Of a DNA stretch of 64,000 nucleotides, positions 1-64,000 are shown piece by piece. Position 1 is the first letter of the stretch. Each line of letters begins with the position of its first letter. Location: NCBI GenBank assembly GCA_021324755.1, contig JAJPIL010000020.1:1-64000 (forward strand), read 5' to 3'. The DNA comes from Pseudomonadota bacterium. GTDB lineage: Bacteria; Desulfobacterota; Binatia; Binatales; Binataceae. Made by a program: the position numbers and the translations under genes. The notes under the pieces are model-generated. The model was not told the DNA's origin, did no database searches, and worked only from the letters and a program-made list of their open reading frames with translations.

Positions 1-1065
1 CGGATGCATCCGACCAGCCCTCAGGCTGCGCTTGCGCAGTACTATCTTGCGATGTGCTATTTCAAACAGCTCGGCCGACCGGACCAGGACCAGGCTACCA
101 CCGTAAATGCGCTCGTACAGTTTGAGACCCTCGAGCGTAGGTTTCCCGACAGCCCATTTTCTCAGCTGGCTCATGAACGAATCCAAATTTTGCGCGAGAC
201 TTTGGCGCGAAATATCAAAGTAATCAGCGACTACTATGCTTCGCGGGGCAACTTCCGCGCCACAGAGTCGCGCCTGGCCGAGCTGCTGCAGAAATTTCCC
301 GACACACCGGTTGCCGCTGAAGCCCTGTACATGCTGGGCGAAACACTCGAAAAGGAGGGGAAAAAGTACTCTGCTGCGCAGGCTTTCGCTGCCTTTAAAT
401 GGCACTATCAGGGAAGCACCTACGCCAAAAAAGCGGCGCAAAAACTTGTTCGCCTAAAGCAACCGATCGATCTCGAAGAAGATCCTCTGCCGTTGGTGCT
501 GGCTGAAGCGGGCTTCCCCGCCATCCCAGTGAGCAGCGAGCCTCGGCTTGCGGGCGCGAACAACCCGACGCTCCAGGTGGCTAATAGTAGCGATTCAAGG
601 ACTGGTGCTCCTCAAAACTCGACGGCGCCTGCGGCAGGAGCGGAACAAAGAAAGCAATCAGCCCCATCCGGTCCAGTGAAACTGCGCAACGTTCGCCTAG
701 CTTCCTCTGATCCACCATTGTCGATAGTGCTCGATTTAACAGGCCCGGTCGACTTTGATAAGCGTTTTCGCGACGACGGTGATTCCTCTGAGCTTACGGT
801 TGTCCTTCATAAAACCGAGCCGGATTCCCAACTTCAAAACCATATCGAGTTGCATCGCTCGATCTTCAAGGATTGCGACGTCCAGGTCGAAGGCGACACA
901 ACCGCTGTGACTGTGCGAACTACTAAGGTAGCGAACTACGCTGTGATTCCGTTGGAGGGGCCTTCGCGCCTGATGATCACCTACACGCCGGTAACCGAAG
1001 TCAAAGGCGAGGCCGGCACGGTGGCGAAGTCTGCCTTTGACCCGACCACCGACGAGCTACCTTAA
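1..1065 (+). CDS. BamD-like TPR lipoprotein with C-terminal AMIN-like domain (5' end outside window)
   Basis: The frame is open at the left edge, so the N-terminus (signal and lipobox) is missing; the ATG at position 4 is internal. The first ~155 visible residues are helical TPR-like repeats typical of BamD/YfiO: a block like HPTSPQAALAQYYLAMCYF, then FPDSPFSQLAHERIQILR and YYASRGNFRATESRLAELL followed by a FPDTPVAAEAL block. BamD is the outer-membrane lipoprotein of the BAM machine that inserts beta-barrels. After a Ser/Thr/Ala-rich linker (about 180-225) comes a beta-rich segment (about 225-340; VKLRNVRLAS, IVLDLTGPVDF, PSRLMITYTP) resembling AMIN domains, which target envelope proteins. 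The fusion is unlike classical BamD, which ends after the TPRs. A general TPR envelope protein is the alternative. Confidence 0.7.
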   Translation, partial: RMHPTSPQAALAQYYLAMCYFKQLGRPDQDQATTVNALVQFETLERRFPDSPFSQLAHERIQILRETLARNIKVISDYYASRGNFRATESRLAELLQKFPDTPVAAEALYMLGETLEKEGKKYSAAQAFAAFKWHYQGSTYAKKAAQKLVRLKQPIDLEEDPLPLVLAEAGFPAIPVSSEPRLAGANNPTLQVANSSDSRTGAPQNSTAPAAGAEQRKQSAPSGPVKLRNVRLASSDPPLSIVLDLTGPVDFDKRFRDDGDSSELTVVLHKTEPDSQLQNHIELHRSIFKDCDVQVEGDTTAVTVRTTKVANYAVIPLEGPSRLMITYTPVTEVKGEAGTVAKSAFDPTTDELP

Positions 1066-1364
1066 GAGTAAGCGTACGCCCGCAATGAGACCTGGCAGTG
1101 CGCACGGGAGGCTGAAATCACGGTTGAACGGTCTGGCCTTGCATGTGCATTTCGTGCACAAGTAGCCGCGGCTTGCGTGACGGCTTCGGATCTCTTCGGC
1201 GATTTTGTTGGGCGGCGGAACTTTGGCGGCTAAGATCAAGTTCAAGAAGTTTTGAGCGTGATCGCGTTGCAAAGCAAACTGAGGCAAGCTCCTGAAGCTC
1301 GTTTTGGAGCGCGCGGCTTGCGTCGCGACCGCTCCTATGGGAAAAAGGCTTGAGGTGTCATAAC

Positions 1365-1456
<92 letters not shown>

Positions 1457-2127
1457 AAATCCTAGCGGAATTAGACACTTACCTAACTTTTCCCCGTACA
1501 CAAGGGTATCGCCTGGAACGAAGCGAGAATCGGCGCCCACTGCGACACGCTCAAATCACCTTGCGGTCCTTCTCACAGGCGCATCATGCGGTAGCAATCC
1601 GTGCCTCAACTCACTCTATCGCCTTGCAGTGCTAAAGTCAGACAGCGTTCTTCCATCCATATCGCGACATCCATATCACGATACCTTTCCTCGAACGCTT
1701 CGTCGCACCTCACCCATTGGTTTGGCTTCCAATAGCTTTTGCTGCGCGCACACGACGTGCGCGCGATTTTTTGGAGGAGCCAGCCTAAAAGCGCTCTGCG
1801 ACAACCGCAATCAAAGACCTACCAGGTGTCAAGGGTACGGTCTTAAACCTCGGAAAGCCCCATAGTTGACTTCGCCGGCGCCTCCCATGTTGAAGCCGAC
1901 AGATCATGGCGGCTCCTGTGGAAGCGCGGCAATCGAACAGAGCAGCTAGTTGCCCCAGCGTGAGCCAGTCTTTTTGTTCTCGTCAGACACAATGTATCAA
2001 AGCTGATTCATATCGAAACCAATCCGAGTCGCGCGGAGGCTTGCAATTCGCGCGCTCTTCCATGGCACCCTTTTTGCTCAACGAGGTCCAACGATCAATA
2101 AAGCTGATTGCATTGCGCAAGTTGCTT
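1457..2127. other. Intergenic region; no gene seen
   Basis: About 670 bases between tRNA-Ser and the lipoprotein gene. Open frames here have no recognisable domain. The only clear structure is the rho-independent terminator listed at 1744-1772, almost 290 bases past the tRNA, which leaves room for a transcript I cannot identify. Confidence 0.5.
1744..1772 (+). terminator. Rho-independent terminator
   Basis: Perfect 8-bp GC-only-plus-AC stem GCGCGCAC (1744-1751) and GTGCGCGC (1757-1764) with a 5-base loop ACGAC, followed by GA and six Ts (1767-1772). On the plus strand this is a textbook intrinsic terminator. The nearest upstream gene on that strand is tRNA-Ser. Confidence 0.75.
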
Positions 2128-2715
2128 ATGAACGCAGGGCCAGACGCTCGCATCTCGAGGCGCCTCAGGGCGTTGTTCTTTGGAGCGCTTTTGCTCTCCT
2201 GTGCGATAACCGCTTGCAGCGAGCATCGCGGTTACCGCGAGGCCTTCTCTAAAACAAGCGGCATCGACGGCAACGACGCTACCTTAAGTAGCCCACCACG
2301 CGCGGTGTTCGAGGCCGCCAAGATCGTGCTGGTTCGACAGGGCTTCAATATCACCCACATCGACCCGGTCGAGGGCGTGATCAGCGCTGAGCGCGAAATG
2401 GCTGACAGTAGCGACAAGACGTTGTCGTATCGGGTGATGGTGAGCGCGACCGCCACCGAAATCGGGCCGCAGACAACGCGCCTTGTGTTGGCGGCGAACG
2501 AGCAGACGATCCGCCATCAAAAGTACCACACCTGGTGGCACCTGCTCTGGCTTATGCCACTTTTCCCCACCGGCACCCAGTACAACACCGTCGTGCGCCA
2601 GGAGCAAACGGTAACCGATCCGGCTTTCTATTCAGACTTTTTCAGCCAGGTGCGAAACGAACTCAAGCTCTTGTCAACGCAGGCAAAGGCTGGGATGCAG
2701 TCAAAGCAAAATTAG
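2128..2715 (+). CDS. Putative lipoprotein of unknown function
   Basis: 195 residues from the ATG at 2128; the frame is open further upstream (to 1906), but that part lacks any signal and the ATG places an N-terminal Arg-rich stretch directly before a hydrophobic segment. The segment LRALFFGALLLSCAITACS carries a lipobox (ITAC, Cys at about residue 30), so the product should be exported and lipid-anchored. The mature part (PRAVFEAAKIVLVRQGFNI, a short hydrophobic WWHLLWLMPLFP patch and a helical end) is not one I can assign to a family. No close partner gene; the next gene starts 145 bases downstream. Confidence 0.65.
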   Translation: MNAGPDARISRRLRALFFGALLLSCAITACSEHRGYREAFSKTSGIDGNDATLSSPPRAVFEAAKIVLVRQGFNITHIDPVEGVISAEREMADSSDKTLSYRVMVSATATEIGPQTTRLVLAANEQTIRHQKYHTWWHLLWLMPLFPTGTQYNTVVRQEQTVTDPAFYSDFFSQVRNELKLLSTQAKAGMQSKQN

Positions 2716-2860
2716 CGGCACAAGTATGCGAAGCGCTGACGATTCTTAACAAGAGTTATTCTTCTTGCGACGGTTGGCCCTTCCTTGTCCCTTCGCTCAC
2801 ATTGCGTACGGCACCTAAACAGGTTTCCCGAGCGGTCTAATCAGACACGGAGGTCACCCC

Positions 2861-4822
2861 ATGCCATTTTGTACGAAATGTGGCATGCAAATAAACGGCT
2901 CCACTCATCTCTGTGAACCGAGCGATGGCCGCGAACGCGCCACCCAAGACAAGGATCCACCAGACTACGGACCTCGGAACTTGACAGCTACTTATCCAAC
3001 CAGGGGAGACTCGCTGACTGCGAAAACCGCCAGCAACCCCGGTGTGCTGTTGCGCAGCTACGAGGCGCTGTACAACTGGCGCGCGTTGGCGATGCTGGCG
3101 GGCAGCTTCATGCTCGGCGGGCTGGCGATCAGCCGTGGTGCCGCGGCAGGCGATAGTTTGGGCAGCCCCGGGGCGATGCTGCTGATGATGATTCTGATCG
3201 TCATCGGGATGAATGCCAGCGGCCTGATGCTAACGGACCAGGCTTATGACCGGCCGGTGCGTGGGTTTGGGCCGGCACTTCTCGGCGGTATTCGCTCGGC
3301 ACTGTACGTGATTGGGCAGCTCATCCTGCTTGGTCTGGGTTTCGCAATGGTGGTGCTGGCGGCGTTCCTCCTATCGCAGCTAGGGCGGTTTCCGGGCGTG
3401 GGCGGCTTGTTCGGCTTTTTGCTTGCCGGGCCGCTAGTGGTCGTGGTCGCACTGGCCTGTGCCGTGCTGTTGTTGGCTGGGCCGCTGATGATCGTCGCGG
3501 TGTGGCATGGCGAGGGCTTTATCGACGCCCTGTCGCGCGTAGTAGGCATCGTGATCAAGCGGCCGCTGGAGGTATTTATGTACTTCCTGCTACTCGTGCT
3601 TCTGGTGTCTCCGGCGGCGGCGTTCACCTTCGTCACGGTCTTTGTCGGCAGCATGCTCGTCGGCGGGTTCTTTGCCTCGGGAGCGTTTGGAAGCCTCGGT
3701 GGACTTGGAGGCCTCGGTGGACTTGAAAGCCTCGTTGCACTTGAAAGCCTCATTGGACTTGGAGACTTGGGTGGCGGTCTGGTCCCTGCCGCGTTGTCCA
3801 TCGGTCTGGTGCGGTTTTTGGCGTTGTCTGTGGTCATCCTGATCTACGAGTTGGGCCTAATCTTCGTCTACCGGGCGGTGAGCGAGGTCTTGTCGTCAAG
3901 CCCTTCGAGGCCAAGCGCCCCACCGAAAATGACCCGGACTGTTGGCTCCGCGCCTCTAGCGGCAGTGACAAGCCTCATTGGTTTGGTCCTCATCGCCGGT
4001 GTATTGGTTGTCGCGGTCTTGCGCAACGAGAACTCTTTCGCGGTTTCTACTGATTTTGCGGCTACAGGACGGCTTGCACTCGGCTCCCACGCTGTACCGA
4101 AAAACGCGTCTTCGGCTCGCCTCGCGCAGGCGGCACAGACCCTTCCTTCCGTTTCCTCCATTCCACAGGTCGACTGCGCAGTGCCGGACGACCGTTATTG
4201 GGCGATCGAGCAAGTACAACTCCCTTGCGCTGCGTCTCGAACCATATCTTATAATCCGTCGCTTCTCTTTCTCTACCAGGCCCTGTCGGGAACTATAGAT
4301 TACAATTTCGACGCCTCGGTCATCTCTTGCGACTACAGCTTGGCGCAGGACGAATTTAAGCGGCAGGACCTAATGTCCGAACTGAAACCTCGAATTGACT
4401 CTGAAGTGTCCGGAATGTCGAAAAGACGGTATTTTTCCTTCGTCGCCTTGGTGACCATAGATCAGTATGATTTTGCCCAGCGGGCGTTTCCCATCCACGG
4501 ACTCAATCAGTTTTTCAACTTTTGGATTGCCCACCGTCCAGGTAAAAACTTCTTTCCGAATAAGAACGTTAGGGTCAGAGCTACCAATGCCGATAATTTC
4601 TCTAGCTACCGTGTGTCGGATGAGGCTACAGCCAGACAGCTGAATCGTAAGATCGTGCAAATGCCCCGCAAAGAGGCAAAACTCTACGTTTTCGCTCTAT
4701 CTCTGGACGACCAGCCGGACACTATCGATGCTCAGATCGTAAAGGCCGTTTTTTACACCGCCGACCCTCTAGGACATAAATTGAGCGATTTGTGGACCAT
4801 CAGCGCATGCCCGGCGAAGTAG
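2861..4822 (+). CDS. Zinc-ribbon multi-pass membrane protein with C-terminal extracytoplasmic domain
   Basis: 653 residues from ATG. It opens with MPFCTKCGMQI, the first half of a zinc ribbon (Cys4, Cys7); the second half has only one Cys (HLC), so the ribbon looks incomplete. Residues ~65-370 hold about seven hydrophobic segments, including long Leu/Val/Gly stretches (LILLGLGFAMVVLAAFLL; VVVVALACAVLLLAGPLMI). A Gly/Leu segment at about 278-305 is encoded by four 18-bp tandem repeats. After a last membrane segment (~370-385) follows a ~260-residue soluble domain (CAVPDDRYWAIEQVQLPC, later ISCDYSLAQDEF). The function is unknown. Related zinc-ribbon membrane proteins are common in soil bacteria. 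A strong SD (ACGGAGGTCACCCC) precedes the start. Confidence 0.75.
   Translation: MPFCTKCGMQINGSTHLCEPSDGRERATQDKDPPDYGPRNLTATYPTRGDSLTAKTASNPGVLLRSYEALYNWRALAMLAGSFMLGGLAISRGAAAGDSLGSPGAMLLMMILIVIGMNASGLMLTDQAYDRPVRGFGPALLGGIRSALYVIGQLILLGLGFAMVVLAAFLLSQLGRFPGVGGLFGFLLAGPLVVVVALACAVLLLAGPLMIVAVWHGEGFIDALSRVVGIVIKRPLEVFMYFLLLVLLVSPAAAFTFVTVFVGSMLVGGFFASGAFGSLGGLGGLGGLESLVALESLIGLGDLGGGLVPAALSIGLVRFLALSVVILIYELGLIFVYRAVSEVLSSSPSRPSAPPKMTRTVGSAPLAAVTSLIGLVLIAGVLVVAVLRNENSFAVSTDFAATGRLALGSHAVPKNASSARLAQAAQTLPSVSSIPQVDCAVPDDRYWAIEQVQLPCAASRTISYNPSLLFLYQALSGTIDYNFDASVISCDYSLAQDEFKRQDLMSELKPRIDSEVSGMSKRRYFSFVALVTIDQYDFAQRAFPIHGLNQFFNFWIAHRPGKNFFPNKNVRVRATNADNFSSYRVSDEATARQLNRKIVQMPRKEAKLYVFALSLDDQPDTIDAQIVKAVFYTADPLGHKLSDLWTISACPAK
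3692..3763 (+). repeat. Four 18-bp tandem repeats inside coding sequence
   Basis: Units begin at 3692, 3710, 3728 and 3746 and follow the pattern AGCCTCGGTGGACTTGGA with one to three changes each. Translated, they give GLGGL/SLVAL-type hexapeptides in the membrane protein at 2861-4822. The period is a multiple of 3, so copy-number change would keep the frame. Confidence 0.9.
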
Positions 4823-5267
4823 CCACCCGTATGAAAAAGCTTTGACGCAATTTTCAGGATCGGCGAGAGCAGGGACTAGCGGCTGGTATCCATCCATACA
4901 GGACTTAACCCACGCGGCAACCACTGGAAGACAGACGAGAGTAAAATTGTCGGCGCGGTTTTATTGGCGGGCGCGATCCTCGCGCTTTCGCCGCGCGCGG
5001 ACGCCCAATCTACCGACGATGTCACGACAAAAAACAGTGGGCAGGTTATCTGTCGCAGTCCGGTGCTTTTCGCTCACCTCGCTACGACACTTCCGGGTGG
5101 CTTGGCTCGATAAGCCCCAGTGGTCTGTGGTCTCGACTTCGGTATATGCGCCCAAATGACAAACCAGAGCTTGTTGTCGGCGGAGCAACGTCGCAAGCCT
5201 TCTTCGCACCGCAGCTGCCGCCGATGCGTCGAACTGGGGCACGGGCCTAATCTGCTGCAAGCCCGGG
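4823..5267. other. Intergenic region; possible decayed coding fragment
   Basis: No intact gene. One plus-strand frame from about 4937 to 5113 reads like a secretion signal (KIVGAVLLAGAILALSPRA, then DAQSTDD) but has no convincing start, and stops after ~55 codons. I treat it as a possible remnant only. Confidence 0.35.
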
Positions 5268-8200
5268 CTAAGCAGCTTGTACAGCAAGCCAGCAAACCAA
5301 GCGCACTTCGTCTTCCTCTATCAGCGGCAGGGGTCTTGGTGGCCTGAACGGTTCCAGCCCGAGCTCTTTTACTTTTTCCGCGATAGCAGCTGAGGCCTCA
5401 ACACCTTTGCGATCGTCGAGGCATTCTCGGATCTGCCGTTCGATTCGAGCAGGCCAAGGCGCTTCGATACACTCGATCAGCTGATCGATTTCTTGTTGCG
5501 TGAGCCCCGGCGGAGGGTATTTCCGTATGTGGTCGGCAGCCGCTTTCATCGCGGGCCTGACTCGCGGTTGCAGGTTCGCCGGGTCGGTAGCAAACATCCA
5601 CTCCTCAAAGATGTCGCGCCGCGCGCGCTGCCAGGCGGCGTACGCTCCCTCGCGAATATTGTCAGGAGCGTAGCGCGGGGTGTCTTCCTTGCAAGCGATA
5701 AGCTTAAGGCAGCCCAGTGTGTCTCTGATAATCTCGTCGCCCTCGGCCGGCACGAACCGCAAGAACACTCGGTTTCCCACCTTGGCGCAGAAGAAATGGC
5801 CGGACGCACGGCCATTGATAAAGCCCGATCCAGCACCCCATGGAAGGCCGGTGATCGCCTTCTCGCCGTAACGTTCGAGCCCTTTTCGAAGCTCCTGCCG
5901 GTACTCCTCGCCTGAATGGGCCGAAGGATCCTCGCCGGCGTTCTCGAGAATACTCGCGTCCTCTTTCTTGAGCTTTTCGATCTCTTCGCGGGTTTCGGCG
6001 AAGACCTGCTCCCCCGTGGCTGCACCTGGAATGACTTCGTGCTCAACCCCAATGCTCGCCGCCGCCTGCTTAAGCTTTCTCCTTATCCTCGACTCCAAGT
6101 CGAGCAGATCGTTCAGCCGCTTGTCCGGAAAGAAGCAGCGCACGTACACGTCGCGATGGGGGCTACCGATGCGGTCGATGCGTCCATGGCGCTGCACCAG
6201 GCGCATCGGGTTCCAGGGCAGATCGTAGTTGATAATATTGCGCGCCTGCTGAAGGTTCACACCTTCAGCCAAAACATCGGTCGTGACCAGAATATCGTAG
6301 AGGTCTTTATCCCGTCCGGGTGGTGCCTCGCTCGATTCTGGGGCGAAACCGAAGACCGCTTTTTCGCGCGTGACGCCATCCTGGGACTGGTCGCCGACTA
6401 CAGAAACAATTCGGCCTCGATAAGCAGCGAGCCGACGATCGGTTTCGAGCACCTTCTTAAGATGCTCCACAATCCACTCAACGGTATCCGAGAAATACGA
6501 AAAGATTATTACCTTGCGTTTGTTGCAAACGTCCTGATCGTTGAGCCCCTCTCTGCGCGCCTGCTGCTCGATCTCAATTAAGGCTTCGATCAGGCGAGCA
6601 AGCTTTGGATCGTTTTCCGTCTTCACTTCCGCGGCTCGCTGAGCGAAGCCCCGCAAAAGGTCGCGATCGTGCTCAACGTCAGCCCGAAGCTTGTCGACGT
6701 CGTAGCCTTCTGCCTTTAGCGGGCGGGCGGTCTTAATTAAATCGTCGAAAGCTTCATCGTTATCCGTTTGTTCCCATTCCTCGATAAGTTCCGAAGTTAA
6801 TATCACACCCCGGTTCAACCCTTCGAGAAAGGCATCGTGCGCGCTCGCCATCTTCTCGGCGGTCGTTGCGAAAGCACGGACGGAGGACTCGAACCGCTTC
6901 AATAACGCTGACCGCAGAAGCCCAATCAGGGCGGCCTCGCCCGGATCAGGAACGGCATCGCGACGGTACTGACTCGGCGCATACCGCGCCAAGGTCAGCA
7001 ACGGTTCGCCTTGCTCCGGTGCAAGGGCGCGTTCGAAATCCTCGAAAAAGCCGGGCAGAACTTCGTCTAACGAATACTCGATCGCCTGGACGTGCGGCGT
7101 CGGAAACTGGATCGGTATCTCGCGCCCGCGCGAATCACGCACCCGATCGTTCGGATAGTAGCGGCGCACAAAATTCCGCGTACGGCGGACCGTGGTTGCG
7201 TCGAGCACGTCGAACAGGGCATCCGGCGAAAGATCGTCCGGGTTTTGCCTGACCGCGTCGGCGAACTTATCGCGCAGCGAGTTTATCCCCAGGTCCGACA
7301 GCGCGGCATCGTGCTTGAGGAAGTACGAGAGTAGGTAGTACAGGTCCCAGAGCGAGTTGTTAACTGGTGTCGCCGACAGCAGCACCAGCGTCTTCGGCGG
7401 ATGGCCTGCGAGCAACTTGCGCAGCGCATGAGCTCGCTTGGTCTGTGGGTTGCGAAAGGCCTGAGCCTCGTCAACTATTACCAGGGCATAGTCGTTTGCC
7501 TTTTGCTTAAGGTTACTTCGGGTCCCGCCGAGCTGAATATCATCGGCAAGTTCTTCGTAGGACACGCACTCGATGTACAGGGAGTGTGTGTCCGCGAATC
7601 GCTCCCATGTCCCGTCGCGCAAAGCTGCTGGAGCAATCAGAAGTGCCCGCTGGCGTCGGCCCTCGATCGCGTCTTGGAGCAGCTTGCCAGCCAAAAAGGT
7701 CTTGCCCAGGCCCACGCCATCGGCAATGAGGACGCCGTTGTAGCGATCGCAGATGCGCCTGGCGCGAATAATCCCATCCGTTTGGAAGGTCGTGAGCTGG
7801 ATCCGGCCGCTTTTGTCCGCTTCTTCTTTAAGTTCATCGCCGTAACGCTCCCACAGCACGCGCAGAAAAATCAGGTACGGGTCGTAAGCCTCGAACCGCG
7901 CAGCGTATAGCGCGGCCAAATCATAAGGAACCGCTTCTGACCATAGTCGATCGAACCATTCCCGGACCTTTCCAACCGGCGTTGGATCGTAGCGGCCGAG
8001 GTTTAATTCCAGGTTGCTGGTCAATCCAGCGGCGGTGAAGTTCGAGGAGCCCGAAATTACTCCTTCATCGCTTGCAAAGATAAAAGCCTTGCCGTGGAGA
8101 AAGGCTTTTTCGTAACGCCGTACCTCGACCTTTCCGCTTTTTAGAAACTCGAGCAGCTCGGCAAGGGTTCGATCGCCGTCCGGGTCGAAAGGAGTTAGGT

Positions 8201-8621
8201 CGCGGTCGCGTGCCAGCCCCTGCTCGTTCTTTTGCAGTTCTTCGCGAAGAAGCTTCGCCTCGAATTTCTCGCCTCGTGGGTCCTCGGGCATGCGCAGCGG
8301 AATCGCCGGCGGCGGCAACGGTTCGGCGCCGAGCAGCAGGTAGATTTTCTTCAACTTTTGCAGCCTATCGGCGAGCATTCCGAACGCTTGCGGATTGAAG
8401 TAGCCTGTTGCGATGGAAAGCTCGACCGGCTCTTTGTAGGTCTTCTCGAGCCAATCGAGGTGGCCGCGCAACGCATCGACTAGCCGCAGTTCGCGGTTGT
8501 CGACGAACTCAGGCTTTTCCGGAAGTTCTGCTGCCGAGGACTCGCCTACTTCGCCTTGCTTGCCACTGAACAGCGCCATCTCCGGTTCGATCAACGGAAT
8601 CTGGTGCTCGCTATTTACCAT
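5268..8621 (-). CDS. SNF2-family helicase with N-terminal phospholipase-D-like nuclease domain
   Basis: 1117 residues, preceded by a good SD (GAGGTGAGGG). Residues ~45-240 form a PLD-like domain with one HKD-type signature: HGK at 176-178, Asp185 and GSSN at 191-194. One such motif usually means the active site forms in a dimer. The SF2/SNF2 motor follows: Walker A GVGLGKT (302-308), DEAQ (384-387), motif III LLSATPVNNS (~414-423), and a helicase C-terminal lobe with EGVNLQQA and LVQRHGRIDRIG (~800-840). A ~250-residue C-terminal region has no domain I can name. It is the last gene of a minus-strand cassette with an adenine methyltransferase, an Mrr_N-like protein and DUF2442, which suggests a DNA-translocating restriction effector. 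DISARM DrmD is a related SNF2 helicase, but DISARM carries its PLD protein (DrmC) separately. Assignment of domains is strong; the biological role is inferred. Confidence 0.92.
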   Translation of the reverse strand: MVNSEHQIPLIEPEMALFSGKQGEVGESSAAELPEKPEFVDNRELRLVDALRGHLDWLEKTYKEPVELSIATGYFNPQAFGMLADRLQKLKKIYLLLGAEPLPPPAIPLRMPEDPRGEKFEAKLLREELQKNEQGLARDRDLTPFDPDGDRTLAELLEFLKSGKVEVRRYEKAFLHGKAFIFASDEGVISGSSNFTAAGLTSNLELNLGRYDPTPVGKVREWFDRLWSEAVPYDLAALYAARFEAYDPYLIFLRVLWERYGDELKEEADKSGRIQLTTFQTDGIIRARRICDRYNGVLIADGVGLGKTFLAGKLLQDAIEGRRQRALLIAPAALRDGTWERFADTHSLYIECVSYEELADDIQLGGTRSNLKQKANDYALVIVDEAQAFRNPQTKRAHALRKLLAGHPPKTLVLLSATPVNNSLWDLYYLLSYFLKHDAALSDLGINSLRDKFADAVRQNPDDLSPDALFDVLDATTVRRTRNFVRRYYPNDRVRDSRGREIPIQFPTPHVQAIEYSLDEVLPGFFEDFERALAPEQGEPLLTLARYAPSQYRRDAVPDPGEAALIGLLRSALLKRFESSVRAFATTAEKMASAHDAFLEGLNRGVILTSELIEEWEQTDNDEAFDDLIKTARPLKAEGYDVDKLRADVEHDRDLLRGFAQRAAEVKTENDPKLARLIEALIEIEQQARREGLNDQDVCNKRKVIIFSYFSDTVEWIVEHLKKVLETDRRLAAYRGRIVSVVGDQSQDGVTREKAVFGFAPESSEAPPGRDKDLYDILVTTDVLAEGVNLQQARNIINYDLPWNPMRLVQRHGRIDRIGSPHRDVYVRCFFPDKRLNDLLDLESRIRRKLKQAAASIGVEHEVIPGAATGEQVFAETREEIEKLKKEDASILENAGEDPSAHSGEEYRQELRKGLERYGEKAITGLPWGAGSGFINGRASGHFFCAKVGNRVFLRFVPAEGDEIIRDTLGCLKLIACKEDTPRYAPDNIREGAYAAWQRARRDIFEEWMFATDPANLQPRVRPAMKAAADHIRKYPPPGLTQQEIDQLIECIEAPWPARIERQIRECLDDRKGVEASAAIAEKVKELGLEPFRPPRPLPLIEEDEVRLVCWLAVQAA

Positions 8622-8680
8622 CGCGCCCTCACCTCATCGCCGAGCGGGACCGGCGCAGGATGAGCTCGCGATCGCTCCTC

Positions 8681-8929
8681 TTAAGCCGCGGCCCGCATAA
8701 GGACAAGAACATCGGGGCAGAGGTCGGAGCCGTTCGGCGATACCACGTCTCCGCCCGCGACTCGCACATGAGCAAACAGCGCCGAATCTCGCCGAGTCTT
8801 TTCGTGCACTGGCCACGCAAGCAAACACGATTCATCGCCCTCGATTGTCGAGCCGCCTGTCAGCGTAAGCCTCAGCTCGAAGCCGTCCAGCGGTTCCGCT
8901 TCACGAATTCTCATTCTCAGAAGAGCCAT
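8681..8929 (-). CDS. DUF2442 family small protein
   Basis: 82 residues, a typical length for DUF2442. Features match the family: an opening of EAEPLDGFELRLTLTGGS, a middle acidic/hydrophobic section, a FAHVRVAGG turn and the signature PNGSDLCPDVL near the C-terminus. The first 29 bases overlap the end of the upstream gene in another frame (TGA lies inside the new gene), so translation is probably coupled; an in-frame ATG five codons later is an alternative start. DUF2442 proteins are often found beside DUF4160 proteins in toxin-antitoxin-like pairs. Here there is no DUF4160; the gene sits inside a methylase-helicase cassette. Function unknown. Confidence 0.75.
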   Translation of the reverse strand: MALLRMRIREAEPLDGFELRLTLTGGSTIEGDESCLLAWPVHEKTRRDSALFAHVRVAGGDVVSPNGSDLCPDVLVLMRAAA

Positions 8930-9551
8930 CCGTATTGCCCTGCTCCTGCCCCCTCTGCTGCTGAGCCTTTTCGAGCCATGCCCTTCCCTCGCTGCTGATC
9001 TCCCAAAAGCCTTTTTTCTCCGGGGGCTTCATTAAACCGCGCTTCACCAGGCGATCGCGCGCCCATCGCGCGGTGTTTCTCCATCGCTCTTCGCCAGGGC
9101 GTACAAATTCATAGTCAATGGGTTTTAGAATCGGCTTCATTTTTCTTTCCACGAGTTGCAGAACTTTGTGGGCTTCACCGCGACCTCCGAGTTCGACCAA
9201 CGCCTCAAGGATTGGCACATAATAGTCCTTCTCCGGCGTCCGCTCCCCGCGGCGCGCCTTTCTAGGCGACCGCTGCGTAGCCTTCCGGAGCCGTGGACGC
9301 CGACCCGATCGCAGCTTAGGCCATTTGCGCCTGAGCTCCTCCAGTTTGCGACGCAGGCGGTCCAGCGACTCCGCTTTGTCCGTTGCCCAGCGCGCTGTGC
9401 GGTAGTCGCGGTTCTGCGAAGCGTCATTGACAATGATATTTGCGAGCTCGATGCCCCTGTCGACTTCCTCGATCAAGAGCTCGAATCCCTTGTCGACTTG
9501 CTCGATCAAGAGTTCGAATTCCGCTTCTACGTCACGTTGATTGGCACTCAC
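8901..9551 (-). CDS. Mrr_N-type winged-helix protein
   Basis: 216 residues from a GTG at 9551, which has an upstream AGGAAAGG; a TTG nine codons earlier (9578) is possible. The N-terminal third is helical and contains a tandem repeat FELLIEQVDKG/FELLIEEVDRG, encoded by a 33-bp duplication (9459-9524). A basic linker (RSGRRPRLRKATQRSPRKAR) follows. The C-terminal ~95 residues match the Mrr N-terminal winged helix: YYVPILEALVELGGRGEA, then RWARDRLVKRGLMKPP and GFWEISSEGRAWL. In Mrr itself this domain recognises DNA ahead of a nuclease domain; no nuclease domain exists here. It could be the DNA-recognition or regulatory subunit of the cassette. The methyltransferase stop at 9588 lies 36 bases upstream. 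Confidence 0.75.
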   Translation of the reverse strand: MSANQRDVEAEFELLIEQVDKGFELLIEEVDRGIELANIIVNDASQNRDYRTARWATDKAESLDRLRRKLEELRRKWPKLRSGRRPRLRKATQRSPRKARRGERTPEKDYYVPILEALVELGGRGEAHKVLQLVERKMKPILKPIDYEFVRPGEERWRNTARWARDRLVKRGLMKPPEKKGFWEISSEGRAWLEKAQQQRGQEQGNTDGSSENENS

Positions 9552-9587
9552 TATCTGGAACCTTTCCTGCGTCGGCAATGCACAATA

Positions 9588-12500
9588 CTACCGACGGCTT
9601 CGCCAGAATTGGTAATGCTTCACGGTCTCCCTCAGGCGCTCAGCATAGTCCCAGCCTTCGTGAAAAGTCTCGAAGATGTGCACCAGGTGCGACTCGGAGA
9701 GGCCGTAGAGATGCGCGACGACGGCGTCGAGTTCGTGGATCATGTCCTGCTTTTCGTCGTCGCGAAGCGGCCCCCATTCGACGCCGACCGCTTCCGCCCA
9801 TTTGCAAAACCGCTCGTCTGGACACGCGAGCCGGCCTGCGATCGCTACCGCTCGTTGCCATAGCGGATTATCCCGGCTTGGGCGAGGAATCGGTAGGGGA
9901 TTGAACACGTGGTAGTTCACGTCCAGTTCGACGAAGCGGCGCGCGTACCAATCGAGCGGGATCGAACAGAGGACGCCGAGCAAAAATGCTTGATCTTTCT
10001 CATCACCGCGCGGCCAAAGAAGGTATGGTGCCTTGTTTGTGACGAACACCTTCGGCGGCAGCAGCGCGGCTATAACCGTGCGGCGGTTGGTTCGATTTGT
10101 CACATCGCGGAAAGCGATGCGCGCCGACCAGCAGGGCAGTGTCTTCGAGTCCTTTAACCATGACGGAGGGAAGCCGGCGAACGGCGAGCGGGCCTGTCTT
10201 GCGCTGCGCTGGCGCTTGTTCTGAAGAACGGGAATGACCTTGTCCGGATCCGCCCATCCGTAATACGAGCCGGTATCATTAGTCCAAATGTCGAACGATT
10301 CGCCTTTGAACACCGGCCAGAAGCCATTGGGCGGCTTTTCGCCGAGCTTCATCAGCTTCTTGTCATTAGTGGCGTCAAGCTCTCGGTAGGGTCGTGCTCG
10401 CCAGGAGTTCGGATCGTCTAAATCGAGCCTCGGCGCTTTGCGAAGCTGCGCGAAGACCTCGCCTGAGCGATCATCGGGTAGCAGCGGCAGCGCCGCGGTA
10501 TCGGTCCATGAAAGGACCTCATCGACTGAAAACCGCAGCGGTTCCCGCTTCATCCCGTCGGCGTACCTGACGTAGTTCGCGAAGGGCCCGCGAAGTGGGA
10601 CCTCACGCTTTCCATTCGAACCTCTCCGCAAACCCGCGAGAGCGATCGTGTAGCGATGCTCGGCATCATCGAAGACCCATCCCTCGCGATTTAGAAGAAA
10701 AGTAAGGTCGGCGACGGTTCCGTTAGCGAAAAGCTCTTGACGGAGCTTTTCGCTGCCGCGCGCGGCGAACGCCGAGCGCGGCAGCACCACGCCGATTCTT
10801 CCACCGCGCTCCGTGACCAGATTCCAAAATCGCCAAGCAAACGCCTTGTAAACATCAGGATCGCCGGTGCCCATGCCTGGGAACGGGCCGCTGGTGAGCA
10901 CGCGGCGCCAAAGTTCGGCTTTTTCCCGCTCTTCCTTGTAGAGGCGAACCAGATCGGGGCGCTCGCGACGGTAGCGCTCCTTCGCCGACTCTTGCTGCCC
11001 TTGTGGCAGCGAATGGAAACCGGGATCGTAACGCGTCCAGAAGCGGTCTTCTTCGACTGTCGCCTCTTCCCACGGCGGATTGCCTAGGATTACGTCGAAG
11101 CCCGCGCGCTCGCGCAGAAAGACCTCCGGGAAGGCGATTGGGAAATGCAGCGGCGGGATCGCCTTTAGAATGCGCCGGCTTTCGGCGTGCATCTTCGAGC
11201 CCGGCAGCTTCGCCAGTGCCGCTTCAAATTTCTCCTCTTGGGCATTAGCTTGGACCCATTCGCGGAGTTGCGCGGCCACACTTTCGTCAAGCCGCGCCGC
11301 GGCCAAAACGTCAAACAAAGCCTCGGCCGGAGCTATTGCTTCGCGCGCCTCCCTGGCCGCGCTTCGCGCCACAGCGATCTGTTCGGCGTCGGCGTCGGAC
11401 ACGCGGGCGAGCTTGACCAGCGCGTCGCGCGACCTGCCGAGCAATTTCTCCGCCGAAAGCGCAAACAGCGGCAGCGAATGTTTGCGAAGCTCATCGGTCG
11501 CTTCCTCAATCGTCGCAATTCCAACCAGAGAATTCCCCTCGATAAGGTTGTGATCGAGAAACGAAAGCGGAAGGCCAGGAACAAAGGTGTGAATCCAGAC
11601 GCTTAGCCGCGCAAGCTCAACCGCCATCCGGTTCAGATCGACGCCGTAGATGCATCGCCGGGCGATCTGGCGGCGCAGAAGCTGTGTGTCTTCGATTTCG
11701 ACGCCGTCGGCCAGACCTACCTTTTCCAGCTGCTGTTTAGCCGCTTCGCGCAACCGTGTAAGCTCGGCCCCCACGTCAGGGAGTTGACGGCTAGCCAGGT
11801 AGTTAGCGAGCTTGCGTTCGATTCGGTCGATGGCCGCAACTAGGAAATGCCCGGAGCCCATCGCGATGTCGGCCACACGAAAATCGAAGAAGGCTTCGGC
11901 GGCAGCGCGATCGTCGAGGGCGTCGAGGCGCTTTAGATGATCATCGAGTGCGGGTTCGAGCGCATAGTCGAGCAAATGCTCGACAGCAAAACGCTTGGTG
12001 AAATATGAACCTGTCGATTTGCGTGCGCCGGACGGAGTATGCGGATAAAGCTCGCCTGCACGAACCGTGATTTCATCCTTGTTGCGCGCAAGGCGATATT
12101 CGCCCTTGGGCGTAACCGCCAGGTCAGCCGGCGCCACGGACAACTCGTTTTCCAGCAGACCCTCGTAGATGGTTCCGAACTCGCGAACGCTAAGGCTCCG
12201 AAAATCGACCGGGCCCCATCCCTCAGGCGTCTCATCGACCAGCAGGTAAAAGAGCACCGGGCCAAAGTCTTTGTTGCTAAGTTTGATCTGCGCAAGCTTA
12301 TAGCCGAGCGGAGAGACCTCTTTGTCGCTCTGAAACAAGCCGCCGTTATACGCGGGAACGCCCCACTCGCTATGGCCTCGATTGATGGCATCAAAGAGTT
12401 TCTTGACCTCTACCCAATGCGAGTCGCCGGAATCGAAAGCGGAACCGCTCTGAATGCCCTCGATAGTCGGCGTCTTGCGAGCTTGTTCCACAAGCTCCAT

Positions 12501-13655
12501 CGCCTTTTGCTTCAGCGAGCGTCTTCTGTACTGATCGTTGGTGCGGTACGGAAGAAGATCGCGGTCCTCGGCGTAGGCGACAAAGAGCAGGCGGAACAGT
12601 AGGATCAGCGCCATCTGATAGGTTTCGGCGAGCTCCTGCGCACTGGGCTTGGCCAATCCACGCGCGGCGAGCAACGCCTTGGCCAGCCGCGGAATTACGT
12701 CCTCATACACCCGTTTGCGCAGCCGATCGCCAAGGTCCGCCGCGAAGCGACGCGAGTCCTCGAGGATTTTCTCGACCGAGCCGCCCGGGCTCAGCGCGGG
12801 AGCGGAAAACAGCAACCAGAGATAACCGGCCTCATCAGTCCCGATGAGATCGAGGTCGAGTTCGACGTAGGTTTCGATACGAGAGCGTTGCCCAACGCCA
12901 CGTCCAAGCTCGGTCAAGTAGAGGCGCAGCTGCGGGCCGTTGCAAACGATCACGTAGCGGAGCCGCTCGCGGTCGGCCACGTTGAGCGCCCAGGTGATTG
13001 GTGAATAGTCGGAGAAGCGAGGGCTGGGAGTTTCCGGTGATTCGTCGCGCTCGAGGAAGATCGCAAGCGCCGTGCGGGTGTCGGCCGCGCGCAGGATTGA
13101 GCCGCGGCCTGCAGTCAAAGGCTCCACGGAAAACCCCAGTGCGCGCAGCAGCGCTTCACCGCGTTCCCTGAGCAGCGGCCTGGCACGTGAATTCGCTTCC
13201 GGCCAATCCGGGCGCCGACGCACGTCGTGTTCCAGCTCGTAAGTTGCGAACAGCCCTTCGTTGCGCAGCCCTGCCAGCGATACCTGGAGGTTGGGAATCG
13301 CTGCATTCAGGCGGCGCAACGCGGCATGACGGTCGGGTTCCTCGAGTGCAGCGCGACAGATTCGCTCGACCCGGTAACGATCGAGGTCGGTATAAGCAGG
13401 GGGATGTTCACCCGTCGGTCCACAGATAGCGGCGCGATTGTCGTAAAGCGCCACCAAAAGAAGTGGTGTGGCTCGACCCTTAAGGCGCGTTTTCCACAAC
13501 GCGCGCAGGTCCGATAGTGACGGCCGCTGGTCGGTGGCCAAAACCGCAACCTCGAGCGGCTGCGCGCCCTTGCCGAGAGCAAGACCGATCGGTCGGAATC
13601 CACGACCGTCGCCAATCTCAAGCGGCCGGAGCTCGATGTCGCTAAGAAACGTCAT
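9588..13655 (-). CDS. Eco57I-type N6-adenine DNA methyltransferase (large, restriction-associated)
   Basis: 1355 residues; ATG preceded by GGAGGGACGAGATAG, so the start is secure. The ~560-residue N-terminal part includes a block YDNRAAICGPTGE (~110) and a DYSPITWALNVADR section (~220), features I associate with large restriction-system methylases. The SAM-binding motif I is MGSGHFLVAAIDR (~598), and the catalytic motif IV is NPPW (~858), as in gamma/Eco57I-class adenine methylases. A target-recognition-like C-terminus follows (YYGWADPDKVIP; KAPYLLWPRGDEK; NYHVFNPLPIPRP). I see no PD-(D/E)XK nuclease motif, so cleavage would have to come from the PLD-SNF2 partner. First gene of the cassette. 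The product probably methylates host DNA; whether it is protective or defence-activating is not visible. Confidence 0.92.
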   Translation of the reverse strand: MTFLSDIELRPLEIGDGRGFRPIGLALGKGAQPLEVAVLATDQRPSLSDLRALWKTRLKGRATPLLLVALYDNRAAICGPTGEHPPAYTDLDRYRVERICRAALEEPDRHAALRRLNAAIPNLQVSLAGLRNEGLFATYELEHDVRRRPDWPEANSRARPLLRERGEALLRALGFSVEPLTAGRGSILRAADTRTALAIFLERDESPETPSPRFSDYSPITWALNVADRERLRYVIVCNGPQLRLYLTELGRGVGQRSRIETYVELDLDLIGTDEAGYLWLLFSAPALSPGGSVEKILEDSRRFAADLGDRLRKRVYEDVIPRLAKALLAARGLAKPSAQELAETYQMALILLFRLLFVAYAEDRDLLPYRTNDQYRRRSLKQKAMELVEQARKTPTIEGIQSGSAFDSGDSHWVEVKKLFDAINRGHSEWGVPAYNGGLFQSDKEVSPLGYKLAQIKLSNKDFGPVLFYLLVDETPEGWGPVDFRSLSVREFGTIYEGLLENELSVAPADLAVTPKGEYRLARNKDEITVRAGELYPHTPSGARKSTGSYFTKRFAVEHLLDYALEPALDDHLKRLDALDDRAAAEAFFDFRVADIAMGSGHFLVAAIDRIERKLANYLASRQLPDVGAELTRLREAAKQQLEKVGLADGVEIEDTQLLRRQIARRCIYGVDLNRMAVELARLSVWIHTFVPGLPLSFLDHNLIEGNSLVGIATIEEATDELRKHSLPLFALSAEKLLGRSRDALVKLARVSDADAEQIAVARSAAREAREAIAPAEALFDVLAAARLDESVAAQLREWVQANAQEEKFEAALAKLPGSKMHAESRRILKAIPPLHFPIAFPEVFLRERAGFDVILGNPPWEEATVEEDRFWTRYDPGFHSLPQGQQESAKERYRRERPDLVRLYKEEREKAELWRRVLTSGPFPGMGTGDPDVYKAFAWRFWNLVTERGGRIGVVLPRSAFAARGSEKLRQELFANGTVADLTFLLNREGWVFDDAEHRYTIALAGLRRGSNGKREVPLRGPFANYVRYADGMKREPLRFSVDEVLSWTDTAALPLLPDDRSGEVFAQLRKAPRLDLDDPNSWRARPYRELDATNDKKLMKLGEKPPNGFWPVFKGESFDIWTNDTGSYYGWADPDKVIPVLQNKRQRSARQARSPFAGFPPSWLKDSKTLPCWSARIAFRDVTNRTNRRTVIAALLPPKVFVTNKAPYLLWPRGDEKDQAFLLGVLCSIPLDWYARRFVELDVNYHVFNPLPIPRPSRDNPLWQRAVAIAGRLACPDERFCKWAEAVGVEWGPLRDDEKQDMIHELDAVVAHLYGLSESHLVHIFETFHEGWDYAERLRETVKHYQFWRSRR

Positions 13656-13940
13656 CTATCTCGTCCCTCCGAGCGCAACTGGTAACGGCCTTGCGGATAG
13701 CGGCGGCTGGAACATAAACTTTTTCGTCCGTTGCTTCGTGCCCAAATCATCGACGACACAAACCTTCGTGCCAAAGCTCTTTTCATCGACGACTACCGCG
13801 GACCCTACGAAGTAATCCGCTTCAGCTTGAACAGCGACGTCTGGTAACGCATGACGTGGCCACTCAAAACATTTGTCGTAGCGTGAGGCACCAGTAGCCG
13901 TCTGCCATCGAGTACGCGCCCAGTGCTCGACGGAAGCCAA
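13656..13940 (-). CDS. Hypothetical ORF immediately upstream of the methyltransferase
   Basis: 94 codons ending with a TAG directly before the methyltransferase ATG. The middle part (QAEADYFVGSAVVVDEKSFG) has protein-like composition, but the rest is low in recognisable structure, and its last codons overlap the methyltransferase ribosome-binding site. No family recognised. It could be a small leader gene of the cassette or simply the 5' untranslated region. Confidence 0.25.
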   Translation of the reverse strand: MASVEHWARTRWQTATGASRYDKCFEWPRHALPDVAVQAEADYFVGSAVVVDEKSFGTKVCVVDDLGTKQRTKKFMFQPPLSARPLPVALGGTR

Positions 13941-14268
13941 AACTGCAGCCGGATGATTTTGAAGCGCGATTGAACGTTCCTAACCGGATGCCTCGTGAAT
14001 TTCTCACCCTGAAGGTAAACCTCACGACCATTCCACGTTTTTACGAACTTTTGGTGAGGGCGACGACTGAGCGAAAGGAGGGTCGATGAATGGCCGCTTT
14101 AAATGCCGCCGAACGAGGATCAGGCTTGGCTTAGGAATTTTGCTCGCGAACCAGTCGCACCGAGCAGCAAAGACTTCAAACCGGACGATATTGCTTCCGT
14201 CGAGGCTGACCCTCTAAGCCCCCGCACTCGACGTTCGCTCCCCACCTTTAAAGATTCTGTTCGCGCCG
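13941..14268. other. Intergenic region upstream of the restriction-like cassette
   Basis: No gene supported. It probably contains the cassette promoter on the minus strand. A 6-bp inverted pair TCGTGA...TCACGA, about 23 bases apart, lies near 13990-14030 but is too short to call an operator. Confidence 0.4.
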
Positions 14269-14517
14269 CTACTGTTCTCTCCCATTGGCCCTTCGAGGCG
14301 CGCAAAAGGCCTTGTGTCGCAACCCTTCACCAAGCGCTAGGATGGCATCGGCGAGGACACGATAGCGCTCGAACGCAAGTCCCACGTCCTGCTTTCCGGC
14401 CAGCCACCGGTCGTTGTCGAAGCGATAGTAGGCGCGGGTGTCGATAATCTTGCAGCCGCGAAAGGCGTCGATGCTGACCCGAACTTCTCCTCTCGAGTTT
14501 CTCCGGAATTTTGCCAC
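14269..14517 (-). CDS. PC4/YdbC-like ssDNA-binding (transcriptional coactivator p15 fold) protein
   Basis: 82 residues from a GTG. The body follows the PC4 pattern: RVSIDAFRGCKIIDTRAYY, an acidic turn (DND), then a Lys-containing strand GKQDVGLAFERY and a C-terminal helix VLADAILALGEGL. Bacterial PC4-like proteins bind single-stranded DNA, usually as dimers. The last ~16 residues are a basic extension beyond the usual fold. It is on the same strand as the methylase-helicase cassette, ending about 600 bases upstream of the methylase start, so a functional link is possible but not shown. The fold assignment rests on pattern similarity only. Confidence 0.6.
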   Translation of the reverse strand: MAKFRRNSRGEVRVSIDAFRGCKIIDTRAYYRFDNDRWLAGKQDVGLAFERYRVLADAILALGEGLRHKAFCAPRRANGREQ

Positions 14518-15093
14518 AAGCTCGCTCGAGCGGTCAACGGAAGTTGCCCCAGAGCTTAGCTTTCTGCGGCAGCTGCCCCCCCTAATTGCGAAGGGTATTC
14601 ATAAGCGACAAGATGTCAGTTGCCCCCTTTAAGCGAGGACGTTTGGCCAGGAATGAGTTTTAGGCCCATTCTCAAGCTTGAGAAATGACGCCCTCACGAT
14701 CCATTTCTAGCGGCAATTCACCACATCGGCACCCGACATCGCGATGCACTGTTATTCGTCGTTGGTTTTGCGCCAATCGAATCTGGCGAGGTACGCACGG
14801 CCGCGACTTACGGTTATCCCGATATGTGGAAATCAGTGTCTGACCGATCGAACCCTCTGCGCACGACACCGCCGCATGGAAACGGACGGGTTCCTGACGA
14901 AACTCCCTAGGCTTTAAAGTGGCCGTTCCAGACTCTCTACTATTCCGGTATGCTTTCCCCACTGCTTACGAGAAACCTGGGACCAGCGCGAGATCCTGGT
15001 CACAGTCGGCGTCTACCATCGAACGGAGTCGGGCTTCACTGCGGATCCTAAATCGCGGCGAAGGTGAAGCGCCTCGGCTTGCGCAACCACGGG
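14518..15093. other. Intergenic region with short repeated motif
   Basis: No gene supported. The motif AGTTGCCCC occurs at 14542 and 14618, with a variant AGCTGCCCC at 14571, all on the same strand. Such clustered short repeats can mark a mobile-element end, but I see no transposase nearby. Confidence 0.4.
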
Positions 15094-16458
15094 TCAGGCC
15101 GGATACTGGGGCATTTGCTCGCCGGCAACCTCGTCCCAGATTTTTACCTTATGCGTGTCGCGCTCTATAAAAATGAGCGAGATTACCGCTCCTAGTACGC
15201 ATAGCGCTATCGGGTAAAGAAGACCCGCGAAGCGATTGCCGGTCCAAACGACGAGCGAAGAGCTAATCAGCGGCAAAAGGCCACCCAGGACGCCGACGCC
15301 CAAATGGTAGGGAACGGAAAGGGAAGTGTATCGGATGCGAGCGGGGAATAATTCGACCATGAAAGCGGCGTGAGGCCCGTATGTCATAGCCACCAGAATC
15401 ACTTGGTACAGCACCAAAATCGTGAGCGCCGCTGGATTTCCCGCGTTACGTTCCATCAATTTGTAAACTGGAATAAGGGTTAAGACGGCTAGCACGGAGC
15501 CGAATACGGTGAGATCGCGCCGCCCGATTCGGTCCGACCAACTGCCGAATACCAGAAAAAACGGGGTGGCGAGCAAAATTGCCACGACCATGATGCAATA
15601 GACCGTAACGTAGTTGATCTTCAGCACGGTTTGCATGAAAAGGAGCGAGTAGAAATGGGCGGTGTACCAGATGACTGTGAGAGGGGCAACCTGGCCGAAC
15701 AGCGCCAGCAGGATAAGGCGCCGGTTTCGGCTGTCCTTGAAGCTCTCGGTTAGTGGCCGCGCCGAAGCTCTGCCGGACTCCTTGATGTTCTGGAAAATCG
15801 GCGATTCTTGCAGTCGCAACCGTATGTAGATCGATAACCCAACTAGTAACGCCGAAAGCAAAAATGGAAAACGCCATCCGTACGCGGCAAAGGCCGCTTC
15901 TCCCATACCTAGGCGGAAAGCGAGGATTACTATTAGCGCCATGACCAAACCCAGCGAGGCTGTCATCGGCAGCCAACTGGTGTAACGGCCACGCTGGCCG
16001 TCGGGGCTGTGTTCCGCAACATAAATCGCCGCGCCACCCCATTCGCCGCCAAGGGCGAGACCTTGGATAATACGGAGTACGACAAGAAGCACGGGAGCCA
16101 AAGCGCCGATCGCGTTATAAGTCGGCAGAACACCCATCAACGTGGTCGAAAGGCCCATCAAAAGAAGGGTCGTCAAAAACGTAAATTTGCGCCCTATGAT
16201 GTCGCCGAGGCGCCCAAAAAGTATCGCGCCGAACGGCCGCGCAAGAAAACCTGTCCCAAAGACGGCGAGGCTCGCTAGAAACGCTGCGGTAGGATTGCCC
16301 TTGGGAAAGAACTGGGTAGAGAAGAACACCGCAAGGCTGCCGTACAGATAGAAGTCGTACCATTCGATCACAGTGCCGGCCGCGGATGCCGCTATCACGA
16401 ACGAAAGGCTATAGTCTACCTGCGAACCAACGCCACGAACGGGTGTCGATACCGCCAC
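15094..16458 (-). CDS. MFS transporter, metabolite:H+ symporter (MHS) family
   Basis: 454 residues from a GTG preceded by AAGGGGGA. Twelve hydrophobic segments. Family signatures: GTVIEWYDFYLYG at the first helix (typical of MHS/ProP/KgtP relatives), GRLGDIIGRKFTF in the loop between helices 2 and 3, ALGGEWGGAAIYVAEH in helix 5, and GSWSDRIGRRDL between helices 8 and 9. These carriers import dicarboxylates, citrate, proline/betaine or aromatic acids with protons; the substrate cannot be read from sequence. It is separated by 335 bases from the porin gene on the same strand, a plausible outer/inner-membrane uptake pair. Confidence 0.9.
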   Translation of the reverse strand: MAVSTPVRGVGSQVDYSLSFVIAASAAGTVIEWYDFYLYGSLAVFFSTQFFPKGNPTAAFLASLAVFGTGFLARPFGAILFGRLGDIIGRKFTFLTTLLLMGLSTTLMGVLPTYNAIGALAPVLLVVLRIIQGLALGGEWGGAAIYVAEHSPDGQRGRYTSWLPMTASLGLVMALIVILAFRLGMGEAAFAAYGWRFPFLLSALLVGLSIYIRLRLQESPIFQNIKESGRASARPLTESFKDSRNRRLILLALFGQVAPLTVIWYTAHFYSLLFMQTVLKINYVTVYCIMVVAILLATPFFLVFGSWSDRIGRRDLTVFGSVLAVLTLIPVYKLMERNAGNPAALTILVLYQVILVAMTYGPHAAFMVELFPARIRYTSLSVPYHLGVGVLGGLLPLISSSLVVWTGNRFAGLLYPIALCVLGAVISLIFIERDTHKVKIWDEVAGEQMPQYPA

Positions 16459-16793
16459 AGCATAGTCCCCCTTGCTGAACTTGAGCGTAATCTATTTTAA
16501 CTTCTCGACCAAAACAAGCGTCAGCAAGTCGAAAACGCAACGAAAATTCGACGGGTAAGTCCCGAAATTCCTCTTAGCCAGGCATCCGAACCGAGCAACT
16601 TAATTCCCGAACGCAATTGCTGGCTCGAGCGACAACTACGCAACGTCCATTTCGGTAACTTTCTGAAGGCCGCCAGTCTGGTCGGAAACTCGGTTATGGA
16701 CCAGCTAAGAAACCCCTCGAACAGCCAAGGGCTACGGAAATCAATTGCGTGCTAAAACGAATGGGCTCGCAGCGAAAACGCTCACTCTGAAGG
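16459..16793. other. Intergenic region between porin and MFS transporter
   Basis: No gene. A short stem TGAGCG-TTTT-CGCTGC-like sequence lies just downstream of the porin stop (about 16765-16785), too weak to call a terminator. The MFS ribosome-binding site lies at the other end. Confidence 0.4.
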
Positions 16794-18200
16794 CTAGAAG
16801 GAATACATCACCGTCCAGAGCATGGTGTTCATGTAAGCAAGGTTCGGTTGATTAAAATGCGTAGGGAACGGGCGATCGGTCGACTGATCGTGGCGAAATT
16901 CCCACCTAAGCAGGACTTGCTCGGTAAGCTTGTAGTTAAACCCGAACGTTATCTCCCATAGCTGCTGAACAATACCCGTGCGGAAGCCGTCAGCGTCGTC
17001 AAAATACTCACCGCGAAGCCCCGCTTGGAGGCGGCTCGTTATGTTATAAGCGATCCATACGCCATTACCCCACCAATGCACCGAGTGGGGTATGTACACC
17101 GGCAGTATGGCCGGGAACTGTGGCAAAATCTCTGCAGGCCCTTGCTGGATCGCATAGTAAGCTTCCTCGGTGATGCTCAGGCTCGGGAACATCGGCGGCG
17201 TGTAAGTGACGAAGGTGTCGATCATCTCTCGTGGAGCGGTATTTTGTGGCTGGGTAGGACCGAATTCGTTGTTGATGGTCCAGGAAAGCCATTTCGTGGG
17301 CGTAATCACGACCCGGCTCTCCAGGTCTTGCAAGGCGTTGCGTGAGGCGATCGTATCCCACCCGCTGTTGACTCCGATTATCGCGCTCAATTTCTCGCTG
17401 AAAACATACGACGCGCGCACTCCGGTGACGGTGAACGGTTCGCCGAGATTGTAGAGCAATCCGATCGATTCGAAAAGATTAGTGGTCTGCCAGTCAGGCA
17501 ATGATTCGTAGCCGATAAGCCCATACTGGCGTCCTGCGGTCACGACAATTCCGTTGCCAATCGGAATCGTATAGGTAAGGAACGCTTGAGTCGCGTCAAG
17601 CCATCCACAAGGGCTTTGCGGACAGACGCCAGCGCGACCCGGTGCGCGATAATAGGTGGTCAGCCCATACATGACCTGGGCCGTGTTGGCCGTGTTAAGG
17701 TCCAGGACGAAACCGGGCTGGTTGGCGGCAGTGTGGTCTAGGTGAAGTTCGCCTTGAATAAGCTCAAAGTTGTTCGCTCCAAAGTAGTCGAACGCGCGGT
17801 ACAGATTGTCGCCGGTGTAGGGATAATCGAAGTTGTTTTCGTATCCCATGGCGATTAGACCGTGAACGTTAATACCAGTAGATGCCTGGATGTTCTTTTG
17901 TGCCGATTGGACTCCTTCAGTCATAAGGCGGTATAACTCGGCAATGCCCGCAAGCGCCGGGTCGAGCGCGCCCACGCCTGTGGCGGCGGTGCTTGAGGCG
18001 CTTGCACCTGGTGCGCTAGCTGACGGGGAGCTCGAAGCAGCGCCGCTAGACGTGGTCCCACTAGAGCCTTGAGCAGAAGCGTTCTGGTTACTCGCGCTCT
18101 GAGCTTCAGCTCGTACTGGAAGCGATACGAAAACAGATGGTAAAAGGAAAACTAATGATAGCGAAAGATAAACTTTAGCTAGTGACATTCTCATATTCAT
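16794..18200 (-). CDS. Outer-membrane beta-barrel protein, BBP2/OmpL-like porin
   Basis: 468 residues. A signal peptide (VYLSLSLVFLLPSVFVSLP, cleavage near ARA|EAQS) precedes a Ser/Ala-rich low-complexity segment (~35-75) and a short helical part. The rest is a series of amphipathic strands: INVHGLIAMGYENNFDYP at the barrel start, GRQYGLIGYESLPDWQTT, VRASYVFSEKLSAIIGVN, WLSWTINNEFG, and a terminal strand YMNTMLWTVMYSF with C-terminal Phe, the usual BAM recognition end. The pattern matches putative beta-barrel porin-2 proteins. Probably a diffusion channel; substrate unknown. The gene lies upstream of the MHS transporter on the same strand. Confidence 0.85.
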   Translation of the reverse strand: MNMRMSLAKVYLSLSLVFLLPSVFVSLPVRAEAQSASNQNASAQGSSGTTSSGAASSSPSASAPGASASSTAATGVGALDPALAGIAELYRLMTEGVQSAQKNIQASTGINVHGLIAMGYENNFDYPYTGDNLYRAFDYFGANNFELIQGELHLDHTAANQPGFVLDLNTANTAQVMYGLTTYYRAPGRAGVCPQSPCGWLDATQAFLTYTIPIGNGIVVTAGRQYGLIGYESLPDWQTTNLFESIGLLYNLGEPFTVTGVRASYVFSEKLSAIIGVNSGWDTIASRNALQDLESRVVITPTKWLSWTINNEFGPTQPQNTAPREMIDTFVTYTPPMFPSLSITEEAYYAIQQGPAEILPQFPAILPVYIPHSVHWWGNGVWIAYNITSRLQAGLRGEYFDDADGFRTGIVQQLWEITFGFNYKLTEQVLLRWEFRHDQSTDRPFPTHFNQPNLAYMNTMLWTVMYSF

Positions 18201-19452
18201 TCTCGCTCATCATACGAATGATCAATCACTTGCCTGTAGCCTGTACCCCGTTCGATTTCTTAAGCAACGTTTACCGTCAACAGACCGTCCGCCCCCGGAG
18301 TGAACCGCGGCACATAGGCACGAAGCATGCCAAGTTTCTTTGCTACCAAGCTGACGAAAAACTCTGGAGTTAGGGCCCACTTCGCTGCATCAGGCTACGC
18401 CGGACGCTAACCAACCTAGAGCGCAAAATGTGCGTGAAATGGGCAAATGCACGTGGGATAAGCAAGGCTGAGCGGATTTGCTTGCCAGTGCTGAGTTGCC
18501 CTGGGCCTCTACTTAAAACTTTGCAAACTTAAAGCTTTGCAAACTACAATGCCCCTCAGCACGGTCTGTAAGCGATCGCAGCGATCGCCAAGGTGGGCGT
18601 TTAAACTGGGTCATGCAACAAAAAGGCGGGTTAAACCATTACTCGGCAGAAGCCAAGAGCGACTGGCCCGACTCCTCAGGAAACCGTGTGGAAGGTTTCC
18701 CACAAGATCTGTTTGGATGCGGCCCTGTTTGATTTCTATCTGAGCTGCTCTTGTGCGCTATCGGACTTTCCTATTGGCGCACCGACCCGACCGCTAGCCA
18801 GGCAAAGGCTGGCGAGACAAATAAAAAATGAAGAACTCGGGTGTTTTATAGCCGGAGCTGGCGGCTTTTAAAGCCATACGCGGTGTTCGTTGGGCTGCGC
18901 GCAAACGTTGAGAAGGGTTGGTGGCCCGATTGATTTTGTCGAGCCTGATTAGACTCCGAAAAAGCGCTCTAAAAGCCGCGTCTTGGCGATTTCGGGGCCG
19001 TTTGCAAAAACACCCAGCGCAAAGTCAGGAACCCCCTGACGCTAACTAGCACCTTGCGCACACGCCGCAAAGTCAGGTTATCGCTGCGAAGATAACCTCC
19101 CTGTCGCCGCCATCGGTCAAGTGTGCGATCTGCGTTCTGATGGCTCGGACTGCTGGGGTTAGACCATCGCAGAAATCACCCGCATGCGCATAATACTCCT
19201 CTTGTAAAGAGCAAGCTTCCCTGGCCTCGCAAGCAGGCATCTTTGCCTATTTAACGCGCACGGTTGCCTACTTATAGGGCACGGACGGCTTACCGAAGTC
19301 CTTCACCTCGTGTTAATTGGCCGCGTTGCAAACTCTCTCGGTGTTGGCATCGCCGTTGCAGTGAGCGCTGGTAATGAGCCACCGGATCGTCAAGGACGTT
19401 TCTTCGTGCCGACGGTTTTAGTGGCGACTAATGGGGAGGAGTCTACGCGCTA
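18201..19452. other. Long non-coding region between porin and APC permease
   Basis: 1.25 kb with no convincing gene on either strand. It holds a near-direct repeat CTTTGCAAACT at about 18522 and 18534, and the paired hairpins listed at 19019-19098. The last ~20 bases carry the permease SD (GGGGAGGA). The region must contain the divergent promoters of the flanking genes. Confidence 0.5.
19019..19098. repeat. Direct repeats, each attached to a hairpin
   Basis: CGCAAAGTCAGG occurs twice (from about 19019 and 19068). The first copy forms a stem GTCAGG-AACCC-CCTGAC (19024-19040). The second runs into a perfect 8-bp stem AGGTTATC (19075-19082)/GATAACCT (19091-19098) with an 8-base loop. No T tract follows, so they are not classical terminators; a regulatory or structured-RNA element is possible. 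Confidence 0.5.
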
Positions 19453-21120
19453 ATGGAAGAGCGGCCAAAAATGCAGCCAACACTGGGGTTGACCGGAGTA
19501 ACTGTAAACGCGATGGCTTTAATCGCGCCAGGGGCTTTTCTGTGGATCACGTTTGTGCTCCAGGCTGGATACGCGTTTCCGTCTGGGCTTGACATGTGGC
19601 CGGGGTTACTTTTGGCCCTTGTGCTAGCCTACGCAACTGCCGTGTCGTACTCGGAGCTCGCCAAGCTTTATCCGGGAGCTGGCAGTTCTTATCTATTTGC
19701 TGAACAGGCGTTTTTGAACAACACGCAAGCTTACCGTTTTGCACGAATTGCCAAGTTTATCGTGGGCTGGGCCTCGCATCTGTACTACTGGGTCTATCCA
19801 GGCGTAATGGTCGCGACAATCGGCGTAATGCTCGGATATATCGTAGGCAATTTCTTCCCGTCGGTCATTAATGCGGCGATTCCAGGCCCGCTGTTTATGG
19901 CCCTAATGGCTATCCTTTCGGCCTACGCCATCTCGTACATCGCGTTTCGGGGAGTTACTGGCTCGACAATAACCAACGTCGTAATTAACGTGGTCCAAAT
20001 TGCGGCGCTTCTGTTTTTTTCCGCGCTCGCTATCGCATACCGCTTAGGCCATCCCGAGGGCTCGACTGGTTTGACGCTCAACGACGCTGGCAACACGGTC
20101 AAGACAGTCGTTCATTATAGCCTTCAGGGTGACAATCCGTCCCATCCGAGCGCATGGTCGGTAGTTTTCCCGCACTCCTTTAGTTGGGCCATGCTTCAGG
20201 CCACCGTCGCAATTTTGTTGCTGGTAGGCTTTGAGTCGGCTACCGCGCTAGGCGAAGAAGCAAAAGACCCCAAGCGGGATGTGCCTCGGGGAGTGCTACT
20301 TTCGCTGACAATTCAAGGACTCGTTTGCTACATGTTCGAGTATTTCGCGGCCAACTACTTCCTCAACAGCGGCTATGGACTTGGCAGCGCTAAAAGCTCC
20401 GCGGCTCCCGTTGGTGACATGATGGTGATCGTTGGCGACGCCCTGCTGGGAAACCGGGGTCATGTTTTCATGCTGCTCGAGGCCCTGACCGTTTTTCTAG
20501 CGCTTGTCGGTACTACCTTAAGCTGTATCAACACAGGAGCGCGAGTAACGTACGCGATGGGCCGAGATGAGGAGTTGCCAACCCATTTTGGGCTCCTTCA
20601 TGGACGGAATTTGACCCCTTATCGCGCGATCTGGACGCTCGCCACCATTAGCGCGGTCCTTGGCGCTTACGGAGCGATCTATTACTTCGGCGGCTCGGCT
20701 GCTCCACCAGACAGCGCGATCGCGCAATTACCGCACAACATCTGGTACTCCGTGGGTATCAAGTCGAACGCCCAACTTGCGAGCTTGCCAAACGGCCTTT
20801 TGCTGATAACTTTAGTATCTAACTTCGGCACGTTTGTGCTTTACGGACTTACTAACGTCATTTGTATAGTGGCGTATGCCGAACGACACGATTTCAGGGG
20901 CTTTCGGCACGGCGTGATCCCTGTTTTCGGCGCGCTGGCCAACCTCGCTTGTCTTGCTTTTTACGTGATCGGCCCGTTCGAGGGGCTCGGTAGCGTCAAG
21001 GAGCCTCTCCTAGCTCTAGTGATCGCGGTTATCTGGGGAGCGTACGGTTGGGCTTACTTCGCGGTTACGTCTCGAAAGCGAGGCAGGCAAACACTGCTAG
21101 AATCGTCGCGGCCGGCGTAA
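19453..21120 (+). CDS. APC superfamily amino-acid/amine permease
   Basis: 555 residues; ATG preceded by GGGGAGGA. The opening LGLTGVTVNAMALIAPGAF is typical of APC helix 1. About 12-13 hydrophobic segments follow; a conserved mid-protein stretch reads VGFESATALGEEAKDPKRD and then VPRGVLLS, the classic helix 6-7 loop of amino-acid permeases. Another stretch, NTGARVTYAMGRDEELP, matches helix 8 and its loop. It should import amino acids or amines with H+ or by exchange; specificity is unknown. Stands alone, on the opposite strand to the porin. Confidence 0.92.
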   Translation: MEERPKMQPTLGLTGVTVNAMALIAPGAFLWITFVLQAGYAFPSGLDMWPGLLLALVLAYATAVSYSELAKLYPGAGSSYLFAEQAFLNNTQAYRFARIAKFIVGWASHLYYWVYPGVMVATIGVMLGYIVGNFFPSVINAAIPGPLFMALMAILSAYAISYIAFRGVTGSTITNVVINVVQIAALLFFSALAIAYRLGHPEGSTGLTLNDAGNTVKTVVHYSLQGDNPSHPSAWSVVFPHSFSWAMLQATVAILLLVGFESATALGEEAKDPKRDVPRGVLLSLTIQGLVCYMFEYFAANYFLNSGYGLGSAKSSAAPVGDMMVIVGDALLGNRGHVFMLLEALTVFLALVGTTLSCINTGARVTYAMGRDEELPTHFGLLHGRNLTPYRAIWTLATISAVLGAYGAIYYFGGSAAPPDSAIAQLPHNIWYSVGIKSNAQLASLPNGLLLITLVSNFGTFVLYGLTNVICIVAYAERHDFRGFRHGVIPVFGALANLACLAFYVIGPFEGLGSVKEPLLALVIAVIWGAYGWAYFAVTSRKRGRQTLLESSRPA

Positions 21121-21803
21121 AGTTTATCCGGTATCGAAAATCACTTCGTGGTAATCGTCAATTCCGACCTGCGATTGAGGACGGCGATCAGACGTGCTCG
21201 AGGGGGCCCAACAGCCGGCGACGTCTTTAATAATCGTGCTCATCGCTTCTCTTCTTAGTGTGTCCGGGGTTTTTCAGTGCGCTTAGCCATCCGTAGCGCG
21301 CGCGTAAGTGCGAAGCCTTCGATTCCGAAGCGGGCCGTAACCAACGAGCTTTGCTACTTCTAGGTTCTTTTCAGGCCGGCCCGAGGCTGTCGAAAAAATC
21401 TTTTTCGCAGTAAAGCGCGATGTCGATATTGCCACCACCGTGGGCTCTAAAAATGCGAACTATGGACTGCCGCCGGAGGAGCTCTGACTGTTCGCTTCAC
21501 CCTAGCGCGACTTTTTCGTAAGGGCGTGTTTTGGGCTGCCGAGACCGCACGCAGCTTATATGGGGAGCTTTTCGCCAGATGTCGTGTAGTTTAAAGGCCG
21601 CGCATCTGCGACAGCGAAACAGGAAGGGAGTTGCACACCAATCCGGATGACACAACCGAGCGAAGTTCTAGTCGATCGACGTGCGGGCAGAGAGCAAAAA
21701 CGATCGGCGAGCCTGTTGCTCAATGTTCAAGGTCGCAAACGTCATTAGCGAACCCACAATATAGTACTTAGCAACTGTGGACGGTTTGACCGGTGAACAC
21801 TTA
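21121..21803. other. Intergenic region; nothing recognised
   Basis: About 680 bases between permease and phosphatase. No open frame with recognisable content, no strong hairpin. The phosphatase promoter should lie towards its right end. Confidence 0.5.
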
Positions 21804-22643
21804 ATGAGCCGAAGCTTCAAGCTCAGCGCTCGAGGTGATAATTACGACGCCGCGGTCGTTACCGACGTCGGAACGGTGCGAGTCAACAACGAAGACGCGT
21901 GCGTTTTATGGGGCGACGGCAAAGGTGAAGTGCTGGTGGCGGTGGCTGACGGTATTGGTGGCTATGAGGGGGGCGAAATCGCCAGCAGACTCGCGGTAGA
22001 GATCACGCTCGAGAGCTATCGCGACGCACCAGCCTCGTGGGGACCAGCTAGGCGGCTGTTGAGAGCGGTTCAGCGCGCGAATATCGAAATTCGTAATCGC
22101 GCCCTGGTTGTGCCCGAACTAAGTCGCATGGGCACCACGCTTACAGCGGCTGTGATATCCAACGGTACGCTCTTTGCGGCGCACGTGGGTGACTGCAGGC
22201 TGTACATCGTTCGCCAAAGCAAACTTACCCAGCTAAGCCGCGACCACACCGTGGTTGCCGACTGGATTCGCGCGGGAATCGTACGACGAGAATTCGCTGC
22301 CAACCATCCTCAACGCTCCGTGCTCAGCCGAGCTATAGGTCAAGAGTTGATAGTAGCGATCGACAGGATCACGATGCCCCTCAAAAGCGACGACGTGGTG
22401 CTCATCTGCAGTGATGGCCTGTACAGTGTTATTAGCGAAGAGGAGTTAAAGGAGATTTCTGCCCGTTCCCCGGTCGAGGCGGCATGTGAAACGCTCATCG
22501 ATGAAGCAAATCGGCGGGGAACCGCCGATAACTTGACCGTCGCGATAGTGCGATTTTTCGGCGATACGCCGCACCTTCCAGGTGGGCCATTTGAGCGCGT
22601 GCGAAGCTGGTTTTGCGCGCTGACAGGAATAGGCCGTCGATAG
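21804..22643 (+). CDS. PP2C-type Ser/Thr protein phosphatase
   Basis: 279 residues from the ATG at 21804 (a GTG at 21777 adds nine residues; neither has a strong SD). All PP2C motifs are visible in order: DVGTVRVNNEDA, ADGIGGYEGGEIAS, MGTTLTAA, HVGDCRLYIV, SRDHTVV, SRAIG, CSDGLYSVI and TADNLTVAIV. The Asp residues that bind the two Mn/Mg ions are intact, so the enzyme should be active. It is soluble, with no membrane segment. The kinase gene follows 71 bases downstream on the same strand, which makes this a matched kinase/phosphatase signalling pair of the PknB/PstP type. Confidence 0.95.
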   Translation: MSRSFKLSARGDNYDAAVVTDVGTVRVNNEDACVLWGDGKGEVLVAVADGIGGYEGGEIASRLAVEITLESYRDAPASWGPARRLLRAVQRANIEIRNRALVVPELSRMGTTLTAAVISNGTLFAAHVGDCRLYIVRQSKLTQLSRDHTVVADWIRAGIVRREFAANHPQRSVLSRAIGQELIVAIDRITMPLKSDDVVLICSDGLYSVISEEELKEISARSPVEAACETLIDEANRRGTADNLTVAIVRFFGDTPHLPGGPFERVRSWFCALTGIGRR

Positions 22644-22714
22644 GTAGACGCCCTGCAAGCAACGCTTAATTGCGCTCGCCTTTTGGTAGTGATAGCTTAG
22701 GCACGGGCTTTTCG

Positions 22715-23728
<1,014 letters not shown>

Positions 23729-24048
23729 TAAAAGCTCCAGCATGGGCATCTAACGATAGCTACTTAGCTCAGCCCAACTTGCCGTTGCCTCGAGCGGCCT
23801 TTTTAGCGGCGATGTGCTAGAGTTGCTCGTTTACGCAGATGCGAAGCGTCGGCTGCAGGCCGGCTAAGCAGTTGCTGCAAAACCGCTTGTACCGATGCCA
23901 GCACGGTCACAAAATTTCCGTTCCGGTAACCCGCCGTTCGCTACGAAGGATCGTTTGACTCTTTGGGCACGCGGCGGCAACCGTTATGGCGTAGGCGGAA
24001 AGTTTAAAAAACGAAGAGCGCGCAAGTTAATGGGGAACTTAACGTGGG
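23729..24048. other. Intergenic region; nothing recognised
   Basis: About 320 bases between the kinase and the Dam gene. No gene and no strong hairpin seen. Confidence 0.5.
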
Positions 24049-24903
24049 ATGGCTTCAAGTAAGCGAGTTGCGGAACACGCGCACTGCGGGCCTTGCGTTC
24101 GATTCGAGGTTCCCGCTGCTGTGAGGCCGCCCCTCAAATGGGCAGGAGGCAAGCGCTGGCTCGTGCCCCATATAGCCCGGCTATGGTGGCCCGAGCGATG
24201 GCGGCGTCTCGTGGAGCCTCTATGTGGAGGGCTTGCGGTCGCGCTCAGCCTTAAGCCCGAGCGTGCCCTTTTGAACGACGCCAATCCCCATTTGGTCAAT
24301 TTCTATCGGTGGCTCAAGCGAGGACTCAAGATCGATCTTGAAATGGCAAACGACCGGGAGCTTTTCTACCGCCACCGTGCGCGCTTCAATCAACTCATTC
24401 GCGAAGGCAAAGAGGACTCGGCGGAGGCGGCGGCGCTCTTCTACTACCTAAACCGCACGGGCTACAACGGACTTTGCCGCTTCAATCGCAAGGGCGAGTT
24501 CAACGTCCCCTTCGGGCGGTACAAGAAAATTACATATAAACGCGATTTCAGCGAGTACGTCGCCGTCTTCTCCCGCTGGGAGTTTACGTGCGGCGACTTC
24601 GAGTCAGTAAAGCTTCAAGCCGACGACTTCGTGTACGCCGACCCTCCATACGACGTCGAATTCACCCAGTACTCAAAGGACGGATTTTCGTGGGACGACC
24701 AGGTCAGGCTTGCGCGCGCACTTGCCTCCCATCCAGGGCCAGTGATTATCTCCAATCAGGCGACCGAACGCATAATCTGCCTTTACCGCGAACTTGGCTT
24801 TGAAATCGCTATTCTCGCGGCTCCCCGGCTGATAAGCTGCACCGGAGACCGCACCCCTGTGAAAGAAGTTTTAGCGACGCGAAACTGCGTATCTGTCTCG
24901 TGA
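24049..24903 (+). CDS. dam: Dam-type N6-adenine DNA methyltransferase (orphan)
   Basis: 284 residues from the ATG; homologues usually begin at the motif PPLKWAGGKRWL (here residues 27-38), so a GTG at 24121 is a credible alternative start. Other family motifs: LVEPLCGGLAVAL (motif I-like), LLNDANPHLVNFYRWLKRG, YYLNRTGYNGLCRFNRKG, PFGRYKK, and the catalytic DPPY (~199-202). Dam family enzymes methylate the A of GATC; specificity here is by family only. No restriction partner is adjacent. The neighbouring phage-type genes suggest acquisition from a phage or island. Confidence 0.92.
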   Translation: MASSKRVAEHAHCGPCVRFEVPAAVRPPLKWAGGKRWLVPHIARLWWPERWRRLVEPLCGGLAVALSLKPERALLNDANPHLVNFYRWLKRGLKIDLEMANDRELFYRHRARFNQLIREGKEDSAEAAALFYYLNRTGYNGLCRFNRKGEFNVPFGRYKKITYKRDFSEYVAVFSRWEFTCGDFESVKLQADDFVYADPPYDVEFTQYSKDGFSWDDQVRLARALASHPGPVIISNQATERIICLYRELGFEIAILAAPRLISCTGDRTPVKEVLATRNCVSVS

Positions 24904-25277
24904 TGCCCGCTCTGGGAGCGTTGTCCCACAGACGATAATTCCTGCGCTCAAGCACGGCGGCTACCCTCGCTCTAGATGCGACAGTACGCGACGGGCCTGT
25001 CTTGTGCGCCGGCCATTCGCTCCTTGTCGGCTTAGCCTGACTGGGAATCCTGGGAGAAGGCGAGATTGTCTTCCTTATTGTAGCCGAGGGTCACCGTATT
25101 CCTTGAGTTTCTCGCGCGAGCTTCTCTCGCCGCAGGCAGAACTTCCGCGAGAAGCTACTGTGACAACGGTCTGCTGCCACTTCTCTCAGTGCTATCCTGC
25201 TCCCTCCCCTTCAGAGAGCGTTTGCTTGTAGGCACTCAAGCTAAAGCACTTGCCCCTGCCTTTCGCCCGCGTATTCT
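24904..25277. other. Intergenic region; nothing recognised
   Basis: About 370 bases between convergent genes. No frame with recognisable content; no clear terminator found on either strand. Confidence 0.45.
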
Positions 25278-25682
25278 CTAACATCTCAGTGAATCAGGAG
25301 GGAGAAGGTCGGGATCGTCAAATTCAACGGAGATGAACACGCGCCATGCAGCCTCCGCCTGTTGCATCGCGAAGTAATAAGCTAAAATCGCTTCGGCAAC
25401 CGCCTGCGCCATAAGGTCTCTCCCTGGAACGAAAACTCTGAACGTGCCTGGGGATGCTAACCAGGCGCCGCCGTTTTCCAACAACAGCACCCTGCCGTAT
25501 CTCCATCCCTCGACCTTCCAAAGGAGCTGGGGATCCGCCTCATCGAGCAGTTCTTCAACTCTTATTCGCGCCCGAAGAGCCTCCATGTATGCGGCCTTAT
25601 ACGCTTCGCGGAAGGTCGAACGTTTTACCTGCAAGGCGGTTTTAAGCGGTTGCGATTTGGAATGGTCAATCGAGGTTCTCAT
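25278..25682 (-). CDS. Hypothetical protein, coupled to HExxE-type protein
   Basis: 134 residues from the ATG at 25682, directly after GGAGGAGGTG. No family recognised. The sequence is helical and charged (FREAYKAAYMEALRARIRV, EELLDEADPQLLW), then a short beta part (GRVLLLENGGAWLASP), then a helix AQAVAEAILAYYFAMQQAE. It overlaps the upstream HExxE gene by 17 bases, so the two are co-translated. The setting suggests a phage or mobile-element accessory gene. Confidence 0.6.
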   Translation of the reverse strand: MRTSIDHSKSQPLKTALQVKRSTFREAYKAAYMEALRARIRVEELLDEADPQLLWKVEGWRYGRVLLLENGGAWLASPGTFRVFVPGRDLMAQAVAEAILAYYFAMQQAEAAWRVFISVEFDDPDLLPPDSLRC

Positions 25683-26082
25683 CACCTCCTCCTTTCAGAT
25701 AGTCCTGCCAGTTGACGCTAAGCCGCTTGGCAAGAACGCGCTCCACGAGTTCGGCCGTGGCGTGCTCCCATCGATAAGGCGCGCGCGGGTCGTCGCCCGG
25801 CTCGCCGTCGCCACCATAGTTCATATCCAAGGCATCAACTTCTTCCGTAGTGATTCCAGACAAGCGGCAAAGAAGCGCCTCGACCATCTCGTGTACTAAC
25901 AATAGAAAGGGATACAAAGGATTTTGTCTTTGCTCTTCCCTGCTGATACGTATCTCGAGCGTGTCGCCTTGCCACCACCAGTCGCCCCGAGTCGCGTAGC
26001 GATGCTCACTAGCGGGAATTAGGCGCGAGCGGATTAGCAGCAAATCCGGAAGCTGATTGCCTGCTTTGATATGGCGACTCAT
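25666..26082 (-). CDS. Phage-type protein with HExxE motif
   Basis: 138 residues from the ATG at 26082; the frame is open to a GTG at 26148, but homolog-like sequence begins after the ATG. The core is a WWWQGDTLEIRISRE strand section followed by PFLLLVHEMVEALLCRLSG, in which HEMVE resembles a metal-binding HExxE/H helix, and then DDPRAPYRWEHATAELVER. I recognise this layout from hypothetical proteins in phages and prophages; peptidase activity is unproven. Overlaps the next gene by 17 bases. Likely prophage or island remnant together with the neighbouring Dam methylase. Confidence 0.65.
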   Translation of the reverse strand: MSRHIKAGNQLPDLLLIRSRLIPASEHRYATRGDWWWQGDTLEIRISREEQRQNPLYPFLLLVHEMVEALLCRLSGITTEEVDALDMNYGGDGEPGDDPRAPYRWEHATAELVERVLAKRLSVNWQDYLKGGGDENLD

Positions 26083-26154
26083 CGCATGTTGCTTCTTAGC
26101 GAAAATTTCAGCTTGACAGCGGAGCATCAGCGCAAGCGTCACATCCACGGTTGT

Positions 26155-26475
26155 TCATCGCAACCCTGGCGTGACGACCGTATAGCCGCCGAACCCGTTG
26201 GGGTTAATGAAACTCAACGGACGGCCTGGAGTAACGACGGTATAGCCACCGAACCCGTTGGGATTGACGAACGTCAACGGACGACCTGGAGTAGTGACGG
26301 TATAACCGCCGAACCCGTTCGGATTGACGAAAGTCAACGGCTGGCCAGGAGTGATGATAGTGTAGCTGCCGAATGCGTTGGGATTGACAAAGCTCAATCC
26401 TTGAGCGTGAGCGAGCGCTGGCAGAACCGACGTGAAAAGTAGCGTCACTATCAACGTTACTAACTTGCGCTTCAT
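26155..26475 (-). CDS. Secreted protein made of four 20-residue repeats
   Basis: 106 residues from an ATG with a strong SD (AGGAGGTATCACAGCG). A signal peptide (MKRKLVTLIVTLLFTSVLP, cleavage near AHA|QG) is followed almost immediately by four tandem units of 20 residues with consensus LTFVNPNGFGGYTVVTPGRP; nothing else is present. The units are rich in Gly, Asn, Pro and aromatic residues, and would be expected to form a small repetitive beta structure outside the cytoplasm or in the periplasm. No family recognised. Divergently transcribed from the zinc-finger gene at 26664. Confidence 0.8.
   Translation of the reverse strand: MKRKLVTLIVTLLFTSVLPALAHAQGLSFVNPNAFGSYTIITPGQPLTFVNPNGFGGYTVTTPGRPLTFVNPNGFGGYTVVTPGRPLSFINPNGFGGYTVVTPGLR
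26161..26400 (-). repeat. Four 60-bp tandem repeats in coding sequence
   Basis: Units at 26161-26220, 26221-26280, 26281-26340 and 26341-26400 keep an exact 60-bp period with no indels; the outer copy (26341-26400) is the most diverged. Many differences between the inner units fall in third codon positions. Shared core on the plus strand: CCGAACCCGTTSGG. Confidence 0.95.
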
Positions 26476-26663
26476 CGCTGTGATACCTCCTCGTGTCAAC
26501 TTACTGCCAGACTATTGCTTTTTCTTTTTTTCCGTCAATATGATTTTTAAAGATTCATATGATTATACGGTGCGCATCGAAAAAGGCGGTTCGATAACAC
26601 AAAGGTCTTTTGATATGGCAATTAACATTTGACGCACACAACAACGCTGGACGAGAAAGCAAG
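26476..26663. promoter_or_regulatory. AT-rich divergent promoter region
   Basis: A distinctly AT-rich stretch (especially 26510-26640, with a T-rich run and a palindromic TCATATGA at about 26554) between two divergent genes. It is the natural place for both promoters; no specific -35/-10 pair is clear enough to fix. Confidence 0.4.
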
Positions 26664-27341
26664 ATGATGAGCGTACAAGTCGACCCAAAAACACCAATCA
26701 GGCCAGGAGCGAACAAGCGTCCTGCTCCAATGGAGAAAGACAAGATCCTTCCGTGGCTGGTGCAGTTCGCCCAGCTCGACGTCGAGGCGCTCGCGAGCGG
26801 CAGGCCTGGCGACCTGCCCAATTTGCTCTACGACCTAAGCCGCTGGCTCGACCTAAGCCCGGATGAGCCACAGGCAAAGGAGGTGGCAGAGCTTGCGCAC
26901 AACCTGGAACGTCTTCAGCAGTTGGTTGACAGGATAGCGGAGCTTCTGGGCGCGGTAGCGGACCGAAAGCGCTTTGAGACCCGATACCAAGGCGGCAAGG
27001 TCATCCTCGAGGCGGACAAGCTTCAAGCAGACGGCGGTCGGGCGCTAAGTTACTGGGACGCGAGACTGGAGGACGCGGTGATAAGAGTGGCGCTTGACGA
27101 TATTTACGAAAACTCAAAGGAAGCGCTCAAGATAAGACGTTGCGCCGAGCAAAGCTGCGGCAAGCTTTTTTTTGCCGGTCGGCTAAACCAGATATACTGT
27201 AGCCATCGCTGCGCCAACAAAGTGGCAAGCAAAAAATATCGCGAAACCCACCGTGAGGAGCGAGCGGCGCAGGAGCGCGCCCGCTACAGGAGGCGCTTTC
27301 CGCCAAGCCTTAAAGTAAGGCGAAGAAATAAATCTTCCTAG
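26664..27341 (+). CDS. CGNR-type zinc-finger (ABATE-like) putative regulator
   Basis: 225 residues from the ATG-ATG pair at 26664; an in-frame TTG at 26610 is less likely. The N-terminal two thirds are helical (DLPNLLYDLSRWLDLSPDE; ELAHNLERLQQLVDRIAEL) and include a VILEADKLQADG segment. The C-terminal zinc finger reads CAEQSCGKLFFAGRLNQIYC then SHRCANKVASKKYRE: four Cys in the spacing C-x4-C-x12-C-x3-C, as in CGNR zinc fingers. A very basic tail follows. CGNR proteins are presumed stress-related transcription regulators. Isolated gene, divergent from the repeat protein. Confidence 0.75.
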   Translation: MMSVQVDPKTPIRPGANKRPAPMEKDKILPWLVQFAQLDVEALASGRPGDLPNLLYDLSRWLDLSPDEPQAKEVAELAHNLERLQQLVDRIAELLGAVADRKRFETRYQGGKVILEADKLQADGGRALSYWDARLEDAVIRVALDDIYENSKEALKIRRCAEQSCGKLFFAGRLNQIYCSHRCANKVASKKYRETHREERAAQERARYRRRFPPSLKVRRRNKSS

Positions 27342-28221
27342 CGGCGGCCCCGCCTCTCGCGAATCCTGTTTGTAATTATCAAAGCACAGTACGCTTTGCG
27401 CGAAGCCCTGCTCTACTCGCCACGCGCAAAGCGTCCGCGTATACGTACGCGTGCATGCAAATGCGCAAGCAATTCGCCCGCCGAAGCTCTTAGCCTTGTT
27501 AAGTTACCTCGCTGCAAGCTGCTTCAACGCTGCTACTCGGACGGCGAACCGGCCGGCCGGGTTATGGGTAATGGGCGTTGCACACCCGATGAGGTTGTTC
27601 GCCGACGGCGAGCGAATCCAAAATTCGAGGCCACACCTTGTTGCGGCGAACTGGTCGAAGTTATAAACTAGCGAGGCAGAGAGCGATTGGGGGCGCTTGC
27701 ATTTACTGGCTTCTTGACGCCTGTTACCTGTTACTCCGACCACGCCACTTACACCGAATGCCTCATCGGCCGTCGGTGCCCGAGCAACTGCGCACTTAAG
27801 AAAGCGCGTTTATCGCCGGCTTGGAAGCGACATTGGCTCTGAGCCTGACCGATGATATCAAAGTTCGTCGCCCTACCGGCGAGCCTAGGAAGCGCGGACT
27901 TTGGGGGTTCGATGCTTTAAAAGGTTGTACGCGCCTAACCTTAAATGAAAAGCACGACATGGCAAGGATTGGAGTGAGCGTTATCGAAAGCCGAAATTCG
28001 TCGCTGGGAGGCGGCAGGCAAACTCCAAGGAACCTTCGTTGAGGATGAGGCCCCAGGTCCTGGGTGTTGAGTTGCGTGCGGCGTACCAAATGGGTCGTTT
28101 TAGGCCAAAAGCTTCGGGATTTTGAAGCAGTGAGTCGAGAAACGAATTGAGCAGCGCGTCATTACAGGTAAATACGCGCTATTTCAAGTAAGCAGTCGAT
28201 TTTCGCAAAGGAGATGGTGCG
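27342..28221. other. Intergenic region; no intact gene
   Basis: About 880 bases. Overlapping open frames on both strands at 27450-27740 have somewhat protein-like composition, but neither matches a family I know. Given the decayed genes just downstream, part of this region may be further remnant sequence. Confidence 0.4.
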
Positions 28222-28359
28222 ATGAAGATTTCAATGTTTCATTTGATGCCTTATCGAGAGCTGCCGGCAGATTTCGAAAAGCGCTATCCCTCGGTATGGG
28301 TCGATCCGCCCTATTGGGAACTTGCTGATAGCGAAGCGGAATTCGCGGGGCCCGCTTAG
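28222..28359 (+). pseudogene. Truncated luciferase-like (LLM) flavin monooxygenase, N-terminus only
   Basis: ATG with a good SD (AAAGGAGATGGTGCG) opens a 45-codon frame that starts MKISMFHLMPYRELPADF and continues with YPSVWVD, the characteristic start of luciferase-like (LLM) flavin-dependent monooxygenases of ~340-400 residues. The frame then leaves the family pattern and stops at TAG. Everything after about residue 30 of the enzyme is missing. The intact ribosome-binding site shows this was once an expressed gene. Confidence 0.65.
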
Positions 28360-28445
28360 AAATTCTCGACGAGTCCTCTCATCTGGTGCATCTCGAACAG
28401 ACCGACAAAGTCCTAAACCTTATCAGGGAGTTTATCGGTCAATGA
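28359..28445 (+). pseudogene. C-terminal remnant of an alpha/beta hydrolase
   Basis: Starting at the stop codon of the LLM fragment in a different frame, the sequence reads EILDESSHLVHLEQTDKVL and ends NLIREFIGQ before a TGA. This is the usual C-terminus of proline-iminopeptidase/haloalkane-dehalogenase-like hydrolases: the catalytic His (SSHLVHLE) and the final helix. No upstream part of the hydrolase survives. The LLM start and hydrolase end thus lie fused by a deletion. Confidence 0.6.
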
Positions 28446-28794
28446 CCTAGAATTTTCGGCGAAAACGAAATCAAGCGGCTGGCATCAAGATTCGCCTGGC
28501 CTGATAACCGAGTCTGGGTGAGGCAGCGGCTTTCGTTGCGTGGCTTGCGTGCAAAAAAGCTGCAAAGCGCGCCACAAGTTTGACGGGGGAGCTTCTTAAA
28601 TTTCGGTCGGGACGTTCAACACAATCTTTAGTAGTTAACCCTCAATCGCCAACGGCTAGGCGGAGCTACGTGCCGCTCACCAGCGTCGTGCCTCCTCGAA
28701 GCCGCGGAGTAAATGGTGTGGGATCGTGCGGGATCGTGCTCGCCTACCGCGCCAGGAACCGCGCTGATCCAACCCTCGAGGGCATCCGGCTAGC
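28446..28794. other. Intergenic region; nothing recognised
   Basis: About 350 bases between the hydrolase remnant and the convergent MaoC gene. No recognisable coding content. Confidence 0.45.
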
Positions 28795-29238
28795 TTAGGT
28801 TGGTCGCAGCGTATAGGTCCAACACTCACCCTCGAGAACGGTCACGCCGTTCTGGTTGGTGATCACGGCTTTTAGTTGACAGACAGGCTTATCCGGCTTA
28901 AGCGAGAGTATTTCGATTTCCGCCGTAAGCGTATCACCGATATACACCGGCGCGAGATAACGAAGCGACTGGCTCATAAAAACCGTCCCGGGGCCCGGCA
29001 TATCCATCGCCACGAGCGCGTTGAGCATCCCAGCCGTTATCCCGCCCTGTGCAACCAGACGTCCGAAGCGCGTGCGCGCGGCAAAGTCAGGATCGAAATG
29101 GAGGGGATTGCGGTCGCCAGTGATTTGCGCATAAAGCTCGACGTGCTCGGTCGTCACCGTCTGAACGCGGCGCGCCTTTTGCCCCACACGAAGACCCAAC
29201 GGACCGATTGGCGCTGTTTCGGCAGGCTCGGATCCCAT
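28795..29238 (-). CDS. MaoC-like (R)-specific enoyl-CoA hydratase
   Basis: 147 residues from an ATG with SD GGGAGGAAGAATCGT; the frame is open further upstream without homology. The hot-dog fold signature is clear: YAQITGDRNPLHFDPDFA with the catalytic Asp/His pair, then RFGRLVAQGGITAGML, and YLAPVYIGDTLTAEIEIL. Such enzymes hydrate trans-2-enoyl-CoA to (R)-3-hydroxyacyl-CoA, feeding PHA synthesis or beta-oxidation-like pathways. It stands alone, convergent to the monooxygenase/hydrolase remnants. Confidence 0.88.
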   Translation of the reverse strand: MGSEPAETAPIGPLGLRVGQKARRVQTVTTEHVELYAQITGDRNPLHFDPDFAARTRFGRLVAQGGITAGMLNALVAMDMPGPGTVFMSQSLRYLAPVYIGDTLTAEIEILSLKPDKPVCQLKAVITNQNGVTVLEGECWTYTLRPT

Positions 29239-29836
29239 ACGATTCTTCCTCCCTTCGCGCTGAGTAATTCGCGACCGCCTTCGATTCGGTCGATCAATAG
29301 CGAACCTCCCAAGACACTGTGCCAGGCTCTTAACTATCACACGCCCTTCGCCAATTCTCCAATATGGGCTTAATCATTGTCCTGCTTCTTGAGTCGCCGA
29401 AAACCCTTACTCGCCGTATCGACACATTCACATGTTCACTGACGTCAGCATTGCGCTCTTGGGTCTAAAAGACAAGCCGAATCGAGTATCCGCCCAATGT
29501 ACAAAGGCACGATTAAGCAGCGCTCTTGAACGGTTATCGCTAGTCGCAACGCGGCCATCGAAACGCTGTCGCTACTACTTTCTTTTTGTACTCCCCAGAA
29601 CTTCGACGGTAAATGAAAATAGCGTTAAGCAGTGCCATCGCACTGTTTGCCGATCGGGCACGAAACGCCCAGCTTGGGCGTCGAAGCACGGACTTCGGCA
29701 AAGGTAAACCCTGGACGCAAGCATGTACCGGGGCTGATCTGGGACGCGCGTCAAGGGAGCGGCGCAGGCATCCAAAACCTTTTCCGATCCCTCAAATCCC
29801 AGCCAGCAAGCTATACGTTACCGGCACCCTCGAGCG
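29239..29836. other. Intergenic region; nothing recognised
   Basis: About 600 bases between hemerythrin and MaoC genes on the same strand. Several short frames, none with family features or a good start. Confidence 0.45.
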
Positions 29837-30406
29837 CTAGTTCGAATCGTCAAGTAGCGACGGATCGTAGCCTCCACGGGCTAGCAATCGCTTCGCCGCT
29901 GCCAAGACCTTTGGGCTGTAGCTCCAAGGTGAAACTGTCACCTGCGGCGCTGAGCGGCTTTGTTCGATAAGACTATCGAGCTCCAGCCCCGCGATTTGCT
30001 GGCATTGATCGTAGAGTCCACCTGGAGCATCTTCGAGCGGATTATGAGCGTCGAGCACTGCGCGCACTGCCCGAAAGGTCGAAGGCAACGGAGGCAGCAT
30101 CATCAACGCCGCGAGCGCGCCATGGTCCAGTTTAAGCCTTGCTGCAAGTGGATGTGGAACCCCGCCGCGAATTCGGCGGATAGCCGGCAAGAGGATCTTC
30201 TCCTCAATGCTGATATGCCTAAGTAACGTTTCACGGAAGCGCTGGTAGCTTTCGGCGGCCTTCACGCCCTGCTCCTTCGAAGCCTGAGCTAACAGCCGGT
30301 CAAGGCGTGCGTGCTCGTCGGCAAGTAATCGATAGAGGCGATCTCCCGGCCTGGCGCCTGAAGGTCCTTCGTCGTTCACGGCGTGCATCTTCCGAGACAA
30401 AGTCAT
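29837..30406 (-). CDS. Hemerythrin HHE-domain protein
   Basis: 189 residues. The four-helix pattern of hemerythrin-like proteins is visible: DEHARLDRLLAQ (His, helix 1), FRETLLRHISIEEKILLPA (His and Glu, helix 2), ARLKLDHGALAALMML (His, helix 3) and LDAHNPLEDAPGGLYD (His/Glu, helix 4). These residues bind a di-iron centre that senses or carries O2/NO. The C-terminal ~55 residues are an extension with no assigned role. Followed 57 bases upstream by the CopD-like gene on the same strand. Confidence 0.85.
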   Translation of the reverse strand: MTLSRKMHAVNDEGPSGARPGDRLYRLLADEHARLDRLLAQASKEQGVKAAESYQRFRETLLRHISIEEKILLPAIRRIRGGVPHPLAARLKLDHGALAALMMLPPLPSTFRAVRAVLDAHNPLEDAPGGLYDQCQQIAGLELDSLIEQSRSAPQVTVSPWSYSPKVLAAAKRLLARGGYDPSLLDDSN

Positions 30407-30463
30407 AACGCCATGCCCTTACGCAACGAGTGCGAGGCGAACTTCCTCTCTTTTCCCTGAAAG

Positions 30464-30940
30464 TTAAAATCCTCCATAGCTACCCACGACCGCTGATGCG
30501 ACGACCAGTAAGCTCGCCGCAAGCAGCGCCCAATGCAATTTCTCCATCCGAGCGATCGCCCCAGAGGGATTACTCGTAAGCTCGCGTTCCAGACGAGGCC
30601 CGACTATCAAAGGTTCGACAACGAACAGCATCAATCCAAATACCACCCAGAGCGCCACCATCGTATGCATCCACCAATACCGTACGCGGGCGAACCTGCC
30701 CCAGCCATTCAGAGCCTTGAGCATGTAAAGCCCCGTCAGGCCAACAATCAGCCAAGCGACTCTCGCCTGCGGGCGAAAGCGTTTTTCCACCTCCTGAAAC
30801 AAAAGCAGTTTGCGCTCCGCCGACTCCATTTCCCGCATTGCCGGCAAAATCACCGTAGTAATTGCGGCAACACCGCCGATCCAAACAACCAGGCCGAGCA
30901 CGTGGAGAGCCCGCGCCACGGCGAACCATCGAAGACTCAT
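30464..30940 (-). CDS. CopD-like four-helix membrane protein
   Basis: 158 residues from an ATG at 30940 (a GTG two codons earlier is possible). Four hydrophobic helices: ALHVLGLVVWIGGVAAIT at the start, VAWLIVGLTGLYML, a MHTMVALWVVFGLMLFVVE segment, and LLAASLLVVASAVVGSY at the end. His in the first helix (LHVLGLVVWIGG) and in WMHTMVAL suit a haem- or copper-binding CopD/DUF family. Ends 57 bases before the hemerythrin gene; its start is 10 bases from the stop of the DUF4499 gene, so the two are one transcription unit. Confidence 0.75.
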   Translation of the reverse strand: MSLRWFAVARALHVLGLVVWIGGVAAITTVILPAMREMESAERKLLLFQEVEKRFRPQARVAWLIVGLTGLYMLKALNGWGRFARVRYWWMHTMVALWVVFGLMLFVVEPLIVGPRLERELTSNPSGAIARMEKLHWALLAASLLVVASAVVGSYGGF

Positions 30941-30950
30941 CTCCACAACC

Positions 30951-31256
30951 TTACGCGGGGTCTGTCTTTAACGCTTTTTCTAGAGCCACCACAGCACGCA
31001 GCCCCATGACAAGTGTGGCAAGAAGCCAGGTAGTTGCGCATTGTGGCGCGTCACGAAGGCGAAAAACCACGTACAACGCTTCGGCTGCGTGAACCACAAC
31101 GACCAGCGCAAGAAGCGACCGAGCCGCACTTGCCAAAATTCCGAAAGGCCCGAGTGCGAGTATCACGATCGCCGCCCACAAGATGCCAAAGATTACCCAG
31201 TCACGCTGAACAACGCCGCTCCAGCTCAATCGCGGTACTTTTTTCTCGCCTCCCAT
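30951..31256 (-). CDS. DUF4499-like small membrane protein
   Basis: 101 residues from an ATG. Three hydrophobic helices: WVIFGILWAAIVILALGPFG, LLALVVVVHAAEALYVVF and WLLATLVMGLRAVVAL. The VHAAEALY motif followed by a TTWLLATLVMGLRAV section matches DUF4499 (the TMEM254 family), whose role is unknown. It directly precedes the CopD-like gene. Assignment rests on the HaaEALY pattern. Confidence 0.65.
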   Translation of the reverse strand: MGGEKKVPRLSWSGVVQRDWVIFGILWAAIVILALGPFGILASAARSLLALVVVVHAAEALYVVFRLRDAPQCATTWLLATLVMGLRAVVALEKALKTDPA

Positions 31257-31430
31257 AAGCTCTTCGGCCTTCTGAATTTACTCAAAGCCGTGGCCTGCCC
31301 GCCGTCAGAGAGGCCGTCTGGGATTGACGCGCCCCAATCGGCGTTTGAACCGATAAGGGGGCGACGGAAAGCAACCGGAAGTTTAACAAGTCCTGCAGCC
31401 CGAGCAACCGACGCAAGCCCGTCCACCGTT

Positions 31431-31841
31431 TTAGGCCCGTTTGCGCGGTTCATGCTTGTATTTCGCCGCAAGGCGAGCGCTCGTCAAAGACGGGTCGGCG
31501 CCCCACTTGCGCTTGTTCTCGGCTACCTGGTCGGGAGTAGGCTGCGGCATCGGTCGGTAGGTTGCGAGCTTGAACTCGTCGCGACGCTCTCGAATAGCAT
31601 GGTTCAACGCTATGTCGTCAGCGAATATCTCAGGCACGGCTTCTTCCTGAAAGATCGCTCCCCAAGGACATTCCGGCTCGCATGCTCCGCAGTCGATACA
31701 TTCCTCAGGGTCGATGTAAAGCTGATTGCGAAAATGGGAAGGCGAGCTGCCAGCGTACTCGTAGATACACTCCACAGGGCAGATTTTGACGCAGGCAGTA
31801 TCGAGGCAGTCCGTGCAAAGGCGAGTTATAGTGTAAGCCAT
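31431..31841 (-). CDS. 4Fe-4S ferredoxin, FdxA-like
   Basis: 136 residues from the ATG at 31841 (an in-frame TTG lies three codons upstream). Two cluster motifs: CTDCLDTACVKICPVECI near residue 9 and CIDCGACEPECPWGAIF near 48, as in 7Fe/8Fe bacterial ferredoxins. A long C-terminal extension (FADDIALNHAIRERRDEF and a basic end) is seen in FdxA-type proteins with extra helices. It carries electrons in the cytoplasm. The cupin gene ends 5 bases upstream, so both are probably co-transcribed. Confidence 0.92.
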   Translation of the reverse strand: MAYTITRLCTDCLDTACVKICPVECIYEYAGSSPSHFRNQLYIDPEECIDCGACEPECPWGAIFQEEAVPEIFADDIALNHAIRERRDEFKLATYRPMPQPTPDQVAENKRKWGADPSLTSARLAAKYKHEPRKRA

Positions 31842-31846
31842 AAAAG

Positions 31847-32218
31847 TCAAACTATCGCGGTGGTGAGAAGTAAAGCGCTCTCTTCAAGGGCCTCGAGGCC
31901 GTGGACCACGTTTCGGTCAAGCGCAACAAGGTTTCCTTTTTGAAGCGTAACTTCGCACCCTCCGGCGCTCAACCGAACCGCACCCCAAAGAACCTGAAGC
32001 GCGATAGGCCCTTTTGTGTGATGCTCGGAGAGGCGAGCTCCGCTTTTCAATACCATCAAAAGCACATTCAACGCCTCGTCCTTGACAAGGCTTACCGCCA
32101 ATCGGTTCTGCGTGGCCCATTCGGGCCTGGCCTTGAGTTTTGCAACTTCATCGGCCAGATCCGCCACGAGCATCCCGCCCACGCTGGGACGAAGCGCTTG
32201 TCTCTCCTGTTCTTTCAT
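31847..32218 (-). CDS. Small cupin-domain protein
   Basis: 123 residues. The cupin barrel is visible: KSGARLSEHHTKGPIALQVL (motif 1 with EHH and a later Gln/Glu-type position) followed by KGNLVALDRNVVHGLEALEE (motif 2 with a His). These hold a metal ion in most cupins. It is in an operon with the ferredoxin just downstream. The function is not known; similar short cupins respond to stress or bind small ligands. Confidence 0.75.
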   Translation of the reverse strand: MKEQERQALRPSVGGMLVADLADEVAKLKARPEWATQNRLAVSLVKDEALNVLLMVLKSGARLSEHHTKGPIALQVLWGAVRLSAGGCEVTLQKGNLVALDRNVVHGLEALEESALLLTTAIV

Positions 32219-32469
32219 AATTTTGGTTCCCTCATGCGCTGGCAGATGCCGATGCTCGGCGCAACGGCAATCTGCGCGACTTTAAGTTTAGGCCCAAGTC
32301 TACGAATCGCTTAGATCGTCGACACTCTGTCAAAGGCACAAAGCCTCTCGACCGTCACGACCAATCAGCCGAAAGCCAGCGTTCGATCTTCTCCGCTGAT
32401 GGTACGCCAAAGCCGTCGCCGCGCATCAGCGGTAACGTCAATCCGTTACTCCAGCTCGAACGGTAGTGG

Positions 32470-32931
32470 CTAGCTCTTCGCAGTGCCGGCCAGCTTTGCC
32501 ACCTGAGCCTCGAGCTCCGCCAAGCGCTTGCGTAGCTCCTTCGTTTGGTTCCACTTCGTGGTTACGTCGCGCAGGATGGCGGCGGGACCCAGAAGCTTGC
32601 CGCCGTCGTCACGAATCATCACGATCGTGAACTCGATCGATATTCTCGTTCCATCTTTACGAAGAGCCGGAACCGCCAAGATATCGCGGTCGTATTGGGT
32701 GCGTCCGGTGCGCATCGCCTCATGGTACCCTTTCCAGTGACGCTCCCGGAGATTTTCCGGAATGATCGCATCCATGGGCTTGCCCACCATTTCGTCGGCG
32801 CGAAAGCCAAAAATTTTCTCCGCGCCTGCGTTCCACAGACGCACTATCCCTTCAATATCCGCGAAAATGATCGCGTCGCTCGCGTTATCCACGATCTGTC
32901 GGCAAAGCCATTCATGGCTGTGCGTTTCCAT
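32470..32931 (-). CDS. PAS-domain protein
   Basis: 153 residues from the ATG at 32931 (SD GGGAG; the frame is open upstream). One complete PAS domain: IVDNASDAIIFADIEGIVRL, WNAGAEKIFGFRADEMVGKP, MDAIIPENLRERHW, then FTIVMIRDDGG and PAAILRDVTTKW. A short coiled-coil tail (ELRKRLAELEAQVAKLAG) ends the protein; there is no kinase, GGDEF or HTH output domain. It may act as a stand-alone sensor that binds another protein through the coil. Confidence 0.88.
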   Translation of the reverse strand: METHSHEWLCRQIVDNASDAIIFADIEGIVRLWNAGAEKIFGFRADEMVGKPMDAIIPENLRERHWKGYHEAMRTGRTQYDRDILAVPALRKDGTRISIEFTIVMIRDDGGKLLGPAAILRDVTTKWNQTKELRKRLAELEAQVAKLAGTAKS

Positions 32932-33434
32932 CGCCGCTTTCTCCCATAACTTTGCGCCAGCACCGCGCGCCCCACTTTTCTCCGTCAAAGGCATCCGAGT
33001 CTCGCATGGATGGCACGCGCGCTCGTCGCGTAAAGCCGCTCCATCACAGACTCACCCTCTCATTCTTGCAAAGCGCTCAAAGAATTATCGAGCTGCTAAC
33101 TCACAAAATTAACATATACTAAGAATACAACTTAACTTTTCAACGTCAAGCAACCTAGCTCCTCGCACAAGCTGCCCTGTACTGAGGCAAAGACGGGTTA
33201 ATTAAAGCCGTTTTTGTAAGCAAGCGGGCTGCTTTCGATAGTCAAGACCGTCGTCGGCCGGTCGCGCAGGTCGAGCGACGCCTTCCAGCCCCTCGTCCTA
33301 ACCTGCCGCGTCTTGGAGGGAAGACGCGCAAATCCAAAACGAAAGGCTTTCTACGCAAAGCCTATCACGAGACAGGCACGTCGAGACGGTCAGGGCGCGC
33401 GCGTCTTTCAGCTTTGACGCACACACGCCTATTC
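32932..33434. other. Intergenic region with two hairpins
   Basis: About 500 bases between the PAS and baeRF genes, both on the minus strand. No gene. It contains two perfect inverted repeats: CGCGTCTT/AAGACGCG (33307-33328, 6-base loop) and the terminator-like hairpin listed at 33333-33363. Confidence 0.5.
33333..33363 (-). terminator. Putative terminator of the baeRF gene
   Basis: On the minus strand the stem AGGCTTT/AAAGCCT (33344-33363, 6-base loop) is followed by TTCGTTTTGG, about 70 bases after the stop codon of the 33435-34583 gene. The stem is only partly GC, so efficiency is uncertain. Confidence 0.5.
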
Positions 33435-34583
33435 TCACCATCGGGGAATTCCCGCCAGCCCACCGAAATCGCGATGCAGCACTTCTTCAACCTCATCCTT
33501 GACGAACTCCAGACGCGTCGCATAAGAGGCAGCTAGATCTACCAAGACATCGGACAGCTCCACCTGGTGCGCCTGTTCGTCGGGGCAAAGCGTTCGAGCT
33601 TCCGTTTCATCCTTCACGACCAGGCCGTTTTCGCATCGCCACACCCGTGCAGTCGGATTCCACGGTGCAACGAGCACATAGAGCCGGCCGAGCTGCAAAG
33701 CTTCCAGAACCGGCGACAGTCCCCATATTCCCTTCTCTCGGACCTGTTTTAAAAGGTCCAACTCTTGCTGCTTGCGCACCTCCTCGATGACCGGCTCGAC
33801 CTTTTTTGCCACCTCGCTTGCGCTTGCCCCCGGACGCGGCAAAGAAGGGAGCCGACAGGCCACGCGCGATCGCAAAGAGCGCGGGAGGTACTGCTCGAAC
33901 AAAGACGTATCTTCGTGCGGGCCCATCAAAATTAGACGATCGATATGCCAGCTCTCCACAGATTGCTGCAACAAATGCGCCATCTGCTTATAAAACCGCT
34001 GAACCGACGCCTCGAGGTGGCGCACGAAGCGATCCCCTGCGGCGCCACCGCGAAGCAAAGCGCCTTTCACGTAGCGCTGAGCAGGGCGATCGATAATGAG
34101 CCGTCCACTTTCTTTAGCCAGAGGTGCGAAAGCGTCGCCGATCTCCTGGATCTCGCCTAGGAACACTTCGAAAAAGCGCCACCGCTCCTGATCGATGAAC
34201 ACGACACCGAAACGTTCGTATTCGTCCAAAACGTAAAGCAGCGGAAAGACGTACGGTTCTCCCCATCGCGCTTGCACTCGCCCATTGCGAACGTCCGCCA
34301 ACGGCAAATCGACCTGAAGTTCATACAACTGCAAAAGATCATGCGCGGCGAACATCGCATAGGTGCGCGCAGCCGGGCGCTCGACCTCGAGGTGAGAAAT
34401 TACCCTGTCGGCAACGTCGCGCGGCACGCTCAATGCCCGAACGGTATTCTTTACGCGTACCAACCACGCTTTATTCCCGTTCTCTGGCCTTGCAGGATTT
34501 ACATCCACGTAGAGCGACAGAATTGGCGCGACGTGGGGCGCGATGGTCTCGCGCACATAGCGGATTTCCTCTTTGCGCAGCAT
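33435..34583 (-). CDS. Bacterial archaeo-eukaryotic release-factor-like protein (baeRF family)
   Basis: 382 residues from the ATG at 34583 (SD GGGAGGCAGGATCG). The start APHVAPILSLYVDVNPAR followed by NTVRAL is typical of baeRF proteins, relatives of eRF1/Vms1. The middle carries VVFIDQERWRFFEVFLGEI and VESWHIDRLILMGPHEDT; the C-terminal part has LYVLVAPWNPTARVWRCENG. These proteins are thought to act on ribosomes or tRNA (rescue, peptidyl-tRNA hydrolysis, or translation control under stress); exact role unknown. The assignment to family 10 is likely but not proven here. Confidence 0.75.
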   Translation of the reverse strand: MLRKEEIRYVRETIAPHVAPILSLYVDVNPARPENGNKAWLVRVKNTVRALSVPRDVADRVISHLEVERPAARTYAMFAAHDLLQLYELQVDLPLADVRNGRVQARWGEPYVFPLLYVLDEYERFGVVFIDQERWRFFEVFLGEIQEIGDAFAPLAKESGRLIIDRPAQRYVKGALLRGGAAGDRFVRHLEASVQRFYKQMAHLLQQSVESWHIDRLILMGPHEDTSLFEQYLPRSLRSRVACRLPSLPRPGASASEVAKKVEPVIEEVRKQQELDLLKQVREKGIWGLSPVLEALQLGRLYVLVAPWNPTARVWRCENGLVVKDETEARTLCPDEQAHQVELSDVLVDLAASYATRLEFVKDEVEEVLHRDFGGLAGIPRW

Positions 34584-35343
34584 CGATCCTGCCTCCCTAC
34601 AAACCCCTATACGAAATATAGCCATTGCGCCCCAACTTTACGATCAGTCCGCGACGGCGACGTAAAGACGCAACGGAAAACTCTGTCATCATGTTTGGTC
34701 TTATGCTCTTCGTGCCCGCTGAAAATTGTCTTTTACCAGGCGCGCTGATGAGAAAACGGTAGCCGCGGTTTCGACAATCGCTCGTGTATCAAAGACACAC
34801 GCGCAAGAAAGTGGTATTTGTATTCGAAATGTCGAGTCAAAACCCAAAGCCGAGGGACGGAGGCCGCGCCCGGCTTACCAGTCGGCGCCGGTAACGGCGC
34901 GGATTGAGAACTCGACTCATAGCCGCGCATGTGAACGAAATTGGCCGCAATGACTTGGAGCGTGTATGCGCAGCGCTGACAGCGCGGCTTCTAACGGCAC
35001 TGCTGGTCTGGGGAATGACTGCCTAAAACGCTCCGTGCTTTCACGATTGATAGTCTTTATAGCTCGCGAGGCGGACAGCTTTAGGAGCCAGAATGACTCC
35101 AAAGCGGATACAGAAGGAGCGCGACGGACCTGAAAAGATTGTAGGATAATCGGATTAGCGGGAGAAGACGCGCGATCCGCGCGGTGGACGGCTCAGGCAC
35201 GGTCGCGGATAAGACTTCTGCACGAGCGAGCGGGCGCGTTACCGCCACTTTTATAACTTTTACGGGCAGTCCACAGGACGGTCAGTCAAGGAGCGGGCTC
35301 GGGCGGCACGAACGTTCGTCATTGAATTAGGAGGGTAAAAAGC
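34584..35343. other. Intergenic region between divergent genes
   Basis: About 760 bases. No gene supported. A short GC palindrome GCGCG-ATC-CGCGC lies at 35170-35182. The plus-strand end carries the SD AGGAGG of the DUF1614 gene. Promoters for both flanking genes are expected here. Confidence 0.45.
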
Positions 35344-36036
35344 ATGCTTTTTGCGCCCTTTCTCATGATCTACCTGCTAATTGCGCTGGCTTTTTTGGCC
35401 ATTCTTTTCTTGTTAATTCAAATCGAGCTGATTAGCTACGCCTTCCGCGTTTTAGGATTGCGACCGCGGGCAGCTCTTTTCGTTTTACTAGTAAGCTTGT
35501 TGGGTAGCTACGTGAACATCCCCCTGTACACGGTTGAATCAGGGCCACGACCGCTAGTCGCCACAATCAATTACTTCGGGATCGTTTATGCGATTCCGTT
35601 CGAGTACGCGGGCCCCAAAACTACTGTAGCGGTTAATATCGGCGGGGCACTGGTGCCATTGGCGGTTACGGCTTATGCTTTGACGCGCACTCCCGAGGCG
35701 ATACTACCGTCGGTGCTAGGCACAGCGGTAGTCGCTTTTGTTACCCATCAGTTTGCCCGGCCGATTCGTGGCCTCGGAATTGCGCTACCGGTCTTCGTTC
35801 CGCCGATAACTGCTGCGCTAGCTGCGATTATCCTGGCTCCAAGGGCGCACAGGCGACACATCGTTCACGTCATCGCGTATACGAGTGGAGTTCTTGGTAC
35901 ATTGATCGGCGCCGATCTGACTAATCTTCACAAGGTGGCTAACCTCGGCGCTCCAGTGGTGTCCATTGGAGGCGCAGGCACCTTCGATGGCATCTTTCTC
36001 ACTGGAGTGACTGCCGTGCTGCTGGCGGCTCTTTAG
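35344..36036 (+). CDS. DUF1614 family integral membrane protein
   Basis: 230 residues; SD AGGAGG at -12. Seven or so hydrophobic helices make up the entire protein. The family pattern is clear: LLGSYVNIPLYTVES after helix 2, NIGGALVPLAVTAYAL in the middle, and HKVANLGAPVVSIGGAGTFD followed by GIFLTGV at the end. DUF1614 proteins occur in archaea and many bacteria and have no proven function; the conserved Asn/Gly segments suggest a carrier or protease-like core. Single gene. Confidence 0.85.
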   Translation: MLFAPFLMIYLLIALAFLAILFLLIQIELISYAFRVLGLRPRAALFVLLVSLLGSYVNIPLYTVESGPRPLVATINYFGIVYAIPFEYAGPKTTVAVNIGGALVPLAVTAYALTRTPEAILPSVLGTAVVAFVTHQFARPIRGLGIALPVFVPPITAALAAIILAPRAHRRHIVHVIAYTSGVLGTLIGADLTNLHKVANLGAPVVSIGGAGTFDGIFLTGVTAVLLAAL

Positions 36037-36137
36037 CGCCGCTTGGGAGACGTTTTATTCGACCGCTCGTCCAAGGCCACAGTAAAAGTCGTAGGTCGCC
36101 GAAAAAATTGAAGCGACGAGCGAAGCCTACGATGAGT

Positions 36138-36157
36138 ACGTTTATAGTAAACGTTTT
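36138..36157. repeat. AT-rich perfect hairpin followed by TTTT
   Basis: ACGTTTA (36138-36144)/TAAACGT (36148-36154) with loop TAG, then TTT. It lies ~100 bases after the DUF1614 stop on the plus strand and ~50 bases beyond the last family-like residues of the TnpB remnant on the minus strand. It may be a weak terminator or the hairpin of an IS200/IS605-type right end. Confidence 0.45.
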
Positions 36158-36205
36158 CGGTAAGGAAGCATAAGAGTAAGTAGACCACCCACAAATTAAA
36201 GTCGC

Positions 36206-36364
36206 TGGCTTTAGTTGTTTTGAATGAACTGTTTGACCATCCACCGGAACATCTGGCAAGTTTCCACGCGTCCTAGGCAGGACGGCACTCTTGCCCATCC
36301 GGGCAAGGTTACGACTTGCGTTAAAGTCGCCGTGCACTCTAAGAGCACAATGTTCGCGCCGCAT
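36206..36364 (-). pseudogene. C-terminal remnant of an IS200/IS605-family TnpB (OrfB)
   Basis: On the minus strand the segment EHCALRVHGDFNASRNLARM followed by GKSAVLP resembles the end of TnpB: a Cys from the zinc ribbon, then the third RuvC motif (D-x-N-A-x-x-N) with its catalytic Asp. About 35 further residues (LPDVPVDGQTVHSKQL) look like the variable tail. No upstream TnpB sequence (RuvC-I/II, the first zinc-ribbon half) is present, so only a tail of ~50 codons of a ~400-residue protein remains. Recognition depends on this one motif. Confidence 0.5.
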
Positions 36365-36391
36365 GGTGCGCTTCGCGTACCTGCAATTTCT

Positions 36392-36418
36392 CCCGCGATT
36401 GAGGTCGCGGGTTTCTTT
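36392..36418 (+). terminator. Terminator-like stem just upstream of lipoprotein gene
   Basis: CCCGCGA (36392-36398)/TCGCGGG (36405-36411), loop TTGAGG, followed by TTTCTTTG. It ends only ~15 bases before the ATG of the alanine-rich lipoprotein, so it could act as an attenuator for that gene or, read in the other direction, a hairpin next to the TnpB remnant. Confidence 0.45.
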
Positions 36419-36433
36419 GTGAGTGAGGGATCT

Positions 36434-36781
36434 ATGAAACCGAAAATTTTACCGCCGCCGCGTTTGGCTTTCGCACTACTCGCAACGACCTTGACGCTTG
36501 CGGCCTGCGGGATGTCGCAACGGCAACAGGAAGAAATCATTCGCGCACAAGAGGCTGCCGCGCGGGCACAAGAGGCCGCGGCACGCGCGCAAGCAGCAGC
36601 AGCTAAGGCGCTCGACGCCGCGCAGCAAGCTTCGCTCGCTGCGAGCCGAGCGGCAGCCACCGTAGACGACGCCACGCGAGCAATCAACAGGGCAGCCGAC
36701 CGACTCGAGGCGATTCAACAAGGAAGGGCACACCCCTCTCGCGCAGTAGCCCCGGGCGGTGGGGACAAAGATCGACCTTGA
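36434..36781 (+). CDS. Small Ala-rich heptad-repeat lipoprotein (Lpp-like)
   Basis: 115 residues from the ATG at 36434 (GAGGGA upstream). A signal peptide with lipobox (LTLAACG, Cys at about residue 25) predicts an outer-membrane lipoprotein. The mature part is an alanine coiled coil with clear heptads: RAQEAAA, RAQEAAA, RAQAAAA, KALDAAQ, QASLAAS, then TRAINRAADRLEAI. This is the architecture of Lpp/alanine-zipper lipoproteins that bridge outer membrane and peptidoglycan or trimerise. It ends in a charged tail, not the C-terminal Lys of Lpp. Confidence 0.8.
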   Translation: MKPKILPPPRLAFALLATTLTLAACGMSQRQQEEIIRAQEAAARAQEAAARAQAAAAKALDAAQQASLAASRAAATVDDATRAINRAADRLEAIQQGRAHPSRAVAPGGGDKDRP

Positions 36782-36862
36782 AGTGAGCAGCCAATGTGTC
36801 GAAGTGGATAAGCTTTAAACAATAGGGTAGAAATCGCCGGAGTATACTATGAGCCTGTGCAG

Positions 36863-36878
36863 TTAAAATTTATTTTAA
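36863..36878. promoter_or_regulatory. AT-only palindrome upstream of the Npt-like transporter
   Basis: TTAAAAT-TT-ATTTTAA is a perfect 7-bp inverted repeat, 75 bases before the GTG start at 36954. A possible operator or promoter element; no regulator is identified. Confidence 0.35.
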
Positions 36879-36953
36879 AGCGCGAGGCGTGGCGGAAAAT
36901 CAAAACCAATCGGCCTGGCGTCGACCGCCTCTTTTTGGAGCTTTGGCGCTGCC

Positions 36954-38264
36954 GTGACCAAAACGACGAGTCTGTCTAGCAGAGTTTGTAGCGTACTCGG
37001 AATAGAGCTTGCCGAGCGTGGGGCCGTATTTTGGTCGTGTGGTTACTTTTTCTTTCTGCTAGCAGCCTACTACGTGCTTCGTCCGGTGCGCGACACGATG
37101 GGTTTGGTGGGCGGCGTGCGCCATCTGCCGTGGCTTTTCACCGCGGCTTTTTTCGCGCTGCTGGTGTTACAGCCAGTCTACAGCGCCGCCGTTGCCTATA
37201 TACCGCCGCGCACTTTTATCCCTTTAGTCTACCGCTTTTTCACGGCGAACGTTTTAATTTTCTGGTTACTTTTGACGTTTCACGTCGCCACGGTTTACGT
37301 AGCTCGTGCCTTTTTTGTATGGGTCAGCGTGTTCAACCTGTTCGTGGTCTCCGTTTTCTGGTCCTTCATGGCTGACCTTTATACTAGCGAGCAAAGCAAG
37401 CGCCTGTTTGGCTTTATAAGCGCTGGCGGAACCGCCGGTAGTCTGTTGGGGCCGTCATTGGCAGTAACGCTTTCCAGGCCATTGGGCCCTGTAAATCTTC
37501 TTTTAATTTCGGCCTTGCTGTTGGAGCTGGCCTTGTTTTGCGCGGGCCGTCTGGAGAAAGCGTCACCATATGGCGGGCAGGCTCAGGCTGGAGCGGCGTC
37601 AGCGGAAGACGGTGCCGTCGGTGGGGGCGCTCTGGATGGGCTTAAACGTTTGACGCGCTCGCCGTATCTCGCGGGAATCGCGGCGTGGGTGAGTCTGCTG
37701 TCGTTTTGCGCCACCACGCTCTATCTCGAACAAGCCAACGTGGTGTCGGCGGCTTCGCGCAATCGAGCGGTTCAAACGCGCATATTCGCTTCGATCGATC
37801 TTGCCGTCGGCGTACTGACGCTGCTCACGCAGGCATCCGCGACGGGCCGTCTGGTGCAACGTCTGGGCGTAGGCTTTGGGGCATCCTTGTTGCCGCTGGC
37901 CTTCGGCGCAGGCTTTTTTGCGCTCTGGCTGACTCCGAGGTTGACTACAGTAGTTGCCTTCCAGGCCGTTCAGCGCACTATCCATTTCGCGATCTCGACA
38001 CCCGCGCGTCAGGCGCTATTCACAGTGGCCCGTCGCGAAGACAAATACAAGGCGAAGAACGCTATCGACCTCGTAGTTTACCGAGGCTCTGACGCTCTCT
38101 GGGGCTGGCTGTTCGCGACGTTGCGACATCTACACTTCTCTCTTCAAACGATAGCGCTTGTCGCGGTTCCCGTCACGGCAATTTGGTATATTATTGCAAT
38201 AGCGCTGGGGCGAGCGTTCGAGCAACGCGCGCGCAAGATGTTTGGCGGAACTTTCTTAGATTGA
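36954..38264 (+). CDS. Npt1/Npt2-like (ATP:ADP antiporter superfamily) membrane carrier
   Basis: 436 residues from a GTG. About 11-12 hydrophobic helices. The motif YYVLRPVRDTMGLVGG in the first loop, FWSFMADLYTSEQSKRLFG and SAGGTAGSLLGPSLAV match bacterial relatives of the nucleotide transporters (Npt1/Npt2). In free-living bacteria such proteins are found without evidence of energy parasitism; substrate is unknown. The aldo/keto reductase gene begins 9 bases after its stop, so they form an operon. Confidence 0.8.
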   Translation: MTKTTSLSSRVCSVLGIELAERGAVFWSCGYFFFLLAAYYVLRPVRDTMGLVGGVRHLPWLFTAAFFALLVLQPVYSAAVAYIPPRTFIPLVYRFFTANVLIFWLLLTFHVATVYVARAFFVWVSVFNLFVVSVFWSFMADLYTSEQSKRLFGFISAGGTAGSLLGPSLAVTLSRPLGPVNLLLISALLLELALFCAGRLEKASPYGGQAQAGAASAEDGAVGGGALDGLKRLTRSPYLAGIAAWVSLLSFCATTLYLEQANVVSAASRNRAVQTRIFASIDLAVGVLTLLTQASATGRLVQRLGVGFGASLLPLAFGAGFFALWLTPRLTTVVAFQAVQRTIHFAISTPARQALFTVARREDKYKAKNAIDLVVYRGSDALWGWLFATLRHLHFSLQTIALVAVPVTAIWYIIAIALGRAFEQRARKMFGGTFLD

Positions 38265-38272
38265 CGATAGAT

Positions 38273-39244
38273 ATGAGCTGTGAAAAGAAGTTTTCGTGGA
38301 GCGATTTCGTCACCCGCCGCGACGCGCTCGCGATGAGTGGCCGGGTTGCAGGAGGGGCAGTTTTGCTGCTGCTACTGGATCGATTAGGTGGGATATCCAG
38401 GGCAATAGCTGAAACAGACCAGCTGATTGTGCGACGAGTCCCCCGTACCGGAGAACCTATTCCAGTGATTGGCTTGGGAACCGCTGGCGTGTTCGACGTG
38501 GATGGGGATGCGGCAAAGCGGGCTGAGCTTACGCAGGTTTTGCAGATACTGATCAATGGCGGCGGCAAAGTTGTGGACACCGCCTCGACATACGGCAGCT
38601 CGGAGCCAGTCCTGGGCGACCTGCTCGCCCAGACTGGCCTTCGTCCCAAAGCTTTCGTCGCGACAAAACTCGAGTCGTATGAACTTACAGAGCGAGGAAT
38701 CCGTGGTTGTCTCGAGCGGCTGCACACAAAGCAGATCGATTTGATGCAGCTGCACAACGTGGCTAACCCGAGACAGAGCCTCGCTCCGTTTCGTGCCTGG
38801 AAAGATCAGGGGTTATGCCGCTATATCGGCATCACGTCGACCTATCACAACGACTACCCAGCGGTGGAAGCGGTGTTGCGCCGAGAGAAACCTGACTTTC
38901 TACAGATCGACTATGCGATCGACAACCGCGAGGCCGAGAAGCGAATCCTCCCGGCTTGCGCCGACCTTGGGGTGGCCGTTTTGACCGCATTGCCGCTGGG
39001 ACACGGACGGCTGCTGCAAGCTGTACGCGGTAGACCATTGCCCGATTGGGCGCGAGAGTTCGACGCGTACTCTTGGCCCCAGTTCTTTCTCAAATGGGTA
39101 CTGGGCAATCCCACGATAACTGCGGTCATCCCGGGCACGGGCAACCCAAAACACATGGCAGACAATTTGGGTGCCGGTCGCGGCAGGCTCCCGGATCAGA
39201 AAGAACGCGAGCGGATGGCGCAATTTGTCGCTTCGCTGAGCTGA
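38273..39244 (+). CDS. Aldo/keto reductase with Tat-type signal
   Basis: 323 residues from the ATG at 38273. The N-terminus has TRRDALAMSGRVAGGAVLLL, a twin-arginine plus hydrophobic stretch, so export by Tat in folded form is likely. The reductase barrel shows the catalytic tetrad: Asp/Tyr in VVDTASTYGSS, Lys in FVATKLES and His in LMQLHNV. The usual NADPH-binding end (AVIPGTGNPKHMADNLGA) is also there. It probably reduces aldehydes or ketones with NADPH, although a periplasmic NADPH enzyme would need a bound cofactor. Coupled to the carrier upstream. Confidence 0.88.
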   Translation: MSCEKKFSWSDFVTRRDALAMSGRVAGGAVLLLLLDRLGGISRAIAETDQLIVRRVPRTGEPIPVIGLGTAGVFDVDGDAAKRAELTQVLQILINGGGKVVDTASTYGSSEPVLGDLLAQTGLRPKAFVATKLESYELTERGIRGCLERLHTKQIDLMQLHNVANPRQSLAPFRAWKDQGLCRYIGITSTYHNDYPAVEAVLRREKPDFLQIDYAIDNREAEKRILPACADLGVAVLTALPLGHGRLLQAVRGRPLPDWAREFDAYSWPQFFLKWVLGNPTITAVIPGTGNPKHMADNLGAGRGRLPDQKERERMAQFVASLS

Positions 39245-39399
39245 TCGCCTCCCAGACGCGCCAAGGTCGTCGCGCTGCCGCAACGGGCTTAAAAACGCGG
39301 CTTAATCGCCAAGCTCAATTCGCGCTCCGGCGCCTCCCAGCAGGGCTCTTCCTTGCGGCGCAAAAAGACGATCGCGGCGCACGCGCGTTGGCAAGCCAT

Positions 39400-40176
39400 C
39401 TAGCGCCCGCACCACATCGGAGAACGCTTTTCGAGAAAAGCGCCGATTCCTTCCTGCGCGTCGGCGGCCATCGCGTTGAGCGACATTACCTCCTTGGTGT
39501 AGTCGTACGCCTTATGCTGGTCCAGGTCGATCTGCGCGTAAAACGCTTGCTTACCGATCGCCATGGTAAGCGGGCTCGCCTGAGCGATTTCGAGCGCCAG
39601 TTTGCGAGTTTCGGCAGCAAGCTCCGCCTCCGGCACGACGCGGTTTACCAGCCCCCATCTTTCGGCAGTGGCCGCGTCGATCATGCGACCCGTAAGCAGC
39701 ATCTCCATGGCATGCTTGCGACCGATCGCCCGCGACAGCGCCACCATCGGAGTCGAACAGAAAAGCCCGATTCGCACTCCAGGCGTCGCAAAGCGAGCAT
39801 TCTCGCTCGCCACCGCCAAATCGCACGTCGCTACCAGCTGGCAACCGGCGGCCGTGGCTACACCACCCACCTGCGCAATTACCGGCTGGGGAATGCTCTG
39901 GATAGTGGTCATGAGTTCGGTGCACAGGTCGAAAACGCTGCGATAAAACGAAAGGTCTTTGCCCCGAAGCTCGTTTAGGTCGTGACCCGCGCTGAAAGCG
40001 CTACCGCGTCCGGTAAGAATCACTGCCCGAGCCTCTCGCTTGGCGCTGATCTCGCGCAGCACGGCGATAAGCTCGCGCATCATCTCAGTCGACAACGGGT
40101 TTCGCTTCTCGGGACGATTCATCGTAAGCGTAACGATGCCATCCGCCTCTTCGACTAACAAATTTCCCGCAATCAT
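39400..40176 (-). CDS. Enoyl-CoA hydratase/isomerase family protein, ECHDC3-like
   Basis: 258 residues from the ATG at 40176 (SD GGAGGGAGAG). Crotonase fold: TMNRPEKRNPLSTEM, oxyanion-hole parts SAGHDLNELRG and GGVATAAGCQLVATCDLAVA, and ATPGVRIGLFCSTPMVALSR. The two catalytic Glu of classical enoyl-CoA hydratase are replaced (Gln in AGCQL and Gly in TPGVRIG), exactly as in ECHDC3-type members. It may therefore bind CoA esters without normal hydratase activity. Convergent to the reductase gene. Confidence 0.88.
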   Translation of the reverse strand: MIAGNLLVEEADGIVTLTMNRPEKRNPLSTEMMRELIAVLREISAKREARAVILTGRGSAFSAGHDLNELRGKDLSFYRSVFDLCTELMTTIQSIPQPVIAQVGGVATAAGCQLVATCDLAVASENARFATPGVRIGLFCSTPMVALSRAIGRKHAMEMLLTGRMIDAATAERWGLVNRVVPEAELAAETRKLALEIAQASPLTMAIGKQAFYAQIDLDQHKAYDYTKEVMSLNAMAADAQEGIGAFLEKRSPMWCGR

Positions 40177-40408
40177 GAGCTCTCCCTCCACCTAGCCAAA
40201 ACCTTACGGCTATCAATTAGTATGGCATAGAAAAGCGACTGCGACGCCGTCTACACCCGTTTAGCTGAGCAGCCTTGCACCTTTAGCCTAGCAGGCCTGA
40301 GCACGAACATCCGAAGGGACACACGTCAGGAGAAAATGCGGACAGGTCATGCGAAACCCAGCGAACGGTAACGGATAGCGCCTTTGTAAACAAAAACTAA
40401 AACGTCTG

Positions 40409-40495
40409 CGGAGGGGGTGGGATTCGAACCCACGAGCGGCTTTCGCCGCTGCCGGTTTTCAAGACCGGTGCCTTCAACCACTCGGCCACCCCTCC
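40409..40495 (-). tRNA. tRNA-Ser (anticodon UGA)
   Basis: Minus strand. Acceptor GGAGGGG (40489-40495) pairs with CCCCTCC (40410-40416), discriminator G at 40409; CCA is not encoded. Anticodon stem CCGGT/ACCGG surrounds CTTGAAA, anticodon TGA (40459-40461). A long variable arm (AGCGGCGAAAGCCGCT) and GGTTCGAATCC T-loop complete a type II serine tRNA reading UCN codons. Confidence 0.97.
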
Positions 40496-40649
40496 TTCCA
40501 ACCGGCCGCCGGGGCAAATGAATCTGTGCAGTAATCAAGACGGCCGCGAAACCTTTTGGCGATATCTTTGCGCAACACTACAATAGACTACAATAATAAG
40601 CATCGCGGCGAAGCATTCGAATATCAAAACTGCCGCAATCGCGGAGCGC

Positions 40650-41480
40650 GTGGCTTTAAAAATGGTCAGAGGAACATTCTCTTTTACAGGTGCCGATCGA
40701 TGTTTTGACCATGGCGAAAGTTGGAGAACAGCGATAAGACGGCTCGTTTGCGCCGCCGCGCTCGTATTGTGTTTTGCGCCGACGCCATGCCTTGCGGCGA
40801 CAATCGAAAGCAGCGGCTCGCTTACCCCACTGCCGAAGGACGTGCCGGTGATTGCGGTATCCACTGACCCGGTAATCCAGCGCGTGCTCGCGGAGGACTT
40901 CTCCGCCTCCGGGCGCGCAGCGACATCTTCGAGCAAGGCACCGGTCACCCTGACAGTTACCACCAGCGAGCAAGTTCTACGACCAGGCATCTCACTGCAA
41001 GAACTTGCACCTGGCGACCCCGAAGTTGGGCGCCTGCTCGCCAAGGTCGGCGTTGACGCACCCGCCCTTGGCACGGCCGACCTTGATGAGACAAGCGGCA
41101 GTTCAGAGCAACCGCCCCCGCCACCAACAACACCATATGACCCTCAACAACACGAGGCGATGCGCGTACAGCAGTCCTTTGCCACAATGATGGGACCGTA
41201 TGGGATGCCGATGATGGGAATGCCTGGGATGGCTCCGTTTGGCGCCGGCGGCGTCCCCGGAACGCTTGGCGGCCCGGGTTCCTCGAGCTCAAATCCAATG
41301 GCTGGCTTGCTTGGCAGTTTCGCCAAACAGAACGAGCAGTTCGATCGCGTTTTAGTCGTCAAGGCGGAACTTGAAAACGGCGGGCGGATGACTCTAGTTG
41401 CGGTCGTTCCCGCCGGCGAAAGCATAAGTGCGGTAAAACAAAACTTGGCGGAGCGCATAGCTGGAGCGCTCCTGCAGTAA
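40650..41480 (+). CDS. Exported protein with Met/Gly/Pro-rich segment
   Basis: 276 residues from a GTG; an ATG four codons in (40662) is the alternative. A signal peptide-like stretch RRLVCAAALVLCFAPTPCLA comes at about 30-50. The following part (VPVIAVSTDPVIQRVLAEDF) is beta-like; a proline run PPPPPTTPYDP precedes a low-complexity patch MMGPYGMPMMGMPGMAPFGA of methionine, glycine and proline. The end (VLVVKAELENGGRMTLVAVV) looks folded. No family recognised. Met-rich patches bind copper in some exported proteins, but nothing else here supports that. Confidence 0.7.
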   Translation: MALKMVRGTFSFTGADRCFDHGESWRTAIRRLVCAAALVLCFAPTPCLAATIESSGSLTPLPKDVPVIAVSTDPVIQRVLAEDFSASGRAATSSSKAPVTLTVTTSEQVLRPGISLQELAPGDPEVGRLLAKVGVDAPALGTADLDETSGSSEQPPPPPTTPYDPQQHEAMRVQQSFATMMGPYGMPMMGMPGMAPFGAGGVPGTLGGPGSSSSNPMAGLLGSFAKQNEQFDRVLVVKAELENGGRMTLVAVVPAGESISAVKQNLAERIAGALLQ

Positions 41481-41692
41481 CCGGTTCCGTGTCAAGGGAG
41501 GTCTACACTTGCGGCGCCTGGATTCATTCAAGCACCAACGCACTCGAGCGCAGATTGGCATCGAGGAGCAAATTTTTGCCTTAAAAAATCACCTCCCACG
41601 TCTTCCTGAGCAGCATTCCCCGAAGCCATAAGGCTAAGTGCTATGCGTTCTCCCCAGCCGAGAACACCTCGAGTGGATAGCCGCGAAATCAA

Positions 41693-42505
41693 TCAGTTCT
41701 TGAGCAGTTTTCCCTCCCGTATAGCAACGATTCTGTATCCTAGCCCACTTCTGTTGTCCGTCTCTACAGCAACAACCGTTGGATAGCGCCTGATTCCCCA
41801 AGCTCTAGCAACGCGATGTTTGTCGTCGAGTAGAAGCCAAAACCCGTTCATCCGTCGACCATCCTGCATTTTTAGTTGCCACGATCGAGCCGCATACCAT
41901 TTTTGCCACTTTTTGAGCGCGCCTTCGTACAATACTCGCAGGGGAGTCGAGTCCAGAACCTCGTTACCGTGGTACGTCTTGGCCAGATAAGCTCGCATCA
42001 AAATTTCGACGTCGGCCGGATTGTCAATAAAAGCCACAAGCTCCTTGCCCCCTTGTGGAACACTGAACATTCCCGGCTCAATCAGAGCGGGGAGGCCAAC
42101 AAAGTAATACGCGGTAGGATATCCGTGAGTAGCTATGGGAAATTGTAGTGGTTTGGCCAAGCGGAATTTTTGAACAAACCCGACATAATTAAACTCCTCC
42201 CTAAGCTTCTCGTCTAAAGACTTGATCTCATCGCGCGCCCTCGCTTGGCCCTGAACCTGGCCGATGGTCTTGTCCGCAAGTGCGACGCCCCTTAGCACAG
42301 CAATGTCAGGCGTCGTCATGGCGCTTGGGCTAAGTTGGTCTTTGGAGGTCTCGGAAAAGAGCCTTATACCGTATCCGTGAACGGCCTGATAGTTTTCGTG
42401 CAAGCGATCCGGCGTTTGCGCAAAAGCAACACCCAGCACAAGCAAAACTACCGACCAAACGAGTGACCAAACCAATTGCCCGGGTCTTTCGCCTCCCCTG
42501 TTCAT
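41693..42505 (-). CDS. Exported protein of unknown function, thioredoxin-like C-terminal part possible
   Basis: 270 residues from the ATG at 42505 (SD GAGGGAATAC). The first ~30 residues contain a signal or anchor (LVWSLVWSVVLLVLGVAFAQ). A helical region (DEIKSLDEKLREEFNYVGFV) is followed by YPTAYYFVGLPALIEPGMFS and a C-terminal WGIRRYPTVVAVETDN, reminiscent of thioredoxin-fold WGIRxxPT strands. There is no CxxC motif. No family assigned. Divergent from imuA. Confidence 0.6.
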   Translation of the reverse strand: MNRGGERPGQLVWSLVWSVVLLVLGVAFAQTPDRLHENYQAVHGYGIRLFSETSKDQLSPSAMTTPDIAVLRGVALADKTIGQVQGQARARDEIKSLDEKLREEFNYVGFVQKFRLAKPLQFPIATHGYPTAYYFVGLPALIEPGMFSVPQGGKELVAFIDNPADVEILMRAYLAKTYHGNEVLDSTPLRVLYEGALKKWQKWYAARSWQLKMQDGRRMNGFWLLLDDKHRVARAWGIRRYPTVVAVETDNRSGLGYRIVAIREGKLLKN

Positions 42506-42617
42506 GTATTCCCTCGCCTTTGAAGCTTGAAGCAACTCCGAAACGACGGTCAACGAACAGTCTTTGGTTCTAAACGGACCGCTCCAAAAGGTGGCTAGGT
42601 CCGCCTTGCGCGTTGCG

Positions 42618-42663
42618 TTTAGGCAAATTCGTCCGCCTTTTAGGTCTTGACATTTAGGCGAAT
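42618..42663 (+). promoter_or_regulatory. Direct repeats and -35-like box upstream of imuA
   Basis: TTTAGGCAAAT (42618-42628) and TTTAGGCGAAT (42653-42663) are direct repeats 35 bases apart; a partial copy TTTTAGG lies at 42638-42644. TTGACA, a perfect -35-like hexamer, occupies 42647-42652 and abuts the second repeat, 30 bases before the imuA ATG. SOS cassettes like this are normally repressed by LexA; these repeats are the only operator candidates seen and do not match a LexA box I can name. Confidence 0.45.
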
Positions 42664-42681
42664 AAATAGCGAAATAGCCTC

Positions 42682-43656
42682 ATGGCTATGCCAACTGCGT
42701 TAGAGCAATCCAACATAGTCACCGAAGATTCATCAATTCCTTCATCTGTATCCAGACGCTATAGCCTAATAACGGTTCGAACTTCAGCCCCTCTTAAGCG
42801 GGTCTACGAGCTTGAACAATTTTCCTCACCACAACGCCTGCCAGCGAATCTGGCCGTCGTAGACGCCCTGCTCGATGGGGGAGTAGTATACGGCCGCATA
42901 AACGAGATTATCGGTCCGCGAAGCTCGGGTAAAACTTCCCTGGCGGCATGCTTTGCCGCCTGCGCAACACGTCGGGGCGAGCTTGTTGCTTGGGTCGATT
43001 CTTCCGGCACGTTCGATCCTTCAAGCTTAGCTCGAGCAGGCGTCGACCTTACGAGGGTGTTATGGGTATTCCCTGGCGCCGCTGACCATCCCGCTTGCCG
43101 ACAGCACGAGTCTGATAGCACGCTGTTGAAATTGTCGTGCAACTCCTCTTCGGGAGACCTCGACCAGCCGTCTTCGCCATCGCCTTCAGGCAGGCTACCT
43201 ATCCATAGCTTGCGGTCATCGGTTCACCGCGCCAAACCGTGGCGCGCCGCAGAACTAATTCTCGAGGCCGGCGGCTTCGGCCTATTGGTGCTCGACCTCG
43301 ATGGCGTAGCGCAGGACGCTTCAGCCAGCGCCGTGCTGAAGCTTGCCAGTAAAGCAAGGCAAAGTGGCACGGCCGTGTTGGTGCTAGCAAGACAAAGCAC
43401 GTGCGGCGCATTCGCCGCTCTAACCGTCGCGCTCACGAGCTCGCCCCGCTTTAGCCGCTCAAGGGTCGAAGCGCCTAACCTCTTTGAGGGCCTTAAGGTT
43501 GAAGCCGAGATCGTGCGCAACAAGCTTGGACTCCCGTGTCGTCGGGCGTTATGGTACGCGATGGCTGCGCTGCAAAAAACTCGCGTTGGCCCTGCTTCGG
43601 CGTGCAACCCGCGCTCTTTGATATCGGCAAGCAACGGCCTCAAGGTAGCGATCTAA
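42682..43656 (+). CDS. imuA: ImuA, RecA-like subunit of the translesion mutasome
   Basis: 324 residues. A RecA-type ATPase core with the loop PRSSGKTSLA (about 80-90), preceded by GGVVYGRINEIIG, and a Walker B-like region (GFGLLVLDLDGVAQDA). ImuA helps the catalytically inactive ImuB and the polymerase DnaE2 to bypass DNA lesions and cause SOS mutagenesis. It is the first of three consecutive genes: imuB starts 15 bases after its stop. Regulated, by family knowledge, by the SOS response. Confidence 0.85.
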   Translation: MAMPTALEQSNIVTEDSSIPSSVSRRYSLITVRTSAPLKRVYELEQFSSPQRLPANLAVVDALLDGGVVYGRINEIIGPRSSGKTSLAACFAACATRRGELVAWVDSSGTFDPSSLARAGVDLTRVLWVFPGAADHPACRQHESDSTLLKLSCNSSSGDLDQPSSPSPSGRLPIHSLRSSVHRAKPWRAAELILEAGGFGLLVLDLDGVAQDASASAVLKLASKARQSGTAVLVLARQSTCGAFAALTVALTSSPRFSRSRVEAPNLFEGLKVEAEIVRNKLGLPCRRALWYAMAALQKTRVGPASACNPRSLISASNGLKVAI

Positions 43657-43671
43657 GCTGGAAAGCTCGCG

Positions 43672-45231
43672 ATGAGCCGGATCGCTTGTATCTTTGTCCC
43701 GGATTTTCCTCTTGCTGCGCTCGCGCGCCTCGATCCCGGGCTGCAGGACGCGCCCTGCGCCGTCGTTGACAAACATTCTCCTTTGGCCCAGCTATGCGCG
43801 CTCTCGCGACGTGCCCGAACGCTGGGCGCGCGACATGGCATGACCGTGGCTCAGGCTCAAGCCCTGGTGCCAGGTCTTATTGTCTTGCAACGCTCGCCTG
43901 ATGCCGAACGTTCCTGCGCGAGCGCTTTGCTCGAGGTTGCTTATTCTTTTTCGCCCGCCGTCGAAGACGACGCAGGCGGACGTGTATGGCTGGACGTGGG
44001 AGGGCTCGAGCGTCTACGCGGCCCGGAAGAAGAAACCGCGCGCGAGCTCATGCGCCGCGTCGAGCGTATCGGTCTGCGGGCTTGTGTGGGAATCGCCTCC
44101 GGCAAGAACGTCGCTTATCTGGCTGCTCGATGCGGCGGACTGCGCGTTATCGCGCCTGGAATGGAGCGGGAATTTCTCGATTGGCTGCCGATAGACATGC
44201 TCGAGCTGGAAGAAGAGCTGGAAGTAACCTTGCGCCGATGGGGAATACGGCGATTGGGCGAGCTCGCTAACCTCGATGTTCGCGCCATAGGCAGCCGGAT
44301 CGGCGCTCGAGGAGTCGAGCTGGTCAAACTTGCGCGGGGAGAAGAGTCGTCGCCCTTGATTCCCAGACCGCAGGAGCGCGTGTTCGAAGATAAAGTCGAA
44401 CTCGAATACCCCGTGGAAAGCCTCGAGCCGTTGAACTTTGTGATGCGCGCGATGGTCGAACGCGTCGTCGATCGGCTCGAACTCCACGGTCTGGTGGCAG
44501 GTGATATGACGCTCGAACTTGCCTTAAGCGACCGCCGCCGCGACGTTCGGCAGGTGGCGGTAGCCGCTTCCACCAACGATACGCGCTCGCTTCTTGCTCT
44601 GCTGATGCTTAGTCTTGAACGTAATCCGCCGCCGATGGCCGTCGAGGCGGTTCGAATCGCGATCGAACCGCGCTCGCCGCGCCCGCTCCAAAGCGACATG
44701 TTCGCGCCCTCGATACCGGCGCCGATGCAAATGGAAGTTATGCTCGCGCGGCTGGCCGCGCTGTGCGGACCCGAAGGCGTAGGGGCACTCGTGCCGGTTA
44801 ATTCTCACCGACCAGAAGCGTTCGAGCGCCGCCAGTTTGCACCTTCACAAGCTGGACTTCCACCCCAGAGGCCGCGCTTGCACGCCGCCGCGCAACTAGT
44901 AGTCCGCGCTATCAGGCCCACCGAGGAAATAGAGGTGATGTGCGCGCGCGATATTCCCGAGTTCGTGCGCGGGCGCTCGGTATGTGGGCGCGTGATCTCG
45001 GTGGCCGGCCCCTGGCGGCGACACGGCGAATGGTGGCGTCGGTACTTTTCGTCAAAGCCAACGAAATCTCAACCGACCGCCAGCTCTGGCCTGGAAGCGC
45101 CCTCGACGGATCGCGACTCGACGCCGCTTGCGCGCGATTACTACGATTTGGCCCTCGACGACGGCGGCGTCTATCGCGTGTTCTACGACTTGCATTTGGC
45201 GCGCTGGTTCCTCGACGGCGTCTATGACTGA
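43672..45231 (+). CDS. imuB: ImuB, Y-family polymerase-like mutasome subunit
   Basis: 519 residues. The Y-family palm and fingers region is recognisable: ACIFVPDFPLAALARLDPGL, GARHGMTVAQAQALVPGL, then the helix-hairpin-helix part RRLGELANLDVRAIGSRIGA and a C-terminal segment for partner binding. The acidic catalytic motif of true polymerases (SxDE) is replaced by VWLDVGGLERLRG, as expected for ImuB, which acts as scaffold. It links the beta clamp, ImuA and DnaE2. Lies between imuA and dnaE2. Confidence 0.92.
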   Translation: MSRIACIFVPDFPLAALARLDPGLQDAPCAVVDKHSPLAQLCALSRRARTLGARHGMTVAQAQALVPGLIVLQRSPDAERSCASALLEVAYSFSPAVEDDAGGRVWLDVGGLERLRGPEEETARELMRRVERIGLRACVGIASGKNVAYLAARCGGLRVIAPGMEREFLDWLPIDMLELEEELEVTLRRWGIRRLGELANLDVRAIGSRIGARGVELVKLARGEESSPLIPRPQERVFEDKVELEYPVESLEPLNFVMRAMVERVVDRLELHGLVAGDMTLELALSDRRRDVRQVAVAASTNDTRSLLALLMLSLERNPPPMAVEAVRIAIEPRSPRPLQSDMFAPSIPAPMQMEVMLARLAALCGPEGVGALVPVNSHRPEAFERRQFAPSQAGLPPQRPRLHAAAQLVVRAIRPTEEIEVMCARDIPEFVRGRSVCGRVISVAGPWRRHGEWWRRYFSSKPTKSQPTASSGLEAPSTDRDSTPLARDYYDLALDDGGVYRVFYDLHLARWFLDGVYD

Positions 45232-45306
45232 GCGACTAAAGCTCTCAATGGACGGCTTCGATCTGGAATGTTCTCCAGCTGCAAGGTCCCATCCGGAGTC
45301 TGAGAA

Positions 45307-48300
45307 TTGAGCTCGCGACCGCCATATATCGAATTGCGCGCCCGCAGCGCCTTCAGTTTTCTCGAGGGCGCGTCCGTCCCCGAAGAAGTGGCAGAGCGTG
45401 CGGCTGAACTCGGCTACCCGGCAATAGCCCTGGGAGACCGCGACGGAGTCTACGGCGCTCCGCGCTTTCATCAGGCCGCGCAAAAAGCGGGGATCAAAGC
45501 GATCGTGGGAGCCGAGCTTACTCTCGACTCGACGCCATGGGAATCCAACGACGGCATCCCAGACCTTGATTCGCAAAACGTTTCCCCCACGGAACAGGCG
45601 CGGCTTTACGTCCTAGCGCCCGATCGCGAAGCATACAAGAACCTCTGCCGTATGCTTACCAATGCAAAGCTGCGAGCGTCAAAGGGCAAGGGCCGGATCA
45701 CGCTCGACGATCTCGAGCGCTTCGGTCACGGATTGATCGCCCTTGCTGGAGGCCCATTAAGTCCGGTTACGCGGATGCTCGTGCGCGGCGAAGATCCCCG
45801 CCCCTTATGTCAGCGACTTAAATCTATCTTCGGCCCCGATAACTTCTTCATCGACCTTCAACGCCATTTCGATCCCGACCAGGAGCGGCTCAATCGCAAG
45901 CTGCTCGCGCTGGCGCAAAGCGTCCGCGTTCCGATCGTCGCTACCAACGACGTATGGTACGCCCGAGAAGACGAGCGGACCGTGCTCGACGTTCTAACCT
46001 GCATAAGGCTTAAATGCACCCTGGAAGAAGCAGGGCGTCGGCTCTGGATCAACAGCGAACGCTATCTAAAGCCGCCCGACGCGATGGCGAGCCTGTTTCG
46101 CGATCTGCCGGAGGCGCTCGCAAGAAGCGTAGAGATCGCCGAGCGATGCGAGTTTACTCTGAGCAACCTGGGCTACCGTTTTCCCGATTATCCACTGCCT
46201 TATGGGGAAACTGCGGATAGTTATCTTAGAGCCTTGACTTATGCTGGGGCGCGCAAGCGATGGGGGGCGAAGCTCGACACAAGGGTCCGTGCCAGACTCG
46301 AACACGAGTTATCGCTGATCGCCAAGCTCAACCTTGCCGGCTACTTTCTTATCGTCTGGGACATCGTCCAATTCTGTCGTGAAAACCAAATTCTCGTCCA
46401 AGGACGCGGTTCCGCCGCCAACAGCGCGGTATGCTACGCGCTGGGGATTACGGCTGTGGACGCGCTGAACATGGACTTGCTTTTCGAGCGCTTTCTGTCC
46501 GAGGAGCGCGGCGAATGGCCCGACATCGATCTGGATCTGCCCAGCGGCGAGCAGCGCGAAAAAGTCATCCAGTACGTCTATCGGCGCTACGGCGACCGCG
46601 GCGCCGCGATGACCGCCAACGTAATCACTTTTCAGACGCGAAGCGCCATGCGCGATACGGCCAAAGTTCTGGGTTTTCCGCCCGAGCAGGTCGAGCGACT
46701 AGCCAAGCTGGCCCAGGCTTACGCCTTCCGCGACCATCACGACGAACTCGCCTCTCTGCTAAAACGCGGAGGTATCGACCCAAGGACGCCGCGTGTCAAG
46801 CTCTTGCTCGAGCTAGTACGTCGCATGCAAGGTCTTCCACGCCATCTCGGACAGCACAGCGGCGGCATGGTGATCGCCGCGGGACCGCTGGATGAGATCG
46901 TGCCGCTCGAGCCGGCCACGATGCCTGGCCGGGTGGTGATTCAATGGGACAAGGAGGATTGCGCGGACCTGGGGATAATCAAGACCGATCTGCTCGGACT
47001 AGGGATGCTGGCGGTGCTGGAAAAAGCGATCGCGCTGATCGGTGAGCACGAAAATATCGCGATCGATCTGGCCCATCTTCCGCATGACGATCCCGAGGTC
47101 TACGCGATGCTCCGGCGGGCCGATACGATCGGAGTCTTCCAGGTCGAAAGCCGCGCCCAGATGGCGACGCTGGTCAGGATGAAGCCGCGCACCTTCTACG
47201 ACTTGGTGGTGGAGGTGGCCATAATTCGTCCCGGCCCGATCGTAGGCGACATGGTGCATCCTTACCTCGAGCGCCGAGCCGGACGTGCGCCCGTCACATA
47301 CGCCCATCCGGCGCTAGAACCCATTTTGCGCCGCACGCTCGGGGTTCCGTTGTTCCAGGAACAGCTATTGCGAATAGCGATGGCGGTGGCGGGCTTCACC
47401 GGAGGCGAAGCCGAAGAGCTTAGACGCGCGATGGGTTTTAGGCGCTCGCCTCAAAGAATGCAGGCGATCGAGAAGCGGCTTCGAGAAGGCATGGCGCGCA
47501 ACGGTATCACCGGCCAAGTTGCCGACCAAATCGTCCGCTCGATCACCTCGTTCGCCCTCTACGGTTTTCCAGAGTCGCACGCTGCGAGCTTCGCCCTTAT
47601 CGCTTACGCCTCTGCATACCTTAAATGCCACTATCCGACTGAGTTTTTCGCCGCGATGTTGAACTGTTACCCGCTCGGCTTCTATCATCCAGCCACCCTC
47701 GTCAAAGACGCCCAGCGTCACGGCGTCCAGGTACTACCTGTCGACGTAACTCGCTCAGACTGGGAATGTACAGTGGAGCATGGCCAATCGACCAACGACG
47801 AAGCACGTCGCGCGCAACCACGGTCACACGTTTCGACCGCGACACATACGAGACAATCTTCTGGGATTGCGCTGCGGCTCGGACTTAAGTACATCTCGGG
47901 CTTGCGCCGCGAAATAGGGCTGCGAATCGAGCAGGAACGGAAAAACAGACCTTTTGCCTCGATCGCCGACTTTGCCGCCCGGATCGGATTGAGTCGCCGC
48001 GAGCTCGACGTCCTCGCTTATGCCGGCGCACTGGCCGCCTTCGGATTTGCGCGGCGAGAGGCGCTGTGGCAGGCATCGGCGGTCGAACTCGACCCCGAAA
48101 GCTTGCTAAAGGGCATCGAACCCGAAACGCGCCCGCCCAACCTTCCTGCGATGTCGCCACTGGAAGAGACGCTCGCTGACTATGCAACGATGGGACTGAC
48201 CACCGGCCCCCATCTGATGGCCCATCTGCGCGATCGCCTCAGCGCCCGCGGCGTTCTCAGCGCCGCCGAGCTCCATAAGGCAAAGCCCGGCTCGTTCGTC

Positions 48301-48567
48301 AAAACCGCGGGCGCAGTGATAGTTCGCCAGCGACCCGGCACCGCAAAAGGTTTCTTCTTTATTACGCTTGAAGACGAAACCGGCATTTCCAACGTGGTCG
48401 TCAGCCCTGACTTGTTCCAGAAGCACCGCGTTATACTGGTAAGCGCCCCGCTTCTCCTGGTACAAGGGGTATTGCAAAAGTACGAAGAAAGCGCGACGAT
48501 TCGGGCCACCTATTTCGCCGAAATCAAAATTGGAGGGCCAATACCGCCCTCGCACGACTTTCATTGA
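45307..48567 (+). CDS. dnaE2: DnaE2 (ImuC), error-prone DNA polymerase III alpha subunit
   Basis: 1086 residues; TTG start, since no ATG/GTG precedes the conserved YIELRARSAFSFLEGAS block. The polymerase active site is clear (PDIDLDLPSGEQREKVIQYV), as are QGRGSAANSAVCYALGI and QEQLLRIAMAVAGFTGGEAE. An OB fold ends the protein (GFFFITLEDETGISNVVV). In the N-terminal PHP domain the metal-binding His residues are lost (RAR for HxH; GDRDG for TDHDG), so no PHP exonuclease is expected, in keeping with mutagenic synthesis. It completes the SOS cassette with imuA-imuB. Confidence 0.95.
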   Translation: MSSRPPYIELRARSAFSFLEGASVPEEVAERAAELGYPAIALGDRDGVYGAPRFHQAAQKAGIKAIVGAELTLDSTPWESNDGIPDLDSQNVSPTEQARLYVLAPDREAYKNLCRMLTNAKLRASKGKGRITLDDLERFGHGLIALAGGPLSPVTRMLVRGEDPRPLCQRLKSIFGPDNFFIDLQRHFDPDQERLNRKLLALAQSVRVPIVATNDVWYAREDERTVLDVLTCIRLKCTLEEAGRRLWINSERYLKPPDAMASLFRDLPEALARSVEIAERCEFTLSNLGYRFPDYPLPYGETADSYLRALTYAGARKRWGAKLDTRVRARLEHELSLIAKLNLAGYFLIVWDIVQFCRENQILVQGRGSAANSAVCYALGITAVDALNMDLLFERFLSEERGEWPDIDLDLPSGEQREKVIQYVYRRYGDRGAAMTANVITFQTRSAMRDTAKVLGFPPEQVERLAKLAQAYAFRDHHDELASLLKRGGIDPRTPRVKLLLELVRRMQGLPRHLGQHSGGMVIAAGPLDEIVPLEPATMPGRVVIQWDKEDCADLGIIKTDLLGLGMLAVLEKAIALIGEHENIAIDLAHLPHDDPEVYAMLRRADTIGVFQVESRAQMATLVRMKPRTFYDLVVEVAIIRPGPIVGDMVHPYLERRAGRAPVTYAHPALEPILRRTLGVPLFQEQLLRIAMAVAGFTGGEAEELRRAMGFRRSPQRMQAIEKRLREGMARNGITGQVADQIVRSITSFALYGFPESHAASFALIAYASAYLKCHYPTEFFAAMLNCYPLGFYHPATLVKDAQRHGVQVLPVDVTRSDWECTVEHGQSTNDEARRAQPRSHVSTATHTRQSSGIALRLGLKYISGLRREIGLRIEQERKNRPFASIADFAARIGLSRRELDVLAYAGALAAFGFARREALWQASAVELDPESLLKGIEPETRPPNLPAMSPLEETLADYATMGLTTGPHLMAHLRDRLSARGVLSAAELHKAKPGSFVKTAGAVIVRQRPGTAKGFFFITLEDETGISNVVVSPDLFQKHRVILVSAPLLLVQGVLQKYEESATIRATYFAEIKIGGPIPPSHDFH

Positions 48568-48731
48568 GGCGAATCGCCGCGTAAAGTCCCATGCCGCTTT
48601 CGTGGTTCGCCGCCTAAAGCTAATATGAGGAGAGCGACTATTCACGCGCCTTTGCCTTAGAGTCTTGACCTAGAGCGCCGAGCTGGCTGAACTATCTGCG
48701 GGCGAGACAAAAGTCTTTCAGGAAACATGCA

Positions 48732-50165
48732 ATGGCGTTTAAAGAATACGCGTCGTTTGACGGTCTTGGCCTTGGCGAGCTGGTGCGCAAACGCGAAGTC
48801 AGCGCCGTCGAGCTGCTCGAGGAGGCGATAGCTCGCGTCGAGAAACACAACGGCCTTCTCAATGCAGTGGTATATAAGGCTTACGAGCAAGCCCGCGACG
48901 CCGCCAAACGCCTTACGCCAGACGTCGGGCCCTTTACCGGCGTACCATTTCTGCTCAAGGACATCCTGGGCGACTGCGAAGGAATGCCCACACGGTACGG
49001 TTCGCGTTACGTGCCGCCTATACCGATGCCGATAGACGCCGAATTGGTAGCACGTTACAAGCGCGCTGGGCTGATTCCGTTCGGCAAGACCAACGTCCCC
49101 GAAGCTGGACTGACTCCCTTTACAGAGTCGCAGCTTTATGGACCGGCGCGTAATCCCTGGAACCCAGACTATACGCCCGGAGGCTCGAGCGGAGGCTCAG
49201 CCGCGGCGGTGGCCGCCGGTATCGTGCCCCTGGCGCATGGCAATGACGGCGGCGGCTCGATGCGGATTCCCGCCGCGTGCTGCGCTTTGGTAGGTCTCAA
49301 ACCGACGCGTGGCCGAAACTCGCTCGCGCCGATGCTCGGCGACGCGTTGGGTGGCCTCGTGGCCGAACACGTGCTTACCCGCACGGTGCGCGACAGCGCG
49401 GCAGCGCTCGACTGCACAGAAGGATATGTCGCGGGCGACCCGTACGTTGCGCCAAAAAAGGCGCGGCCTTATCTGGAGGAAGTCACGACGCCACCACCGA
49501 GGCTTAGAATCGCGTTTTCGACCCAGCGCCCCACGGGCGGAAACGTTCATCCGGATTGCGTCGCGGCCACCCATGCGGCAGCCAAAATCTGCGCCGACCT
49601 GGGCCATCGGGTGGAAGAATTTTCGCTCAGTGTGGAATACAGCGAAGTCGCCGCGGCCTTCCTCACAGTGTTCGCCGCAGGTTGCGCCTTCACGATCGAC
49701 AGCGTCGGGCGCCTTATCGGTATCCAGCCATCGCAGGAACTTTTTGAAAGCATGACCTGGAACCTTTACGAGCTCGGCCGGCAGATCTCCGCTTCCCAGT
49801 ATCTAAGCGCCGTGGCAAGCCTGCAACGCGCCTCGCGCATGTTTGCCAGTATATTCGAGACTTACGACCTTTTGCTGACCCCAACAATCGGCACGCCACC
49901 GCTCAAAATCGGCGAGGTGAGCACGACGGACCCGGCTGCCAACTTGGCCGACGAGCGGATAACCAACTTCGTCCACATCACGCCGATATACAACATCACA
50001 GGCCAGCCTGCCATCTCCTTACCTCTTTATTGGAACGCTCAGAATCTCCCCATCGGCGTCACCTTCGGCGCGCGTTTCGGCCGCGAAGATACGCTGTTTC
50101 AGCTCGCAGGCGAGCTCGAGCGCGCGCAACCGTGGAGTACGCGCAAACCACCGGTGTGGGACTAA
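48732..50165 (+). CDS. Amidase signature family enzyme
   Basis: 477 residues. The Ser-cisSer-Lys triad is visible: Lys in [10 protein letters not shown], then [20 protein letters not shown] with both serines. The signature block [20 protein letters not shown] follows. The C-terminal part ends [12 protein letters not shown] and [16 protein letters not shown], as in stand-alone amidases. It hydrolyses carboxylic amides; substrate unknown. The gene follows the dnaE2 gene by 164 bases and converges with the PAP2 gene. Confidence 0.93.
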
Positions 50166-50221
50166 GAACATTCCTATCGCCGTACCAGCCAGGCGCGCGG
50201 CGATGGTCGCGTTTATCCGGA

Positions 50222-51136
50222 CTACCAAGAATAAGCCGCGGCAAGTCCGAAGGATGAAAGCGCAGCGGCGCTGCTCCTAGTCGGAGTGTTTGGCGCCGAG
50301 ATCGGGATTATCCGCCAACGGCTCGGCTCCTCGGCGTGCTTGCGATGCAGATAGAGCAGCAACTCTGCCGTGGCGTAACCGAGAAGCCCCCCGGCGACAA
50401 CGTCCGAAAACCACTGCTGCGAGCTCCCCATCCGGGTGAATCCTTCGAGAAGGGGCAAGGTGTATACGGGTATTGCTACGTACCAGGCGTTACCGAAGTA
50501 CTCGCTTATCCCGGTCGCCATCGCGGTCTCGATCACCATGTCGTTGGAGGTGAAGGAAGCTTTATTGAACGTCCCGCTCTCGTAGAAGAAAGCCGTGTGA
50601 CTGTGCGTTTGCGAGGGACGCAACCGCCCGAAGATCGCCTTTATGCCGAGGTTGAAAAGCACGCCGATTCCAGCCGCTTCCGTGCCCGTCAACATGTACT
50701 GGCGCAGCGTATTGTCCTGATCGTAAAGGCCGTAAATGTAAAGAAGTCCCACGGCTGAAATCAGCGTCGTATAGCTGAAATTCTCCATAATGTCGTGTGC
50801 GCTGTGAGACATATGGCCCAGCCCGCTCTGCATCGATTTGTCAAGCCCGAAGGATACTGCCCAAAGAGCACCCGCCCCAGCCACGGCAAGATAAAACTTA
50901 GGCGAAAACAGTGGGCTGTCGGGTGACGTTACGTATAGTGGGGAAAGCAGTATGTCTTCGAAGTCCAGTTGAACGTTGTCGATCAGGTAAATCGAGTCGT
51001 CGATAAGTTCCTCACCAGCAATCCTAAGATGATCTAGAAGGGTTGGCGTAGTCGTCACTTGAGCAGCTGCTTCGTCAAAGGTCAACGCCAAAGCGAAACA
51101 GAGGACAATACCTATCATTCGCCATCTCTGTCTCAT
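50222..51136 (-). CDS. PAP2-superfamily protein with degenerate active site
   Basis: 304 residues with signal-like N-terminus (MIGIVLCFALALTFDEAAA). Five-helix PAP2 core: KAIFGRLRPSQ matches motif 1 (K-x6-RP), but motif 2, normally PSGH, reads TSND, and motif 3, normally SR-x5-H-x3-D, reads TRMGSSQQWFSD, with Gln where the catalytic His belongs. Both histidines are thus missing, so phosphatase activity is doubtful. The last residues (LAAAYSW) end in an aromatic. Function unknown; binding rather than hydrolysing lipid phosphates is possible. Confidence 0.8.
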   Translation of the reverse strand: MRQRWRMIGIVLCFALALTFDEAAAQVTTTPTLLDHLRIAGEELIDDSIYLIDNVQLDFEDILLSPLYVTSPDSPLFSPKFYLAVAGAGALWAVSFGLDKSMQSGLGHMSHSAHDIMENFSYTTLISAVGLLYIYGLYDQDNTLRQYMLTGTEAAGIGVLFNLGIKAIFGRLRPSQTHSHTAFFYESGTFNKASFTSNDMVIETAMATGISEYFGNAWYVAIPVYTLPLLEGFTRMGSSQQWFSDVVAGGLLGYATAELLLYLHRKHAEEPSRWRIIPISAPNTPTRSSAAALSSFGLAAAYSW

Positions 51137-51544
51137 CGCGCTCGCTCCTCGCTGCGAACTACGTAAGCCTCCGGATTGGCTCTATTCCACTCCATTGACC
51201 GCGTGCCTCGCGGCTACGACAATTGTAGCCCCGAAGCGTAAGTCGATGCGCCAGCTGTTACCGTAAGTATCATGCGAGCCAGCGCGCATAATCAATCCAC
51301 GTAAATTTGCGATGGCGCAGCCGGACTTAGCTAGGGAGAAAAACGTTTGGATGGGGATTAAGCTGGGCGCCTGTTGCTAAAGAGGCAACGTGGATCGAGG
51401 TCGCCAAATAGTGGAGGTCCAAAAAGGCGGCTGAAGCGCGCAAGCACAAAGACGCTAGTCGCGCTCAGCGCTCGGTTTCGCTCAAGAAGTAACTCGGCAC
51501 AGTAGAGTGCAAAGCTATTGCCCTCCACAAATTGGAGGCCGCTT
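51137..51544. other. Intergenic region; nothing recognised
   Basis: About 400 bases between the PAP2 gene and the CoA ligase on the same strand. No gene seen; the PAP2 promoter is expected here. Confidence 0.45.
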
Positions 51545-53179
51545 CTAACTTTCGCGCAGCTTAAAGCGCTGAATTTTTCCAGTCGCGGTTTTAGGCAGCT
51601 CCGTTCGAAACTCAACCCATCGCGGATACTTATATGGAGCAAGACGGGATTTAACGAACGCCTTGAGCTCAGCCTCAAGCTCAGCGCTCGCGCGGAAACC
51701 TTCCTTGAGCACCACAAATGCCTTGGGCTTAGTCAGGCCGTCTGCGTCCGATGCGCCGACTACCGCTGCTTCGAGCACAGCGGGATGGGCAGCGAGAGCC
51801 GATTCGACCTCGAACGGAGAGACCCAGATACCGCCTACCTTCAGCATATCGTCCGAACGCCCGGCATAATGGAAATATCCCTGTTCGTCGCGCCAGTACT
51901 TGTCGCCAGTGCGAATCCATCTGCCGTACATCGTCTGCGCCGATTGTTCGCGTTTGTTCCAGTAGTAAGGGCTGATCGACGGCCCTCGCACCCATAAGTC
52001 GCCGATTTCTTTATCTGCTACTTCTCGACCCGTGCCATCCAGGATGCGCACTTCGTAACCGGGAACTGGTTTGCCGCTGGTTCCATAGCGCACGTCGCCT
52101 GGGCGATTCGAAATGAAAATGTGCAAAATTTCGGTGGTGCCGATGCCGTCCAGGATGTCTACGCCGAAGCGTTCCTTCCACTTTAGACCGATCTCTTCCG
52201 GCAGCGCTTCTCCCGCTGATACGCACCACCTAAGCCGTTCGAAGGCGCCCGAGAAGTCAACGTCTGCAGCCGCCAGAATCGCGGCATAAAGGGTCGGCAC
52301 GCCGTAAAAAATCGTGGGGCGATACTTACGCATCAGTTCGATCACTATCGCCGGCGTCGGACGAGCAGCGGTCAACACGGCCGTCGCTCCGACCTGGAGC
52401 GGAAACGTCATAGAATTTCCAAGCCCGTATGCGAAAAAAAGCTTGGGCGCCGAAAATACTAAATCGTCCTCTCTTATACCCAGGATGTTCTGCCCGTAAA
52501 GAACGGCGGTCTGAACTAGGTCGCCGTGCAGATGCACCGCTCCTTTTGGCGCGCCCGTGGATCCAGATGAGTACAACCAGAAGGCGACATCGTCCGGGCT
52601 TGTGTCGACTGGCTCGAGTTGGGCGCTCGCCTGTCGGCATAGAGTGTCGAAGGAATAGATCCGTTTCTCCGAAGCCGCCTCAGCCGACTCTCCGCATATC
52701 AGCACCGCGCTTAGCAGTTTTTGCTTGTCAATAATAGGTTTGAAGCGTTCATACAGTGGAGCTGACACCGCCAGAACGCGAGCTCTGCTGTCCTCCAGGA
52801 GCGCCTGATAGTCGTCCGTCGTCAGCATCGTATTCGCGGGCACCGCGACCGCTCCGATCTTGATCGCGCCCCAAAACAGCGAGGGAAAGTCGATCGTATC
52901 CAACAGGCACAGAAGTACTCGCTGCTCCATCTCGACCCCAAGCTGCCTCAACACGTTACCGGCACGGTTAACCCGAGCAGCCAACTCCTCATAAGTGTAC
53001 TTGCCACGGTCATCGATAAACGCGACCTTCGCACCGCGCCCTTCGCCCAGGTGGCGGTCGACGAAGTGGGATGCCGCATTGTAGCGGCTGGGCAGAGTCA
53101 TCCAAAGGCGCTTTATATTATCGGCGACCGGTGCGAGCAAAATATTCTGCGCCGCTAAGCTAGACTCTTGAACTGTCAT
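51545..53179 (-). CDS. Benzoate-CoA ligase family acyl-CoA synthetase
   Basis: 544 residues, normal for the family. Adenylation motifs: YSSGSTGAPKGAVHLH (P-loop), GIGTTEILHIFISN (A5 motif), YHYAGRSDDMLKVGG-type hinge (FHYAGRSDDMLKVGGIWVSP), and the C-terminal PKTATGKIQRF with the catalytic lysine. The N-terminal ANTMLTTDDY and FFAYGLGNSMTFPL blocks resemble benzoate/4-hydroxybenzoate-CoA ligases. It activates an aromatic carboxylate to the CoA thioester with ATP. Near further CoA and aldehyde enzymes. Confidence 0.9.
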   Translation of the reverse strand: MTVQESSLAAQNILLAPVADNIKRLWMTLPSRYNAASHFVDRHLGEGRGAKVAFIDDRGKYTYEELAARVNRAGNVLRQLGVEMEQRVLLCLLDTIDFPSLFWGAIKIGAVAVPANTMLTTDDYQALLEDSRARVLAVSAPLYERFKPIIDKQKLLSAVLICGESAEAASEKRIYSFDTLCRQASAQLEPVDTSPDDVAFWLYSSGSTGAPKGAVHLHGDLVQTAVLYGQNILGIREDDLVFSAPKLFFAYGLGNSMTFPLQVGATAVLTAARPTPAIVIELMRKYRPTIFYGVPTLYAAILAAADVDFSGAFERLRWCVSAGEALPEEIGLKWKERFGVDILDGIGTTEILHIFISNRPGDVRYGTSGKPVPGYEVRILDGTGREVADKEIGDLWVRGPSISPYYWNKREQSAQTMYGRWIRTGDKYWRDEQGYFHYAGRSDDMLKVGGIWVSPFEVESALAAHPAVLEAAVVGASDADGLTKPKAFVVLKEGFRASAELEAELKAFVKSRLAPYKYPRWVEFRTELPKTATGKIQRFKLRES

Positions 53180-53761
53180 CCCCCAAAATCCTGTCCCGCA
53201 AGCGCTGTGATGTTCTTATTTTACTAGGTGGCACAGGATTAGTCTTCGCGAGTTTTGCTTTTACTTTACGTCAGCAAGCCACGGAGCATTGCCTGCGATA
53301 ACCAAACCCCAACGGCACAAGGATATTTTTTATTTTTTGCGTTGGTGCCGCTGAAAACGGCAGATCACGTCGGATCGCGGTGTCTTGAAGAAGAAGGAGA
53401 ACTCGAAGACATTGCGCCAGTTCCGAGTAGCCTTAGCAAGCCTTGTTATCCGGAGCTGTCAGCGCAAAGACGGCGACGCTCCTTACGATTGCGAACGTCC
53501 CATCCGTCGGTTTTGAGTGGAAGACTTTTTAGAACACGAATGGCTTTGCGCTATGAAACGCATCTAGATACGCCACAGAGCGACTGTCAGCCCAAAAACC
53601 GCAAGCCATGCGTTAATCTAGCATGTTGGATGGTCCGATTTTCTGCGCTTTGTTAGCTCTATCCAAGGGCGCTTCGCCTTCTGAGCAGCTCCTATACGTT
53701 CGTCCGTCACCGCTTAAGCGCCATTGCTTTAGGGCGTCAAACCCCGCTAACGAACCCCTGA
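53180..53761. other. Intergenic region; nothing recognised
   Basis: About 580 bases between CoA ligase and cyanase, both minus. No recognisable frame or terminator. Confidence 0.45.
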
Positions 53762-54208
53762 TCAGTACTTACGGTAAGGCAGAAACTTGCCGTTAAGCGT
53801 TACCTTGACCCGGTCGCCCTTCGGATCGGGCACTCGCTCGACGTCCATCTCAAAGTCAATTGCGCTCATTATCCCATCGCCGAATTCTTCTTCGATGAGT
53901 GCTTTGAGCGTGGTACCGAACACTTGAACGATCTCGTAGAAGCGATAAATCAGCGGGTCGGTGGGCGGCGTCTGTGGCAGCGCTCCGCGGTAAGGAATCT
54001 GGGTAAGCAGAAGTTCGTCTTCTTGCGAAAGCCCCAACGCTTCAGCGGCGCGCCTTGCCTCTTGCGCGCTAAGCGGCATCTGGCCGAGTAACGCTGCAGT
54101 GGCGTACGCTGGAGCGCGACCGATTTTCTTAGCCAAATCCTTCCAAGTGAGGCCTTTCGTGGCCTTTGCGACTAGTATTTTTTGTGTGAGTGCGCTACGG
54201 TCAATCAT
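53762..54208 (-). CDS. cynS: Cyanate hydratase (cyanase)
   Basis: 148 residues, close to the 156 of the E. coli enzyme. N-terminal helix-turn-helix-like domain (GLTWKDLAKKIGRAPAYATA) then the C-terminal active-site domain: IYRFYEIVQVFGTTLKALIE with catalytic Arg and Glu, and FGDGIMSAIDFEMDV with the catalytic Ser. Cyanase converts cyanate and bicarbonate to ammonia and CO2, releasing nitrogen and detoxifying cyanate. No cyanate transporter or carbonic anhydrase is adjacent. It ends 246 bases before the CoA-transferase gene. Confidence 0.95.
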   Translation of the reverse strand: MIDRSALTQKILVAKATKGLTWKDLAKKIGRAPAYATAALLGQMPLSAQEARRAAEALGLSQEDELLLTQIPYRGALPQTPPTDPLIYRFYEIVQVFGTTLKALIEEEFGDGIMSAIDFEMDVERVPDPKGDRVKVTLNGKFLPYRKY

Positions 54209-54454
54209 TGTTGCCTCCTTCCATAAAATCGCTTATAGGACCGAACGGCGAACTTAGCATCTGGCCACCGAGAAAGGTTCCGCAACGAACGAAAAGAGTC
54301 TATCAAAGCAACCGGTCTGGCCCCACTCTTGCGACGAAACCTTGCAATCACTCGTATAGCACGGACTGGCACAAAGCACGCAGTTTGTGGGCCAGCGGAT
54401 CTGCGCCGCGCACGATAAAAGCTCGGTGGCGGAAAATGCGGATTTCCGCGGCAA

Positions 54455-55633
54455 TTAGGGAATCACCCGCTCGCGACGAAGCTCGGCGATTTCATCAGCA
54501 CTGAGGCCAAGCTCTCCGAGCACCTCATCGGTGTGTTCCCCCAAAAGCGGCGCCGGACGGTAGATCGACGCCGGCGTGCGGTCGAAGCGCGCGGCAGGTC
54601 GCGCTTGACGAATTCGTCCGGCGCAAGGATGTGAAAGGTTCATGACAAGTTCGTTTGCGCGCACCTGTGGGTCAAGCAGCATTTCTGCCCGACTTAGCAC
54701 CGGGGCGCACGGAACCTCAGCAGCTTCGAGCACCGAAAGCCAATGGGCCGAGGGTTTCGTCTTAAGCACGCGCGAAAGCATCGCGCGCCGCTCGCCAGCG
54801 TTCTTGACGCGCAACTGAGGCGTCTTAAACCTCGGATCGTCGATCCATTCGGGATGTCCCACTGCGCGCGCTAACGCCCGCCATTCAACGTCGGTATTCG
54901 TGGCCACTGTTATCCAGCCGTCTTGGGTCTCGAAAACGAGGTCGGGAGCGTCTGGGTCTGGCTCTTCGCTCGACTCGGCAAACGTGAAGCGAGCCATTCC
55001 TTCAGGCCAAAGAAACGCCACCAGCGCATCGAGCATCGCAAGCCTTACATGCTGGCCATGGCCGGTTTTCGCCTGGTGGAACAGCGCCGCCGTCATCGCC
55101 TGCGCGGCGCTGAGAGCAGCGACTTTATCAGCCACGATCACGCGCACCATCTGCGGCCGGCGGCTTGCGCGGTCTGCCTGAATTTCGGCTAGCCCCGAGA
55201 GCGCCTGAATTATCGGATCGTAAGAGCGTTTTTTGACGTACGGACCGCTCTGGCCGAACCCGCTGATAGAGACGTAAACCAGGTCGGGGCGATACTTTCT
55301 AAGCTCGCTTTCGCCGAGCCCCATCTGCTCGATCTTTCCGGGGCGGAAGTTTTGGACGAACATGTTTGCCCCGGCAACCATCCGCTTGAGCAGCTCAGTT
55401 CCGCGGGAAGTTTTAAGGTCGATCGCGATGGAGCGCTTGTTGCGATTGACGCTGACAAAGATAGGGGAGAGCCCGTTCGGTCCTGCGCCCTGCGAGCGCG
55501 CCAAATCGCCCGTATGGGGCGGCTCGACTTTGATCACGTCGGCGCCCTGGTCCGCCAGGATCATCGTCGCCATCGGGCCGGCGACGGCGTGCGTCAAGTC
55601 GATAATACGGACGCCTTTAAGCGGGCCTTCCAT
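54455..55633 (-). CDS. Family III CoA-transferase (CaiB/BaiF type)
   Basis: 392 residues from the ATG at 55633 (ten extra in-frame residues upstream). Family features: LKGVRIIDLTHAVAGPMATM, LADQGADVIKVEPP, VNRNKRSIAIDLK, VYVSISGFGQSGPY, and the catalytic Asp in SYDPIIQALSGLAEI. Family III enzymes move CoA from one acyl-CoA to another carboxylate (formyl, carnitine, bile acid, aromatic or dicarboxylic acid); the substrate is not readable. It lies in a minus-strand run of CoA and aldehyde genes. Confidence 0.92.
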   Translation of the reverse strand: MEGPLKGVRIIDLTHAVAGPMATMILADQGADVIKVEPPHTGDLARSQGAGPNGLSPIFVSVNRNKRSIAIDLKTSRGTELLKRMVAGANMFVQNFRPGKIEQMGLGESELRKYRPDLVYVSISGFGQSGPYVKKRSYDPIIQALSGLAEIQADRASRRPQMVRVIVADKVAALSAAQAMTAALFHQAKTGHGQHVRLAMLDALVAFLWPEGMARFTFAESSEEPDPDAPDLVFETQDGWITVATNTDVEWRALARAVGHPEWIDDPRFKTPQLRVKNAGERRAMLSRVLKTKPSAHWLSVLEAAEVPCAPVLSRAEMLLDPQVRANELVMNLSHPCAGRIRQARPAARFDRTPASIYRPAPLLGEHTDEVLGELGLSADEIAELRRERVIP

Positions 55634-55836
55634 CCAGGGCTTTGCCTCATGTATTGAACACAATCATGACGCTTGTTGCGCCGCGCCATATGTTGCAAAG
55701 GTAACACGACGACCGAGCCAACAGGTAGGCCGAAGCGGGGGCAGGAAATCCGACCCGGAGCTCGCTTAGCTGCCCTCTGCGACAATTCTTCCTCTGTGTC
55801 CGAGAGCAGCTAGCGAGCAAAGCACGGCTCTTAAAC

Positions 55837-57276
55837 TTATGTCAGGGCAATCGAGACGTACTTGATGTCGAGAAATTCCTCGATTCCCCAGTGTCCACCT
55901 TCTCGTCCAATCCCGGAGAACTTAACGCCGCCGAAAGGCGCCTGAGGGGTCGATGGCACGCCGTCGTTGACGCCGATAATTCCGTACTCTAACTCCTCGG
56001 CTACGGTAAAGGCTCGCTTGAGGTCACGGGTCCAGAAGTAGGCGGCAAGGCCGTAGGAGGTAGCGTTGGCGAGTCGGATCACTTCGGCGTCACTCTCGCA
56101 GCTTACGATCGGCGCTACTGGTCCGAACGTCTCTTCGCGCATGATGCGAGATTGTGGATGGACGTCGAGAAGCACGGTCGGCTTAAAGTATAGACCGCCG
56201 CCGCTTTCGCCGCCGAACACCAACCGGGCACCGCGGGAGAGAGCGTCCCTGACGTGGGTCGTTACTTTTTCAAAAACGGCCTCGTCGACCAAGGGTCCTA
56301 TCTGGGTGTCTTCTTCCAGCGGGTTGCCTACCTTCAGTTTGCGCACCGCCTCGGCATAAGCCTCGGCGAAGGCTTCTTTGACCTTGGGATAGACGTACAG
56401 GCGATTGGCGGCCACACAGACCTGGCCCCCATTGCGGAATTTAGCCGCCAGCGCTGCGGCCACGGCTTTCTCGACGTCAGCGTCGTCGAAGATAATGAAC
56501 GGGGCATGACCGCCCAGCTCTAGCGACACGCGCTTGATCGTATCAGCGGCCTGCCGGTAGAGCAGACGGCCGACCTCGGTCGAACCGGTGAAGGTTATCT
56601 TGCGGATTCGTTCGTCGCGCATCATCACTTCAGTGACGGGCACCGGATCGAGAGCGGGCAAGACGGCCAGCGTTCCCGGCGGTCCACCAGCCTCGGCCCA
56701 CAGCTGGGCTAGAAGCAGCGCAGTGAGCGGCGATTGCTCTGCTGGCTTAAGTATAAAGGTGCATCCGGCGGCCAGCGCGGGAGCCGCTTTGCGCGTCACC
56801 ATCGCGGCAGGAAAATTCCACGGCGTCACCCCATAAACGGGACCGACCGGCTGGGGAATCGCCAGCAGGCGTTTGTGGGAGAATTGGCTAGGGATCGTTT
56901 CGCCGTAAAGCCGCTTCGCCTCCTCGGCGTACCATTCGACGAAGCCAGCCGCGTAGCGAACTTCGCCGCGCGCCTCGGCAATCGGCTTGCCCATCTCGAG
57001 CGTGATCGAACGCGCGATTTTTTCTGCGTCGCGAATTATAAGCTCGTACCATCGACGCAAAATCGCAGCACGGTCATAAGCAGTGGTTTTGCGCCATTTC
57101 TCGAAGGCAGCCACTGCGGCGTCAGCCGCGCTTTTCGCTTCTTCCGCTCCACAATCGGCGATCTCGGCCAGCACACGGCCATCTATCGGGCTTTTAACAG
57201 CAAAGGTGCGCGGTGCTTTGCGCCAATCACCGTCTACGAAAAAGCGCGTTTCAAATGCAACCTCTTCGATGTCCAT
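55837..57276 (-). CDS. NAD(P)-dependent (semi)aldehyde dehydrogenase, GabD-like
   Basis: 479 residues. Catalytic Cys in FRNGGQVCVAANRLYV and Glu in SLELGGHAPFIIFDDAD; cofactor-binding GPVYGVTPWNFPAAMVTRK and ITFTGSTEVGR. The start (ETRFFVDGDWRKA) and the PFGGVKFSGIGREGGHWGIE end are typical of succinate-semialdehyde dehydrogenases. It oxidises an aldehyde to the acid with NAD(P). The alcohol dehydrogenase stops 36 bases upstream of its start, so alcohol-to-aldehyde-to-acid oxidation as an operon is likely. Confidence 0.92.
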   Translation of the reverse strand: MDIEEVAFETRFFVDGDWRKAPRTFAVKSPIDGRVLAEIADCGAEEAKSAADAAVAAFEKWRKTTAYDRAAILRRWYELIIRDAEKIARSITLEMGKPIAEARGEVRYAAGFVEWYAEEAKRLYGETIPSQFSHKRLLAIPQPVGPVYGVTPWNFPAAMVTRKAAPALAAGCTFILKPAEQSPLTALLLAQLWAEAGGPPGTLAVLPALDPVPVTEVMMRDERIRKITFTGSTEVGRLLYRQAADTIKRVSLELGGHAPFIIFDDADVEKAVAAALAAKFRNGGQVCVAANRLYVYPKVKEAFAEAYAEAVRKLKVGNPLEEDTQIGPLVDEAVFEKVTTHVRDALSRGARLVFGGESGGGLYFKPTVLLDVHPQSRIMREETFGPVAPIVSCESDAEVIRLANATSYGLAAYFWTRDLKRAFTVAEELEYGIIGVNDGVPSTPQAPFGGVKFSGIGREGGHWGIEEFLDIKYVSIALT

Positions 57277-57312
57277 AGCTTACACCCCTCTTAACCATTA
57301 ACTTTACGCTGG

Positions 57313-58443
57313 CTAGCCGCGCGGCAAAAGTATCTGCCTTATAGCTTCACCACGGTCTAGGCGATCGAAACCTTCGTTTATCTGATCAAGCTTAACCGAG
57401 TTCGTGATAAGAGCGTCGACCGGCAGCATTCCCGCGCGGTAGAGCGCGATGAAGCGAGGAATGTCGCGCCAAGGTACGCAGCTCCCCATGTAGCTGCCGC
57501 GCAGGACACGCTCTTCGTCGACAAAGGTTACCGGAGGCAGGCTCACCCGATGGTCGGGATGGGGTAAACCGATCACGACCGTGGTGCCGGTTCGGCCAGT
57601 TGCGGCAAACGCTTGCTCCACAACCGAGGCCACGCCGGTGGCGTCAAGCGCGTAGTCGACTCCTCCGTGGGTCAGGTCTTTGATAATCGCGACGGGGTCG
57701 CTCTTGGCGGCATCCACGGTATGGGTAGCCCCTAGCTTGCGCGCCTGAGCAAGCTTGTCCTCCAGGATGTCTACGGCCACGATAGGATACGCGCCGACCA
57801 GCTTGGCCCCCATCACAGCCGACAACCCCACGCCGCCCAGACCGAAGACCGCAACCGACGCTCCCGCCTCGATCCGGGCGGTGTTGACCACGGCACCTAC
57901 GCCCGTCGCCACGGCACATCCGAAAAGTGCTGCCTTGTCGAGCGGCACGTCGGAGTCGATCTTGATCAGCGAGTCCTGGGAACACACGGCAAACTCTGCA
58001 AAGCCAGAAACCCCCAGATGATGATTTACCGGAACCCCGTTGCGCTTGAGCCGACGCGCACCCGAAAGCAGCGTTCCCGCTCGATTAGCCGCCACGCCGA
58101 CCCTGCACATCGCCGGCCTCCCGGTCACGCACTCGGGACATCGCCGACATGCCGGCACGTACGACAAAACGACGTGGTCGCCCGGCTTGAAGCCTACCAC
58201 GCCCTCGCCTACCTCGCGCACCACTGCTGCAGCCTCGTGTCCAAGCACCATCGGCATCGGCCGTGGACGCGACCCGTTTATCACCGACAGGTCTGAATGG
58301 CACAATCCTGCCGCGGCGATCTCGAGCAACACTTCGCCTGGAGCCGGCCCTTCGAGATCGAGCTCTTCGACCACGATCGGCGCCGACTTCGCGTAAGGCC
58401 TCGGACGCCCCATTTCCAGAAGCAGTGCGGCTCTGGTTTTCAT
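57313..58443 (-). CDS. Zinc-dependent alcohol dehydrogenase (MDR, class III-like)
   Basis: 376 residues. Catalytic zinc ligands in AAGLCHSDLSVING and VLGHEAAAVV; structural zinc lobe CRRCPECVTGRPAMC; NAD-binding GLGGVGLSAVMGAKL. The region KRNGVPVNHHLGVSGFAEF is typical of long-chain MDR alcohol dehydrogenases related to the glutathione-dependent formaldehyde and aryl-alcohol enzymes. It oxidises a primary alcohol to the aldehyde used by the dehydrogenase just downstream. The gene is first of the pair on the minus strand. Confidence 0.93.
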   Translation of the reverse strand: MKTRAALLLEMGRPRPYAKSAPIVVEELDLEGPAPGEVLLEIAAAGLCHSDLSVINGSRPRPMPMVLGHEAAAVVREVGEGVVGFKPGDHVVLSYVPACRRCPECVTGRPAMCRVGVAANRAGTLLSGARRLKRNGVPVNHHLGVSGFAEFAVCSQDSLIKIDSDVPLDKAALFGCAVATGVGAVVNTARIEAGASVAVFGLGGVGLSAVMGAKLVGAYPIVAVDILEDKLAQARKLGATHTVDAAKSDPVAIIKDLTHGGVDYALDATGVASVVEQAFAATGRTGTTVVIGLPHPDHRVSLPPVTFVDEERVLRGSYMGSCVPWRDIPRFIALYRAGMLPVDALITNSVKLDQINEGFDRLDRGEAIRQILLPRG

Positions 58444-58898
58444 CGTAAGTCCTGTCCTCCCGACGGTGCCAAATTTTCGAGGCTCAAAATAGCTGGCGAA
58501 AAAGGAGCTACGTCCTTTTTAAGAACGCGCGCGCCTCGAGAGATACCCTTATATTCTCGTTGCGCAGACCAAATTTAGCAAGCTTGCGAAGTAAAGCCAC
58601 GTTAAAGGGCGCGTCCGCGGCGCAACGCGCAACTCAAGATGTGGAATCGAACGCGCTTGCGCCAGGGTTTTCGAAGCGCCTCGGATAGCAGCGCCGCGCG
58701 CTTTGTCAAAACGGTTTGCGACCGAAGCTCTCAAGCCGCCCAAGGCTCCCTAATTTGCCGCGCAAAACATCTTTGAGAATTACTACGCGAGGCGTGGGTC
58801 AAACGCACTTTAAAAATAAACGGAACGCTTTCGACTTGGCCTTGCTACGCTATAGGCTGCGCGACCTGAGGTGCGATAAGACTGCGCATAGTGCGGGG
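58444..58898. other. Intergenic region; nothing recognised
   Basis: About 450 bases between the alcohol dehydrogenase and tRNA-Gly. No gene with recognisable content. It should hold the promoter of the dehydrogenase pair. Confidence 0.45.
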
Positions 58899-58970
<72 letters not shown>

Positions 58971-59152
58971 TTAGTTCACAATCTAAGCCGTAAGTCGAAG
59001 CCTGTCAAATATGTAGCCGAGTTTACCCAAACCGAGCATAAAAGAGGTCCGAGCGAGCTACATTGACCAAAAACCCTGTCAAATCGGTTAAGCATCACAC
59101 TCACCAAAAGTTAAAAGCACACCGAGTCGCACGATTCGCGACGGGTGTTTTG

Positions 59153-59530
59153 TCAGCCCACTGGCGGGTATAGCTCGTGCACGAGGTCGTGAATTTCTTC
59201 CAACCCGCGATAAAATTGCTCGACTTCATCATGTATTCGGCGAAGCGATTGTTCAGCCGATTTGACCACCAGCACAAGAGCGCGCAAATACTCGCGTTTG
59301 GCATCTCCTTTGGGCAAGGCAGCCTGTCGTTGTTCGAGTTCGACGATCGCATCTTCGAAGCGTACCTTGATTTCAGCGAAATTGCGGGCCCGGGCCAGAT
59401 TAGCGATAACGGGCTCGGTCTCCAGCGCCTTTCCCAACTCTGCCAGTTCATGCTGACGCTCGCCCTCGCGGTCTCCACCGAGCACGTTCATCAGCGCAAG
59501 CCGCAACGCCGCAATCTCGTGACAAGCCAT
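59153..59530 (-). CDS. Small helical protein of unknown function
   Basis: 125 residues; a GGAGGA lies upstream of the ATG with a rather long spacing. All-helical and charged: ALRLALMNVLGG, then AELGKALETEPVIANLARAR, IKVRFEDAIVELEQRQ and SLRRIHDEVEQFYRGLEE. No Cys/His pattern and no membrane segment. Its own family is not recognised. The gene sits alone between tRNA-Gly and the cobalamin operon. Confidence 0.6.
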   Translation of the reverse strand: MACHEIAALRLALMNVLGGDREGERQHELAELGKALETEPVIANLARARNFAEIKVRFEDAIVELEQRQAALPKGDAKREYLRALVLVVKSAEQSLRRIHDEVEQFYRGLEEIHDLVHELYPPVG

Positions 59531-59700
59531 CGCTTACCTAAAATCCTCCTTCCTCTACGGACAATTTTTTCGTCGCATCGAGCCGTCAAACCACCAAACC
59601 CTGCACCAAGCAGAGAAGTTTCAACTCAACCCACAGGCACACCCATGTAACGTGCCACCGCTCGCAACTGACAAAGCGAGCCCTTGCAGTTCCTGGTGCC

Positions 59701-60894
59701 TTAAGGGGTCATTACTTGATCGATTAGACGGGCTACCGGCCGGTTACCGCAAAGATGCTGGTCGATAATTTCATCCAGGTCGCTCAATTTAACGCCGCGA
59801 TACCACACGCCATCTGGGTATACGACGAGCAGCGGTCCGTCTCCGCATCGCCTAAGACAACTCGTCTTAGTGGTTTGAATCTCGCGATCAAGGCCACGGT
59901 CTTTAAGCTTTTGGCGCAACGCCGCCATCAACGCAGCGCTTCCTTGAACCACGCACTCGGTGTTGACGCACACTAGAATATGCTTTCGCACTGGGGCGTG
60001 CGCGTGCGCATGGGGAGCTGCGGCGACCAAGCCAGCGTGCCGAAGCGAGCGCGCAAGCGCGATCTCGCCGCCAACGTCATCCTCGAATCCGGCAAGCTTA
60101 ACTTTGTATTTGCAGACATCGCACGACATTCGGGTAAGCCCTTCGAGCGCTTCGCTGACGCGCAAAAAAACGACATCCAAAAGGCGGGAATCGTCTCCAA
60201 GCGTTGGCGCGGCGATCACTTCTATCCAAGGAAACTCCTGGCGAAAGCTCGAGACGGTTGCTTCGATACGCTGGACCAGCACCCCCGCAAAAAACAGGTA
60301 CGGAAGCACCACGATGCGCCTCAGACGCGCGCGGGCAAGGTTGCGCAGCGCTTCTTCCAGGGTCGGCCCCACTACACCGCAAAAAGCGCATTCCACCGCG
60401 CCAAAGCCTCGTCCTTCCCACAAGAGACGGGCGAGCTTGTAGACATCGCTGTTGGCGTCGGGATCGCTCGACCCACGTCCGAGCAGCACGACGCCGATTT
60501 CACGGTTTTTCCTGGGATTTCCATTGGACTGAGCCTGCTCTAGCCGGTCCGCCAAAATTTCGACCATCACCGGATGAATCCCCAAGGGAGCCGCCTCGAC
60601 AAAGCGCACGCCCGGATAGCGTTTGCGCGCCATCTCGATATACAGCGGGATGTCCGATTTGACGTGACCAGCGGCGAGCAACAACCAGGGAGCCACCACC
60701 ACTTGCCTTATACCGGAAGATGCCACTTGCTCGAGAGCCTGCGGCACGCTCGGCTCAGCGAGCTCGATAAAGGCTGGCTCAACCGGGCCGTGCCAGCGGC
60801 TACGAGCCTTTTCCACCACGCGCAAAAACTGGCGGTTGGCTTCGGCAAGGCGACTGCCGTGGCCGACTAAAACGATTGCCACGGTCTCATTCAT
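59701..60894 (-). CDS. cbiX: CbiX-type cobaltochelatase/sirohydrochlorin chelatase fused to [2Fe-2S] ferredoxin
   Basis: 397 residues. Two chelatase-type repeats: the first begins IVLVGHGSRLAEANRQF with His at the metal site and ends RQVVVAPWLLLAAGHVKSDI; the second begins VVLLGRGSSDPDANSD and ends RRIVVLPYLFFAGVLVQRI. A short histidine-rich linker (AAAPHAHAHAPVRKH) leads to a ~90-residue thioredoxin-fold [2Fe-2S] ferredoxin: CVNTECVVQGS, later TSCLRRCGDGPLLVVYPDG. CbiX inserts cobalt into sirohydrochlorin. The start overlaps the 126-aa gene by 4 bases (ATGA), showing translational coupling. Last gene of the operon. Confidence 0.9.
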   Translation of the reverse strand: MNETVAIVLVGHGSRLAEANRQFLRVVEKARSRWHGPVEPAFIELAEPSVPQALEQVASSGIRQVVVAPWLLLAAGHVKSDIPLYIEMARKRYPGVRFVEAAPLGIHPVMVEILADRLEQAQSNGNPRKNREIGVVLLGRGSSDPDANSDVYKLARLLWEGRGFGAVECAFCGVVGPTLEEALRNLARARLRRIVVLPYLFFAGVLVQRIEATVSSFRQEFPWIEVIAAPTLGDDSRLLDVVFLRVSEALEGLTRMSCDVCKYKVKLAGFEDDVGGEIALARSLRHAGLVAAAPHAHAHAPVRKHILVCVNTECVVQGSAALMAALRQKLKDRGLDREIQTTKTSCLRRCGDGPLLVVYPDGVWYRGVKLSDLDEIIDQHLCGNRPVARLIDQVMTP

Positions 60895-61271
60895 CGCGCG
60901 GAAAGCAGAGCTACACCCTCTGCCTGAGCGTACTTTTCGGCCAGTGCGTCGAAAGCTCTGCGCCGGGCAGAATCGAAATCGTCTTTGGCCTTGTTAGTGC
61001 GCGGCAGGTAGACGGTCGCCACTGGAGCGCTGTTTTGATCGAGAAAGCGCACCGAACAGTTACCTTGCTCCGCGCTTGCAATTTCGGCGCGCTTGAGCGA
61101 GGCGCGCCGGATGTGGGCATGACTCGCAGTCCCTGCCATCTCCACAGTGACGTATTCGTCACCATCGCGAAATTGCGGTTTGCCACACAGCTCGGCGATC
61201 GCGCTCTCGTTGCGAATCACCACCCGCACTTCGTCCCATCCGCAAAGCTCCCGCAATAATTCGACGATCAT
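60891..61271 (-). CDS. Cobalamin-operon protein of unknown function (HemS/ChuX-like fold possible)
   Basis: 126 residues from the ATG at 61271, which overlaps the cbiG stop by 4 bases (ATGA); its own stop overlaps the cbiX start in the same way. Longer upstream reading in this frame lies inside cbiG and is not real. The sequence has an RVVIRNESAIAELCGKP start, a central AHIRRASLKRAEIASAEQG and a strand pair CSVRFLDQNSAPVATVYLP, which recalls the heme-binding HemS/ChuX repeat; a helix KDDFDSARRRAFDALAEKYA closes it. The resemblance is weak. Its place between cbiG and cbiX points to tetrapyrrole or cobalt handling. Confidence 0.7.
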   Translation of the reverse strand: MIVELLRELCGWDEVRVVIRNESAIAELCGKPQFRDGDEYVTVEMAGTASHAHIRRASLKRAEIASAEQGNCSVRFLDQNSAPVATVYLPRTNKAKDDFDSARRRAFDALAEKYAQAEGVALLSAR

Positions 61272-62347
61272 ATGACGCCAACCTCCGGAACAAGGGCCAC
61301 GGCGAGCGTTACGCGGCCACATTTGACTTTCGGCACAAGGAGACTTTCGGTGCCAGCGCTCAGTATCGCGGCCGGCTCGGCTACTCCGAGCACGCCGGTG
61401 TACTTGAGCACGGTCTGCGAGGGATTGGGAATCAGATGCTCCACGCGGCCGATCTCGTGGCGCTCGAAAGCCTCGAGCCTGAGCTTTCTTCGGCGCGCGA
61501 ACTCCAGCAGTCCCGGCTCGTCTTTCTTGAGCACGTAGGTCGCAAGGTTGCGAATGCTCAGTTGCGACAGCCCGCGCTCGCTGAAGACTTGAGCCAACGC
61601 CTGTTCGATTTCTTCCAGGGAAGTTCCGCGATCGCATCCGATCCCGACGACAAGCGACTTGGGCCGAATCAAAATCACCGGCATCGCGCCAAAACAATCT
61701 GCGGGAAACGCGCGATGGGAGACCACGACGCCGGCCTTGAAGCGGCCGTCGAGCTCTTCGAGCGACGAAACCTGAAAAACCTTCTTGGCGGCAAAGCGCG
61801 CAAGGTCTGGCAAGCGCACGTTAGGTTCGGCAAAGACGCCGACCGGTTCGCCATCCACGAGCATGCCGCTTACCGTCTTGAGCGCCTCCCAGTTCTCGAT
61901 CTCGGCGCCCAGCTCTTTGGCCAGCATGTCGGGCGCAAGCGTTTCGTTGACGTCGGTTCCAGTAGTCACCACCGGCACCGCTCCAAGAATTTGCGCCAGC
62001 CGATTCGCAAGCTCATTCGCTCCACCCAGATGCCCGGAGCAGAGGCTTATCGCGAAGCGACCGGTGACGTCCACGACCACGATCGCTGGATCGGAGCGCT
62101 TGTCTGCGATCAACGGCGCGATTGTTCTGACGACGATGCCCGTGGCCATTACAAAGATAAAGCCGTCGTATTGGGTGAAAAGCTCGGCCACGAGGCTCGC
62201 AAGCCGGCCGTCGAAACGCCGCCAATGCGCGGGCGCGACCGCGTCGTACTTGTGCGAGACAAAGACATCGCACTGCTCGAGCGCTGATTCGACGCGCTTA
62301 CAGATGTCGACGCCTTGACGAGTTAGAGTTATTGCCGCAAGCTTCAT
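61268..62347 (-). CDS. cbiG: Cobalt-precorrin-5A hydrolase CbiG
   Basis: 359 residues. N-terminal half: FIFVMATGIVVRTIAPLIAD, SDPAIVVVDVTGRFAISLCS and GHLGGANELANRLA, the strongly conserved CbiG core. C-terminal half: LVVGIGCDRGTSLEEIEQAL and GVLGVAEPAAIL. It opens the lactone ring of cobalt-precorrin-5A, releasing acetaldehyde, in the oxygen-independent cobalamin pathway. Overlaps cobJ at its start and the 126-aa gene at its stop by 4 bases each. In the same minus-strand operon as cobM and cobJ. Confidence 0.95.
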   Translation of the reverse strand: MKLAAITLTRQGVDICKRVESALEQCDVFVSHKYDAVAPAHWRRFDGRLASLVAELFTQYDGFIFVMATGIVVRTIAPLIADKRSDPAIVVVDVTGRFAISLCSGHLGGANELANRLAQILGAVPVVTTGTDVNETLAPDMLAKELGAEIENWEALKTVSGMLVDGEPVGVFAEPNVRLPDLARFAAKKVFQVSSLEELDGRFKAGVVVSHRAFPADCFGAMPVILIRPKSLVVGIGCDRGTSLEEIEQALAQVFSERGLSQLSIRNLATYVLKKDEPGLLEFARRRKLRLEAFERHEIGRVEHLIPNPSQTVLKYTGVLGVAEPAAILSAGTESLLVPKVKCGRVTLAVALVPEVGVI

Positions 62348-63192
62348 GTCTTTTCGCTACCCGCTTCGACCGCAAGGCGCAGTGAAAGGCCTGGCCTTTG
62401 ACCCTCGAGCACTTCGTGGGTCACAAGGTCGTACTTGTTTTCGTACCCTCGCGGGGTAACGATAAGCCCCTCGAAGTTGTAGGTGCTCGAATTCCCGATT
62501 ATGACCGTGGTCAGCATGCCGATTTCGTGCTCCGTAAGATGAGCCAGGTCGGTGACGACCACGTTTTGGAGCTTTCGGTACGCGCTTTTGACGATGCCCG
62601 TGGGCGTGGACGGGGCGCGGTACTTGAGGATTATCTCCTGCGTCCTCTTGAGCTGCCAGTCTCGACGCTTCGACTGAGGATTGTAGAGCGCGATTACGAA
62701 ATCCCCCGCAGCCGCGGCCTCGACCCGTCGCTCGATCACGGGCCACGGCGTCAGAAGGTCCGAAAGGCTAATCGCGGCGAAGTCATGGGTCAAAGGGGCA
62801 CCCAGAAGCGAAGCGCAAGCCGAAAGCGCGGTGATTCCCGGGATTACTTCGACGTCCGGGTTGTCGCCCGGTTTCCATCCCATTTCGCGCAAGCACTCGA
62901 AAGTCGGCCCCGCCATCCCGTAAATTCCGATGTCGCCGCTCGACACAAGCGCCACGGTCTTTCCCGAGCGTGCGATCTCGATAGCTTCGCTCGCTCGGTC
63001 GAGTTCTTCGGTCATCCCCTTGCGAATGACCTCTTTGCCTTCGAGCAAGTGGGCGATGAGCTTGATGTAAGTCGAATAACCGATCACCACATCGCTTTGC
63101 TTGATAGCCGCAAGAGCGCGTGGCGTAATGTGCTGATCATCGCCCGGGCCGAACCCCACAAGAAAGAGTCGTCCTCGCAAACCTTCGCTCAT
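62344..63192 (-). CDS. cobJ: Precorrin-3B/cobalt-factor III C17-methyltransferase
   Basis: 282 residues. Class III methyltransferase fold: LFLVGFGPGDDQHITPRAL, VALVSSGDIGIYGMAGPTFE, IPGITALSACASLLGAPLTH, DFVIALYNPQSKRR and TTVIIGNSSTYNFEGLIVTPR. It adds the C17 methyl and contracts the corrin ring. Because cbiG and cbiX are present, the CbiH (cobalt-first) version of the reaction is more likely than CobJ proper. It starts directly after the cobM stop and overlaps cbiG by 4 bases. Confidence 0.95.
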   Translation of the reverse strand: MSEGLRGRLFLVGFGPGDDQHITPRALAAIKQSDVVIGYSTYIKLIAHLLEGKEVIRKGMTEELDRASEAIEIARSGKTVALVSSGDIGIYGMAGPTFECLREMGWKPGDNPDVEVIPGITALSACASLLGAPLTHDFAAISLSDLLTPWPVIERRVEAAAAGDFVIALYNPQSKRRDWQLKRTQEIILKYRAPSTPTGIVKSAYRKLQNVVVTDLAHLTEHEIGMLTTVIIGNSSTYNFEGLIVTPRGYENKYDLVTHEVLEGQRPGLSLRLAVEAGSEKT

Positions 63193-64000
63193 CTATTCCA
63201 CCTCGTCAGTTTTTTGCCCGTCGGCACACTGGTCGCAAGCCGCAGGCCCATGCGCGTTTCGTCTGCGAAAACTATGGCTAAAGCTCGGGTCATAAAGGCG
63301 CGACCTTCGCTCGCCGGCGCGCTCTTTTATCGTCGGGTCGAGCGCGGGCCCCACCAGAATCATGGCTTGGGCGCGAATGCCGGCAAGCTTGCTTTTTGCG
63401 GCGATATCCTCGATCGTGCCTCGCACGATCTTCTGATTGGGTTGGCTTGCATAGGCAACCACGGCGACCGGAGTGTCTGGAGGATATCCCGCGCTGAGTT
63501 CTTCGACCACCTGCGCGATCAGCGCGCCGCTAAGAAAGATCGCCATCGTGGCGCGATGGCCGGCGAGGTCGCGCAACCGTTGTCCGTCGGGCATCGGTGT
63601 ACGCCCCTCGGCACGCGTGAAAATGACCGTCTGGGCGATCTCGGGCACGGTCAGTTCATTCCCCAACGCGGCAGCGGCGGCGAAAGCCGAGCATACGCCG
63701 GGAACGATCTCGTAGGCGACTCCCGCACGCTCGAGTGCGACCATCTGCTCGTGGATCGCGCCGAATATGGACGGGTCGCCCGAGTGAACGCGCGCAACGA
63801 GCTTGCCCGCGCGCGCCCGCTCCACCATAAGGTCGACCAACTGTTCCAGATGGAGGCGGGCGCTGTCGTGAAGTTCGGCATCGCTGCGCGCCGCGCGGAA
63901 AAGTCCCTGGTCCAGCAGCGAGCCGGTGTAAATAATGACGTCGGCCTGGGAGATAATGCGCTGCGCCTTAAGCGTGAGCAACTCTGGGTCGCCCGGCCCG
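63193..64000 (-). CDS. cobM: Precorrin-4/cobalt-precorrin-4 C11-methyltransferase (5' end outside window)
   Basis: The frame runs out of the window; the visible protein begins GPGDPELLTLKAQRIISQAD, the conserved N-terminal block of the class III methylases. Other motifs: VIYTGSLLDQG-type (IIYTGSLLDQGLF), LVARVHSGDPSIFGAIHEQM, VPGVCSAFAAAAALGNELT, TRAEGRTPMPD and MAIFLSGALIAQVV. The C-terminal tail (after ~ 225 residues) is longer than usual and rich in Arg/Ser. First visible gene of the operon; it abuts cobJ. Any cobalamin riboswitch would lie beyond the window. Confidence 0.95.
   Translation of the reverse strand, partial: GPGDPELLTLKAQRIISQADVIIYTGSLLDQGLFRAARSDAELHDSARLHLEQLVDLMVERARAGKLVARVHSGDPSIFGAIHEQMVALERAGVAYEIVPGVCSAFAAAAALGNELTVPEIAQTVIFTRAEGRTPMPDGQRLRDLAGHRATMAIFLSGALIAQVVEELSAGYPPDTPVAVVAYASQPNQKIVRGTIEDIAAKSKLAGIRAQAMILVGPALDPTIKERAGERRSRLYDPSFSHSFRRRNAHGPAACDQCADGQKTDEVE

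What the first reader, a model, noticed from the sequence alone, without database searches (positions are those of the whole stretch)
60891..61271. Unknown 126-aa protein locked inside the cobalamin operon by ATGA overlaps on both sides
It overlaps cbiG upstream and cbiX downstream by 4 bases each, so it is translationally coupled to both. The strand pair CSVRFLDQNSAPVATVYLP and an RNE-type start recall the heme-binding HemS/ChuX repeat. It could carry a cobalt tetrapyrrole intermediate or supply metal to CbiX.
Basis: partly seen in the sequence, partly recalled or inferred. Interest (0 to 1): 0.5.

Follow-up and report, generated by a model that had tools for sequence, protein, structure and literature searches.

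The report
Heme-carrier-like protein beside cobalt chelatase
A small protein with the shape of bacterial heme carriers is encoded next to the enzyme that puts cobalt into the vitamin B12 ring in a few uncultured bacteria, which suggests that a heme-carrier fold was reused to handle a B12 intermediate; this has not been tested at the bench.

Summary
Window 60891..61271, minus strand, encodes a 126-aa protein that overlaps cbiG and cbiX by ATGA on each side. It is a real gene: 7 of 145 sampled class genomes have a strong match, and in 7 of 7 it lies directly upstream of a double-domain CbiX. The fold guess is right. It passes Pfam ChuX_HutX (34 v. 25 bits), and a confident model (pLDDT 93) matches ChuX at Z 12.8, 111 residues, 2.1-2.3 Å. 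It is not HutX proper: the HutX equivalog score is 23.5 v. 110, it lacks the N-terminal part, and it sits in a B12 operon. Its only two histidines form an H-x-H invariant in 16 of 16 aligned relatives; the second aligns with the GHIK histidine of 2hqv, a ChuX-type structure. In one genome the ChuX-like-CbiX-DUF3209 block stands apart from the other cbi genes and its CbiX has a different ancestry from its CbiH, so the partner is CbiX rather than CbiG. Best reading: a tetrapyrrole carrier for CbiX (inferred, 0.45). Ligand untested. Distribution narrow. New variant of a known kind.

The parts
60891..61271 (-). ChuX/HutX-fold protein, 126 aa (the finding)
   Evidence: (PF06228 34 bits v. cut-off 25)
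61113..61121 (-). codons of the H51-A-H53 motif, the only two histidines of the protein; H51 and H53 invariant in 16 of 16 aligned relatives
   Evidence: H53 aligns with a histidine of 3na2, 3fm2 and 2hqv
61191..61193 (-). codon of E27, invariant in 16 of 16; also a Glu in 3na2, 3fm2 and 2hqv, so probably a fold residue
61268..61271 (-). ATGA overlap, CbiG stop / ChuX-like start
60891..60894 (-). ATGA overlap, ChuX-like stop / CbiX start
59701..60894 (-). CbiX, two chelatase domains, MXCXXC (residues 256-261), HAHAH stretch, C-terminal thioredoxin-like 2Fe-2S domain; the proposed partner
59153..59530 (-). DUF3209 protein, 125 aa, last cob-linked gene downstream
   Evidence: 138.8 bits v. 25; Foldseek top 2ehw, TTHB059 of Thermus thermophilus HB8
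61268..62347 (-). CbiG
62344..63192 (-). CbiH/CobJ
   Evidence: TIGR01466 334.6 v. 246.35
63193..64000 (-). CbiF/CobM; its predicted start lies just outside the window (L008:9494-10333), with CbiL, CbiT, a CbiC-CbiE-type fusion and CbiD further upstream on the contig
   Evidence: TIGR01465 299.1 v. 259.65; gene bounds by my own script; families: CbiD and CbiC by Pfam, CbiL 244.8 v. 163.25 and CbiT 117.8 v. 78.3; the CbiE half is only shown as TP_methylase

Best explanation
The gene encodes a stand-alone ChuX/HutX-fold protein that works as an accessory of the cobalt chelatase CbiX. The most likely job is that of a small tetrapyrrole carrier: it holds sirohydrochlorin (or the cobalt-sirohydrochlorin product) in the cleft that holds heme in ChuX/HutX and passes it to or from CbiX, much as HutX passes heme to HutZ or HutW. 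Shown: gene, overlaps, homology, fold, invariant H-x-H, fixed adjacency to CbiX, module behaviour. Inferred: that the ligand is a tetrapyrrole, which one, the direction of transfer, and physical contact with CbiX.
For: Fold and family: PF06228 over its cut-off (6 of 7 cob-linked proteins over it, G046 below); model pLDDT 93.1; Z 12.8 to ChuX, 11.1 to HutX, 9.9 to PhuS, 8.8 to HemS, then 6.1 for the first unrelated fold. ChuX and HutX bind Fe(III)-heme 1:1 (passage of PMC10404700) and HutX transports heme to HutZ and HutW (passage of PMC12670364). Adjacency: 7 of 7 strong matches directly upstream of a double CbiX; no strong match in the 104 of 145 class genomes without a CbiX match. Module: in G046 ChuX-like-CbiX-DUF3209 sits behind a BluB-like gene, apart from a second cbi cluster; its CbiX groups with G496 (94/93) outside the B clade (100/100), its DUF3209 also falls outside the B clade (100/100), its CbiH groups with B (91/100; a fork of only two B rows, one of 67 aa, and Leptospira). 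G008 and G027 lack both the 2Fe-2S domain and DUF3209, and G015 shows only an 18-residue remnant of DUF3209, yet these three keep the ChuX-like gene beside CbiX: the tie is to the chelatase itself. Residues: H51, H53 and E27 invariant in 16 of 16; R35, R75 and R103 invariant in the 7 cob-linked proteins but found in only 2, 1 and 1 of 9 others, which would suit a ligand with more carboxylates than heme (inference). Each of the seven genomes has one PF06228 match only, so no second copy for heme was found.
Against: No ligand, contact or phenotype data. The class II chelatase CbiK works at in-vivo cobalt availability without a helper (passage of PMC7689651). The gene is dispensable: 11 genomes with a related double CbiX lack it, Thermus has CbiG and CbiX directly abutting, haloarchaea and Leptospira have other genes there. 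It is narrow: 7 of 145 sampled in the class; in 395 genomes sampled over the phylum only the window's own at E 1e-6 with profile A2, and one further, weak one (2.9e-4) with the single sequence. Single-sequence phmmer finds no ChuX in the PDB, and profile A2 finds only 2hqv with support (3.6e-4). The first repeat of HemS has no histidine at the H53 place, so that residue is not needed for heme binding throughout the superfamily. ChuX's other heme-side histidine (H65, recalled) would be N21 here.
Confidence: 0.45

Rival explanations
1. Cobalt metallochaperone: H51 and H53, on one strand and facing the same side, bind Co(II), perhaps with E27, and load CbiX; the tetrapyrrole cleft is a relic.
For: H51 and H53 are the only histidines of the protein and invariant in 16 of 16; fixed adjacency to a chelatase. 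[quoted passage not shown]
Against: H53 aligns with a histidine, and E27 with a Glu, of ChuX-type 2hqv, so only H51 is special; the H-x-H also occurs in the nine relatives not linked to CbiX as far as tested and in 3na2; CbiX already carries an HAHAH stretch and an MXCXXC; CbiK needs no helper. Whether the three side chains meet could not be measured: no coordinates were available.
Confidence: 0.15
2. Heme or siroheme sensor or scavenger: it binds the iron product, either to clear mis-metalated siroheme from CbiX or to tune B12 synthesis to heme/siroheme status.
For: Same fold as heme binders; PhuS of this superfamily both transfers heme and, as apo-protein, binds DNA (passage of PMC12670364).
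Against: No heme-degradation or heme-uptake gene recognised next to it in the window, and it sits among cbi genes in the other genomes read (most non-cbi genes there were not put through family searches); HutX equivalog cut-off not met.
Confidence: 0.15
3. Stand-in for a redox step: part of a replacement for the missing cobalt-precorrin-6A reductase CbiJ, or for the flavoprotein reductase of the other operon type.
For: CbiJ (PF02571) over cut-off in 0 of 41 CbiX genomes (0 of 18, with two weak matches below cut-off; 0 of 23); the FAD-binding reductase beside DUF3209 is found in 11 of 11 type B genomes (E 2.1e-74 or better) and in 0 of 7 type A genomes at that level, best 5.6e-13: complementary with the ChuX-like gene.
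Against: The two types are two operon lineages, so the complementarity is close to one event (G046 apart); the Thermus operon stretch shows neither gene nor an annotated CbiJ; CbiJ is missing in all 41, with or without the ChuX-like gene; the gene persists where the 2Fe-2S domain and DUF3209 are gone.
Confidence: 0.07
4. Passenger: an unlinked member of the superfamily was captured in the operon and has no B12-specific role.
For: Related H-x-H proteins occur without cob genes; narrow distribution.
Against: Kept next to CbiX across three families of the class with amino-acid identity down to 33% and under purifying selection; kept when neighbours were lost.
Confidence: 0.08

Closest known systems
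ChuX / HutX cytosolic heme carriers (PF06228; PDB 2ovi, 6u9j, 5exv)
   Different: About 15-16% identity; no N-terminal ~45 residues; an extra His two places before the aligned one; HutX equivalog score far below cut-off; lies beside cbiX, not heme genes
3na2, protein of unknown function from Leptospirillum rubarum (closest solved structure)
   Same: Top in Foldseek (1.6e-7), Z 15.0, and top with profile A3 (2.4e-12); shares H-x-H and the V-A-E-L stretch
   Different: 18-19% identity; function unknown; its gene neighbourhood was not looked at; the Pfam model LFE_1968-like (PF22684) did not report the window protein at E 1
HemS / PhuS / ChuS two-domain heme proteins (PF05171)
   Same: One repeat matches (Z 8.7-9.9); RN..A..E stretch
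   Different: Score 14.8 v. cut-off 24; single domain; no histidine at the H53 place in the aligned HemS repeat; different context
CobW, cobalt metallochaperone of the aerobic B12 pathway
   Same: Works like it only if the cobalt-donor rival is right: helper gene near a cobaltochelatase gene (passage of PMC7689651)
   Different: G3E GTPase, unrelated fold; serves CobNST, not CbiX (same passage)

Membership tests
ChuX_HutX (PF06228) | Pfam gathering score 25 bits | tested here: met
   34 bits; 6 of 7 cob-linked proteins over it, G046 19.5-20 bits, below
ChuX_HutX (PF06228) | ChuX/HutX fold | tested here: met
ChuX_HutX (PF06228) | full length including the N-terminal part of the profile | tested here: not met
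   profile positions 29-132 of 134 matched; ChuX aligned only from residue 46
HutX heme carrier, equivalog (TIGR04108) | curated cut-off 110 bits | tested here: not met
   23.5 bits; of four cob-linked relatives tested, 20.1 and 22.7 bits and two without a match
HutX heme carrier, equivalog (TIGR04108) | located with heme-degradation genes such as hutW/hutZ | tested here: not met
   cobalamin genes on both sides
HutX heme carrier, equivalog (TIGR04108) | 1:1 heme binding | not testable with these tools
   needs purified protein
HemS (PF05171) | Pfam gathering score 24 bits | tested here: not met
   14.8 bits
LFE_1968-like (PF22684) | Pfam gathering score 27 bits | tested here: inconclusive
   not reported for the window protein at E 1, but the nearest structure by fold is 3na2 of Leptospirillum; that 3na2 belongs to PF22684 is my inference from the names
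Tetrapyrrole carrier for CbiX (proposed) | binds sirohydrochlorin or Co-sirohydrochlorin and contacts CbiX | not testable with these tools
   only gene linkage and fold are shown

The most novel reading that the evidence does not exclude
A dedicated intermediate-carrier protein of the cobalt-early B12 pathway: a heme-carrier fold recruited to hold sirohydrochlorin or cobalt-sirohydrochlorin and hand it to or from CbiX, so that a reactive free intermediate is channelled at the branch point between siroheme and B12.
Probability: 0.4. Interest if true: 0.65.

Novelty: new variant of a known kind. Interest (0 to 1): 0.48.

Why it matters
How unstable tetrapyrrole intermediates are passed between B12 enzymes, and how sirohydrochlorin is committed to cobalt rather than iron, are practical questions for B12 biology and production. 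A small, well-folded protein tied to the chelatase makes one of them directly testable with two purified proteins. The finding also suggests how a fold known from heme scavenging can be reused in biosynthesis.

Tried and rejected
Rejected: that the ORF is a chance or antisense ORF (homologs, purifying selection). That it replaces CbiJ (see rivals). That it is tied specifically to CbiG (G046 has a BluB-like nitroreductase gene there: Pfam Nitroreductase 62.1 v. 23.5; BluB equivalog 115.8 v. 150, below its cut-off). That the 225-aa protein before CbiX in Halorussus is a distant ChuX-like protein: profile comparison 1.6% probability, no Pfam family over cut-off.

Led nowhere: phmmer with the single sequence; profile A2 against the PDB found only 2hqv with support; viral contigs, 76 pattern matches and no relative; plasmids with the protein, 2 partial matches at E 0.4; Foldseek against viral proteins, nothing at 1e-3; Rfam, three tRNAs only. 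Literature: ChuX + HutX + 'cobalamin biosynthesis' 0 papers, CbiX + HutX 0, CbiX + DUF3209 0, DUF3209 0, all in an open-licence library only; I claim no more than 'not found in these searches'. Of PMC8305020, PMC12670364, PMC10404700, PMC7242693, PMC3403918 and PMC7689651 I saw passages only. The ChuX heme-binding paper was not held, so the role of ChuX H65/H98 is recalled.

Limits: gene bounds in the other genomes come from my own script; G015 and G031 are near copies (98%), so the seven are about six independent cases; class and phylum searches were samples, and few candidates per genome were scored in the phylum runs; trees have long outgroup branches and I read only the A/B placements from them; residue distances in the model could not be measured. 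Of the nine relatives called unlinked, six neighbourhoods were read (G038, G050, G487, G462, G437, G090); the other three (G472, G039, G483) rest on no CbiX match in the genome; G090 was not searched for CbiX.

Full report
What is there. The window's right end holds the 3' part of a cobalt-early B12 operon read on the minus strand. In transcription order the contig gives CbiD, a fusion of CbiC with a CbiE-type methylase, CbiT, CbiL, CbiF, CbiH, CbiG, the finding, CbiX, DUF3209. The finding is a 126-aa ORF at 61271..60891 that shares ATGA with CbiG at its start and with CbiX at its end. CbiX has two chelatase domains, an MXCXXC motif, an HAHAH stretch and a thioredoxin-like 2Fe-2S domain; an MXCXXC holding a 4Fe-4S centre is described for CbiXL (title of a reference in PMC7689651).

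Is it a gene. A profile of six relatives (A2) found 17 of 145 genomes sampled from the class at E 0.01; seven are strong (E 7.7e-40 or better: the window, G008, G015, G027, G031, G046, G496) and ten weak (2.1e-9 or worse). The seven strong matches lie directly upstream of a double CbiX on the same strand, the two profile matches 36 to 110 bases apart; of the ten weak ones only G037 has a CbiX match at all, on another contig. Pairwise rates show purifying selection where synonymous sites are not saturated.

What family. Pfam ChuX_HutX 34 bits against a cut-off of 25, HemS below its cut-off; HutX equivalog 23.5 against 110. The AlphaFold2 model has mean pLDDT 93.1 and pTM 0.88 from six sequences. 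Foldseek finds chains of 3na2, 2ph0, 3fm2, ChuX (2ovi, 6u9j), HutX (5exv) and 2hqv at E below 0.001, 17 chains in all. VIA-align gives Z 15.0 (3na2), 12.8 (ChuX, 111 residues, 2.1-2.3 Å), 12.4 (3fm2), 12.1 (2hqv), 11.2 (2ph0), 11.1 (HutX), 9.9 (PhuS), 8.8 (HemS), against 6.1 for the first unrelated fold. A profile of 16 relatives (A3) finds the same proteins by sequence, ChuX itself only at E 0.049. Single-sequence search of the PDB finds none of them.

Residues. E27, H51 and H53 are the only residues invariant in all 16 aligned proteins, nine of which are not linked to cob genes as far as tested. In the printed alignments H53 falls on a histidine and E27 on a Glu in 3na2, 3fm2 and 2hqv; H51 falls on His, Glu and Gly respectively. 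In the first repeat of HemS the H53 place is not a histidine. The window protein and the G496 protein have no other histidine. R35, R75 and R103 are invariant in the seven cob-linked proteins and present in 2, 1 and 1 of the nine others; the cob-linked proteins also carry more K+R (14-22 against 9-16). This fits a ligand richer in carboxylates than heme, but it is only suggestive.

Who is the partner. Within the window's family two operon types exist. Type A has the ChuX-like gene. Type B (11 genomes) has CbiX, DUF3209, an FAD-binding reductase, CbiD, CbiC and a CbiE-CbiT-type fusion, as far as each contig reaches (two genomes with one gene more), and no ChuX-like gene. G046 is a hybrid: a BluB-like gene, ChuX-like, CbiX, DUF3209 as one block, then after other genes a second cbi cluster. 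Its CbiX groups with G496 of type A (94/93; B clade 100/100), its DUF3209 lies outside the B clade (100/100), and its CbiH groups with type B (91/100, few rows). So the ChuX-like gene follows CbiX, not CbiG. It also stays beside CbiX where the 2Fe-2S domain and DUF3209 are both gone (G008, G027) and where DUF3209 is reduced to an 18-residue match (G015). Outside the class, Thermus thermophilus HB8 has CbiG, CbiX and DUF3209 in a row with nothing between; Halorussus has a 4Fe-4S ferredoxin and a 225-aa unknown before CbiX; Leptospira has the type B order, its reductase 37% identical. The ChuX-like gene is therefore an added, optional part.

How it most likely works. ChuX and HutX bind heme 1:1 and HutX passes it to its enzyme (passages). 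A protein of this fold that is inherited with a tetrapyrrole chelatase most simply holds the chelatase's substrate or product. Steps shown: gene, fold, conserved residues, co-inheritance. Steps inferred: ligand, direction, contact. The metal-donor reading is weaker because H53 and E27 have counterparts in the ChuX type and because a class II chelatase can work without a helper (passage). The redox reading is weaker because the gene outlives the redox partners.

Novelty. Searches for papers with ChuX and HutX together with cobalamin biosynthesis, or CbiX with HutX, returned none in the open-licence library. The fold and the pathway are known; their combination is the new part. The distribution is narrow: in 395 genomes sampled over the phylum only the window's own at E 1e-6. 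Interest is moderate: clear and testable, but accessory.

Noticed in passing
window 59153..59530 (-): DUF3209 follows the double CbiX in 15 of 41 CbiX genomes of the class and in the Thermus, Halorussus and Leptospira records read. CbiJ is over cut-off in none of the 41, and among 14 control genomes the DUF3209 and CbiJ hits are disjoint. DUF3209 is a candidate for the CbiJ gap noted for haloarchaea (passages of PMC8305020 and PMC3403918); but CbiJ is also absent in the 26 class genomes without DUF3209, so no anti-correlation is shown within the class.
   Followed up: partly
L052:9084-9839 and ten more genomes; L078:10556-11305: An FAD-binding reductase (FAD_binding_6, BenC-like in part) stands beside DUF3209 in 11 of 11 type B operons and in Leptospira, and is absent from the 7 type A genomes at that similarity.
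   Followed up: partly
window 59701..60894 (-); L010, L012, L009: The 2Fe-2S domain of CbiX and DUF3209 are missing together in G008 and G027, and G015 shows only an 18-residue match to DUF3209: they may form one functional pair. The domain is over cut-off in G004, Leptospira and Halorussus CbiX and below it in Thermus (15.1 v. 24.8).
   Followed up: partly
L077:8285-8962: A 225-aa protein before CbiX in Halorussus matches no Pfam family over cut-off and is not ChuX-like.
   Followed up: no
L027, L028, L029, L031, L032, L047, L014, L034, L046: Further small ChuX-like proteins with an H-x-H motif occur in the class and phylum outside cob operons as far as tested; of the three put through Pfam, two pass ChuX_HutX and one passes LFE_1968-like. 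Function unknown.
   Followed up: no
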